Virus record (IMG/VR): IMGVR_UViG_3300009011_000032
Coordinates: 1 to 36,511 of that record
Strand: one strand, 5' to 3'
Origin: a virus
Length of the DNA stretch: 36,511 bases
The notes under the pieces are model-generated. The model was not told where the DNA came from, searched no databases, and saw nothing but the letters and a program-made list of their open reading frames with translations. A program made the translations under genes and the position numbers. Shown one piece after another: positions 1 through 36,511 of this stretch; position 1 is the stretch's first letter, and every line of letters begins with the position of its first letter.

Positions 1-243
1 GGCGATCCTCCAGGTCTTTCGCTGAGTTCTCTGTTCTGCCAGCTGCTCCAAGGCTGCAGCTGCAGCCTCCTCACGTTCACGACCATGAACCCGATCTCTG
101 TCCGCCAACTGCTGGACATAACCTGCGGCCTGCCCAGTCAGCTGCTTTCCGTACTCGCTGGCCTGCCACACCCAGGCCCCGCGCCCGCCGGCATAGAGCC
201 CGACCGCAGCGGCCAGAAGCGCGATACGCCAATTCAGCGGCAT
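1..243 (-). CDS. Rz-like i-spanin, cut by the window edge
   Basis: This is the 5' part of a small lysis gene; its 3' end lies outside the window. The ATG at 243 overlaps the endolysin stop codon (TAATG). The product begins MPLNWRIALLAAAVGLYAGG, a short basic start followed by one hydrophobic signal-anchor segment (about residues 7-20). A Gln/Glu/Arg/Ala-rich helix with coiled-coil character follows, reaching the edge at about residue 81. This is the plan of lambda Rz-type inner-membrane spanins, which span the periplasm with an outer-membrane partner and complete lysis after the endolysin has cut the wall. Position directly after an endolysin supports this. Rz1 would normally be embedded or follow, but cannot be seen. 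The last few codons read oddly (KTWRIA), while another frame reads KDLEDR. Confidence 0.7.
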   Translation of the reverse strand, partial: MPLNWRIALLAAAVGLYAGGRGAWVWQASEYGKQLTGQAAGYVQQLADRDRVHGREREEAAAAALEQLAEQRTQRKTWRIA

Positions 244-812
244 TACTGCAGCACCTCAAGCGCACGCTTGTAGAGCTCCTGGCGATCTTTCAACCCATTC
301 AGGCCACCATTGATACGGCGGGTGATCAGCTCGAACACCGAGTCATCGGCCCGCAGCACCTTGTCCGCGAGGCTATTGAGTCCTGCCCGCTGCCAGTACC
401 AGCCGGCCGACAGCGATGCATAGACGGGCTGCTCAAGCAGATCAGGGGTGTTGAGCAAGCGGCTGTCACCGAACAGCGCTTCGCTGCAGGCCTCGTAATT
501 GTCGCGGCCAGTGACCTGAATAAGCCCACGACCACGGTACCGCTGACCATCACCGTCAGCCGCCGGGGTGTTGCCGAGGCGTTCCGCCAGGCGCCCGGTG
601 TCGTACTTGGCCAGATAAGCATCGTTACCGAGCTCGCGCACATACTGCAGCTGCCCAGACTCATGGCCGACTTGTGCGAGGAACGCAGCCATACGCCGAG
701 GGGTGATGATCGAGTACTTGCCCATTGTTGCGTTGAGGCCAGGAACAAAAACGCCGGCTTTGCGGCCGGCGTTGGGGAGGATCTGTTGCAACTGTTGAAC
801 TGAGATAGCCAT
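243..812 (-). CDS. GH19-family endolysin (chitinase-like muramidase)
   Basis: A 189-residue protein of the glycoside hydrolase 19 lysozyme-like fold common in Pseudomonas prophages. It cleaves the glycan strands of peptidoglycan at the end of the lytic cycle. The visible signature is GHESGQ around residues 49-54, with Glu51 as the expected general acid, and a second Glu at 60. A typical RGRGLIQVTGRDNY block follows at 93-106, then GWYWQRAGLN in the C-terminal half. There is no signal peptide, so release should depend on the holin, which lies 22 kb away at the start of the late operon. The ATG at 812 follows a good ribosome site (ACTGGAG), and the stop overlaps the spanin start. A terminator-like hairpin lies within codons 13-21. 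Confidence 0.92.
   Translation of the reverse strand: MAISVQQLQQILPNAGRKAGVFVPGLNATMGKYSIITPRRMAAFLAQVGHESGQLQYVRELGNDAYLAKYDTGRLAERLGNTPAADGDGQRYRGRGLIQVTGRDNYEACSEALFGDSRLLNTPDLLEQPVYASLSAGWYWQRAGLNSLADKVLRADDSVFELITRRINGGLNGLKDRQELYKRALEVLQ
750..773 (-). terminator. terminator-like hairpin inside the endolysin coding start
   Basis: Perfect 9-bp inverted repeat (arms 750-758 and 765-773, loop of 6). Reading on the minus strand it is followed by TTT then GTT, so it resembles an intrinsic terminator. It sits within the first 21 codons of the endolysin. It may attenuate lysis-gene transcription when the antiterminator is absent. The function is inferred only from the fold. Confidence 0.5.
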
Positions 813-826
813 TGGTTTCTCCAGTG

Positions 827-844
827 ATGGCCTAATCCGGCCAT
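827..844 (-). other. small hairpin before endolysin ribosome site
   Basis: ATGGCC and GGCCAT (827-832 and 839-844) form a perfect 6-bp stem with a 6-base loop between the stop of the gpD-like gene and the endolysin start. It is followed by CACTGGAG. It matches the hairpin plus CTGGAG arrangement seen at five other late-gene junctions in this window. Confidence 0.45.
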
Positions 845-848
845 GGGG

Positions 849-1892
849 TTAGAGCTGCTCAACCTTGAGCGGCTTGTCGTCTTTCTTTTTCTTGCCCGAG
901 GCCTTGGCCTTGCCCTTCTTGCCGCCGTTGCACTCCACGGTCGTGGTCCACCCACTGGCCGTGAACACTTGCTCCACGCTTTCCACCAGGTATTCGCCAT
1001 CGAGCCCGAACTTGAAGCCCTGGGCGTTCACCGAGCACTCCGCAAACAGGTCGTGCCGGCCCGCCATCTCCAGGCGGACGCCGGCGGTGCTGCGGTTGAA
1101 CGCAGCCAGCCGCGCCTTGGCGGCCTGTCTGGCAGCAGTCTCGTTGGGGTAGATATGGCGGTCGGTGTGCACTGGGGGCAGGCCATCCGGCGATTCGTCG
1201 TTGTCCAGCTGGACCACCTTCAAAGCGCCGGTATTCTGATCCTGGTGCTGGGTTTTCACTGCTTTCTGCGTACTGCGGTCGCTCAGCCGGAACTGATAGC
1301 GGGACACGTCCGTCTTGTTGACGGTGATGACCTGCAGTGACTTGCCCGAAGTACTCTTCCCGCCCTGCCGGGGCATCACCAGCAGCTTGCCCTGGGCAAC
1401 CTTTGCAGTGCTGTCGTACTGCCGCGCCAGGCGCGTGACGAAGTTGAAGTCCGACTCGTTGCGCTGATCGATCCGCTCGACCTTCGTCGTGACCGGGCAA
1501 ACCACCTCCCAGCCGTTGCGCTTGGCAATTTCAGTGACGATCTCGGACAGCGGCAAACCCTCCCAACTGCCGCTTCGGATGGTCTTACCGCTGCCGCGCA
1601 TGTCGCTGGCCTTGCCGCGAATGGTCAGCTCATCAGGCGGACCGGATAACTGCACCTCGTCCACTGTGTAGGCGCCCATGCGTTTAAGTGGCTGGCCCTC
1701 GTAACCCAGCAGAACCTCCACCACCCCTCCCCGCGCTGGCAGCGCCACTACCTGGTCGCGGTCGTCAATGCGCAGCTCAAATTCGTCCGACTCCATGCCA
1801 GGCTTGTCCGAGATCCGCAGCAGCAGAAGGCGGTCATTGATCAGCGCGGTAATGTCCTTGCGGTCCGCGATGATTCGATACGTTGGTTTCAT
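849..1892 (-). CDS. D: P2 gpD-like late control / baseplate hub protein
   Basis: A 347-residue member of the phage late control D family. In P2 this protein closes the distal end of the tail as the hub carrying the spike; homologues are structural relatives of T4 gp27. Recognised from overall sequence and from its fixed place after gpU and gpX. It starts MKPTYRIIADRKDITALIND, has the family's KASDMRG and SDFNFVTRLARQYD-type segments around 134-187, and ends with a Lys-rich tail (GKKGKAKASGKKKKDDK). The ATG at 1892 is preceded by CTGGAG and a hairpin. Length is close to the usual size of this family. Confidence 0.9.
   Translation of the reverse strand: MKPTYRIIADRKDITALINDRLLLLRISDKPGMESDEFELRIDDRDQVVALPARGGVVEVLLGYEGQPLKRMGAYTVDEVQLSGPPDELTIRGKASDMRGSGKTIRSGSWEGLPLSEIVTEIAKRNGWEVVCPVTTKVERIDQRNESDFNFVTRLARQYDSTAKVAQGKLLVMPRQGGKSTSGKSLQVITVNKTDVSRYQFRLSDRSTQKAVKTQHQDQNTGALKVVQLDNDESPDGLPPVHTDRHIYPNETAARQAAKARLAAFNRSTAGVRLEMAGRHDLFAECSVNAQGFKFGLDGEYLVESVEQVFTASGWTTTVECNGGKKGKAKASGKKKKDDKPLKVEQL
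974..994. other. no separate element (interior of D gene)
   Basis: This stretch lies inside the gpD coding region and nothing extra is claimed for it. The numerically similar intergenic hairpin is at 8974-8994 and is listed separately. Confidence 0.05.
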
Positions 1893-1913
1893 GCAGACTC
1901 CAGATACAAGAAA

Positions 1914-1930
1914 CCCCGCACTGGGCGGGG
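1914..1930 (-). terminator. intergenic hairpin with T-run between X and D
   Basis: CCCCGC and GCGGGG arms (1914-1919, 1925-1930; loop 5) read on the minus strand as a GC stem followed by TTTCTTG and then CTGGAG, the gpD ribosome site. It may act as a partial terminator or processing stem in the late mRNA. Confidence 0.5.
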
Positions 1931-1951
1931 CTTCGTTTGAGTAACACCGGG

Positions 1952-2158
1952 TCAGTCGAACAGCTGCAGCAGCTCGACAGCCGGCGCTGACAGATCGGGC
2001 AGCAATATGAACAGGCCGGCGCGGTACGGCTGTGCCTCCCTGGCTAAATCCGGGTTGGCATCGAGCACTGCCTCGACCGTGCCATTGAGATTTCCATAAT
2101 GGTGCTGACAGATCACATCGAGCAGATCCCCGTCAGACGTTCTGCAGGTCGTTGCCAT
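1952..2158 (-). CDS. X: P2 gpX-like tail protein with LysM-like fold
   Basis: A 68-residue protein recognised as the phage tail protein X family. It resembles LysM modules (motif GDLLDVICQHHYG near the N-terminus, ending with a hydrophobic LFILLPDL stretch). In P2-like tails X is a small baseplate component next to U and D. Its start at 2158 lies inside the end of gpU (26-base overlap), so translation is coupled. Synteny T-U-X-D is exactly that of P2. Confidence 0.88.
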   Translation of the reverse strand: MATTCRTSDGDLLDVICQHHYGNLNGTVEAVLDANPDLAREAQPYRAGLFILLPDLSAPAVELLQLFD

Positions 2159-2978
2159 AGCTCACAAACTCCAGGTTGAAGCCCTGTTTACGGGGGATGC
2201 CACCTGCCAACAGGTGGCTTTGCTCCTCTTCGATACTGACCAGGCACCAATCGCCCAGCACCTCGCCGTAACCCGTAACAAGCTTCAATGCCTGCAGGTT
2301 GCGACCGATGCTACGCAGCACGCTCAGTTGCTTGATGCCGCCCTTGTGGTGCGGGAAGATCGCACCCTTGAGCGTGATCTTTTCCTCACCCAACCCCACT
2401 GCCTGCTGGGCCACGCTTCGACGCAGACGCTCTTGACCAGCCCAACGGAACGACGTCTGACGACGCAGCTCGTCAAAGGCGGCCGTGCCCAGGTTGAAGT
2501 AATACGGCTGCTTTTTCGGATCGTGTGGCTGGATGATCAGCAGGTGTGGGTAAGGCGCGACCGCCTCAGGTAGCGGAGTGGCCGACCCCAACAGGCCGCC
2601 GGTAGGCAGCACGTTGGACAGCGACGGGCTAACCAACCCCGCCACCCGGCCGGCCTGAGCAGTGACCTTCGCTGCCATCTGCTTGAACGTGCCGAGCCGC
2701 TCCTGCACCTGAGTGGCGCCGGTCACTGCTCGGCTATACATCGACGCCACCTGCCCCACCTGAGACTGAGCCACGTTGATACTGCGCACGATCCGGCCAA
2801 GCTTCGCGCCGGCCTCAGGCCCCACGAACGGAATGTTTTCCAGCTCCGACGCAGCCCCCGTGATGCTGCCGACCGCGCTATTGAGTGGGGACAGCATGCC
2901 GTCCACTCCCTTGCGCCCAGCCTCCCCCGCAGAAACCAGCCCGGACAGGGAAGACTCCAGTTGCTCCATGTAGGCCAT
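2133..2978 (-). CDS. U: gpU-like tail protein with extra N-terminal domain
   Basis: A 281-residue protein whose C-terminal half (from about residue 140) is recognised as the P2 gpU tail family, with LLIIQPHDPKKQPYYFNLG, GRNLQ and QGFNLEFVSYG segments. P2 gpU is only about half as long. The N-terminal 135 residues are an Ala/Gly/Ser-rich region (SAGEAGRKGVDGMLSPLNS and following), probably helical, and are an addition seen in some Pseudomonas prophages. The ATG at 2978 has a strong AAGGAGGGCCT site. It acts at the tail end during baseplate and tail assembly. A neighbouring tape measure gene ends at 2988. Confidence 0.85.
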   Translation of the reverse strand: MAYMEQLESSLSGLVSAGEAGRKGVDGMLSPLNSAVGSITGAASELENIPFVGPEAGAKLGRIVRSINVAQSQVGQVASMYSRAVTGATQVQERLGTFKQMAAKVTAQAGRVAGLVSPSLSNVLPTGGLLGSATPLPEAVAPYPHLLIIQPHDPKKQPYYFNLGTAAFDELRRQTSFRWAGQERLRRSVAQQAVGLGEEKITLKGAIFPHHKGGIKQLSVLRSIGRNLQALKLVTGYGEVLGDWCLVSIEEEQSHLLAGGIPRKQGFNLEFVSYGNDLQNV

Positions 2979-2987
2979 AGGCCCTCC

Positions 2988-5900
2988 TTAAACATGCGGT
3001 TGGTCGAACAGTTGAGCCGAAGCCATACGCGCCGATGCTTCGCGCTGCCATGCCTCAAACAGCCGACGCAGCGGTGACTCGATTTCACGGACGACCTGCG
3101 ACGGGTCTTTCACATCGCCGTGCACATCGATCCTGATGTTGGGCGAGAACGAAAACGCCTGATCCACCTTCGGCGCCGATACCGCCACAGGCGCAGCCGC
3201 TTTAGCTGGCTGAGCCAGTTCGGGCATCCGAGGTGGCACCGGTGCCAACTTGGCCACCATGTCACGCACCACTTCACCGAAACCGGCCGGCAAGGCTGCT
3301 AACTGGGGGACAGCTGGCGGTGAAACACCTTCTGCGACAGGCCTACGCTCGCGGCTGTCGATCACCACAGGCACCGGTGCCGATTTAGCCGGCACCTCGC
3401 GCACCGTTTCGCCCAGCTTCATCCGTGGCGTTGCCGGCGAAGGTTGCGGTTGTGTTTGCGGCGGCGCCAGGCCTGCACCCGGGAATCGCACCTTGTTGGC
3501 TGTCAAAGCCGGCAACAGGTGCGGGTCCTTGAACTCCGGGTCGCGCGGGTCATACGACACCGCAGGCTCGGTCGGCGCCGGTGGAGCCACGGCTCGCACT
3601 GAGCTGCCCAACTTCGGTGCTTCCTGCAGCACAGGTTCAGGCACAGGGTCAGGTTGCGCCGACGGGCGCACCAGAGGCTCGCCAGGGAAGCGCACCTTGT
3701 TTGCGGTCAATGCCGGTACTAGGTACGGGTCCTTGGAGGCCGGGTCGAGCGGGCCATTCGACACTTCAGGTTCAACCGGGGTCGGTGTAGCCACGGTTTT
3801 TACCGTGTCTCCCAACCTCGGCAGTTCCTGCAGCGCCGGTGCCGCTTCAGGCTCGACTGCTGGCTCAAGTTGCACCGGAGCCGAAACGGCCACGGCTCGC
3901 ACCGTGTCGCCCAACCTAGGCAGCTCCTGCATTGCCGGCGTCGGATCAGGCTCAGGCTCAGTCACTGGCTCAGGTTGTGCTGGAGCCGAAACGGTCACGG
4001 CGCGCAGCGTATTACCCAGCTTCGCCGGCGGTTCATGCTCGATCGGCACGGCCTCAGCTTGAGGTTCGGGTTGCGCCGGCGGCTGCACCAGTGGCGCACC
4101 TGGCAAACGCACCTTGTTGGCCGTCAGCGCGGGCACCTGATACGGCTCCTTGGACGCCGGGTCAAGCGGGTCATACGATACTTTAGACTCGGGCGGCATC
4201 GGGGCTGATGCGCTGCGCACCGTGTCTCTCAGGGCCGTTACCGGCGGCGCCGGCATTGGCTTGGTGACAGGTTCACGGTTGTCGATCACTACCGGCGCCA
4301 CGACAGCAGCCTTTGGGGCCGCTGGCAACGGAACCGAGGTATCAACCTTGGGGATTGGCTTGTCCTTCTGTGCCGGAGCCAGGGTTACACGTAAAGCCTC
4401 CCCAGGCGCTGCCGGACTTTCTGACTCTGCCTTGGGGGCGGACTCGGGTTGCTCATCGCCAAACCAGCGCTTGCCCAGCCACCCACCCAGCGATTCGCCC
4501 CCCATGCCACCGAGTACAGCGCCGACTGCACCGCCTACTGCAGTGCCTATGACAGGCACCACCGAGCCGATGGCCGCCCCGGCCGCCGCGCCTGCTAGAG
4601 TCCCCGCAAGGCTGCCAGCTGCACCACCATACCCTTCTGCCTTCTCATCTTGAGATGTGGCATTCATCGCGACATCGATCGCAGCAGCGCCGGCGTCAAC
4701 CACGTTCCCACCAGGCAATCGCTTGGCCAGACGTGTAACGCCGCGCACCGAGCGAGCAACCCTGCCCAACTCTTCGACGCCGGTCACCACCTTCGGCGCA
4801 GCTACAGGAATAGCCGGCCTCACCAGTGGCGACTTGGGCGCCTCAACCTTCACCCCGGGCCGGGCTGGAGCAGCTTGTCTTGCCTCTCGTCTGCGAGCCC
4901 TGCGCCGGCTTCTACGACTGCCCCGGGCAGGGGCTGCAGGCGCGTTGTTTGTGACGCTACTACCGATCCCGCTAAATGCATCGGCATTGACCACGAAGAC
5001 CCGCTGCGTGTCATCCCTGCCTGCTAGCGGGTCATTCGCCGGCGCCGCATCCTTCGGCGTTGCTCCAAACACCTTACCCAGCAGGCCAAGGCCGGTATCG
5101 ACCACTTTGCTGCCCGTCTTAGGCAGCTCAATGGGCGTACGATCGCCACGCCCCGCCCGGCCGGCCATCCTCTCCAGGCCTCGACCTCGCGCGATGTTCA
5201 ACACACCCCGCCCGATCTTGAACGCGCTGGATGCCGTCTTGAGTGCGAGGATGGCCGCCACGGTACCGGCAATGCCCGCCACGACAGCCGGGAACTTGTC
5301 CGACAGCGAAGTAATGCCACGCGCGACGGCTGTCAGGCCCTTCGATGCCATGTCAGTAGCCGGGCGGATCGCATCGCCAATGCTGCGCATGGCGTCGTCA
5401 ACCGCCTGGGCTGTCTCGGCCCACTGCTGCGCTGATGTTTCGCGACGCTCAGCCAGGTTCTTGTCGAGAATTCCCGAAGCCTTTTGCGAGTCGGCCTTGA
5501 GCTCCTCGTACAACCCCCTGTTCTGCCCATAGGCAGTGAGCGCCGCCTTGACCTGCATGTCGGCGAAGATATCGCCGGTGCGTAAGGTCTTTTCCAGAGC
5601 GTCCAACGCCGCCTTGGCTTTCTCAGGGTCGACCTCCTTGTCGATCTTGGCCTTGGCCGCCTCGATCTTCTTGGCCTTCGCGGGGTCAGTCGCCTCAACG
5701 TACTTCATGGCCAGGGCCATGGACGCCTCGATGACGTTCATGCCCTTCTGCAAACCGGTGTTCAGCGAGGACTGATAGTCAATGCCAGCATCCTTGTAGG
5801 CTTTGACTACATCACCGGCGCCGATCTTCTCCATCCAGTTCTTGAAGTTGTTCGCCGCTTCGCCCGAGCTGCCGGCGGTCTTCATCTGCACCTGCAGCAT

Positions 5901-6776
5901 CGAGCCCAGCGAGGTCACCGCGTCTAGCCCGGTGATCCCGTTTTTCTCCATGCCGGCCAGCAGTTGCGGGAACCACTTGGCCATGTCGCTGGCCTCGAAG
6001 CTGCCCGCCTGACCTTGGTAGGCAATAGCCTCCAGCGCCTGCTGCATGACCTTCGGGTCGTTGATTTTGGCGTTTTGCTGCAGCGCCTGGATCATCGACG
6101 CAGTATCGACACCCGAAGACCCCTGGCCAATCGCGAACTTGGCCGCGACTGGAGCATAGGACAGTGCCTTGTCCAGCTCCATGCCGGCACCGACCAACTG
6201 GTTGACCAGGTCAGCCACGTCATTGCGGGACATGCCGGTATCTTTGGCCGTATCAATCACCGTCCGGGTGAGCTGCCGCTCCTCCGGCTTTTTGACGATA
6301 TCGGCCTTGATCGCAATGTCACGGATGACTGCTTGATAGTTCGCGCTGATCATTGTCGGCACGGCGGCGGCGCCCGTGGCGACCACCGCCTTGCCAATGT
6401 TCGACTTGAGCGATTCCTTGCCCGCCTGCAACTGCTGGTGACCCTTGAGTTGCAGATCGGCGGCTCTCGCCTCGCGCCCCAGGCGCTGATACTCACGACT
6501 GAGGCGACCAACCTCGATACCCTGCTTGCGCAAGGCATCCAGATTGCTGTCCAGCTTGCGCAGCAGTTTGTCGGCGCCGGCCGCACCGCTGTCGTGCGCC
6601 CGCTTCCACTCTTCACGCAGCTTGACGGTTTCGCCAATGGTGCTTTTCAGCACCTTGGCCCTGTTGCCTTTGGCCTCCAGTTTCTGGATGCCGTTCTCGA
6701 CCGTCTTGAATGCAGCGCCTACCGATGAGGCGACAGCACCCCCGATCACCAGCGATAACGCTAGCCTGCTTGCCAT
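2988..6776 (-). CDS. T: tail tape measure protein with proline-rich repeat region
   Basis: A 1262-residue protein filling the usual tape measure slot between E/E' and U. It sets tail length and occupies the tube before DNA ejection. Residues 1-100 are helical and charged. Residues about 150-500 resemble the phage minor-tail (TP901-type) tape measure domain, and about 500-560 contain hydrophobic segments. A very basic patch (RRSRRRARRREARQ) lies near 625. A glycine-zipper stretch (LAGAAAGAAIGSVVPVIG) near 760 is typical of membrane-inserting tape measure tails. From about 850 to 1160 the protein becomes Pro/Glu/Ala-rich with repeated units (PALTANKVR three times, LGxxVRxV about six times). That extended low-complexity part is unusual for the family. 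Confidence 0.92.
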   Translation of the reverse strand: MASRLALSLVIGGAVASSVGAAFKTVENGIQKLEAKGNRAKVLKSTIGETVKLREEWKRAHDSGAAGADKLLRKLDSNLDALRKQGIEVGRLSREYQRLGREARAADLQLKGHQQLQAGKESLKSNIGKAVVATGAAAVPTMISANYQAVIRDIAIKADIVKKPEERQLTRTVIDTAKDTGMSRNDVADLVNQLVGAGMELDKALSYAPVAAKFAIGQGSSGVDTASMIQALQQNAKINDPKVMQQALEAIAYQGQAGSFEASDMAKWFPQLLAGMEKNGITGLDAVTSLGSMLQVQMKTAGSSGEAANNFKNWMEKIGAGDVVKAYKDAGIDYQSSLNTGLQKGMNVIEASMALAMKYVEATDPAKAKKIEAAKAKIDKEVDPEKAKAALDALEKTLRTGDIFADMQVKAALTAYGQNRGLYEELKADSQKASGILDKNLAERRETSAQQWAETAQAVDDAMRSIGDAIRPATDMASKGLTAVARGITSLSDKFPAVVAGIAGTVAAILALKTASSAFKIGRGVLNIARGRGLERMAGRAGRGDRTPIELPKTGSKVVDTGLGLLGKVFGATPKDAAPANDPLAGRDDTQRVFVVNADAFSGIGSSVTNNAPAAPARGSRRSRRRARRREARQAAPARPGVKVEAPKSPLVRPAIPVAAPKVVTGVEELGRVARSVRGVTRLAKRLPGGNVVDAGAAAIDVAMNATSQDEKAEGYGGAAGSLAGTLAGAAAGAAIGSVVPVIGTAVGGAVGAVLGGMGGESLGGWLGKRWFGDEQPESAPKAESESPAAPGEALRVTLAPAQKDKPIPKVDTSVPLPAAPKAAVVAPVVIDNREPVTKPMPAPPVTALRDTVRSASAPMPPESKVSYDPLDPASKEPYQVPALTANKVRLPGAPLVQPPAQPEPQAEAVPIEHEPPAKLGNTLRAVTVSAPAQPEPVTEPEPDPTPAMQELPRLGDTVRAVAVSAPVQLEPAVEPEAAPALQELPRLGDTVKTVATPTPVEPEVSNGPLDPASKDPYLVPALTANKVRFPGEPLVRPSAQPDPVPEPVLQEAPKLGSSVRAVAPPAPTEPAVSYDPRDPEFKDPHLLPALTANKVRFPGAGLAPPQTQPQPSPATPRMKLGETVREVPAKSAPVPVVIDSRERRPVAEGVSPPAVPQLAALPAGFGEVVRDMVAKLAPVPPRMPELAQPAKAAAPVAVSAPKVDQAFSFSPNIRIDVHGDVKDPSQVVREIESPLRRLFEAWQREASARMASAQLFDQPHV
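3390..4240 (-). repeat. coding repeats in tape measure gene
   Basis: Three copies of a unit encoding DPxxKxPYxxPALTANKVRxPG lie at about 3482-3558, 3685-3760 and 4101-4177. They are separated by Pro/Glu/Ala-rich linkers that carry further copies of a unit encoding LGxTVRxVAVSAP. The copies are diverged in sequence but keep frame, so they expand or shrink the protein without breaking it. Confidence 0.8.
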
Positions 6777-6795
6777 CGGTGCCCCCTATGCAAGC

Positions 6796-7204
6796 TCAAT
6801 CCGTAAGCCACCAAACCATGTCCGCGTAGGACATGGTCAGGATCTCTGCGGCGGAGAAATTCAACTCAGCCGCAAGTCGCTTGGCAGCTTGCTTCTGCGT
6901 GGCCGGATTAAAGCTCGTCGTCTCGCACCAAAAAGTTGTACCCGGTCGCCAGGCGGTTGTAGTCCTTGTAGGTGAGGCCCTCCAGGTCTTTGACGTGAAC
7001 ATCGGCCAAGGAGGCGAACAGATTCAGCTCGCGCTGCTCATCGTCACCGTCCGAGGTTTGGGTCGAGTTGCGGATATCGCGGACAGTCGGCGCCCGCAGG
7101 GTGATGGTGTCCTGCTGGACACCGTTGAGCTCGGCCGAGCTGGTCAGCGTTACGGTGACGCGGTCGGCTTCGAGCTTGATGAACTTTGGCAGTGGCTTGG
7201 CCAT
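6796..7204 (-). CDS. tail assembly chaperone E+E' fusion made by frameshift (predicted)
   Basis: The E frame (6908-7204) ends GAG CTT TAA. The frame that continues after it encodes NPATQKQAAKRLAAEL and ends MSYADMVWWLTD, stopping at 6796, just before the tape measure start at 6776. It has no plausible start codon of its own before the last 12 residues. This is the position and plan of the P2 E/E', Mu 41/42 and lambda G/GT chaperones, which are joined by programmed frameshifting and bind the tape measure protein. Here the required shift is +1 (or -2), not -1. A +1 slip of the peptidyl-tRNA from CTT to TTT at the stop codon gives DDEL-NPAT. The fusion is about 135 residues. The product is well supported by position; the exact slip site is an inference. 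Confidence 0.65.
6908..7204 (-). CDS. E: tail assembly chaperone gpE-like
   Basis: A 98-residue protein of the phage tail assembly chaperone family that includes P2 gpE and Mu gp41. It starts MAKPLPKFIKLEADRVTVTL and has the family-typical DTITLRAPTVRDIRN segment in the middle, ending LVRDDEL. It coats the tape measure protein before tube polymerisation and is absent from the finished virion. It sits between the tube gene (7253-7762) and the tape measure gene. The stop TAA directly follows a CTT codon, the context used for the predicted +1 frameshift into E'. Confidence 0.85.
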   Translation of the reverse strand: MAKPLPKFIKLEADRVTVTLTSSAELNGVQQDTITLRAPTVRDIRNSTQTSDGDDEQRELNLFASLADVHVKDLEGLTYKDYNRLATGYNFLVRDDEL

Positions 7205-7252
7205 GGTTTGGGGTCCTTGATTCGGAAAGAGATATGAAAGGGTGGGGAGGGA

Positions 7253-7762
7253 TTACAGGCCGAGGTCCCGGCGCTGGCCGGCCAGTTGGTCGACGCCATT
7301 GATGACGCGCTTCATGCCGGCCGGGTCGATCTCGTAGATGACCTCGCCGGCGACCTCCAGCTTGTAATAGGTCAGGGCCACAGCGTGCTTGAGCTCGGCC
7401 TTGTCGCCTGGCTTCCAATCCCCCATATCCAGCTCTTTCAGGGTGCCGCGCTGGGTGACGATGACCGCTTTGGTTTCACCTTTCTGGCCCTTGAACGAGC
7501 CACGGAAAGTACCGTTGAAGGCGTTGCCGTCGGCCAGGCCGAAGAACTTGAGCGACTCTTTACGCACGCCAGTGGTGGTGAAGTTGGACTCCATCTTCTC
7601 CATGCCCACGTCCATCTCGATCGGCATGTCCATGCCACCAGGGCGGTGTTCCTCCATCTTGAGCGTGAGCTTGGGCAAGGTCAGGCTGGGCACGTCGCCC
7701 TGGAAGCTGACCCCATCCACAAACAGGTTCATGTTGGCCAGAATTTCGGGAATCATTGCCAT
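7253..7762 (-). CDS. FII: major tail tube protein FII-like
   Basis: A 169-residue protein recognised as the P2 FII major tail tube family. It begins MAMIPEILANMNLFVDG, includes the typical SLTLPKLTLKMEEHRPGGMD run and ends with VINGVDQLAGQRRDLGL. It stacks as hexameric rings to form the inner tube of a contractile tail. The start is 12 bases after the sheath stop. Length matches the family. Confidence 0.95.
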   Translation of the reverse strand: MAMIPEILANMNLFVDGVSFQGDVPSLTLPKLTLKMEEHRPGGMDMPIEMDVGMEKMESNFTTTGVRKESLKFFGLADGNAFNGTFRGSFKGQKGETKAVIVTQRGTLKELDMGDWKPGDKAELKHAVALTYYKLEVAGEVIYEIDPAGMKRVINGVDQLAGQRRDLGL

Positions 7763-7774
7763 GTGATGCGCTCC

Positions 7775-8953
7775 TTACGCGACTTGATCGAGGACTTCGG
7801 TCAGCCACTGGTTGGTGACTTCGATACGGAAATTCGGGTTTTCGGCCGGCGGAACGTCGGTGAAACGAATGTTCCAATACACCTTGCCCTGCTCCAGCTG
7901 GCTGGCCGTGTTGAGCACCGGGTCGGCGTAGACCTCAAAGTTGATGATTGCACCCTGGGCTTTCAGGTCGCGCATGAAGGCCTGCAGGCCCTCGGTCACG
8001 TCGCGGATGTAGGTCGAGGTAATGCCCCGGTCCACCGCCCACTTGTGGCCATACAGAATCGCGTCCATGACCATGTCCATGGTCCGCACGCGGGTGACAA
8101 ACGCCCACTTGGAATCGCTCGACAGGGTGCGGTTGCCCCACAGGCGGAACCCGTCGTCGCGAATGATGGTCGCGATATTGGCGTTGTTGAGCAGGTTGGC
8201 CCGGCACGTCTCGTCGCCGTCCAGATACTCGATGGCACGGGTGGTGCCGGTGATGCCGACGAACTCTTTGTTGGACGGCGACGACCAGAAGCCATATTCG
8301 CTGTCAGTGTAGGCAAACATGCCCGCCGCCCAGGCCGAGGCCGGCGCGTCTACCGTCGCACCAGACGCGCCGGAAGTGGTGTCCCAGAACTGCACACCTG
8401 GATCGACCATGTACAGGCGCTTGGAGCCGAACAACTTGGCGTAGGTAGTGGCCGCCTCGTCAGTGGTGCCGGGGCCGTCGATGATCGCGAGCGCGCGCAG
8501 CTTTTCCGCAATCGACTGCATGGCGGTGGCCACCGCTTGGGTCGTGCTGTGCTTGGGCGCGACGATCAAGCGTGGTTGCGCGTTGAAACGGCTCTTACCA
8601 TCCAGCAGTGCCTGCAGGCCGGTACGCTTGCCACTGGCCTGCACACCACCAATGATCCCGGAAGTCTGCGCGGCCGGGTCGACCACCTTGGCCACGCCGG
8701 TGGCAACAATCACCGCCTTGGCGCGGGCATAGATGGCCTGGCAGGCCCTGGTGATGGCTGAGGCCGCGCCGAACGCGGCGACCGCCTCGCGCTCGTTGGT
8801 GATCAGCACCAGGTCGCCAGCCTTGGCCGTGGCGCCGGCGCCTTCGGTGAAGGTGTCAACCAAGCCAATAATCGAGGACGACGGCAGCGAGACGTTGCGC
8901 GCGCCGCTGTCGACATTCGATACGGTGACGCCGTGAAAGAAGCTTGTAGCCAT
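7775..8953 (-). CDS. FI: tail sheath protein FI-like
   Basis: A 392-residue contractile tail sheath protein of the P2 FI type. It begins MATSFFHGVTVSNVDSGARN and has the family features SSSIIGLVDTF (about 26-36), LIVAPKHS near 147 and a C-terminal region ending TNQWLTEVLDQVA. This protein forms the outer sheath and its contraction drives the tube through the envelope. Its presence shows that the tail is contractile although the head genes are lambda-like. The ATG at 8953 follows TTTCTGGAGTC and a strong hairpin. Confidence 0.95.
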   Translation of the reverse strand: MATSFFHGVTVSNVDSGARNVSLPSSSIIGLVDTFTEGAGATAKAGDLVLITNEREAVAAFGAASAITRACQAIYARAKAVIVATGVAKVVDPAAQTSGIIGGVQASGKRTGLQALLDGKSRFNAQPRLIVAPKHSTTQAVATAMQSIAEKLRALAIIDGPGTTDEAATTYAKLFGSKRLYMVDPGVQFWDTTSGASGATVDAPASAWAAGMFAYTDSEYGFWSSPSNKEFVGITGTTRAIEYLDGDETCRANLLNNANIATIIRDDGFRLWGNRTLSSDSKWAFVTRVRTMDMVMDAILYGHKWAVDRGITSTYIRDVTEGLQAFMRDLKAQGAIINFEVYADPVLNTASQLEQGKVYWNIRFTDVPPAENPNFRIEVTNQWLTEVLDQVA

Positions 8954-8973
8954 TTGAGACTCCAGAAAGCACA

Positions 8974-8994
8974 GGGCCGCGTCATGCGCGGCCC
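8974..8994 (-). terminator. intergenic hairpin before sheath gene
   Basis: Perfect 8-bp arms GGGCCGCG and CGCGGCCC (8974-8981 and 8987-8994, loop 5) between the small membrane-protein gene and the sheath gene. On the minus strand it is followed by TGTGCTTTCTGGAG. It is terminator-like, but the T-run is weak. Confidence 0.5.
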
Positions 8995-9016
8995 GAGGGA
9001 TGGGAAAAGGAAACTG

Positions 9017-9340
9017 TCAGTGCTGCAGCATCTGCAGCACCTGGACCAGCAGCGCCACGGTAAGGCAGGCCACCAGGGGGCAGAAGAAGTCGAGACGCCC
9101 GTCTACGGTCCATCGCCAGATGCGCAGGCCGTCGTACCAGCGCAGGTTGGCCAGGTGCACCGACTCGACGTGCGACAGGTAGCGCTCGCCTTGGGTGTAC
9201 TCGCGGCCGGCGAAAAAGAAGATGCCGGCAGCGGCGCCGGCCCAGTGGCCAGCGGGGACGCGCAGCAGGGCCAAGGCACCCCACAGGGCGCCCATGATCA
9301 GCAACGCCGCCAGGACGTGCTCAAAGTGGGTTCGATTCAT
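9017..9340 (-). CDS. small membrane protein of unknown function within tail operon
   Basis: A 107-residue protein with two hydrophobic segments at the N-terminal end (LAALLIMGALWGALALL about 10-26 and WAGAAAGIFFFAG about 33-45). A middle soluble part is rich in Tyr, Trp and Arg. A third membrane segment lies near the C-terminus (PLVACLTVALLVQVL about 88-102). The ATG at 9340 has a GGAGGG site. It lies between the fibre genes and the sheath gene and has no role in known P2 tail assembly. It could be an inserted cargo gene, for example for superinfection exclusion, or an additional holin-like protein. I do not recognise a named family. Confidence 0.7.
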   Translation of the reverse strand: MNRTHFEHVLAALLIMGALWGALALLRVPAGHWAGAAAGIFFFAGREYTQGERYLSHVESVHLANLRWYDGLRIWRWTVDGRLDFFCPLVACLTVALLVQVLQMLQH

Positions 9341-9364
9341 GCATGCCCTCCAGGCACAAAAAAA

Positions 9365-9377
9365 GCCGCTTAGCGGC
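9365..9377 (-). terminator. intrinsic-terminator-like hairpin with T7
   Basis: GCCGC and GCGGC arms around TTA, followed on the minus strand by seven T residues and then CTGGAGGG, the ribosome site of the small membrane-protein gene. The T-run makes it the most terminator-like of the intergenic hairpins, although the stem is short. Confidence 0.6.
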
Positions 9378-9404
9378 CCTTGGGGTTACGGGGTGGGAAC
9401 TGGC

Positions 9405-9869
9405 TTAAACGTCGAGGCCGAGGCCCTGCACGCTCTCCTTGATCGCTGCAATGGCCAAGTCGGCAATGGCCTCGGCTTCGGCGTGGGTTGTCGCTTTCTG
9501 CACGTCCTGTTTGCCCTTGAGGCGCAAGGCGCGCAGGCTCAGCAACGCATCATCCCAAGCCTTGGCCTTGGCCAGAATGCTGTCGGCGGCCTCCTGCGGC
9601 TCCAGCCCTGCAGCATCTGCCCAGGCCTTCACATAAACCGGTGTTTCGCCGGCGTAACCGGCCTGCTGGAACGCGCGAGCCTCGTCCGCAGCACGCTGAT
9701 GCTCCAGGGCACGCAACGGGTCGTTGATCACCGACGCGCGAGCCACATCGGCCGCTTGGTCGATCTGCATGGCCGCGACCAGCAAGGCCGCTCCCACAGG
9801 CAGATTTTCGTATTTGTAGCCAGCAAGGAACGCGCCGCCAAAGTCGACGCTCAAGTTACGGGTTTGCAT
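9405..9869 (-). CDS. phage tail protein, probable fibre-associated/assembly protein
   Basis: A 154-residue Ala-rich, mostly helical protein starting MQTRNLSVDFGGAFLAGYKY. I recognise its type as a tail protein common behind fibre genes in Pseudomonas prophages. It includes INDPLRALEHQRAADEARAF in the middle and ends with an Ala/Glu-rich helix. By position, directly downstream of the fibre gene, it may be a fibre assembly chaperone or accessory. That role is inferred from synteny and not from a known catalytic motif. ATG at 9869, 15 bases after the fibre stop. Confidence 0.7.
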   Translation of the reverse strand: MQTRNLSVDFGGAFLAGYKYENLPVGAALLVAAMQIDQAADVARASVINDPLRALEHQRAADEARAFQQAGYAGETPVYVKAWADAAGLEPQEAADSILAKAKAWDDALLSLRALRLKGKQDVQKATTHAEAEAIADLAIAAIKESVQGLGLDV

Positions 9870-9884
9870 GGGGTGTACTCCGAA

Positions 9885-10646
9885 TTACAGGGAAGCGAGG
9901 TTAGACATGACATGGCCCAGGTCTTTCACCAGGGCGCCGGCGGCCACGTTGCTGACGTACCGGCCAGCGAAACCGCTTGGGAACGATACGTTAGTGGTCG
10001 CCAGAACCACGCTGCTCGACGTAACGCCGATGAAGTTGCCGAACCAGTCCGCTGCCATGGTGACGGCCACGTTTTCGAGGGACACGTTGAAAACGGTCGG
10101 CACGTTCACGCTGGAGAAGCCACGGAAGAACGAGCCGGCACGGGCGTTGTTCGGCGCGGGGTTGAACCCGGCAGGCGACGGCAAATAGATATCCATGTCT
10201 CGAATCGAAATCAGATTCGACGCGAGGTACATGTTGAAGCCGGTCATGTTGGTGGTGGTGATGTTGTTGGCATCGGTGCTGGTGATGTACTTGGGCTTGA
10301 GCTTCGGCCGTACACCGTTTTTCGCCACCCCGACCAAGATCAACACCGAGTTCAGCGAGCCGATACCGGCCGGCATGTCGTAGTCGTCCATAACGTACGC
10401 CGTGCAGACGCCGCTGGGCGGGGTAACCGCGATAGCCTTGTTGATGGTCTTGAACGGCTCGGCCTGGGTGCCCTTGTTGGTGTCCAGGCCGTTGACCGGG
10501 TCGACATACCAGGAGCGCGAGGTTTCCGGTGCTGCGGCGATAGCAGCGGCAACAGCCTTGTCGATGTCGCTTTTTTTGCCGTTGAAATAGTCGATCAGCT
10601 TGGTAGTTTGCGTAGTCAGGTTGCCAACATCGGTTTCGAGACTCAT
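9885..10646 (-). CDS. tail fibre/spike-like protein, predicted right-handed beta-helix
   Basis: A 253-residue protein. Residues 1-40 are helical and Lys/Asp-rich (a possible attachment segment). From residue 45 the sequence SWYVDPVNGLDTNKGTQAEP and following FKTINKAI match the start of pectin-lyase-like beta-helix domains found in tail spikes. The rest is rich in Asn, Val and Thr with short regular strands. It probably recognises a surface polysaccharide. No obvious catalytic acid pair can be assigned by eye. It starts 7 bases after the gpH-like gene, so the two may form one fibre. Confidence 0.7.
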   Translation of the reverse strand: MSLETDVGNLTTQTTKLIDYFNGKKSDIDKAVAAAIAAAPETSRSWYVDPVNGLDTNKGTQAEPFKTINKAIAVTPPSGVCTAYVMDDYDMPAGIGSLNSVLILVGVAKNGVRPKLKPKYITSTDANNITTTNMTGFNMYLASNLISIRDMDIYLPSPAGFNPAPNNARAGSFFRGFSSVNVPTVFNVSLENVAVTMAADWFGNFIGVTSSSVVLATTNVSFPSGFAGRYVSNVAAGALVKDLGHVMSNLASL

Positions 10647-10652
10647 GGGGTC

Positions 10653-11519
10653 TTATGCTCCAAAGGTGTTTTTGCTTACTAGGGTTTGCAGCGCAATAAG
10701 CGCCGCTGCGTTACTAACAACTGCGGCCAACATGTTTTCCCGGTCGCTGTCCTGTCGCTGCTCTGCTGCCAGCAGGCGCTGCGTATGGTTGTCGAGCACC
10801 ACGCCAGCCCGGCGCGAGGCCTCGGCCAAGATATCCAGCTGGTCCTGCCGCTGCAGGCCGCGCAGTTGATCAGCAATCACTGCGGCGGCATTGCTGGTGA
10901 CTCCGCTGGCCAGGCCTTCGCGGTCGGCATCTTGCCGGCGCTCCACGTCCGACATGCGCGACAGCAAGCGGGAAAGCTGCTCCCCCGCCACGCGCTGCCA
11001 CTGGCCTTGCTGGTCGATCTGGTCTTGCCGCTGCAGGCCGCGCAACTGCTCGGCAATCAATGCCTGCGCTTGCGCAGCCAGTGGCCCGGCCAGGCTCAGG
11101 CTCAGCCCGGCCTCGTTGCTGACAATCGTCACGCTGTCCGCCGGCAGTGCTGACAGCGACAGGTCGTAGGCCAGCAGCAAATCGGTGTCTGCCGACTTGT
11201 AGGCCAGCGGGGTAGATGAATCGGACCACACCGCCAGCAGGGTGCCGTCGCTCAGCAGAAAGCCGATTTCCCGCACCCAAAAAGCGCGGTCGCCATCGGC
11301 CAGGGCGGTCAGGTGTAGCAAGGTGCTGCTCAGGCGCTCGCCGCCGGCAATCGGGTACTTGGCCGTTTGCGCAACCAGGCTTTTCTGGTCGGCCGACGGT
11401 GTGTAGCCCGAGGTGCCCAGGGCGATATGGGTGATCTGCGCCGCGATGCCGGTGTTATCGGCTCGCAGGATCGCCGCCAGCCCCGCCTTGGTGATCACAG
11501 GTTGTAACGGGGTACTCAT
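10653..11519 (-). CDS. H: gpH-like tail fibre N-terminal protein with internal helical repeat
   Basis: A 288-residue protein with the N-terminal domain of P2 gpH-type fibres (residues 1-150, starting STPLQPVITKAGLAAILRAD), which docks the fibre to the baseplate through gpI. The rest, about 150-288, is a helical region built of two copies of a unit with AEQLRGLQRQDQ and a later RRQDADRE or EQRQDSDRE block. P2 H is much longer and ends in a receptor-binding tip, which is lacking here. The tip may be supplied by the beta-helix protein encoded next. The ATG overlaps the gpI stop (ATGA). Confidence 0.85.
   Translation of the reverse strand: MSTPLQPVITKAGLAAILRADNTGIAAQITHIALGTSGYTPSADQKSLVAQTAKYPIAGGERLSSTLLHLTALADGDRAFWVREIGFLLSDGTLLAVWSDSSTPLAYKSADTDLLLAYDLSLSALPADSVTIVSNEAGLSLSLAGPLAAQAQALIAEQLRGLQRQDQIDQQGQWQRVAGEQLSRLLSRMSDVERRQDADREGLASGVTSNAAAVIADQLRGLQRQDQLDILAEASRRAGVVLDNHTQRLLAAEQRQDSDRENMLAAVVSNAAALIALQTLVSKNTFGA
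10839..11059 (-). repeat. direct repeat, 180-bp period, in fibre gene
   Basis: About 40 bases at 10839-10879 recur at 11019-11059 with few changes, including a shared stretch encoding LRGLQRQDQ. The offset of 180 bases is exactly 60 codons, so the unit repeats in frame as a helical module of the gpH-like fibre. Confidence 0.85.
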
Positions 11520-12238
11520 AGAACAGCCTCCATCGTGCTGCGCACGACGACTAGGGCACGGGTCGCACTGGCGACCACAAAGCCCGATTCAGCGTTGATC
11601 GGAACGCCCAAGGCCTCGACAGACCGCCGAGACACACCGAGCGACCGGGTGGCATTGGCCAGCTGCAGGCCCTGCACCGCCACGTCGATCTGCACCGCCT
11701 GGGCATTCATGCTCAGACGCTGCAGGCCGTACCCTCGACTGGCATTGGCAAACAGCAGGCCACCGTCAAAGCGCGCGCCAAGGCGAAACTCGTAGTGGCT
11801 GCGCTCGTTCTTTGCCGCGTCGACCAGGGCGCGCAGGCGCTCCCCCAGCTGCGGCGAGATAATCGAGCCCTCCCCTTCGCGGTTCTCGTTCGCCCAGGCT
11901 GTGACCTGGAACGTGTACGGCGCCGCGTTCGGGATCTGGTGCCACTCCTTGAAATCCGCATTGACCCGCACCGCCTTGAGCACCCGCCGGATCGCGCCGA
12001 CGGTGCCCTTGGTCTTGTGCACCGGGATTGCTTCGCGGACCAGCTCGCGGCGCTGGGCGTTGGTGTTGGCCGCCTCCCAGCCCTCGACCTTCCAGGCCCA
12101 ACCAAGCCAGGGCAGGAAGTCCGGCGGGCAGCGCGTCGAGTCGGCAATGCCCCGGATGATTTCCGGGTCTATGCCCTGCTCGCTGGCCGCCTCCAGCGAG
12201 CGCTCCAGCAGCGTGGCGTTGTGCGGCAGCAGGCTCAC
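11516..12238 (-). CDS. I: baseplate/tail protein gpI-like
   Basis: A 240-residue protein of the P2 tail protein I family: N-terminal SLLPHNATLLERSLEAASE, then PDFLPWLGWAWKVEGWE at about 40-56 and HKTKGTVGAIRRVLKA at about 74-89, all characteristic. It forms part of the baseplate and connects the fibre protein. The start is a GTG at 12238 overlapping the gpJ stop (GTGA). Order W-J-I-H is as in P2. The C-terminal 70 residues carry Arg/Ala-rich near-repeats (NATRSLGV, SATRALVV) and are longer than in P2. Confidence 0.92.
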   Translation of the reverse strand: MSLLPHNATLLERSLEAASEQGIDPEIIRGIADSTRCPPDFLPWLGWAWKVEGWEAANTNAQRRELVREAIPVHKTKGTVGAIRRVLKAVRVNADFKEWHQIPNAAPYTFQVTAWANENREGEGSIISPQLGERLRALVDAAKNERSHYEFRLGARFDGGLLFANASRGYGLQRLSMNAQAVQIDVAVQGLQLANATRSLGVSRRSVEALGVPINAESGFVVASATRALVVVRSTMEAVL

Positions 12239-13215
12239 GTCGCCACCTGCGTGGTCAGCGTGATTGACGTACAGTTGGGGTAATGCCGCTTGTCACACGC
12301 GATACCTGCAGTCGGGTACACTAGGTCAACCTGGCTGATGCCCGTTACGTGTAACGCCGCGTAGATCGCTGACAGCGGCAACTGCCCCTCCAGGCTTCGC
12401 GCCTCGGCAATGGCCGCATCCAGGCCTTTCCGGGCGGTCGCTTTGACCACCGCCGGATCTGGCCCGGCCTCGACGTGCAGAACGGCCTGCACCTTGAAGT
12501 CGGTAGGCGCGCCCGTTTGCACGCGCGGTCGGTCGGTGACCGGCCGCACGCTTTCGGCTGACAGCGCCGCCTGCACCGTGGCCACCAGCTGGGCCGGCAG
12601 CGAAGTGCTATCCAGCCTTGGCAGAATGGCCAGCGACACGTCGCCGGGCAGTGGCTTATCCAGCCCGGCGTCGTAGTCACAGACCACCACAATGGCCCCG
12701 GCCGGCAGTAGCGCTTTAACCGTGGCGTCGAGTGGCAGCCCGGAAAACCGGGGCGAGTCTACCGACACGTTGGCCAGCTCGGCCGAGGCGGTCAGCCCGT
12801 GGTACTCATATGCGCCACGGCTTCCGGCAACGGACAGCGCCTCAAGCGACAGCCGCGTGCGGTAGCGCAGCGCCTCGTCGTCTTCCATGACGGCCTCCAC
12901 CGGAGGCACCGCATCAGGATCGGCCGCGCGGATGGTCAACCGCTGCACACCGTAGTCAGCGGCGCGGTTATCCAGGTCGGCACCCTTGGCATAGGCCAGC
13001 AAACTGGCCTTGGCCGCCGCGTTGACCCGCGCCCGCATCATCAGCTCGCGGTAGGCGATCACCTCCATCAGCTTGACGACCGGGTCGGACTCCAACAGCG
13101 CTGTCCACTGGTCGCCCATGTGGCTGCGGAAAATGCCTACCACCTCCTGATACAGCGCCTCAAAGTCCAGGGTTTCCACCACATCGGGCGGGGGCAGCAA
13201 AGACAGGTCAATCAT
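12235..13215 (-). CDS. J: baseplate assembly protein gpJ-like
   Basis: A 326-residue protein of the P2 J / baseplate J family, which forms the wedge ring of contractile baseplates (T4 gp6 relatives). Visible family features are LPPPDVVETLDFEALYQE at the N-terminus, VVKLMEVIAYRELMMRARVN at about 46-65 and SRGAYEYHGLTASAELANVS near 134-152. The ATG at 13215 overlaps the gpW stop by ATGA, and the stop overlaps the gpI GTG. Confidence 0.94.
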   Translation of the reverse strand: MIDLSLLPPPDVVETLDFEALYQEVVGIFRSHMGDQWTALLESDPVVKLMEVIAYRELMMRARVNAAAKASLLAYAKGADLDNRAADYGVQRLTIRAADPDAVPPVEAVMEDDEALRYRTRLSLEALSVAGSRGAYEYHGLTASAELANVSVDSPRFSGLPLDATVKALLPAGAIVVVCDYDAGLDKPLPGDVSLAILPRLDSTSLPAQLVATVQAALSAESVRPVTDRPRVQTGAPTDFKVQAVLHVEAGPDPAVVKATARKGLDAAIAEARSLEGQLPLSAIYAALHVTGISQVDLVYPTAGIACDKRHYPNCTSITLTTQVAT

Positions 13216-13538
13216 GCTCTCACCTCCACGACGGCCGAGTTGCCCAGGTACTGGCCTGTCAGCTCCAGACCTATCTGGCCATCAAGCACGGAAACCACCT
13301 TGACGCGCTCCAACTGCACGCGCGGCTCCCAGCGGCCTAAGGCGCGGGCCACCTCGGCCTGCACCGCACTTTTCCAGCCCTCGTTAACCGGCAGGTCGAT
13401 AAAGCGGCGCAGGTGACTGCCGTACTCCGGCACCATGCGCCGAGAGCCCAAGGGGGTGGTCAGAATGTCCTCAATCGACTGTTTCAGATGATCGAGGCCC
13501 GAAAGTGGCTGACCGGTTCGCCGGTCCATGCCAATCAT
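13212..13538 (-). CDS. W: baseplate protein gpW-like (gp25 family)
   Basis: A 108-residue member of the GpW/gp25 baseplate family. The segment DHLKQSIEDILTTPLGSRRM (about 16-35), followed by PEYGSHLRRFIDLPVNE, is diagnostic. It links the sheath initiation complex to the baseplate wedge. Start ATG at 13538, with the stop of this gene overlapping the gpJ start. Confidence 0.94.
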   Translation of the reverse strand: MIGMDRRTGQPLSGLDHLKQSIEDILTTPLGSRRMVPEYGSHLRRFIDLPVNEGWKSAVQAEVARALGRWEPRVQLERVKVVSVLDGQIGLELTGQYLGNSAVVEVRA

Positions 13539-13540
13539 GG

Positions 13541-13819
13541 TTAGCCGTCCAGGCGCTGCAGGTCGGCGTGGCCACCCAGGAACGCCAAGGCCTCGTCGTC
13601 ATCGGCCTGGACGGTCACGCGACCGGCCAGCACCTTCAACTCGCGCAGTTCGTCGCCGGCCGGCAGGAACAGCGAGCGCGAGGTATAGGCGCTGTCGCCG
13701 AAGGTCACGCCACGCGCCGCGACCGCCACAACAGCGGCGGTACCTTCCGCACCAGGTATAACTGCGGATTCGCCCGCATCCGTTGCCGCGTCATCCGCAG
13801 CAGTTTTCTTGACTGCCAT
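13541..13819 (-). CDS. small tail-region protein of unknown function
   Basis: I choose the ATG at 13819 because ACTGGAGC-type ribosome site lies 9 bases upstream and the product then starts MAVKKTAADDAATDAGESAV (92 residues). The first 40 residues are Ala/Asp/Glu-rich and look disordered; the rest (GVTFGDSAYTSRSLFLPAGD and after) may form a small beta fold. It lies between V and W, where P2 has no gene. I do not recognise it beyond being a probable accessory tail protein. Confidence 0.7.
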   Translation of the reverse strand: MAVKKTAADDAATDAGESAVIPGAEGTAAVVAVAARGVTFGDSAYTSRSLFLPAGDELRELKVLAGRVTVQADDDEALAFLGGHADLQRLDG

Positions 13820-13843
13820 AAAGTGATGCTCCAGAAAAGACAA

Positions 13844-13861
13844 AGCCCGCGAGAGCGGGCT
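13844..13861 (-). terminator. intergenic hairpin after gpV
   Basis: AGCCCGC and GCGGGCT (7-bp perfect stem, loop GAGA) begin just inside the gpV stop region and, on the minus strand, run into TTTGTCTTTTCTGGAG. This gives a stem, T-rich tract and ribosome site in the same order as at other late junctions. Confidence 0.55.
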
Positions 13862-13862
13862 G

Positions 13863-14465
13863 TCAGTGTTTGTGGTTGGCTGTGTTGCCGCCGGTGTCGA
13901 TGATCTTTCCGAGGCCGAAGATGTCGCCCGTTACGCGTAACGGCCCGTCGATCTGCACGGCACCCTGCAGGGTGATCAGGGTTGCCTTAGCCATGATGCT
14001 CTCGGCCTCGGCGCTGATCGCGGTGGACTTGGCGGTGATCGCGTCGTCGGTAACCATCGCCTTGCTGCTGCCGACCTCGATGTTGACCGTGCCGGTGGGC
14101 AGCTTGATGGTGTAGCTATTGGCAGCCCAGTCGTAGACCAGAGACCCGCCATCATCGAAACGCCACACCTCGACATGGTCACGGTTGTCCGGTCGCTCGC
14201 CGGCGTTGCCGTACAGGCCGGGAATGAAAGTACCCTGAGCGGGGTCACCGCTAGGGCTGATCAGCGCGCCCTGCTCCCCCAGGCTCGGTGCACGCCAGTG
14301 TCGCGCCTTCCCGGCAGCCAGCGAGTGCCAACGCACCCAGGCGCTGCTCCAGCCGGTACCGTCCGACATACGCAGCTTGCCGGCATCCAGGTCGACCGCC
14401 ACGACATAGCCCTTGATCACGACGCAGGCCAACATGCGGTCGTGCTCGGCGCTCGCGTAACTCAT
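13863..14465 (-). CDS. V: baseplate spike protein gpV-like
   Basis: A 200-residue protein of the P2 V / gp45 spike family, which forms the trimeric membrane-piercing tip. It has an N-terminal OB-fold region (VVIKGYVVAVDLDAGKLRM at about 12-30), WRAPSLGEQGALISPSGDP near 56-74, and a C-terminal beta-helical part ending IIDTGGNTANHKH. The HxH ending (HKH) fits the metal-binding tips known in this family. The ATG overlaps the preceding stop (ATGA). Confidence 0.93.
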   Translation of the reverse strand: MSYASAEHDRMLACVVIKGYVVAVDLDAGKLRMSDGTGWSSAWVRWHSLAAGKARHWRAPSLGEQGALISPSGDPAQGTFIPGLYGNAGERPDNRDHVEVWRFDDGGSLVYDWAANSYTIKLPTGTVNIEVGSSKAMVTDDAITAKSTAISAEAESIMAKATLITLQGAVQIDGPLRVTGDIFGLGKIIDTGGNTANHKH

Positions 14466-14992
14466 TCCATGGCCTCAGGTGATTGGTAGTGATGCTCGTT
14501 GCCCTGACCGGCGTCAGGATCGAAGGCAACCACCAGCGGGCCGGGCTCTCGGGGCCACGGCCACTCCTCCTCTCCGAGATAGATCACTTGGGTCCACTCA
14601 ACCACCCAGACCGCGTAACTATCCAGCTCGGGGCGGCTCCAGTCCCGCTCTGCCCGCACAAACTGGGCGAACCCGATGGCCAAGCCCCAAGACTGCATTC
14701 GAAGCAACACCGCCAACTGGGCCGCCACGAATGCAGCGATGTGCAAGCAATTGTCTTCTTCCCCCGGGACAAGCACACGCGCCTCAAAACGCGCATCAAC
14801 TGCAGTTTGACCTGTGCCCGGGTCCTCTTCAGAACTTTCGAACCCGGCCAGTTCCAGCACCACGGCAGGCGGCGGTACCACCTCAATACCGCTCGGCATG
14901 GTCCCGACGTACTGCAAGCCTGGAATGGCCTGCCTGATGTGCTCTTCAATGGCCGCGTACACCCGGCCGAGCGGGATAGGATCATCATCCAT
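14462..14992 (-). CDS. probable tail terminator/completion protein
   Basis: I prefer the ATG at 14992 (MDDDPIPLGRVYAAIEEHIR); it overlaps the end of the gpZ-like gene by 8 bases. The product is 176 residues, mixed alpha/beta, with AIPGLQYVGTMPSG near the start, FEARVLVPGEED in the middle and an acidic, Pro-rich end. Lambda order is FII-Z-U-V, so this gene occupies the lambda U (tail terminator) place, between the head-tail connector genes and the P2-type baseplate. No motif proves the role. Confidence 0.65.
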   Translation of the reverse strand: MDDDPIPLGRVYAAIEEHIRQAIPGLQYVGTMPSGIEVVPPPAVVLELAGFESSEEDPGTGQTAVDARFEARVLVPGEEDNCLHIAAFVAAQLAVLLRMQSWGLAIGFAQFVRAERDWSRPELDSYAVWVVEWTQVIYLGEEEWPWPREPGPLVVAFDPDAGQGNEHHYQSPEAME

Positions 14993-15647
14993 TGCCGGTT
15001 CTCCGAAGGTATTTCTGCAGTTCAAAGTTCAACTCTTGCTCCATGACGACCACCAGGCGCTCATGTGCGCGCTTGGTCCACTCTTCAAAGTGAGGCCGGA
15101 CGTCTTCCAGCGAGATCTTGGCCTTGGCCAAGGGGAAGCGGCTGTCATTCTCAGAAATCCAACCTGAGCGCCGGCCTCCGCCCCCCGACACATCGCTGTC
15201 GGGATAGTCATCTGCGTCGAAGTGCTTACTCGCCGTGCGGATCCAAATGTCAGGCTTGCCACCGTAAACGCGCTTGAAGAACGCACCTTGGTAACGCCGG
15301 CCAGCGACTGACACGCCTGTGCGGGACTGCCTAGGGCGCCCTGCGCGGCTGGCTTCAATAGGATTGATGCCGAACCAGAGCTTGCCCTGGCCATTGCTGG
15401 ATACTGGGAACGCCTTCAGGCGCTGCCTTACCGCAGCGATGGCGATGCGCTCTTGCCGGCCAACAGCGCGGGCGATATGGGTTCGCAGCCAGCGAAGCGT
15501 CTTGTTGACCGCCCGCCGCTGCGCCGCAAAAAACGCCTTGGGAACGAGTTTGGTAAACGCTTCAAAACCGTTGACGCCCTGAGGATCCAGCCGCAGCGAG
15601 ATCAAACCGCTGCTGGCAGACTGCTTGTGATAACTACCAACACTCAT
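14985..15647 (-). CDS. gpZ-like minor tail/completion protein
   Basis: A 220-residue protein resembling the prophage minor tail protein Z family. The stretch KLVPKAFFAAQRRAVNKTLR followed by WLRTHIARAVG (about 33-63) is typical. The middle contains GKLWFGINPIEASRAGRPRQ and an aromatic, Gly-rich loop; the end is helical. In lambda Z acts in tail completion before head joining. The ATG overlaps the preceding stop by ATGA and the gene stands where lambda Z does. Confidence 0.8.
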   Translation of the reverse strand: MSVGSYHKQSASSGLISLRLDPQGVNGFEAFTKLVPKAFFAAQRRAVNKTLRWLRTHIARAVGRQERIAIAAVRQRLKAFPVSSNGQGKLWFGINPIEASRAGRPRQSRTGVSVAGRRYQGAFFKRVYGGKPDIWIRTASKHFDADDYPDSDVSGGGGRRSGWISENDSRFPLAKAKISLEDVRPHFEEWTKRAHERLVVVMEQELNFELQKYLRRTGNG

Positions 15648-15958
15648 AGCGCTTTCCTCAATACCAGCGTTACAAGACCATCACCACCAGGCTCGATGGC
15701 AGTGATGGTGTAGTTGCCGCCACCATCCTCTGGCGGCAGATCGATCAAGACGCGCTGCTTGACCTCGACGCCCCCGTTATCACCAACCCGGATGACCAAG
15801 TGCGGTTCGCGAAGTGCAGTCCTGATTTGGCCGAGCTTGGGTTGCAGCCAGGGCGCCGAGAACATGCCGAGTACCTCTCGGCCTTCGATCTGTGCCGGGT
15901 CACCCAGGTCACTGAATACCGCATCGTCGATGTCTTCGATCAGATCGCGGAAAGCCAT
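15644..15958 (-). CDS. lambda gpFII-like head-tail attachment protein
   Basis: A 104-residue protein starting MAFRDLIEDIDDAVFSDLGD (ATG 15958, two bases after the capsid stop region). Its size and beta-rich pattern (VKQRVLIDLPPEDGG, YTITAIEPGGDGLVTLVL) fit the phage head-tail attachment family to which lambda FII belongs. It would form a ring at the connector to which the tail binds. An upstream ATG two codons earlier would overlap the capsid stop and is less likely. Confidence 0.8.
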   Translation of the reverse strand: MAFRDLIEDIDDAVFSDLGDPAQIEGREVLGMFSAPWLQPKLGQIRTALREPHLVIRVGDNGGVEVKQRVLIDLPPEDGGGNYTITAIEPGGDGLVTLVLRKAL

Positions 15959-15960
15959 CG

Positions 15961-16956
15961 TCAACGCTTCAGGCGGATGATTGCGCGGGGACGAGTGACC
16001 AGGTGCAGCGGATTCGACTGCGCCTCACCGTCTACGCCCTTCTTGAAAGGCATCATTTCCAGCTGGCTGTAGTAAGGCAGCCCCTCGGTATTGACCGTAT
16101 CCATGTAGTCAGCCGGCGCGAAGCGGGTGATGCACAGGCCGGGTACGCCCTCAGGCACCAGACGGGCCTCGTCATCCGGCACGAAGGAAACGCCACCCAC
16201 CTTGCCGCGATAGCGTTCCCAGGTGATGCCGCCGAACTCGAATGCCTCGCGACCATCGGCACGCAGCGCAGCTGCGTATTGTGTACCTTCATAGGTCTTC
16301 TTAACGCTTTGATGCGAGATCAGCGCCCGCCAGAAGTTCTTGCCGCAGAACGCTCGCGCACCGTTGCTGGTCGTCGCCCCCAGCGCCTCCTCCTGAGCAT
16401 CCAGTGCGTCCACACACTTCACCCGAACATCGGTGCCTGCGGTAGCCAACTCCATCTCGATCTCAATCGGTTCGAGTCCGAAGCGATCATAGATATTGAG
16501 CAGTTCCGTACGGCCGTCCGCATCCAGAACGACGCCGTTCAGAGCGCCCATGCGATGAAACTCATGCGTTGCGTCCAACTGGCGACGGGCCTTGGCCAAA
16601 CGCTTATTGACGACGTCCTGCACGGCCTGCAGTTCGGTTTGCTCACCGAAAGCGCGAATGCCCTGGATCTCATCCGCCTTGATGGCGAAGCGCTCAGGGA
16701 GATGCACAGTGTTGAAGGGCAACAGGATCCGCTTGCTGCCGTTGACCACCAGCCCCGAGGTGCCACGCTCACCGGATGGCACCAACGCCAAGGTCTCGCC
16801 GTCTTTTTCAACCTGAACAGTCACCGTGGTGACGCCCTCCTCCTCGAACAGCCCCAACTCGGCCAAGCGCCCTGGCACGAAGGGTTGCTCGTTGATCGCA
16901 GCGGTTAGCGCTGGGACGGTGAATGCGTTGTCTTCAAAAATATCAATGTCGGCCAT
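15961..16956 (-). CDS. E: major capsid protein, lambda gpE family
   Basis: A 331-residue HK97-fold major capsid protein of the lambda E family. Start chosen at 16956 (MADIDIFEDNAFTVPALTAA) because TTTTTGGAGTGGCTC lies just upstream. Family features are LFEEEGVTTVTVQVEKDGET, the GTSGLVVNGSKRILLPFNTV segment, and NFWRALISHQSVKKTYEGTQ near 210-230. It assembles the icosahedral shell and is paired with a gpD-type decoration protein encoded just upstream. Length is close to lambda E (341). Confidence 0.95.
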   Translation of the reverse strand: MADIDIFEDNAFTVPALTAAINEQPFVPGRLAELGLFEEEGVTTVTVQVEKDGETLALVPSGERGTSGLVVNGSKRILLPFNTVHLPERFAIKADEIQGIRAFGEQTELQAVQDVVNKRLAKARRQLDATHEFHRMGALNGVVLDADGRTELLNIYDRFGLEPIEIEMELATAGTDVRVKCVDALDAQEEALGATTSNGARAFCGKNFWRALISHQSVKKTYEGTQYAAALRADGREAFEFGGITWERYRGKVGGVSFVPDDEARLVPEGVPGLCITRFAPADYMDTVNTEGLPYYSQLEMMPFKKGVDGEAQSNPLHLVTRPRAIIRLKR

Positions 16957-16978
16957 GAGCCACTCCAAAAATGCAAAA

Positions 16979-16995
16979 CCCCGCACAAGGCGGGG
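16979..16995 (-). terminator. terminator-like hairpin between decoration and capsid genes
   Basis: CCCCGC and GCGGGG arms (loop 5) followed on the minus strand by TTTTGCATTTTT and then GGAG of the capsid gene. Partial termination here would lower capsid mRNA unless it is antiterminated, so the hairpin may instead be a stability or processing stem. Confidence 0.55.
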
Positions 16996-17016
16996 CTGGG
17001 GTGAAAGGGGTCGCTA

Positions 17017-17364
17017 TTAGCGAACGATGATGAACTGGGCCGCCAGGGCCTTCTCACCGTCAGGATCGAGGCCGGTCAGCAGGGCCTCGCTTACTTCTGC
17101 CAGGCGTACGACAGCACGCCCACGGCGCACCACATCCGAGGACGCGACAGAAGCAAACAGGATGCACTTGGCCGTTTCACTGCCGTCCTCGGCTTCAGGG
17201 CTGTACGGGGTGAACTGTCCGCTGACAGTGAGCTGACCGAGCACCTGGCCAGCCACCAAGGCATCGCCAGGAGCCAGCTCGATCACTTCGCGGGAAATCT
17301 TGCCCGCGCCCTCGGACAACAGGAATTCACCGGCATGGACCGGCTCTACATAGGTTTTGCTCAT
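17017..17364 (-). CDS. head decoration protein, lambda gpD family
   Basis: A 115-residue protein of the lambda D head-stabilising family. The typical VHAGEFLLSEGAGKISREVI block is at about 9-28, followed by GQVLGQLTVSGQFTPYSPEA and a C-terminal VSEALLTGLDPDGEKALAAQ. It binds the three-fold positions of the expanded capsid as trimers. Overlaps are absent here, but spacing to the protease gene is only two bases. Confidence 0.95.
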   Translation of the reverse strand: MSKTYVEPVHAGEFLLSEGAGKISREVIELAPGDALVAGQVLGQLTVSGQFTPYSPEAEDGSETAKCILFASVASSDVVRRGRAVVRLAEVSEALLTGLDPDGEKALAAQFIIVR

Positions 17365-17366
17365 GT

Positions 17367-18530
17367 TCAGGCTCCTTGGCCGGGACGGGATTGTGTGGCC
17401 TGCCGACGGGCAGCCCAGATGCTGCTGGGATTGGGTGCTTTCGCCTGGACCTTCTCAGGCAGGTCATCAGCTGGCGGCAGGCTGTTGTCGATCTCGAACC
17501 CCTTGCCGCCACCGACCAATTTGTCGAACAACCGCGCACGTACAGCCGTTGCGTCCAAGCCGGCCTGGACGAACTCAGCGGTCATCTCGGGCAAACGGGC
17601 TGCAACGCAGAGATCCCGTACCGACTTGGCGCGGGTCAGTGCTGCCTGCACGGTGGCTTCGTCCGCGAGCTTGGTCGATGCTATCAGCGGCTCGACTAGG
17701 TTACTGATCCCCGCCTTGCTGCAGGCCTGGGTGATCATCAAGGCTAAGGCTGCCGAGTCGCTTGCGTTCGGCGCAGGGGGAGCAGGCTCGCTTTTGGGTT
17801 CGGGATCAACTGGCTCGGTCACCCCATCCTTACTGGCCTTGAGCTGATCCAACAGCGCTTGCGGGGTGTTGCGGTAACGCGCCATAGCCGCGCCCTGCCC
17901 AAGGCAAGCCTGAACCTTGACGCCATTACCGACCTCATCGGCCAGCCCCAGCGCCACGGCCTCCGAGGCCGTGAGCCAGCTTTCGTCATTGACCAGACGT
18001 CTCAGCTCCGCGTCATCGATGTTCGGCGCCTTGGCCTTGTAGGCCGCGATCATTGCCTCGAAGGCCTGATCGAGCACGTCCGCCACCCGACGAAGGTCCT
18101 CGGCATCACCACCAACCCAGGTGTACGGGTTATGGATCATCAGCATGGCATTCGATGCCATGACCACGCGGTGAGCGCCGCAGACAGCCACGCTGCCTGC
18201 ACTAGCGGCCAAGGCATCGACTCGGCCGGTACAACGCTCACCCAAGCGGCTCAGCGCATTGTGGATGGCAAGCCCCTCGAACAAGTCGCCGCCGTTGGTG
18301 TTGAAGGCCACTACAATCGGCGAGGAGCCATCGTCAATCGCCTTGAGGTCCTGGATAAACTGGTTGGCAGTAATGCCCCAGGCACCAATCTCGCCGTAGA
18401 CATAGACCTCGATAACCTTCGAGTCGGCATCACCCTCAGCCGCTGCAGTGATCGAATACCAATGCCCATCCTCGACTTGCGGGAGGGCCTTGGCCTTGTT
18501 GAAGATGCGAAACGGCATCAACGGTTTCAT
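17367..18530 (-). CDS. ClpP-like head maturation protease with scaffold-like tail
   Basis: A 387-residue protein, the counterpart of lambda C/Nu3. Residues 30-200 form a ClpP-type serine protease: NTNGGDLFEG oxyanion region (78-86), nucleophile Ser110 in ALAASAGS, and His133 in MLMIHNP. The C-terminal half, after an Ala/Pro-rich linker near 250-270, is helical and probably serves as scaffold that is removed on maturation. The ATG at 18530 overlaps the portal stop (ATGA). An alternative start at MPFRIF five codons later is possible. Confidence 0.92.
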   Translation of the reverse strand: MKPLMPFRIFNKAKALPQVEDGHWYSITAAAEGDADSKVIEVYVYGEIGAWGITANQFIQDLKAIDDGSSPIVVAFNTNGGDLFEGLAIHNALSRLGERCTGRVDALAASAGSVAVCGAHRVVMASNAMLMIHNPYTWVGGDAEDLRRVADVLDQAFEAMIAAYKAKAPNIDDAELRRLVNDESWLTASEAVALGLADEVGNGVKVQACLGQGAAMARYRNTPQALLDQLKASKDGVTEPVDPEPKSEPAPPAPNASDSAALALMITQACSKAGISNLVEPLIASTKLADEATVQAALTRAKSVRDLCVAARLPEMTAEFVQAGLDATAVRARLFDKLVGGGKGFEIDNSLPPADDLPEKVQAKAPNPSSIWAARRQATQSRPGQGA

Positions 18531-20020
18531 GTTTTCCCCTTCTCGTCGGAATCGTCCGACTCGTCATCGATTGCCGACAAGCCGTTGTATTTGAGGCCCA
18601 GGCCATGCGCCCGAGCGATGTCGGCGGCGTTCTCTTCGTCCACGATCTCGGCGTCGGTGCCCGAGCGCAGGCACATCTCGCTGCGGGAGGTAAACCCTGC
18701 CGCGACTTCGAGCATGCGGGCCTGCACGTCCTGAACTGGCTGGATGTAGGCCCAGCCCTGCGGCACCCACCGCGTCCGCAGGTACTGGCGGCGGTTCAGG
18801 GTGTAGTCCGCCAGGTCCAGCGCCCCGGCCAGCACCGCCATGTCCATCCAGGCCGCCCGCACCGGGCGGCAGAGCTGGTGGACGTAGACCGAGAACTGCA
18901 GCTGCTCCAGACGGCGGCGAAACACGTTCAGCACCACCCGGATGACACGGTCGTTAACGCCACGCATATCGCCGGTCATCAGCTCGTAAGGCAGACCCGC
19001 GCCAGCGGAGGCAGCCATCAGTTGCTGCCGCATAAAGTCGGGGTAATTGTTGCCGCCGTCGGGTGGGTCGGAGAACTCGACCTGCTCGCCCGGCCCCAGC
19101 TCCTGCATCGTGCCGGGCTCCAGTGCCACCATTGGAGTGAAGGCATCACGGTCATGAACAACCGCTCCGCCGGTGATCATGTCCATTGGCGGGCCACCCA
19201 GCCCATCCGGCGCCGGTTTGCGAACAAAGCCGGCGAACAAGTTCGCCACTTCCTGCCGGAAGAGCACCGCGTCGTCGTAGTTGTCCAGGCTGCGCAGGCG
19301 CTTTAGGATCGGCGCCAGCCGGGGGACACCCCGCAATTGGCCAGGCTCCAACGGCTCGAAGATGTGCAGCATCTGATCGGCCGGGACACGCACAAGCGGG
19401 TTGTAACCGGCGTTGAGCGAAGCCTTGTCGCTGGGGTGGTTGCGGTAGCACCAGTAAGCCACCCTGCGGCCAATACCATTGAACTCGATACCGGCACGGA
19501 TGGTGTTGCCGGTGCGCGTCACCTCGAATTTGTCGTGTGGCACGAACTCTGGCGCGAGACATTGAACCTGCAGCGGCACCGCCAGGCCATCCTCCAGCCG
19601 GCGTGGCCGCAAGCGCACGAAACATTCGCCAGACTGCTCAACGGTGCGCGCCACCAGGGCTTGCTGCCCGTAGAAGTCGGTGCGCTCGTCGGCGTCCGAC
19701 TCGTCCACCCAGTCCTCCCACAGCTCCTGCATGGCCTTGCGCAGGGCCTTGTCGAGCAACCGCGGCTGCGGCGTGATACCGGTGCCGATCAGATTGCTGA
19801 CCCGTTTATCAATAACGTTGGCCGCATACGGGTCATTGCGTACCGCAGCCCGCGAACGTGACCGCAGATTGCGAAGGGCCGGCATAATCAGGCTGTTGGG
19901 GCCAGTATCCGGGGCGTCCCAGCCGGAGGATCGCCGCCCCTCGGCAGCGCCTTCATAGCTGGCCTTGATCCGTTCGGGAACCAGAAGCCCCGAACGCGTG
20001 GAGATGTAGCGGCCGCTCAC
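18527..20020 (-). CDS. portal protein, lambda gpB family
   Basis: A 497-residue lambda-family portal protein that forms the dodecameric DNA channel at one capsid vertex. Recognised features are LRSRSRAAVRNDPYAANVID (about 53-72), NLIGTGITPQP near 77-87, LHIFEPLEPGQLRGVPRLAP near 222-241, and GAGLPYELMTGDMRGVNDR near 335-353. Start is a GTG at 20020 overlapping the gpW stop. Length is close to the lambda B protein. Confidence 0.94.
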   Translation of the reverse strand: MSGRYISTRSGLLVPERIKASYEGAAEGRRSSGWDAPDTGPNSLIMPALRNLRSRSRAAVRNDPYAANVIDKRVSNLIGTGITPQPRLLDKALRKAMQELWEDWVDESDADERTDFYGQQALVARTVEQSGECFVRLRPRRLEDGLAVPLQVQCLAPEFVPHDKFEVTRTGNTIRAGIEFNGIGRRVAYWCYRNHPSDKASLNAGYNPLVRVPADQMLHIFEPLEPGQLRGVPRLAPILKRLRSLDNYDDAVLFRQEVANLFAGFVRKPAPDGLGGPPMDMITGGAVVHDRDAFTPMVALEPGTMQELGPGEQVEFSDPPDGGNNYPDFMRQQLMAASAGAGLPYELMTGDMRGVNDRVIRVVLNVFRRRLEQLQFSVYVHQLCRPVRAAWMDMAVLAGALDLADYTLNRRQYLRTRWVPQGWAYIQPVQDVQARMLEVAAGFTSRSEMCLRSGTDAEIVDEENAADIARAHGLGLKYNGLSAIDDESDDSDEKGKT

Positions 20021-20223
20021 AGCCCTTTACCCCCATGGTAAAGCCGAACCACGCGGGAACGCGGGCCAGCGGACTGGGACAGTTCGGTGCGGATCAGGTC
20101 ACGGGCCTTGATCAGCTCGTCTACCGTCCGATACTCCACGGTGCGGTCGCTGTAACGAACAACCCGTTCGCCACGCGCAATCGCACGCTCGACGGCCGCG
20201 AGGTGTGCCTGGGTATATGCCAT
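20017..20223 (-). CDS. lambda gpW-like head-tail joining protein
   Basis: A 68-residue protein of the gpW head-tail joining family: QAHLAAVERAIARGERVVRY at 5-24, then DELIKARDLIRTEL, ending in a basic tail (RVVRLYHGGKGL). It seals the portal after packaging and gives a platform for FII. It sits between terminase and portal exactly as in lambda (A-W-B), one base after the terminase stop. Confidence 0.93.
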   Translation of the reverse strand: MAYTQAHLAAVERAIARGERVVRYSDRTVEYRTVDELIKARDLIRTELSQSAGPRSRVVRLYHGGKGL

Positions 20224-20224
20224 G

Positions 20225-22261
20225 TCAGCGTCTCTTCAGATAGCCGCTGCTGGAGCTGCGGCGTTGTATTGGTTGAGGTGCCGGGCGAGGCGGCGGTGGA
20301 GTGGCGCGTGGAGCGGGCCGAGCTGGTGCCGGTGTCGCGGAAACTGGAGCGTCGTCGGGCTCATCGTCGTCATCGTGTTGGTGCTCAATGACCGGTGGCT
20401 TCGCAGGTGACGGCTCATCAAACAGACTCGCCTGGGCCAGCGCCTGGCGCAGCTTGTCCCAGTCCTGCTCGCCATAGCGATGCAGCCCCAGGTAATAGGC
20501 CATGGCCAAGTTGTACACCTGGAGATCCAGCGCTTCGTTGCGGTCGGCCTTGCCCTTGACCCACTCGATTCGCTTGTACCCTTTCACATAGCGGGCGATC
20601 TTTCGTTCCGCCACGCACTGCTGGAAGAACTCGTCGGGGAGATCCTTTGCAAAGTGCACCGCGCCGGGACCCGACTCGAAGCCGTAGCGGTTGTAGATCC
20701 AGTCCTTGGCGGTATCGGTACCAATCAGCCACAACTCGGCGCCGTTGCGTTCGGTCTGCCCCTTCCAGGTGACATCCACCAGCGAGGGGCGCTGGGCGAT
20801 TACCGGCTTGCCCGGTTTGCTCGCCCCTTTCAGCGCAAAGACGTTGCGCCAGCGGCGCACACGGCAGAACTGATACACCTCATGAGTGTGATGACCACCG
20901 GAGTCAATACCCGTGGCCAGAATGCCCAGGGCAACGCCGCAAGGATGGCGGTATCGAGCCTTCAGCAGCTCATCAAGCAAATCCCATGTCCGCTGGTCTG
21001 CTGGGTCACCAGGTATCACCTGGAAGTCAACAACCCAGCGTTCCATTCCGACGCCCCAGCCGATAACCATCACCTCCAAGCGATTGGCCTGGACGTCAAC
21101 AGAGCAGGTCAGAACCAAAACGCCAACGGTAAGGGTGCCGAGCACATAGTTTTCTTGTAGGGCTCGCGCCTGCAGAACCTCGGCCTTGGTCTGCTCGACC
21201 GCGCTGTCCCAGACCTTGGCCAAGCGGGTGTTGTAGAACACCTGCATGGGCTCAAGATCGCCACGATCCTGGGCACGCTTGGCCTTCTCGAATTGCTTGG
21301 CCAGATCAGCCCATGAGGTCCAACCAAGCGGGGCATACAGAGCGTTGAGGTGGAAACCAACCGTTTCCCCATCGCCCTTGGCGTGCGAACGCCATTCCCC
21401 CTGGGCGAGCATCTCACCCTTATGGTGCTCTTCGATAAGCACATCGCAATCGGGCGAGGAGCACTTGTAGTGGACGGTCTGGAAATCAGCCGAGTACAGC
21501 AGACGCTCCCACTCCAGCACCTGCATGTGACCGCAGGTTGGACAGGGCACGTAGTAATATCGCTGGTCGCTCGTCTCGAACAGATCGGCGATGCGTGAAG
21601 CACCCTTGATGGTCGGCGAGCTGGAGAAATAAAACTTGGCATTGCGTCCAAAGGTACTGCCCCGCGTCTCCGCAAGATCGACAGGATCACCCTCTTCATC
21701 GACATCCACGTCCCAGCGGTCAATCTCATCGCCGTAGATGTATCGAGCAGCCAGCTCGGCCAGGTTGGAGGCCGAGCCAGCTGTGGTCGCATACAGCGTG
21801 CCTCCCTCGAACTCTTTGGTATCCATGGTGTTGCGAGAATCCCGTGATCGGGAGGCCGCCACACGCTCTTTCAACTCCGGGGTCGCGGCGATGGTCTTAC
21901 CTATCCGCGCCGACACTCGCTTGGCCAGGGCCAGGCTAGGAAGCAACGTCAGGATGTTGGACGGCGCCATGTGGATCAGCGCCCCAATCCAGTTGAGGGC
22001 GATCTGCGTTTTCATCAGCTGCGACGCGACCATGGTAATGACGCGCTTGCAGGGGTGCGCTGGCGAGAGGCAGCGCATGGGTTCACGGGCATAAGGCGTC
22101 CGTGCTGTGCGGTATTTGCCGGGCTCGGCTGCGCCGGTATCACGCGGGATCCGCATGTACTCGTCAGACCATTCGTCCACCCACAATTGAGGGTCAGGCT
22201 TCAGCCCACGGCCATACGCTTCGCGGTACACCTTCGCACCGTCCGCGTATCCGGAGGGCAT
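20225..22261 (-). CDS. terminase large subunit, lambda gpA family
   Basis: A 678-residue terminase large subunit: packaging ATPase plus nuclease that cuts cos sites. The N-terminal ATPase has a deviant Walker A at about 79-86 (ASQLMKTQ) and a Walker B-like YIYGDEID near 173. A CxxC pair (CPTCGHMQ) lies near 237. The nuclease domain includes CSVDVQANRLEV near 391 and GIDSGGHHTHEVYQF near 456. The last 50 residues are an unusual Asp- then Pro/Ala/Arg-rich tail ending GYLKRR. Length is close to lambda A (641). Confidence 0.95.
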   Translation of the reverse strand: MPSGYADGAKVYREAYGRGLKPDPQLWVDEWSDEYMRIPRDTGAAEPGKYRTARTPYAREPMRCLSPAHPCKRVITMVASQLMKTQIALNWIGALIHMAPSNILTLLPSLALAKRVSARIGKTIAATPELKERVAASRSRDSRNTMDTKEFEGGTLYATTAGSASNLAELAARYIYGDEIDRWDVDVDEEGDPVDLAETRGSTFGRNAKFYFSSSPTIKGASRIADLFETSDQRYYYVPCPTCGHMQVLEWERLLYSADFQTVHYKCSSPDCDVLIEEHHKGEMLAQGEWRSHAKGDGETVGFHLNALYAPLGWTSWADLAKQFEKAKRAQDRGDLEPMQVFYNTRLAKVWDSAVEQTKAEVLQARALQENYVLGTLTVGVLVLTCSVDVQANRLEVMVIGWGVGMERWVVDFQVIPGDPADQRTWDLLDELLKARYRHPCGVALGILATGIDSGGHHTHEVYQFCRVRRWRNVFALKGASKPGKPVIAQRPSLVDVTWKGQTERNGAELWLIGTDTAKDWIYNRYGFESGPGAVHFAKDLPDEFFQQCVAERKIARYVKGYKRIEWVKGKADRNEALDLQVYNLAMAYYLGLHRYGEQDWDKLRQALAQASLFDEPSPAKPPVIEHQHDDDDEPDDAPVSATPAPARPAPRATPPPPRPAPQPIQRRSSSSGYLKRR

Positions 22262-22265
22262 AGGC

Positions 22266-22847
22266 TCAGCTCTGTGTTATGGCTTGCTTAAGATCGGCGC
22301 CGCTCATCTTCGCCGCATCTTCAAAGACTTGGCGGAACGCGCCAGTAAGGCGTTTTTCGATTTCCCAGGAATCGCTCATTCCCGCCAGTTCACCAGCGAG
22401 CTGCGGAGCAAGGCCGAACACCAGGTCCCGAAGCGTACGGCCAGCAGCAAAGGCGGCATCCTCTACAGACTTGCGCTCAACCAAGTTGCCCTGGACCTTG
22501 TTGAACTCAGCCTCGGCAAGCTGGGCAAGGTAGTACTCGCGGTGCGCCCTCGCCTTCTGGAAGTCCAGCCCCTTGTCTGGCTGCTGAACCAGTGGCTGCA
22601 CCGCAGGTGTATCGCCGCCTGGTTGAAGGTGGCTGCGCACATCACGCTCGACCCGGTTTTCTTCATGCCGGGCCGCGACGGCAGCCTTGCTTGGGTCGGC
22701 AGACTCTGCCAGCAGGGCCTCAGTGGCTTCGACGTCGACCTTGCCATCGGCGGAGAGCACCAAGCGGTCCTGGCTGGCCAGTTTGGAAACGTAGGATTTC
22801 GACCACCCGCGTCGGGCGGCGAACTCCGATTTGGTCAGATGCTGCAT
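22266..22847 (-). CDS. terminase small subunit, Nu1-like
   Basis: A 193-residue DNA-recognition subunit of terminase. The N-terminal KSEFAARRGWSKSYVSKLAS (5-24) is a winged-helix HTH of the Nu1 type. A charged linker with proline follows, then a helical region (YYLAQLAEAEFNKVQGNLVE) that binds the large subunit. The start at 22847 lies next to the repeat cluster 22858-22920, a likely binding region. The stop is four bases before the large subunit start. Confidence 0.9.
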   Translation of the reverse strand: MQHLTKSEFAARRGWSKSYVSKLASQDRLVLSADGKVDVEATEALLAESADPSKAAVAARHEENRVERDVRSHLQPGGDTPAVQPLVQQPDKGLDFQKARAHREYYLAQLAEAEFNKVQGNLVERKSVEDAAFAAGRTLRDLVFGLAPQLAGELAGMSDSWEIEKRLTGAFRQVFEDAAKMSGADLKQAITQS

Positions 22848-22857
22848 GCTGAAATGT

Positions 22858-22920
22858 CCAGTTCACCCAATAAACTCAAGGGGTTAACCAGTTCACCGCA
22901 GTTCACTAAGCTGGTGAACC
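22858..22920. repeat. AGTTCAC repeat cluster upstream of small terminase (possible cosB)
   Basis: CCAGTTCACC occurs at 22858-22867 and 22888-22897, GCAGTTCACT at 22898-22907, and the inverted CTGGTGAACC at 22911-22920. GTTCACC (22891-22897) and GGTGAAC (22913-22919) form an inverted pair. In lambda, Nu1 binds repeated R sites beside cos just upstream of the Nu1 gene, which is exactly this location. The assignment is by position and repetition only; a leader or operator role is also possible. Confidence 0.5.
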
Positions 22921-23007
22921 ACCCGCTAACGAAGAAGCGCGGGTTTCCTGCCCCGTACTCCGGCCATATCGCCAGGGTCCCCGGCCCCGCCAGGGCTGCC
23001 GCCCAGG

Positions 23008-23355
23008 TCACTGCCCCGGCTCGCCGGCCTGAGGCGGCACCTGGTTCAGCCCCAGCCGCTTGGCGACCCAGCGCATGTAGAGGTTGATCGCGACATCGGC
23101 GCCGGCCATCGCAGCCAGGCACCCCACCGCTGCTGCCGCCCACACCGAAACACCGAGGGCGTACAGCAGCATGTTGGTCGAAAGCCCGCAGGTAACACAG
23201 GCACCAGATCGCAACGCCAACCGGCGAATCAGCCCCCAACCGCGAGCGCCCGCCATATCCGCCCGCCACATCTCTCCCGAAACACCGCCGACCAGGGACA
23301 GCACGATCACCATCCAGATCGGCAGTTCGGCTAACGTTTGTTGCTCGCTGTTCAT
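23008..23355 (-). CDS. phage holin family protein
   Basis: A 115-residue protein when started at the ATG at 23355 (MNSEQQTLAELPIWMVIVLS), with an AGGC-type weak ribosome site. Three hydrophobic segments are visible: about 13-27 (IWMVIVLSLVGGVSG), about 48-68, and about 70-85 (VWAAAAVGCLAAMAGAD). A polar end follows. This matches the Pseudomonas phage holin type found just upstream of terminase. It permeabilises the inner membrane to release the endolysin. Its gene opens the late operon after two terminators. Confidence 0.82.
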   Translation of the reverse strand: MNSEQQTLAELPIWMVIVLSLVGGVSGEMWRADMAGARGWGLIRRLALRSGACVTCGLSTNMLLYALGVSVWAAAAVGCLAAMAGADVAINLYMRWVAKRLGLNQVPPQAGEPGQ

Positions 23356-23393
23356 GTAAGCCTCGTTGGCAAAGCACGGCACCGGAAACAGAA

Positions 23394-23415
23394 AACCCCG
23401 CCGGGTGGCAGGGTT
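23394..23415 (-). terminator. intrinsic terminator upstream of the holin
   Basis: AACCCCGCC (23394-23402) and GGCAGGGTT (23407-23415) pair with one wobble and a 4-base loop; the minus strand then continues TTTTCTGTTT. It lies about 40 bases before the holin start, the position of lambda tR'. It should block late transcription unless antiterminated. Confidence 0.65.
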
Positions 23416-23520
23416 CTCAATGCGCCGAAAGGTCGGAGCGAGTTGCACAGCACAGTGCTTGTGGGGAAGCGCCTAAGCGCACTTTTGATATCGTGGCGCC
23501 TTTGTACATGCCACCGGAAA

Positions 23521-23545
23521 AACCGAAAAGGGGCTATTTTCGGTT
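23521..23545 (-). terminator. intrinsic terminator after the Q-like gene
   Basis: Perfect 9-bp inverted repeat AACCGAAAA / TTTTCGGTT (23521-23529, 23537-23545), loop of 7, followed on the minus strand by TTT. It lies 17 bases past the Q-like stop codon, so it ends the early-middle transcript. Confidence 0.65.
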
Positions 23546-23561
23546 CGTCGCAATGTGGTGG

Positions 23562-24110
23562 CTATGGAGCGTCGATGTTGCTCACATGTCGCATAATCAC
23601 CCGACGAACGGTTTGCTCACGTACCCGCCCCGCCCTTGCTGCCAAGATGGCAAAGACCTGCAAGTGCAGGGCCTTGACCCAGTTCCGGTAGGTTCGGTCG
23701 GCGTCCTCCGCCAGCCCAACTTCGCGCATCTGCTCCCGCACCGTTGCCCCATGTAGATAGCGAAGGTGTGCCAGCTTGGCCAGGGTTGCCCCTCGTACAT
23801 CACGCCGCTCCAGCTGGACTACCGCTGCGTCGACTTCTGCTGCCGCGTGATCAAGACCAGCACCACCGACCAAGATGCGCGACCCTGACGATCCACCACG
23901 CGGTGCAGCGCCCTTCCATTCCATGATGCTGCCCATCTGGCTACCAAGGCTGGCTTCCAGCCCAAGCTGTGCTCGGCGCTCCCCCCAATGCTTCATCAGC
24001 TCTCCGATCAGGCGCAGGCGCTCGGCTTGATCGATGAGCTGCGCCATTTCGACCTGGTGAAGCATGAGCTGCACCTGGCTTTGCATGCGCAATTCCAGAT
24101 CTTTCGTCAT
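23562..24110 (-). CDS. probable late antiterminator, Q-like
   Basis: A 182-residue protein with start chosen at the ATG 24110, which has GGAGGGCGGGCA upstream and overlaps the previous stop (ATGA). The N-terminal part is helical (MTKDLELRMQSQVQLMLHQV). The C-terminal part, VDAAVVQLERRDVRGATLAK and then LRYLHGATVREQMREVGLAE, resembles the sigma-region-4-like helix-turn-helix of phage antitermination Q proteins. Position supports that reading: it is the last gene before two terminators and the late operon. No direct assignment to a named Q family is possible by eye, and a plain DNA-binding regulator is the alternative. Confidence 0.6.
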   Translation of the reverse strand: MTKDLELRMQSQVQLMLHQVEMAQLIDQAERLRLIGELMKHWGERRAQLGLEASLGSQMGSIMEWKGAAPRGGSSGSRILVGGAGLDHAAAEVDAAVVQLERRDVRGATLAKLAHLRYLHGATVREQMREVGLAEDADRTYRNWVKALHLQVFAILAARAGRVREQTVRRVIMRHVSNIDAP

Positions 24111-24439
24111 TGCCCGCCCTCCCCAAGCAGTACCCAACACATATTTAGCCAACCGAACACAAACCCAACACACTCGAAACCCAATAAATTCAATGGATTA
24201 GATCCATCCGTGTTGAGTGTGTTGGGTGTGTTGGGTTTTTCAGGGTTCACATAGAGATTTCTTACCCCCTCGATAACGCTGGTAGAAAAAAATCGCGTGC
24301 GCGCGCGCGTGCGAAAACCCAACACACCCAACACACACTCCCGCGACGCCAAAAAATCCGGGGCTTTGAATTGTGTTGGCTTGCAGGAATCAACCCAACA
24401 CCAACCCAACACACCCAACACACTTACCGGAGTAGTCAT
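24107..24439 (-). CDS. iteron-encoded ORF, coupled at both ends
   Basis: A 110-residue frame starts at an ATG overlapping the primase/helicase stop (ATGA at 24436-24439) and stops in an ATGA overlap with the Q-like start (24107-24110). The product starts MTTPVSVLGVLGWCW. Because the origin iterons are 9 bases long, each one reads as VLG in one orientation and PNT in the other (VLGVLG twice, PNTPNT once). The middle encodes an Arg-rich TRARTR stretch from alternating GC sequence. No known fold is seen. It may exist to carry ribosomes through the origin and couple Q translation to Rep, or to encode a small protein. Confidence 0.5.
   Translation of the reverse strand: MTTPVSVLGVLGWCWVDSCKPTQFKAPDFLASRECVLGVLGFRTRARTRFFSTSVIEGVRNLYVNPEKPNTPNTLNTDGSNPLNLLGFECVGFVFGWLNMCWVLLGEGGQ
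24133..24422. other. presumed replication origin with 9-bp iterons
   Basis: CCCAACACA occurs exactly at 24133, 24164, 24318, 24327, 24405 and 24414, and its complement TGTGTTGGG at 24218 and 24227. One-mismatch copies start at 24153, 24372 and 24394, and a two-mismatch copy at 24209. Tandem pairs abut without spacer. Between the opposing clusters lie an AT-rich stretch (around 24285-24292), a perfect ATGGAT-TAG-ATCCAT repeat (24193-24207) and 20 bases of strictly alternating purine-pyrimidine sequence (24294-24313). Iterons directly after a primase/helicase gene are the plan of P4-type and similar phage origins. Confidence 0.75.
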
Positions 24440-27189
24440 GCTGCAAGCCTCTTGATGTGGTCCCAACCTTCCACGCTCCATCCCGCTAGCTTCGCTCGAG
24501 CACGCCACTCGACGACGTTCTTGCCCAGCTCGGCCGACTTCATGGATGGGGGCAGGGAAGGATCACCATCACTGGGGAAGAAGAACGCTGCGAAACGTCG
24601 CGCACTGCCATCCGTCCAGGGGATAGCGCGTGTCTTCTCCACCTTCGCACTGAGCATCAGCGAGAACTTGGTGTGGCTCATTGCGTTCTCTTTGTTGTGA
24701 GAGCACCACTCAAGGAACATGGCGTACACGTCCGAAGTCAGGCAGCAGCCCCATAGGCCGTGGCCTAGCTCGCCCGCTCGCCAGAGATAGAAGAAGGTTT
24801 GCCAGGCAGTGCGGCTCAGCTCAACCAATCGCTGACGGGCCTCTGTTTTGGGCGGGCGTGTGCGCTGGTTAAAGTCACCGAGGTCCACGTCCAGCAGCCA
24901 GCCGTAGAGGGCTGCTACCCCGCCGTTGGCCAGCTCTCTCGCAATCGCCTTCTGCCGCTCAGCAGGCAAGGTCTCCAGCGGCCACATCACCAGCATTCGG
25001 CGATCATCTTCGCTGATCGGCCACGGCATGATCTCGTTGCTCAGAAACGCCGAGTTCATGTGGTTGGCCTCCTCCCAACCGTTGATGAACTTCGACTCCA
25101 TTCGGACCGTCTTGCCGGTGATCATGTGCTTGATCTTGCCGACCTGGTTGTAGCGTTGGTCGCGGCTAACGACTTCTTCGAAGACGGCCCACAGCTTCCC
25201 GCTCTGCCAGGCGTTGAAGTTGCCTTCCAACTGCGTCTGCCCAACCGTGGCACCGTAACGACCGTAGAGCTCCCCCATGATGTCCGCGAACAGCAGGCTC
25301 TTGCCCGAGCCTTCCATGGTGGAATGGAACAGGATCGCGGTATCCATCTTCGCCCCCATGTTCTGCAGCGGATAGGCGAGCCAGTTCACCAGCCACTCCA
25401 GCGCCTCAGCGTCATGGTTGCAGAGGAACGAGATCAGCCAGCGCAAGTTCTCACAGGCGGCGTCATCCCGCACCGGCTGATGGGGTAAGCCCTCGAAGGT
25501 GTTGATGTAGATAGCTGGGTCTTTGGTCATCGTCGGGTCGAACACGATATGGTCGACATCAACCACTCGGCGATTCGGGCTGTTCAGCCAGAGTTGATAG
25601 GCATCGCCCAGGGCCATCTTGACGCTGCCCTCGGGTAGACGACGCTTCTTCTCCCGGTCCCAAGCTTCTTTGGTGCCGTCGATGTAGACATACCGATCCA
25701 GTGGGTCGAGATTCAGCGCCCCGCCCTTCTTGCTCGACATCTTGCGGCCCTGTTCGAGCTCCTTGACCTGCTCGGCGGAGACCAGCTTCTTGTCAGTCCT
25801 CTCCATCCATTGTTTCGCGAGGGGCTTGCCGACCAGCGCCTCAAAGCCTGATCGCTTCATCGACTGCCCTTTGTCCATGTCCCACACATTCGTGGTGCCT
25901 TCGACCAGGGCGAATCGACGCATAGCACTCTTCAGTACCAGGCCCTCTCCCCCTGCCCCCCCATCGGCCGAGGAGCAGGCCGAGCTGGCAACGGTCGGAA
26001 CGCTGGTGTCAGGCTGGACAGCTGCATCAACAGCGGTTTCGTCGTGCCCGGCCTGCTCGACCATCGATGGGGCAAGGGGAAGTTCGCCCAGCGGCGGCGG
26101 CGCTGGCGGGCGTGACTTGGCGTCGATGCCGAGAATCTGCGCAGCCGCCCTGGTCGCTGCACGCTGGTCACCGTTGTGCACCAAGATGCAGAAGACGTCG
26201 AATGCATCGTTTTGGTGGCCGTTGGCCAGTGGGTCCGAGGTGTGGTGCGAGTAGAGTTTGTCATCCGTGATGCTCACGCCCGGCAGCCCCGAGCTGCTTT
26301 GCGGGCACAACCACTTCCCGCCCACACGCTTATAGCCATGCGCCTCAATGATCGTGGCAATGTCATGGCGGCGGTTGAACTCGGGGATCACCTCTGGCAG
26401 TGAGTCGCCCGATCGGGCGACTACGGGCCTCGGCATGGTGACTGGTCGAGCCGACGTGACCTGCTTAGGTCGCCACGGGCAAAGCGCCTCTCCTGTCGGC
26501 TTGAAGTCTTCCCACCCCTGCCAGACAGCCAGCAGCTCAGGAGGCAGCTCAGGGAGGCCCTTTGCATCAGGTGCATTTCGCCACGTGTACGGCTTACCGG
26601 TGCTAGGGTGGATGGATGGCGGCAGCACGTCCTGCACCAGGCCCGCGCGCAACTCGAACACCGTGAGCTTCTTGAACGGATCAGCAGCCAAGCGGAAAGC
26701 GGCCTCACGGCCCGCGTCCTTCTGTTCAATAGCGGCCCTTACTTGAACCATGAGCCCCTTATGGATAGTGCCATCGGGGTCATTTTGATTTGGCCACACC
26801 AATGCGTGTTTCTTCAGTTCCACGCCCTCGGGGACGCGGAACATGATGCGGAAGCGCGCGGGATTGCCCACCGATGTCGGGTAGGCAGCAGCGAGCGCAT
26901 CGATGTCGAGGCCATGCGTCTGCTGCAAAACCAACCGCGTAAACTCGACATCATCCACATCCAGCGAGCAGACATTACTTGGCCCAAGCACAACACCAAG
27001 GTTGTGGCTCGGGTTAGCCTTCCAGAACTGATCGGCACTCGCGGTATCAGTGAAGTAGCCACCAGGCCTGTTCCAGCCGTCACCCGTCGGCCCCTTTTTG
27101 CCCGGCTCGATGGGGACCAGGGCAAGACCGAAGGTTTCAATGTAACGCCGCGCCCAATCAGCTGTGGTAGTAGTTGGGCGCTCGCTCAT
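24436..27189 (-). CDS. bifunctional primase / SF3 helicase replication protein
   Basis: A 917-residue protein with start chosen at the ATG 27189 (MSERPTTTTADWARRYIETF), which overlaps the previous stop (ATGA). Domains in order: an N-terminal prim-pol-like primase (residues about 5-230) with the metal-binding LDVDD near 100; a middle segment with GYKRVGGKWLCPQSSSG; an acidic, Ala/Pro-rich linker near 380-440; and a C-terminal D5/DUF5906-type superfamily 3 helicase. The helicase has Walker A EGSGKS near 628, a Walker B-like LWAVFEEV and sensor AFLSNE. It should bind the iterons next to its gene, open the origin, unwind and prime. The P4 alpha protein has the same primase-helicase-origin-binding logic. 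Confidence 0.9.
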   Translation of the reverse strand: MSERPTTTTADWARRYIETFGLALVPIEPGKKGPTGDGWNRPGGYFTDTASADQFWKANPSHNLGVVLGPSNVCSLDVDDVEFTRLVLQQTHGLDIDALAAAYPTSVGNPARFRIMFRVPEGVELKKHALVWPNQNDPDGTIHKGLMVQVRAAIEQKDAGREAAFRLAADPFKKLTVFELRAGLVQDVLPPSIHPSTGKPYTWRNAPDAKGLPELPPELLAVWQGWEDFKPTGEALCPWRPKQVTSARPVTMPRPVVARSGDSLPEVIPEFNRRHDIATIIEAHGYKRVGGKWLCPQSSSGLPGVSITDDKLYSHHTSDPLANGHQNDAFDVFCILVHNGDQRAATRAAAQILGIDAKSRPPAPPPLGELPLAPSMVEQAGHDETAVDAAVQPDTSVPTVASSACSSADGGAGGEGLVLKSAMRRFALVEGTTNVWDMDKGQSMKRSGFEALVGKPLAKQWMERTDKKLVSAEQVKELEQGRKMSSKKGGALNLDPLDRYVYIDGTKEAWDREKKRRLPEGSVKMALGDAYQLWLNSPNRRVVDVDHIVFDPTMTKDPAIYINTFEGLPHQPVRDDAACENLRWLISFLCNHDAEALEWLVNWLAYPLQNMGAKMDTAILFHSTMEGSGKSLLFADIMGELYGRYGATVGQTQLEGNFNAWQSGKLWAVFEEVVSRDQRYNQVGKIKHMITGKTVRMESKFINGWEEANHMNSAFLSNEIMPWPISEDDRRMLVMWPLETLPAERQKAIARELANGGVAALYGWLLDVDLGDFNQRTRPPKTEARQRLVELSRTAWQTFFYLWRAGELGHGLWGCCLTSDVYAMFLEWCSHNKENAMSHTKFSLMLSAKVEKTRAIPWTDGSARRFAAFFFPSDGDPSLPPSMKSAELGKNVVEWRARAKLAGWSVEGWDHIKRLAA

Positions 27190-27398
27190 CTGCGGCGCTC
27201 CCGCAGCTCTTGGCAACTGATGCAGGTTTCGCAGCCCTGTACCAGTTGCTGCCGCTTCAGTGGGATGGCTTCACCACAGTCATCACAGAACTGGGCGCTT
27301 GGCTTAACGGGGCGGTTCGCATGCCGCCGAAGCGCAGCCTGCAGCAAGTACTCGGTCTGTTCGCTGGCCATGTCCAACGGATCGGGAATGTTAGCCAT
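27186..27398 (-). CDS. TraR/DksA-type C4 zinc-finger protein
   Basis: A 70-residue protein when started at ATG 27398 (MANIPDPLDMASEQTEYLLQ). It has an N-terminal helix and a C4 zinc finger CDDC-(17)-CISC near residues 37-61, which is the TraR/DksA short form. Phage members can bind RNA polymerase through the secondary channel and shift transcription. The gene overlaps the CII-like gene by 8 bases and the primase start by 4, so all three are translated together. Confidence 0.85.
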   Translation of the reverse strand: MANIPDPLDMASEQTEYLLQAALRRHANRPVKPSAQFCDDCGEAIPLKRQQLVQGCETCISCQELRERRR

Positions 27399-27879
27399 TG
27401 CAACGATCCTCCATCGCCTGGCGCGCACCAGCCATGATGGAAAGCACCTGGCGGATAACATCCATCCCCCGTTGCTCCAGGTCCAGAACCTCTGCCGGAG
27501 TCCAGACGTTGTCGGAGGCCCCGTCGTGCAGACTACCTACGAACTCACCCGACTCCTCAAGGAGCTTGGCGACCGCCTTCAGTGCATCATTCGTCGCCGG
27601 TACCGGCTCAGGGCGATACCACACGGCTCCTGCCGGACGAACCAAGGCGTCGAGCAGGCGCGGATCCGCGGTCCACTGCACGATCTCTTCCAGCTCATCA
27701 GGGGTTGGCCAGCGGCGCTCTTCGTTGTGGTGAAGCTTCTTCTGCAGGGTATCCACCTCAAGCCCCATGTCGAAGGCCAGCTTGGTGATACCACCGCGAT
27801 AATCACGACCTGCGCGATAAAGCGCCTGCCGCAAGGTGAGGACCGGGCCAGCGCCCGGCAATAGATCGATGCGACTCAT
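27391..27879 (-). CDS. phage regulatory CII-family (CP76) protein
   Basis: A 162-residue protein recognised as the CII-like phage regulatory family. The N-terminal half is a helix-turn-helix region (LTLRQALYRAGRDYRGGITK followed by LAFDMGLEVDTLQKKLHHNE) and the C-terminal half is a helical oligomerisation region. It follows Cro as lambda cII does and probably controls lysogeny or integrase promoters. The ATG at 27879 lies directly after an 8-bp hairpin that holds the GAGG ribosome site in its loop, which could regulate translation. Confidence 0.82.
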   Translation of the reverse strand: MSRIDLLPGAGPVLTLRQALYRAGRDYRGGITKLAFDMGLEVDTLQKKLHHNEERRWPTPDELEEIVQWTADPRLLDALVRPAGAVWYRPEPVPATNDALKAVAKLLEESGEFVGSLHDGASDNVWTPAEVLDLEQRGMDVIRQVLSIMAGARQAMEDRCNG

Positions 27880-27880
27880 A

Positions 27881-27903
27881 ACCGTAAAACCTCGATTTAC
27901 GGT
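27881..27903 (-). promoter_or_regulatory. hairpin or operator presenting the cII-like ribosome site
   Basis: ACCGTAAA (27881-27888) and TTTACGGT (27896-27903) are perfect inverted arms around a 7-base loop. On the minus strand the loop reads TCGAGGT, so the GAGG Shine-Dalgarno is in the loop, 10 bases before the ATG at 27879. It could be an RNA switch or, as a 23-bp palindrome, a DNA operator. Confidence 0.55.
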
Positions 27904-27971
27904 GTAGTCACAGGAACAGGTAAGACCTATCCTACAACTACGACCGATGTGCTGTGCTGTGCGTCGTCGTC

Positions 27972-28005
27972 GCTGGACTGGGGAGGTGAGAGGCCCCGGT
28001 CCAGC
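27972..28005 (-). other. strong hairpin downstream of cro-like gene
   Basis: GCTGGAC-T-GGGG and CCCC-G-GTCCAGC form a 12-bp stem with one wobble pair and a 10-base loop, starting four bases after the Cro-like stop codon. There is no T-run on either strand, so it is not a simple intrinsic terminator. It may be a Rho-linked, nut-like or mRNA-stability element between cro and cII. Confidence 0.5.
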
Positions 28006-28008
28006 ACC

Positions 28009-28233
28009 TTAATTTCTGGCTTTTCTCAAGTAGGCCCAATCGATATCGGGCCGCATCACTTCACAACGGATCATTCCGTTCGTTTCCCGGTCCAGGCTTA
28101 CCGCCAAACCGGCGCTCGCACGACGATTCCCATAAGCCACTTGTTTCAGCTGGCCCGCAGACGTCCCGCAGCGGCGTGCAAAGGCCGCAAGCCCTTCCTT
28201 GTCCATCGTTTTCAAGTAGTCGCTAAGCGTCAT
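28009..28233 (-). CDS. Cro-like regulator (YdaS-type helix-turn-helix)
   Basis: A 74-residue protein when started at ATG 28233, which has a strong GGAGGTGTGT site. MTLSDYLKTMDKEGLAAFAR, then RCGTSAGQLKQVAYGNRRAS, is a YdaS/Cro-type HTH with the recognition helix in the second block. It diverges from the CI gene and opens the leftward replication operon, so it should repress CI synthesis in the lytic phase. A longer start at 28263 would run into the operator and is rejected. Confidence 0.82.
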   Translation of the reverse strand: MTLSDYLKTMDKEGLAAFARRCGTSAGQLKQVAYGNRRASAGLAVSLDRETNGMIRCEVMRPDIDWAYLRKARN

Positions 28234-28253
28234 ACACACCTCCATTGGCGGCG

Positions 28254-28282
28254 AGATTAGCAATTGCTAATCAGCAAAACAA
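28254..28282 (-). promoter_or_regulatory. leftward early promoter (PR-like)
   Basis: Minus-strand -35 TTGTTT (28277-28282) and -10 TAATCT (28254-28259) are separated by 17 bases and lie about 20 bases upstream of the Cro-like start. The operator palindrome overlaps the spacer and -10, so repressor binding would block polymerase. This is inferred from sequence match only. Confidence 0.5.
28255..28272. promoter_or_regulatory. CI/Cro operator palindrome
   Basis: GATTAGCAATTGCTAATC is a perfect 18-bp palindrome in the divergent cI-cro intergenic region. A half site (TTTGCTAA) lies at 28303-28310, near the CI start. Two related sites with the pattern TTAGCNNTTGCTAA occur at 29094 and 29119, pointing to one repressor acting at both early promoters. 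Confidence 0.75.
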
Positions 28283-28330
28283 TAGCATCTTGTAATTTAC
28301 TGTTTGCTAACGGAAAGCAATCATCACCGG

Positions 28331-29035
28331 ATGGATATCAACGAAAGGCGTATCGCCTCCCTCCGCAAGATCATGGGGACCATGAGCCAGAAGGAATTTG
28401 CCGAGGCTCATGACCTGGACGCGTCGTATCTGTCGCAACTGTTGAACGGCCATCGCAAGCTGGGGGAGAAGGCTGCGCTCAATCTAGAGCTCAAGATCGG
28501 GCTTACTGCAGGGACGCTAACCTCTCCGCAACCGGAGGGTCCCACTCACAAAGCCCCGGATAACGTCGTTCAGCTCTCGGCGCGAGCCACCAAAGACAAG
28601 AACTTCGTCCTGATCCCGTACCTCGACATTGCGGCATCGATGGGGCATGGCAAGGCAGCCCCCTATATGCACATTGAAGTGATCCGCGACATGACCGTGC
28701 ACCTCGACTGGTTGAGGATGCAGGGCCTTACGTTCTCTAAAGTCGACAACCTGGCGATCATCTCTGGCAACGGTGACAGCATGACTGGGACGTTTGCAGA
28801 TGGTGACGCGCTGCTGGTTGACCGAGGAATCACCGAGGTCAAAACAGACGCCATCTACGTCTTCACACTGGACGGAGATCTGTACATCAAGCGCCTGCAG
28901 CGGCTTACAGGCGGACAGCTGAGAATGATCTCGGACAACCCGATCTATCCTCCCATCACCATCGACCTATCGATGATCGACCGCATGCATATTCAGGCCC
29001 GCGTGCTGCTCGCTTGGAACGCTAAAAAGCTTTAA
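28331..29035 (+). CDS. cI: CI-type repressor with S24/LexA-like domain
   Basis: A 234-residue repressor when started at ATG 28331. Residues 5-55 are an HTH (SQKEFAEAHDLDASYLSQLL), and 95-234 an S24 peptidase domain with Ser150 in SGNGDSMTG and Lys187 in GDLYIKRLQ as the expected dyad. It should maintain lysogeny by binding the TTAGCNNTTGCTAA sites on both sides of its gene. The usual Ala-Gly or Cys-Gly cleavage pair is not obvious ahead of the catalytic domain (AASMGHG instead). Self-cleavage on SOS is therefore uncertain. Confidence 0.9.
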   Translation: MDINERRIASLRKIMGTMSQKEFAEAHDLDASYLSQLLNGHRKLGEKAALNLELKIGLTAGTLTSPQPEGPTHKAPDNVVQLSARATKDKNFVLIPYLDIAASMGHGKAAPYMHIEVIRDMTVHLDWLRMQGLTFSKVDNLAIISGNGDSMTGTFADGDALLVDRGITEVKTDAIYVFTLDGDLYIKRLQRLTGGQLRMISDNPIYPPITIDLSMIDRMHIQARVLLAWNAKKL

Positions 29036-29093
29036 CACTCGCCTCTTTCCGCAGGTACCGGCCATCAGGCAGGTACTGCTACGCCAATAATAT

Positions 29094-29132
29094 TTAGCAT
29101 TTGCTATTGCCGTGCATTTTAGCTTTTGCTAA
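29094..29132. promoter_or_regulatory. paired CI-type operators before rightward early operon
   Basis: TTAGCATTTGCTAT (29094-29107) and TTAGCTTTTGCTAA (29119-29132) are two near-palindromes with centres 25 bp apart. They match the perfect operator at 28255-28272. Their arrangement over a promoter resembles lambda oL, so CI should repress the rightward operon too. Confidence 0.7.
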
Positions 29133-29135
29133 TTT
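29107..29135 (+). promoter_or_regulatory. rightward early promoter (PL-like)
   Basis: -35 TTGCCG (29107-29112) and -10 TAATTT (29130-29135) with a 17-base spacer. The second operator lies in the spacer and overlaps -10, the same geometry as at the leftward promoter. The first gene starts at 29173. Confidence 0.5.
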
Positions 29136-29172
29136 CGACCCGTGTCACCCTCTCACGCAAAGGACACGGACC

Positions 29173-29343
29173 ATGAGAACAGCACAGCACAAAGGACCGG
29201 GAACGGTTCTGATCCACCCCACAGCCTGCAGCAGCTTGCAGAAAATCCTGGCCTTCCAGCGCCGTACCGGCTTGCAGCTGGTCATCACCGAGGCCGGTAC
29301 CGTTCAAGCCGTCCCCTCGCCATGCGCAGGGGGTGCCGCATGA
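29173..29343 (+). CDS. small early protein, unknown
   Basis: A 56-residue protein starting MRTAQHKGPGTVLIHPTACS, with AAAGGACAC as ribosome site. It has a helical middle (SLQKILAFQRRTGLQ) and a short beta-like end (LVITEAGTVQAVP). First gene of the rightward early operon; the stop overlaps the next start (ATGA). I do not recognise the family; by position it may take part in early lytic takeover or excision. Confidence 0.7.
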   Translation: MRTAQHKGPGTVLIHPTACSSLQKILAFQRRTGLQLVITEAGTVQAVPSPCAGGAA

Positions 29344-29849
29344 GCGAATACACCCTCTCCCTGAAGCGAGTGATGCTGCTGCAAAAGACGCTGGAAGACG
29401 GCGGCACTACTACCTGCCCGCTGCGCCGACCAGAAACGACGATGGACGCGGAGATTGAAGTCGAGAACGACAGCCAGCCCCACCGCCTGAGCGTTCGCTT
29501 TGGCCCGCTCACCAGCTCGATCACGCTCAAGCGTGGCGACTCTGCCAAGTACATGGCCCTGCGGGACTTCCTCCAAGACGTGGCGAACGGCCGGACCGAA
29601 TCTGGCCAACTCTCGCAGGAAGACATCGACTTGAGGGAGGCGCTAGACAGCGTAAACACCGTCATCCGCGCCGATCAGATCGCCTACATCACCGCCACCA
29701 CCAACCCTGAGCTACCGGTTGGCGCAGTAGTGACCAATGACCTGGGCGAGATCTGCGCAGCCGCCACCGGCACTTGCAAAGAGCATCTCGCTCAAGTCAT
29801 CCGCACCCAGCTCCGGCCCGCCCAAGAGGGGCTCGGGGAGCGCGCATGA
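29340..29849 (+). CDS. early protein of unknown function
   Basis: A 169-residue protein starting MSEYTLSLKRVMLLQKTLED (ATG 29340, overlapping the previous stop). The centre (FGPLTSSITLKRGDSAKYMA) looks like a compact alpha/beta domain. A helical acidic stretch follows, then a region with DLGEICAAATGTCKEHLAQV near the end. There is no recognisable catalytic motif or membrane segment. Both ends overlap neighbours by ATGA, so it belongs to a tightly coupled operon with the PrtN-family gene. Confidence 0.7.
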   Translation: MSEYTLSLKRVMLLQKTLEDGGTTTCPLRRPETTMDAEIEVENDSQPHRLSVRFGPLTSSITLKRGDSAKYMALRDFLQDVANGRTESGQLSQEDIDLREALDSVNTVIRADQIAYITATTNPELPVGAVVTNDLGEICAAATGTCKEHLAQVIRTQLRPAQEGLGERA

Positions 29850-30094
29850 GCAGCACGCTGGAGCAATTGCGCAGCCAGTGGAGCACGCCCTGCCCCACAT
29901 TGACGGCTGTACGGGAGCACTACTTCTCCCACATCGGGACTGACCGCCGCTTCCGGGAGCTGATCAACAAAGGCCAGATCAAGTTGAAGCTCAAGAAGCT
30001 GCACAACTCGGCAAAGGCACAACACGTGATCTACCTCCACGACCTGGCCGACTACCTCGACCGCCAGGCGGAAGAGACAAAACAGTCGGCTTGA
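29846..30094 (+). CDS. PrtN-family (pyocin activator-like) protein
   Basis: An 82-residue protein recognised as the pyocin activator PrtN family. Typical features are TLTAVREHYFSHIGTDRRF (about 19-37), LINKGQIKLKLKKLHNS and a C-terminal VIYLHDLADYLDRQAEE. PrtN in P. aeruginosa switches on R/F pyocin genes after DNA damage; short prophage relatives are small DNA-binding proteins near integrase modules. Here it may activate prophage genes or assist excision. Start overlaps the previous stop (ATGA). Confidence 0.82.
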   Translation: MSSTLEQLRSQWSTPCPTLTAVREHYFSHIGTDRRFRELINKGQIKLKLKKLHNSAKAQHVIYLHDLADYLDRQAEETKQSA

Positions 30095-30179
30095 ACCAGA
30101 CGGCCCCGGTCTACAGGGGCAACCAGCTCGCCGTCGACCTCTCACTTACACCGATGGCGGGCAGTTCGGAGCACAGCAC

Positions 30180-30677
30180 ATGCAAACCTACCAATACGCA
30201 CTCAGCGCCGCGATCGTCCTACTCTTCGTCTTGGCGATCCTGCCCTACTTGCTCGCTGCAGCCCGTTGCCGGGCACATGAAGAAGGCAAGGAAATTGGCT
30301 TGGCGGAACGCAACGCTACACATGCCCAGCGGCTCAGAACGCTGAACGAAGAACTGGTGGAACTCGCCGTACAACGCGAAGCCGACCAGCGTAAACACCT
30401 CAAGACCGTGGCAAACCTCAAGCTCACCATCAGCGAGCTCGAGGAGCGAATCATGTCCTACACCGGCATGCCGGTGACCAGAGCCGATTACGAGCTGCTG
30501 ACAAAGGTCGGCGAAACACTTCAGCTCGCTCATCGCACTATGAAAGCCTTGAAGTCGGATCAGCAGGCGAGCCTGGCTACAGCACAGGCGCTCAGTGTTG
30601 ATTCGCTCGCCAAACGCATTCACGCCCAGCTGCGCAGCACCCCTGCCACGGCATCGACTGCGGAGGCAGCAGCATGA
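30180..30677 (+). CDS. membrane-anchored coiled-coil protein, unknown
   Basis: A 165-residue protein starting MQTYQYALSAAIVLLFVLAI, with one N-terminal membrane segment (about residues 7-27). A long charged helix follows with coiled-coil-like spacing (LRTLNEELVELAVQREADQ, LKLTISELEERI). The end is Ala/Thr-rich. The architecture of a signal anchor plus coiled coil resembles spanins and some exclusion proteins, but the early operon location argues against lysis. Ribosome site CGGAGCAC lies 9 bases upstream. Confidence 0.7.
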   Translation: MQTYQYALSAAIVLLFVLAILPYLLAAARCRAHEEGKEIGLAERNATHAQRLRTLNEELVELAVQREADQRKHLKTVANLKLTISELEERIMSYTGMPVTRADYELLTKVGETLQLAHRTMKALKSDQQASLATAQALSVDSLAKRIHAQLRSTPATASTAEAAA

Positions 30678-31027
30678 CCACCGTTATCCAACGAAGCTGC
30701 CTCGTTGATGGCCGCATAACTACGTACAAGCATCTCTGGGAAACGGTGGACCCTTACGACGGCGGTTATCACATCTGTAAGAAGTGCAAACTCGGCTCTC
30801 AAGGCGAGCGCCTTGCGACACCTTGCCCCGTATCCGACGCCGAGTATCACGCCGTCGCGTGGCTCGGCCAGGCCGGGCTGTACCGAACTCGGTTTGAGGC
30901 CGTGCGTAATTGTGAGCAAGCAATTACGCCAGTTTCAACTAATGAGCTGTTCGAGCTTGCCTGGAAACAGATAGTTTGCCAGCTCAATGCGGGCGGACAA
31001 ACTGCCCAACCTGCGGAGAAGATATGA
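30674..31027 (+). CDS. small early protein with CxxC pair, unknown
   Basis: A 117-residue protein starting MTTVIQRSCLVDGRITTYKH, with a CKKC pair near residue 36 that could form a half zinc site and three further cysteines. The C-terminal part (STNELFELAWKQIVCQLNAG) is helical. Start and stop both overlap neighbours: ATGA at 30674, and the stop TGA shares bases with the methyltransferase ATG at 31024. I do not recognise the family. Confidence 0.65.
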   Translation: MTTVIQRSCLVDGRITTYKHLWETVDPYDGGYHICKKCKLGSQGERLATPCPVSDAEYHAVAWLGQAGLYRTRFEAVRNCEQAITPVSTNELFELAWKQIVCQLNAGGQTAQPAEKI

Positions 31028-31794
31028 ATGAGCTGGCTCTTTTCGCAGGTGCTGGTGGAGGAGTTCTTGCCGGGCACATTTTGGGATGGCGCACCATCTG
31101 CGCAGTTGAACGTGATGCCTACGCTGCACAAGTTCTGGCGCAACGACAGAACGATGGAGTTCTTCCGCCTTTCCCAATTTGGTCTGACGTGCGCAGTTTT
31201 GACGGCAGCCGCTGGAGAGGCCTTATTGATGTCATTTCTGGCGGCTTTCCGTGCCAAGACATTTCCTGTGCCGGCCCTGGTACTGGAATCCAAGGCTCTC
31301 GCTCTGGACTCTGGAAAGACATGGCTCGAATTATCAGCGAAGTACTGCCCGAAGAGGTCTTCCTGGAGAACTCACCAATGCTTGTGGGCCGAGGACTTGC
31401 ACTGGTCGTCAGTGAGCTTGCCGAAATGGGGTATGACACGGAGTGGTGTGTTGTATCAGCGGCGGATCTCGGAGCGCCCCATAGACGTGAACGTATTTGG
31501 CTTCTCGGACGGAGAGCCGATGCAAGCGCCTCTCCAGCAGTGGCCCACTCCAGTCGCCAGCATGTCCAAAGGCTCTTCACCCAACGCACTCGTACGCACC
31601 TCAGGGGCCAGTCGCTCAAGAGATCGATTGGACCATGCAGTGATGGCCCTTCACGGTGGCCACCTGAACCCGACTTGGGTCGAGTGGCTGATGGGGTGGC
31701 CTCTAGGGTGGACCGACTTAAAGCCCTTGGAAATGGCCAGGTTCCGCGAGTGGCAGCGGCAGCATTCCACGGTTTGGAGTCAGGGCAATGGTGA
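31024..31794 (+). CDS. orphan phage C5-cytosine DNA methyltransferase
   Basis: A 256-residue methyltransferase that transfers a methyl group from S-adenosylmethionine to C5 of cytosine, probably protecting phage DNA against host restriction. Motif I FAGAGGG is at 7-13, the catalytic PCQD at 76-79 (Cys77), ENS at 115-117 (motif VI), RRERIW at 154-159 (motif VIII), and GRVADGVASRVDRLKALGNG at about 217-236 (motifs IX/X). The target-recognition region between VIII and IX is short. It has no restriction partner beside it. The coding region is shared along its full length with another open frame (31028-31807). Confidence 0.92.
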   Translation: MNELALFAGAGGGVLAGHILGWRTICAVERDAYAAQVLAQRQNDGVLPPFPIWSDVRSFDGSRWRGLIDVISGGFPCQDISCAGPGTGIQGSRSGLWKDMARIISEVLPEEVFLENSPMLVGRGLALVVSELAEMGYDTEWCVVSAADLGAPHRRERIWLLGRRADASASPAVAHSSRQHVQRLFTQRTRTHLRGQSLKRSIGPCSDGPSRWPPEPDLGRVADGVASRVDRLKALGNGQVPRVAAAAFHGLESGQW

Positions 31795-31807
31795 GGTGAT
31801 GTCATGA
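31028..31807 (+). CDS. overprinted ORF covering the methyltransferase gene
   Basis: A 259-codon frame, shifted +1 from the methyltransferase frame. It starts at an ATG immediately after the previous stop (TGA ATG) and ends in an ATGA overlap with the DUF4224 start at 31804. The product begins MSWLFSQVLVEEFLPGTFWD and has LAAFRAKT opposite the PCQD motif, RSSWRTHQCLWAEDL, SLPKWGMTRSGVLY, and ends with LNPTWVEWLMGWPLGWTDL. I recall annotated phage proteins with this same start and end as a family. Either both frames are translated or that family is a misread frame; the downstream ATGA coupling favours translation. Function unknown. Confidence 0.5.
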   Translation: MSWLFSQVLVEEFLPGTFWDGAPSAQLNVMPTLHKFWRNDRTMEFFRLSQFGLTCAVLTAAAGEALLMSFLAAFRAKTFPVPALVLESKALALDSGKTWLELSAKYCPKRSSWRTHQCLWAEDLHWSSVSLPKWGMTRSGVLYQRRISERPIDVNVFGFSDGEPMQAPLQQWPTPVASMSKGSSPNALVRTSGASRSRDRLDHAVMALHGGHLNPTWVEWLMGWPLGWTDLKPLEMARFREWQRQHSTVWSQGNGEVMS

Positions 31808-32091
31808 AGATAACGAACCCTGCAATGACCTCAAGTGACATCTCAACTCCCCTCGTTTCATTCCCTGGGGAACTGCTGACGGAAGATGAAATAGCCGCCA
31901 TTACTGGCTATCTGACTCCTTCTAGGCAAATTCAGTGGCTCGCTTCGAACGGTTGGAGCCATGTGTTAAGTGGTGCCCGACGCCCGGTAGTGGGGCGTGT
32001 ATATGCCCGCCTCAAGCTGGCCGGGCTGAAGGCATCTGAAGCGAACACTGTTACCGAAACTTGGACATTTGACCTGACACGAGTGAGTTGA
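31804..32091 (+). CDS. DUF4224-type protein, possible excisionase
   Basis: A 95-residue protein with FPGELLTEDEIAAITGYLTP (about 20-39), then QIQWLASNGWSHV and RPVVGRVYARLKLAG, which I recognise as the DUF4224 type. It is usually found directly before phage integrases. The helix-turn-helix-like pattern and the position suggest an excisionase or integrase regulator. The ATG overlaps the stop of the overprinted frame, and the stop is three bases before the integrase ATG. Confidence 0.8.
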   Translation: MKITNPAMTSSDISTPLVSFPGELLTEDEIAAITGYLTPSRQIQWLASNGWSHVLSGARRPVVGRVYARLKLAGLKASEANTVTETWTFDLTRVS

Positions 32092-32094
32092 TGG

Positions 32095-33162
32095 ATGCGC
32101 TTTAAGAAAGCAAACAATCGTGACTTACCACCGAGAATGTTACGGCGGGTCCGCACATTGAAAAGCGGAAAGAAATGGGTTGGCTATTACTATAACGGTC
32201 GTGACGAGAATGGTAAACGTATTGAAATTCCACTCGGCACCGATCTGGACATAGCAAAAAGCGAATGGGCCAAGCTTGATCGCAAAGAAGTTCCTAAAAT
32301 ATCTCGGCTGTTGGGAGACGTTTTTAACCGGTATGAGCGCGATGTGATTCCAGGAAAGATGCCACGAACGCAAAAGGACAATCTACTCTCGTTAAAACAG
32401 CTTCGAGCAGCATTTTGTGAGGCACCCATAGACGCAATTACACCTCAAATAATCGCTCAGTATCGCGACAAACGCTCTGGAAAGGTGCGAGCTAACCGTG
32501 AGATCTCCCTTCTCTCACATATATACAACATGGCCAGGGAATGGGGCATTACTGAAAAGGAGAACCCAGCGGCTGGTGTCCGTAAGAATAAGGAGCGCCC
32601 AAGAGACTTCTACGCAGGACCTGAGATATGGAATGCCGTGTATGAATGCGCTTCTGGAGAGCTGCGCGACGCCATGGACTTAGCCTATTTGACGGGACAA
32701 CGCCCTGCTGACGTACTATCAATGCGAGCCACCGACTGCGATGAGAAATACCTACAAGTTGCACAGCACAAAACCTCTAAGAAACTGCGAATTGTGCTTA
32801 AGTACGAAAACCAAGTGAATCAGTTGGGGCTGCTGGTAGATAAACTCATAAGTCAACGTAAGGAACGGGGGATTCGGAACCCCTTCCTGATCACGACTCA
32901 GGACGGCAGAGCCGTCACAGCCTCCATGTTAAGACTCCGTTTTGACGATGCAAGAAAGAATGCAATTCACAATGCCCTTAATAGACAAGATAGCATTTTG
33001 GCCGAACAGATTCGCCAGTTCCAGTTTAGGGACATCCGCCCAAAAGCAGCAAGCGAAATAGGAGATCTTAATCACGCAAGCCGCCTACTCGGCCACACTG
33101 ACAAACGTATAACCGAAACAGTTTATCGTCGGGTTGGAGAAATAGTGCAACCGACGCGATAG
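32095..33162 (+). CDS. int: tyrosine integrase, lambda-type
   Basis: A 355-residue site-specific recombinase. Residues 10-65 form an arm-binding domain (GKKWVGYYYNGRDENGKRIE), 70-165 the core-binding domain, and 170-355 the catalytic domain with Arg203 (GQRPADVL), a Lys near 226-229, RDIR at 312-315 where many enzymes have HxxR, His334 (LLGHTDK) and Tyr344 (ETVYRR). It should integrate the phage at the tRNA-Ser gene near 36.4 kb. Base composition is lower in GC than the late genes. It converges with the HEPN gene, whose stop is 11 bases away. Confidence 0.94.
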   Translation: MRFKKANNRDLPPRMLRRVRTLKSGKKWVGYYYNGRDENGKRIEIPLGTDLDIAKSEWAKLDRKEVPKISRLLGDVFNRYERDVIPGKMPRTQKDNLLSLKQLRAAFCEAPIDAITPQIIAQYRDKRSGKVRANREISLLSHIYNMAREWGITEKENPAAGVRKNKERPRDFYAGPEIWNAVYECASGELRDAMDLAYLTGQRPADVLSMRATDCDEKYLQVAQHKTSKKLRIVLKYENQVNQLGLLVDKLISQRKERGIRNPFLITTQDGRAVTASMLRLRFDDARKNAIHNALNRQDSILAEQIRQFQFRDIRPKAASEIGDLNHASRLLGHTDKRITETVYRRVGEIVQPTR

Positions 33163-33173
33163 AAAAAACGCTT

Positions 33174-33848
33174 TTATATAGCCATGGAGTATCGAGAGTG
33201 CGCCAAGTAATCCGTTACGTTAACTACATACGTATCTAGGAAGGCAAACACCTTCTCCATGGCAGCTTTGAGTTCTGAAGGAGTCGCATCCTTCCCAACA
33301 TCAGAGAAAGACTTATTACCGTGAGCCAGCCAATTTCTATTATCTTTTACCCGCTTCAAATCCCGACCATCCGCGATGGTTTCAATTCCATATTTTCGAC
33401 ACACCGACCGGACGCCTTCAGCATCTAAATTTCCAGAGACCCCTGCAATAAAGTCCTGGAATACTGGACTGCTTTCGGTTTTACAAAGGCAATAAACCTC
33501 GTAAACCTTACTAATCAATGCATCTCGCGGCGTAGCAGTTATGGACTCATGATGCGACTGCCACCATATCTCCTGAAGTTTCTCATTGAGTTCCAAAAAT
33601 GAAAGCCCCTCATCACTAATCCTATTATAAATACTACGCACCCCCTCTCTAACAGTCGCCTCAACCAAATTATATAGAACAAGGTAGAAAGTCGCTTTTA
33701 ATGTAGTAGCCTCAAGCGCACTTACGTAATGCTGCTGACCATCATCATTAATGAGCCTCACATTATCGCCACTGACAAATGAAGCCAATGACAAATAAGA
33801 CTCTATTTCAAGCTTTCTTTTCCCATACTCCTCAAGAAAATGATTCAT
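33174..33848 (-). CDS. MAE_28990-type HEPN protein, putative ribonuclease
   Basis: A 224-residue all-helical protein. The conserved HEPN motif RNWLAH (Arg171-x4-His176), followed by GNKSFSDVG, marks the nuclease-type RxxxxH site; a helix with FYLVLYNLVEATVREGV (54-70) fits the first HEPN helix. I recognise it as the MAE_28990/MAE_18760 type. HEPN domains in defence systems cut RNA when activated. The ATG overlaps the DUF262 gene stop (ATGA), making it the third gene of the cassette. Sequence is AT-rich compared with the phage genes. Confidence 0.82.
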   Translation of the reverse strand: MNHFLEEYGKRKLEIESYLSLASFVSGDNVRLINDDGQQHYVSALEATTLKATFYLVLYNLVEATVREGVRSIYNRISDEGLSFLELNEKLQEIWWQSHHESITATPRDALISKVYEVYCLCKTESSPVFQDFIAGVSGNLDAEGVRSVCRKYGIETIADGRDLKRVKDNRNWLAHGNKSFSDVGKDATPSELKAAMEKVFAFLDTYVVNVTDYLAHSRYSMAI

Positions 33849-34894
33849 TGCATGACACCTGTCAATATAAAATCTTTGACAAATTCGATGCGCGCCCGCA
33901 ACCTTGGCCCAGAGTTACTACCGTGAGAAGTAGTAAGAATTGAAAACTTCTTACTTTCAGTTAGAATTTTACCCGAGACCCCTGTAACGTCGGGCTTTTC
34001 TCGCAACGCAAGATTGGAACCAATGGCAATCGCCTCAAAACGAACTCGCGGTGTAGACGTCGCTGTTAGTGACTTAGCAAACCCACCTTCAAATGAGCTT
34101 TCTACGAAGTCCAACATTTTCTTAAACCCGAGCCATAGCTGTTCCTCGCAGTAATCCGCCTTGTTCATTTCAACAAGATAGTCATTAAGGAAATCAGTTA
34201 CGCTGTGCTTGAACTCCCTGTATTTATCGCTATAAGCAAAATATCGCAAAACCAACTCTTCACGCTCACGGCGAGACTTAGAGCTTTCCGACATGGGACA
34301 AAGCTTGTTAAACTGCTCATCAACTGCACAGCGCTCCAAGAAGGTAGAAAATTTTCCGGAGTAGGCACCACGACGAATTTCAGACGCTTTTAGCTCCTGG
34401 CTCCCGGTGTTGATACGTTCAAACATATCAAGTCGTACACCAAGACTCACAGTAGAAGGAAGAACCACCATCCTCATAGTTCGATCAAGGAACTTATTTT
34501 GTTGCGAAGACGGAAGATCCTTGAAATAAAAACCGTCCAATAGATCTAATCGATCCAAGTCTTTGAGCTGGTGCTCATTATCTATGAATTGCTTGAGCGT
34601 CTGTATACGCTGCGCACCATCCAGAATTTCAACTGTTCCATCTTCGCACTGGACACCAAACATAAATGGGATGGGAAGCCCCATCAAAACAGATTCAATA
34701 AACTTGGTTTTTCGGTTTGAATGCCAAACAAAATTCCGTTGATATTGTGGAACAAACAGTTTCCCATCATTAAATCTTTTAACGATCACCTCAACGACAT
34801 ATTCCTTCGTATCGTAGGCGATAGTAGATTGAAAGCTCGAAATCTGCTCATCAACCAGCAGAAGACTTTCTTTCGTGATTTCAGTTTTCATCAT
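33845..34894 (-). CDS. DUF262 (ParB/GmrS-like) protein
   Basis: A 349-residue protein with the DUF262 signature: VPQYQRNFVW at 48-57, KFIESVLMGLPIPFMF at 64-79 and DGAQRIQTL at 92-100. DUF262 proteins such as GmrS have a ParB-like fold with NTPase and, with partner domains, nuclease action on modified DNA. No HNH-like DUF1524 domain is visible at the C-terminus, unlike GmrSD, so another gene may supply the effector. I choose ATG 34894, which shares one base with the methyltransferase TGA; a TTG one codon earlier is possible. Confidence 0.85.
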   Translation of the reverse strand: MMKTEITKESLLLVDEQISSFQSTIAYDTKEYVVEVIVKRFNDGKLFVPQYQRNFVWHSNRKTKFIESVLMGLPIPFMFGVQCEDGTVEILDGAQRIQTLKQFIDNEHQLKDLDRLDLLDGFYFKDLPSSQQNKFLDRTMRMVVLPSTVSLGVRLDMFERINTGSQELKASEIRRGAYSGKFSTFLERCAVDEQFNKLCPMSESSKSRREREELVLRYFAYSDKYREFKHSVTDFLNDYLVEMNKADYCEEQLWLGFKKMLDFVESSFEGGFAKSLTATSTPRVRFEAIAIGSNLALREKPDVTGVSGKILTESKKFSILTTSHGSNSGPRLRARIEFVKDFILTGVMQ

Positions 34895-35952
34895 CAACGT
34901 CCTTGCGCACTTAACACAAACCGTCTGGATAACGCCGGTGGCACTGCGTTTCCTATCATTTTTTGCAGACTGGTTCTTTTAGTGACACCAGAGTAATCAA
35001 GCCAATCTGGCAGCCCCTGTATTCTTGCCGCTTCATGGGGAGTAATCACCCGCGCTTCCAATGGATGAAGAAAGCGACCTTGCCCCATTGATCCAAAACC
35101 GCCTGTAATGGTCTGAGCAACGTCATCCCACTTTAATCTTCCATACATCGACTTGTAAGAGTGCTTACTTTGATGACACAATGGCCGCAATTCGTTTGGC
35201 AGATCGTAAGAATCGGTGGAGTACAAAAAGTCTGCACGCGCCTTATTTACTGCTGTCATGCTCGAAGGCGAATCGAATATATTTTCACTTCGCAACCCAA
35301 CCAAATCATGCAGCACATCCGAGAGCACGAACCTTTCATTAGTATAAATACTGCTAACTACCGAGTCCAAATCGTCGCTCAAACTTCCAAAAATCACATG
35401 CCGCTTACGCCCCTGAGGCACTCCCAGCATTTTAAAATCAATCACAGCTTCGACAACTTGGTAGCCGTGCTCAAGGAGGACTTCCCTAGATTTCTCAACT
35501 ACACTTTCTTTGGAGTGAACTACAGACGGGACATTTTCAATAATAAAGTATTTTGGCAAGCACAAACCTATGAACTTTATTGTCCTCAAATACAAAATGT
35601 TTCGTGGATCTTCTCTTCGACTATGATTATTAAGATTAGAATGCCCCTGACATGGCGGCCCCGCAAAAAGAAAGTCCGTCCCTTTAAGCCTATCGATGAC
35701 CCCTTGTTCGAAAGTAGTCTCAATCCGCGAAAAATCATCACCGATGATTTTTGAAATATCACCGTGACAATACTCTTTTAAATTTTTGGCAAAGTTTCTA
35801 TTGTAGAACTCCGAAGCAGCATCATCCATATCGCAAGCAAAACTAATTTCACAATCTACGTTTAAATCTGCTGCCGCCTGGAGAGCTCCAATCGTCAGCC
35901 CACCCATCCCGCAAAACAAATCTACAACCTTAATTGAATTGCCTATACTCAA
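34894..35952 (-). CDS. C5-cytosine DNA methyltransferase of three-gene defence cassette
   Basis: A 352-residue methyltransferase with all main motifs: DLFCGMGG (11-18), GPPCQG with Cys101, ENVPS (139-143), QGRKRHVIFG (180-189) and IGNAVPP (333-339). The segment AQTITGGFGSMGQGRFLHPL (279-298), then ITPHEAARIQGLPDWL, belongs to motif IX and the recognition end. The only start in frame before motif I is TTG at 35952; an in-frame stop lies just upstream. It is a different subfamily from the orphan enzyme at 31 kb. It should mark self DNA for the DUF262/HEPN pair encoded downstream. Confidence 0.9.
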   Translation of the reverse strand: MSIGNSIKVVDLFCGMGGLTIGALQAAADLNVDCEISFACDMDDAASEFYNRNFAKNLKEYCHGDISKIIGDDFSRIETTFEQGVIDRLKGTDFLFAGPPCQGHSNLNNHSRREDPRNILYLRTIKFIGLCLPKYFIIENVPSVVHSKESVVEKSREVLLEHGYQVVEAVIDFKMLGVPQGRKRHVIFGSLSDDLDSVVSSIYTNERFVLSDVLHDLVGLRSENIFDSPSSMTAVNKARADFLYSTDSYDLPNELRPLCHQSKHSYKSMYGRLKWDDVAQTITGGFGSMGQGRFLHPLEARVITPHEAARIQGLPDWLDYSGVTKRTSLQKMIGNAVPPALSRRFVLSAQGR

Positions 35953-36401
35953 GAGAAGATGTCCACTTAATTTTGCCTCTCACTATCACGAATATGATCA
36001 TTGCACACACCACCCGCAGGAAGAGAGCCAGTATTGACTTCCTTACTCAGGACGCTGCAGGAGATCAACCATAGAGTCCGACAGGGATGCGACGCGCGTA
36101 GCACGTTTGGCCATGGTATGCATGATTTGCAAAATTTGCGAGCAGCTAAGGCAGGAAGGAACGGCATTCCGCCCCTACCTCAGCGAGTATTCGATTCGGG
36201 TCGCCACCCGTCTAAGCAGGACAACCATAGCTCGGATCCCACCATGGGCAGGAATGCGAATGTGGCGATGGCGAGCGCTGTCGAGGAGGCGAAAGCCGGA
36301 AGCTCTCAAGCAAGTAGCTACATTGGCTGCGGAAACGATGAGGAGATTGCGGAAACGGCAGGGCATTCCGGGAATGCAAAATCACTTTCCCAAAAACGCA
36401 A
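35953..36401. other. junction region between defence cassette and tRNA-Ser
   Basis: No gene can be supported here. AT-rich sequence at 35953-36000 probably holds the promoter of the leftward cassette. A plus-strand frame at 36107-36415 (starting MAMVCMICKICEQL, ending with Arg-rich helices) is open, but it runs into the tRNA terminator and has no clear ribosome site. A minus-strand frame of 23 codons starts at 36114. GCATTCC-G-GGAATGC is a perfect inverted repeat at 36363-36377, 54 bases from the tRNA. It could be an integrase or host-factor site in the attachment region. Confidence 0.4.
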
Positions 36402-36425
36402 AAAGCCCTGAATAATCAGGGCTTT
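36402..36425 (-). terminator. terminator of tRNA-Ser
   Basis: AAAGCCCTGA (36402-36411) and TCAGGGCTTT (36416-36425) are perfect 10-bp arms with a 4-base loop. On the minus strand the stem runs into a T-tract (TTTTTGCGTTTTT). It lies five bases after the tRNA CCA end and may be part of the attachment core. Confidence 0.85.
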
Positions 36426-36430
36426 GAATA

Positions 36431-36511
36431 TGGCGGAAGCGTAGAGATTCGAACTCTAGGATAGTTGCCCATCGACGGTTTTCAAGACCGTTGCCTTAAA
36501 CCACTCGGCCA
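36431..36511 (-). tRNA. tRNA-Ser(UGA), 5' end cut by window
   Basis: The minus strand reads TGGCCGAGTGG at the D arm, an anticodon stem-loop ACGGT-CTTGAAA-ACCGT with anticodon TGA at 36482-36484, a long class II variable arm, the T arm GTTCGAATC and the encoded CCA end at 36431. Only the first few acceptor bases are outside the window. tRNA-Ser genes are common prophage targets, and an integrase gene is the nearest recombinase, so the 3' part is the likely attachment core. Confidence 0.93.

Follow-up and report, generated by a model that had tools for sequence, protein, structure and literature searches.

Why should a likely replication origin be kept as an open reading frame whose start and stop codons overlap the genes on either side? 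The question is raised by a virus record of 36,511 bases, which was analysed over its whole length (hereafter the window) and whose close relatives are Pseudomonas prophages. In this record, an origin-like region filled with short repeats lies between the gene of a primase/helicase, referred to as Rep, and the gene of a protein resembling the antiterminator Q, and the same DNA forms a frame of 110 codons.

Layout of the origin-like region and its gene neighbourhood

The region is part of a run of overlapping genes on the minus strand. At the head of this run is the gene for a CII-like regulator (Phage_CP76; 27391-27879), followed with an overlap of 8 nt by a gene for a DksA/TraR-like zinc-finger protein (27186-27398), which in turn shares an ATGA with the Rep gene at 27189-27186. 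Rep (24436-27189) consists of 917 amino acids with the domains Prim-Pol (PF09250) and DUF5906 (PF19263) and is, judged from its sequence, likely to be the initiator that binds the origin. Its ATG at 27189 overlaps the upstream stop codon (ATGA), and the ORF listing extends to a TTG at 27216. The frame that holds the origin-like region (24107-24439, minus strand) runs from the ATG at 24439 to the TGA at 24107 and overlaps the stop codon of Rep by the ATGA at 24439-24436 and the start codon of the Q-like gene by the ATGA at 24110-24107. Thus, the uninterrupted frame with an ATGA overlap at both ends, which had been described in the original prediction, was borne out. Since the upstream genes are joined by the same type of overlap, the origin frame belongs to a series of five frames, each overlapping the next. 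The last of them encodes the Q-like protein (phrog_4300, 182 amino acids; 23562-24110, minus strand), whose model is most like the antiterminator Q of phage 21. The GGAGG Shine-Dalgarno-like site of this gene (24118-24122, minus strand) is located within the 3' end of the origin ORF.

The 9-bp iteron ACCCAACAC occurs in nine exact copies in the 36,511-base record, seven on the plus and two on the minus strand, all of them at 24132-24421, and the reversed pattern of ACCCAACAC, which served as a control, is absent from the record. With up to one mismatch, 12 copies are present at 24132-24421, eight of them pointing one way and four the other way, and three more lie elsewhere; whole-window shuffles contain on average 7.7 copies at this threshold. 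The earlier total of 12 iterons in both orientations therefore stands, but the division into eight exact and four near copies has to be corrected to nine and three. The first iterons follow about 15 bp past the Rep stop codon and comprise three exact copies (24393, 24404 and 24413; 24393-24421, plus strand). Further along in the ORF sense come a lone opposite iteron with one mismatch (24373-24381, minus strand), a tandem pair of exact iterons whose reading phase varies between lineages (24317-24334, plus strand), an alternating GC-rich near-palindrome (24293-24314) and three iterons in the opposite orientation (24210-24236, minus strand), of which the one at 24210 has one mismatch and those at 24219 and 24228 are exact. 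An AT-rich segment (24172-24208), a candidate unwinding element, separates the latter from the block that is the first in the window and the last in the ORF sense (24132-24171, plus strand; 24132 exact, 24152 with one mismatch, 24163 exact). Hence, the AT-rich segment is flanked by two iteron sets, and more sets lie beyond. The AT-rich and the alternating GC segments that had been noted before are indeed present, directly after the primase/helicase gene. This architecture leads us to infer an iteron origin here, served by the Prim-Pol/DUF5906 initiator Rep whose gene lies just upstream. Scans for promoters, terminators and Rfam families returned nothing at the origin region, the GC skew along the window showed no clear switch there, and no plasmid match was obtained for the 333-bp region.

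Elsewhere in the window, a low-GC (~0.43) island (33174-35952, minus strand) is located between the integrase gene (32095-33162, plus strand) and a tRNA gene (36434-36511, minus strand), which is likely the attachment tRNA. The island contains three overlapping ORFs for a HEPN protein (MAE_28990-like), a GmrSD_N/DUF262-like protein (PADLOC NsnA) and a C5 cytosine methyltransferase and looks like restriction or defence cargo. A second C5 methyltransferase-like ORF (PF00145) is found at 30976-31794 (plus strand); the frame 31028-31807, which overlaps it, resembles a methyltransferase on visual inspection as well, which suggests a frameshifted gene.

Conservation of the open frame in near relatives

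For the comparison with relatives, IMG/VR was scanned with Rep, and the best 80 of 383 loci were combined with three phage records and the window. Of these 84 loci, 79 unique intervals remained after the exclusion of two loci without the Rep end, one of insufficient length and two duplicates. Tests based on pN/pS, shuffling and simulation were confined to ungapped geometry groups (41 and 26-27 of the 79, and 31 of 67 in the S1-type family treated below), and frame-shifted loci were counted only in the tallies of open and closed frames. Iteron geometry was the sole criterion for the two ungapped groups used for shuffles and simulations, which comprise 41 and 27 loci; for pN/pS, codon-position and GC-by-offset measures the second one was taken without its closed locus, L060 (26 loci).

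The comparison of the open frame with the iterons, which had been proposed as a check, revealed that the iteron geometry is nearly fixed and that the frame is stop-free over its first 318 nt in 75 of the 79 unique intervals (from the best 80 of 383 loci, the phages and the window). The iteron offsets in the ORF are nearly constant across the 79 relatives, with forward copies at 18, 27, 38, 104/105, 113/114, 268, 279 and 299/300 and reverse copies at 58, 203, 212 and 221. The AT-rich segment corresponds to the ORF offsets 231-267, where the mean GC content is 0.30 and 0.27 in the two groups, and at the offsets matching the near-palindrome (124-150) it reaches 0.76 and 0.72. The other five frames are stop-free in 0, 1, 1, 3 and 0 of the 79 intervals and contain on average 2.2-5.1 stops. 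Of the four exceptions, L060 has the unshifted geometry and is interrupted by a stop at codon 82; the other three, L064, L066 and L071, are 1-2 nt shorter before the second half. When Rep is clustered at 90% nucleotide identity, all four fall into the same cluster out of 31, and each of the 31 clusters is mainly open. An independent scan of bacterial genomes yielded 68 loci, of which 57 carry at least six such iterons; 55 of these 57 are open over at least 105 codons. Moreover, 54 of the 57 host-genome loci are absent from the first set, and 53 of them are open.

In three of the 75 open loci (L041, L079 and L089), the origin frame and the Q-like gene form one continuous frame (291, 270 and 271 codons, respectively); an extension of the Q-like protein thus appears to be tolerated. 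In Pseudomonas phage Turba (L095), the frame is closed by an apparent homopolymer difference from phage Presto, and Rep is annotated as two genes; because the Rep gene is also split, sequencing frameshifts or assembly errors are possible in this record.

Selection on openness, start and stop

The openness of the frame clearly exceeds what base composition and iterons would provide. In frame 0, no stop was found among the 41 loci of the first group and one among the 27 loci of the second, while column shuffles predict 26.1 +/- 3.8 and 25.8 +/- 3.4 stops. Neutral simulation of the spacers along the tree left 2.4 +/- 2.5 of 41 and 1.7 +/- 2.2 of 27 loci open, compared with the observed 41 and 26, although the simulated spacer divergence was above the real one (0.50 vs 0.42 and 0.40 vs 0.33), which slightly favours the contrast.

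The two ends of the frame are also constrained. Rep ends with Ala-GCA in 130 of 134 loci, the remaining four ending with ACA, ACA, ACG and GTA. All 130 alanine endings thus use GCA, a codon that accounts for 9.5% of the 3480 alanine codons in Rep, which argues that the start codon of the origin frame is protected. At the penultimate position of Rep, GCA is found in 77 of 131 cases. The Q start was placed by the frame of the Q homolog, with eight loci left out (seven outside 100-130 codons and one without a Q homolog). It lies between -8 and +2 nt from the stop of the ORF in all 71 testable loci, in two relative frames, and is an ATG at -5 in four of them. The view that the origin-like region is constrained to stay translatable is therefore strongly supported, as openness far exceeds the neutral expectation, the start is protected, the stop is placed and no amino-acid selection was detected. 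Chance as the source of the open frame is excluded by the comparison with relatives.

The encoded peptide

The pN/pS of the spacers is 0.88 in the first group and 0.90 in the second. When nothing but stops was forbidden, simulation gave 0.87 +/- 0.11 and 0.87 +/- 0.07 with the transition bias set to 2 (0.97-0.98 at a bias of 1 and 0.76-0.80 at a bias of 4), and the same spacer DNA read in frames 1 and 2 gave 0.79-0.98. In identity bins of the same pairs, pN/pS is 0.72-1.06 for the spacers, 0.05-0.23 for Rep and 0.08-0.51 for the Q-like gene. Furthermore, the differences in the spacers are spread evenly over the codon positions (0.43, 0.41 and 0.42). The middle tandem iteron pair is shifted by 1-2 nt between lineages and reads VLGVLG, CWVCWV or CVGCVG, and the frame is restored before the next block. 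It had been proposed that the iteron reads VLG in one direction and PNT in the other; both exact reversed copies do encode PNT, but the exact copies in the ORF sense occur in three phases (VLG, CWV and CVG). AlphaFold modelling of the 110-residue product (29 sequences) gave a pLDDT of 39.9 and a pTM of 0.14, a low confidence that is not proof of disorder, and the protein of the window has no family in Pfam, NCBIfam or PHROGs.

Thus, the frame shares with ordinary genes a conserved start, stop and reading frame and lacks detectable purifying selection on its amino acids. The comparative pattern rather seems to be that of a relay or leader frame, in which openness is needed and the peptide is not. 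Taken together, the comparison supports selection for a stop-free frame that keeps its start codon and the place of its stop, and no selection was detected on the peptide. This suggests that in many Pseudomonas phages and prophages the passage of ribosomes over the origin matters more than its peptide.

A second family and lineages without an open frame

A similar arrangement is found in Stenotrophomonas phage S1. Its initiator is of the Toprim/DUF5906 type, with Toprim matches below the cut-offs of Pfam, and its iterons follow the pattern CCCGCACA. The gene of the terminase small subunit is preceded by an open frame of about 117 codons, which is annotated as gp2 and present in PHROGs as phrog_13749. 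A scan with the S1 initiator (best 80 of 272 loci) gave 67 usable unique intervals, and the frame is stop-free over the first 300 nt in 63 of them. The 31 ungapped intervals contain no stop, compared with 8.7 +/- 2.1 after shuffling, and all 31 are open, compared with 6.5 +/- 7.2 (maximum 25) in the neutral simulation. At a GC content of about 0.63, frames more easily stay open by chance, which makes this contrast less pronounced than in the family of the window. The pN/pS values are 0.62-0.91 for the spacers, 0.71-1.21 for the other frames and 0.04-0.13 for Rep; judged by the slightly lower spacer values of closer pairs (0.62-0.68), a weak constraint on the peptide may exist in this family. 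Although the primase domains of S1 (L100, Toprim-like) and the window (Prim-Pol) differ, both combine the DUF5906 helicase with an origin on the 3' side, as if helicase and origin travelled as one module.

Loci that keep the iterons but have stops in the frame, which the original prediction had named as the case that would speak against it, do occur. They comprise the four of the 79 near relatives, all in one cluster, and most distant relatives, which have other iterons. Among the Halomonas H4907-type loci, 6 of 23 are open and 17 lack an open frame; KT1 and Moraxella Mcat9 keep the iteron layout with stops in the frame, and the same holds for Azotobacter, Hahella, Oceanobacter, Marinobacter and others. 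With all families pooled, 201 of 241 unique intervals are open over at least 100 codons. Since both near and distant relatives keep iterons together with stops, openness is a property of lineages and not intrinsic to this type of origin, and the origin layout presumably works without an open frame. The stop content of the iteron was considered as a simple rule for openness and rejected: loci with the stop-free iteron TCCGACA/GTCGGAA (11 loci) are closed, and L261 is open although its iteron contains TGA.

Proposed translation across the origin and its alternatives

The reading that best fits these observations, to which we assign a probability of about 60%, is that of an initiator-type origin inside a blank reading frame, which relays ribosomes across the origin. 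Bound to the iterons, Rep would melt the AT-rich segment and load itself. Having finished Rep, ribosomes would reinitiate at the ATGA and travel over the origin RNA as far as the Q start, where they would stop. The reason for keeping the origin as a blank frame would be its position in an operon whose genes overlap (CII-like, DksA-like, Rep, origin frame and Q-like). Translation would most likely shield the long, structured origin transcript from polarity caused by Rho loading and mRNA decay, and the genes beyond the origin could then be expressed in step with Rep. The RNA of the origin region has a predicted stability of -136 kcal/mol and is more stable than shuffles (z -3.3). The ORF-sense strand is G-rich in the window (skew +0.24), with a C-rich, G-poor stretch of 70 nt only at 24195-24264, so a strong Rho site is not obvious. 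According to passages of one study, a trailing ribosome protects the RNA from Rho in bacteria with coupled transcription and translation (PMC13323073); this protection, together with the strongly structured transcript and its C-rich stretch, favours a relay of ribosomes. An alternative benefit would be the suppression of R-loops at the G-rich iterons, which would leave the same sequence signature. The more specific reason that had been suggested, a dependence of Q translation on Rep translation, is weakened because S1-type phages keep an open frame before the terminase small-subunit gene. Moreover, the idea that upstream RNA hides the ribosome-binding site of Q was not supported: 28 of 72 loci went in the expected direction, and the mean unpaired probability of the site was 0.37 in the native RNA vs 0.35 with a shuffled ORF.

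Several other explanations have to be weighed. The 110-residue product could be a functional small protein, its gene being merely overprinted by the origin. The conserved start, stop and length, the annotation of gp2 in S1 (phrog_13749) and the somewhat low pN/pS in closer S1-type pairs would fit such a gene, which we nevertheless consider quite improbable, as the spacer pN/pS equals that of the stop-only simulation and the control frames, one iteron block encodes three different hexapeptides, the AlphaFold model has low scores and the product of the window is without a family. Translation across the origin might instead regulate replication, by clearing Rep or RNA polymerase, preventing R-loops or timing the firing, more than it affects downstream expression. 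This is rather unlikely given that related origins presumably work without an open frame and that the sense strand of the S1 type is almost without G skew (0.007), even if the G-rich ORF-sense strand with many GGG runs in the window family, the independence of the open frame from the identity of the downstream gene and the stimulation of replication by transcription through the lambda origin, as described in passages of PMC3985674, point in its direction. Finally, it is hardly credible that the open frame is an incidental by-product of stop-free iterons and base composition. Column shuffles that keep both give 26 stops where 0 and 1 were seen, the spacers differ at about 33-42% of their sites without having gained stops, start and stop are both placed, and the TCCGACA/GTCGGAA family is closed in spite of its stop-free iteron. 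What agrees with this explanation is that the iteron of the window has no stop in any of the six tandem frames and that families with stop-bearing iterons are mostly closed.

Returning to the blank frame that relays ribosomes, we would give about even odds to a broader generalisation, namely that some genes form a class in which the product does not matter. The origin would have been moulded into a stop-free blank frame in at least two families, which differ in their iterons and downstream genes, and ribosome traffic over it would itself be the function, tying together the translation of the replication gene, the state of the origin and downstream expression. Such frames would separate 'translated' from 'protein-coding', as a conserved frame with neutral-looking amino acids is usually taken to be either a gene or noise. 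Their peptide being dispensable and their iterons movable, they would also provide a clean system for studying why ribosomes are required in bacteria on RNA spanning an origin. Furthermore, they call for caution in annotation: phrog_13749 may describe such a frame, and the origin frame is left blank, with no gene listed on it, in the eight phage records with annotation that belong to the window type.

Comparison with known systems

Phages N15 and P4 may offer parallels to the arrangement described here. The open-access literature that was searched contains no description of an open frame over a phage origin or of DUF5906 origins, which does not prove that none is in print. The Q-like protein finds its best structural match in the antiterminator Q of phage 21 (6p18, 6p1c and 6jny), which accounts for all seven top VIA rows; the match to 6p18 has a Z of 9.8 and an rmsd of 4.4 over 106 aligned residues. 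However, the identity is only about 12%, the Foldseek E value is 0.27, and with a mostly helical fold such a Z can be reached by chance. Because of the structural resemblance, it appears reasonable to give the downstream protein the provisional name Q-like.

The S1 gp2 frame resembles that of the window in its position, its overlapping start, its iteron-filled DNA and its openness. In contrast, it is annotated as an ordinary hypothetical protein, has another iteron, follows a Toprim instead of a Prim-Pol initiator and precedes a terminase instead of a Q-like gene. In the rep-ori module of SaPI/PICI elements, the origin lies directly 3' of the gene of the primase/helicase initiator, and two iteron sets flank an AT-rich region, as described in passages of two studies (PMC6092414, PMC7581432). 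Both features are found in the window; a conserved open frame over the origin is not mentioned in these passages. The origin of phage lambda is located in gene O, where the iterons lie in translated and transcribed DNA and transcription across the origin affects replication, according to passages of PMC3985674. In the window, the iterons are likewise predicted to lie in transcribed and translated DNA. However, the frame in lambda is that of the initiator O itself, whereas the iterons of the window lie past the Rep stop, in another and separate frame for which no amino-acid selection was detected.

Follow-up and report, generated by a model that had tools for sequence, protein, structure and literature searches.

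The window analysed here, the whole 36,511-nucleotide stretch of IMG/VR record IMGVR_UViG_3300009011_000032, represents a temperate phage with contractile-tail genes and encodes a tail sheath, a tape measure protein, a terminase, a portal and a CI-like repressor. Just upstream of a DUF4224/excisionase-like gene and the integrase, a single 784-base stretch holds two open reading frames that overlap end to end on the plus strand: F1 (31024-31794, 256 aa) and F2 (31028-31807, 259 aa), the latter in the +1 frame relative to F1. Translation of the window confirms the frame lengths given in the original prediction, the spacing of 4 nt between the starts (ATGAATG) and that of 13 nt between the stops, and direct reading shows that the blocks it had placed opposite each other in F1 and F2 do face each other (FAGAGGG and FSQVLVE, FPCQD and FRAKT, RVDRLKALGNG and WTDLKPLEM). 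Adjoining the integrase, an overlapping pair of genes on the minus strand (33174-34897) encodes a MAE_28990-type HEPN protein (PF18737) and a GmrSD_N/DUF262 protein (PF03235); this pair looks like a phage-borne defence module.

The tandem start ATGAATG (31024-31030, plus strand) is preceded by a Shine-Dalgarno-like GGAG (31015-31018, plus strand) that lies 5 nt 5' of the F1 ATG and 9 nt 5' of the F2 ATG, and the TGA at 31025-31027 doubles as the stop codon of an upstream ORF (30674-31027). The start region was compared in 132 distinct loci, with seven loci in which the two starts align differently set aside. The F2 ATG lies 4 nt past the F1 start position in all 132, the complete ATGAATG is present in 99, and a Shine-Dalgarno-like motif is found upstream in 103, usually 4-5 nt from the F1 start. 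The F1 start position is variable (ATG, GTG or TTG, with no start codon there in about ten loci) and the F2 start is always ATG. Codon 2 of F1 is AAT in 131 loci and CAT in the remaining one, so that the F2 ATG is kept, whereas AAT makes up only 41% of the Asn codons elsewhere in F1. One GGAG could serve both starts; its position before the two ATGs, together with the upstream stop within the tandem start, makes shared initiation or re-initiation plausible, and the loci lacking an F1 start codon at the usual place indicate that shared initiation is not universal. The overlap of the F2 stop with the ATG of the next gene (31804), which had been taken to suggest F2 translation, is present in the window, but the argument fails across relatives: among the 132 distinct loci, F2 ends in such an ATGA junction in 33 and F1 in 52, and the junction is weak evidence, being not conserved.

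By its profile matches, F1 (31024-31794) is the catalytic chain of an m5C DNA methyltransferase; it has motifs I-VIII and X and lacks motif IX. F1 matches phrog_363 (E 1.9e-63) and the Pfam family DNA_methylase PF00145 (E 3.4e-33), the latter match being confined to positions 4-169 of the 324 in the profile; the similarity of F1 to M.HhaI stops near residue 167-171. Its motifs are located on the plus strand: motif I (LFAGAGGG, 31039-31062), motif IV with the catalytic Cys (GGFPCQD, 31240-31260, of which GGFPCQ is invariant across 84 sequences), motif VI (ENSPM, 31366-31380), the motif VIII region (GAPHRRERIWL, 31471-31503) and motif X (RLKALGNGQVP, 31714-31746). The features of a PF00145 catalytic domain, i.e. 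motif I, the PCQ of motif IV, the ENV/ENS of motif VI and motif VIII, are accordingly all present; a target-recognition region (TRD) and motif IX are absent from the same chain, and F1 residues 161-211 are unconserved.

The C-terminal part of F2 (31028-31807, plus strand), identified by omega and hhalign, is a TRD/motif-IX segment. A motif IX-like stretch, GHLNPTWVEWLMGWPLGWT (31658-31714, plus strand), ends where motif X begins in the other frame, with the LNPTWVEWLMGWPLGWT of F2 preceding and abutting the RLKALGNGQVP of F1. The LNPxWVEWLMGWPxGWT of F2 corresponds to the motif-IX segment that actinophage methyltransferases of the single-chain type carry, and in hhalign F2 residues 211-230 align with this segment of a single-chain methyltransferase profile with a probability of 97.7 (E 1.6e-12) over only 20 columns; the motif-IX match of the single-chain profile itself to M.HhaI is colinear and not significant alone. 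The F2 profile also matches Firecracker gp5 (E 4e-20) and Noelle gp76 (E 1e-13). A Pfam search with F2 gave no match, and the F2 profile found nothing below E 0.2 among PDB sequences. The predicted structure of F2 alone was of low confidence (pLDDT 59) and had no PDB match at Z >= 2, a result that is uninformative for an obligate subunit.

Several observations show that the second frame is maintained by selection. IMG/VR loci were gathered twice, 80 by F1 alone and 80 by F2, with F1 identity down to about 48%. F2 is present at the same +1 offset in all 160, in keeping with the original prediction that proteins of the MSWLFSQ family may lie over methyltransferase frames. The stops in F2 that would have spoken against a coding role are not common among these relatives: F2 is open in all IMG/VR loci examined except for rare truncations (L083; F1 is truncated in L080), and among 82 loci from bacterial genomes and two E. 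coli prophages both frames are full-length in 73. When the codons of F1 were shuffled synonymously, the +1 frame stayed open in 38 of 2000 shuffles for the window and in 0-34 of 2000 for nine relatives, i.e. in 0-2%. In 60 non-overlapping pairs of relatives, we then sorted isolated substitutions according to what each one changes in F1 and in F2. Omega for F2 is 0.15 (NN/NS; bootstrap 0.12-0.18) and 0.30 (SN/SS; 0.26-0.35), a result that is robust to kappa values of 1-4 and the same with pairs from F1-selected loci only; in the imaginary +1 frame of ordinary neighbouring genes (25 alignments) the corresponding values are 0.98 and 1.15. These values bear out the proposal that F2 is a conserved, selected coding frame. 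Similarly, no F2 stops arose at about 470 F1-synonymous stop-creating sites, whereas the controls had 21.5 changes at 123 sites.

Constraint is divided between the two frames along the locus. Up to codon 160, F1 is conserved and F2 is weakly to moderately constrained, its residues 1-40 and 101-160 being constrained and amino-acid constraint being weak or absent at residues ~41-100. The pattern is reversed at codons 161-220, with omega 0.7-1.3 for F1 and 0.08-0.12 for F2; this region, in which F2 is the constrained frame (31504-31683, plus strand), we take as the TRD in F2. Codons 221-240 are under tight constraint in both frames. Dual coding of F1 and F2 is strongly supported by these data, with selection keeping both frames in hundreds of relatives.

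Members of the F1/F2 family are widespread among phages and prophages of Pseudomonas, Acinetobacter, enterobacteria and others, and the order of motifs along their DNA is constant, with a frame switch before the TRD and motif IX and a switch back before motif X. Counting only loci that could be classified, since simple patterns left many loci unclassified, 172 of 173 proteobacterial/genome members have motif IX in the +1 frame and motif X in frame 0, while in the actinophage set both motifs are in frame 0 in 33 of 40 loci and both are in the +1 frame in 6. Actinophage relatives have zero or one frame switch. RitaG gp71, PFR1 orf45 and a Streptomyces plasmid gene carry motifs I-VIII, an LPTP-containing TRD, the motif-IX segment and motif X in one frame, and the structure predicted for the single-chain form aligns with M.HhaI from end to end (Z 23, about 240 residues, 3.5 A). 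In Noelle (gp77/76) and Firecracker (gp6/5), the methyltransferase is split into two overlapping genes, the second of which carries motifs IX and X. RitaG gp71 and PFR1 orf45 resemble F1/F2 in motif order, LPTP repeats and an LxxxFxEWMMGWPxGWVT-type motif-IX segment; they differ in that a single frame holds all motifs with no overlap.

Some loci depart from the common layout. In E. coli PCP07014 (1500-2261), both frames are broken at nearly the same place, and RefSeq lists a pseudogene with an internal stop. Three MAG loci (L326, L332 and L345) have an F1 stop between the motif I-VIII part and motif X together with an open F2; this stop could be an error, decay or a further split. Distant m5C methyltransferases of Stenotrophomonas, Porphyromonas, Bacteroides and Mycobacterium phages (L168, L169, L170 and L171) have a long open +1 frame with a motif-IX-like end; this frame opens further into F1 and suggests that nested second subunits form a class that is wider still.

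Altogether, we consider it very probable that the two fully overlapping frames of the locus encode the two polypeptides of a single m5C DNA methyltransferase. The best reading of F2 is that it forms this enzyme's second subunit, because it supplies exactly what F1 lacks. In our model, F1 would provide motif X as well as the SAM-binding/catalytic domain with motifs I-VIII, and F2, which we infer to be translated, would provide the target-recognition region and motif IX, which in monomeric enzymes make up the small DNA-reading domain. F1 and F2 may assemble as a heterodimer into an alpha/beta enzyme that would methylate phage DNA, either as a protection against host restriction or in the manner of an orphan methylase. 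A single Shine-Dalgarno sequence probably starts both polypeptides at AUGAAUG, and coupling or re-initiation at the embedded upstream stop is also possible. Among the points that count against a two-polypeptide enzyme are the shortness of the hhalign match, the weak constraint on F2 residues ~41-100, which gives no reason for so long an N-terminus, and a few bacterial/MAG loci with a stop in F1.

The same weakly constrained residues would fit the idea that F2 is a shadow, open and seemingly conserved merely through the conservation of F1. We regard this as barely credible: control +1 frames evolve neutrally (0.98 and 1.15) and F2 does not (0.15 and 0.30), the ~470 F1-synonymous sites have yielded zero F2 stops against the 21.5 changes at 123 control sites, and the flip of constraint at codons 161-220 is not what a shadow would give. 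It is improbable, if less starkly so, that F2 is a separate protein with a function of its own, e.g. in anti-restriction, overprinted on a methyltransferase. In favour of this, F2 starts at a conserved ATG of its own, and constraint covers most of the protein, residues 1-40 and 101-160 among them; but F1 would then be left without motif IX and a conserved TRD, no F2 was seen away from a methyltransferase frame among the 160 viral loci, and the C-terminal part of F2 matches the TRD/motif-IX segment of single-chain m5C methyltransferases at the right place along the DNA. This match likewise disfavours the bifunctional modification/anti-restriction locus put forward in the original prediction.

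Alternatively, the motifs could be joined in a single chain by two programmed frameshifts, +1 before the TRD and back before motif X. Along the DNA, the motifs do follow the order of a single-chain enzyme, and the frame switches compensate each other, but this mechanism requires two efficient shifts and accounts neither for an F2 that begins with an ATG 4 nt past the F1 start and is open and under constraint from there on nor for the openness of F1 through the TRD region, and we consider it very unlikely. Returning to the two-polypeptide enzyme, we tentatively suggest, as a possibility that we would not favour outright, a large phage-borne enzyme class with its catalytic and target-recognition parts in two frames of the same DNA segment, which would have arisen from a single chain via two compensating switches, after which both frames lengthened to full size; the ratio of subunits would be set by a single ambiguous start, and the N-terminal 150 residues of F2 would have originated de novo by overprinting and have their own role.

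A precedent for a methyltransferase subunit encoded within the gene of its partner is M.EcoHK31I, in which the small subunit lies in a different frame inside the gene of the large subunit. This two-polypeptide m5C methyltransferase (YGGCCR) has motifs I-VIII and X in the large polypeptide and motif IX in the second, with the predicted TRD placed in the large subunit (PMC3404938). Compared by that description only, F1/F2 are alike in this division: F1 is a large polypeptide with motifs I-VIII and X and without IX, and on sequence evidence motif IX is supplied by F2. They differ in that the second frame spans the whole gene with a start spacing of 4 nt and in that F2 holds the constrained TRD region, and also in their wide phage distribution. 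The F1/F2 family appears to extend the M.EcoHK31I principle to an overlap of full length, in which the second frame contains the TRD region. M.AquI (CYCGRG) is likewise a split m5C enzyme, with a small subunit carrying motifs IX and X (PMC3404938); F1/F2 share with it the motif IX on a second polypeptide and differ in that F1 holds motif X, whereas Noelle gp77/76 and Firecracker gp6/5 resemble M.AquI in having IX and X together on the second polypeptide. For the tandem start, Thermus rnpA-rpmH has ATGs 4 nt apart (AUGGAUG), with one Shine-Dalgarno sequence thought to be common to the two frames (PMC9841429); unlike F1/F2, its products are unrelated proteins and not subunits of one methyltransferase. 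The literature searched yielded no description of a phage methyltransferase overlap of the F1/F2 type, which does not prove that none exists, and a text on overlapping genes of phage Fc02 does not mention a methyltransferase (PMC9936078).

It is rare for genes on the same strand to overlap over their full length with selection shown in both frames, and in the present case the products seem to be halves of a single enzyme. Loci with the F1/F2 layout number at least in the hundreds among phages and prophages. Because the public records examined list only one CDS, e.g. F2 in Vibrio phage 1.236.O (2501-3199, as a hypothetical protein with the methyltransferase frame unannotated) and F1 in E. coli PT62, one subunit has been missed, and cloning the annotated gene alone would likely give an inactive or altered enzyme. 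Finally, the series of zero, one and two frame switches provides a testable model for the splitting of a gene into overlapping frames, and the AUGAAUG start offers a natural test bed for ambiguous initiation.
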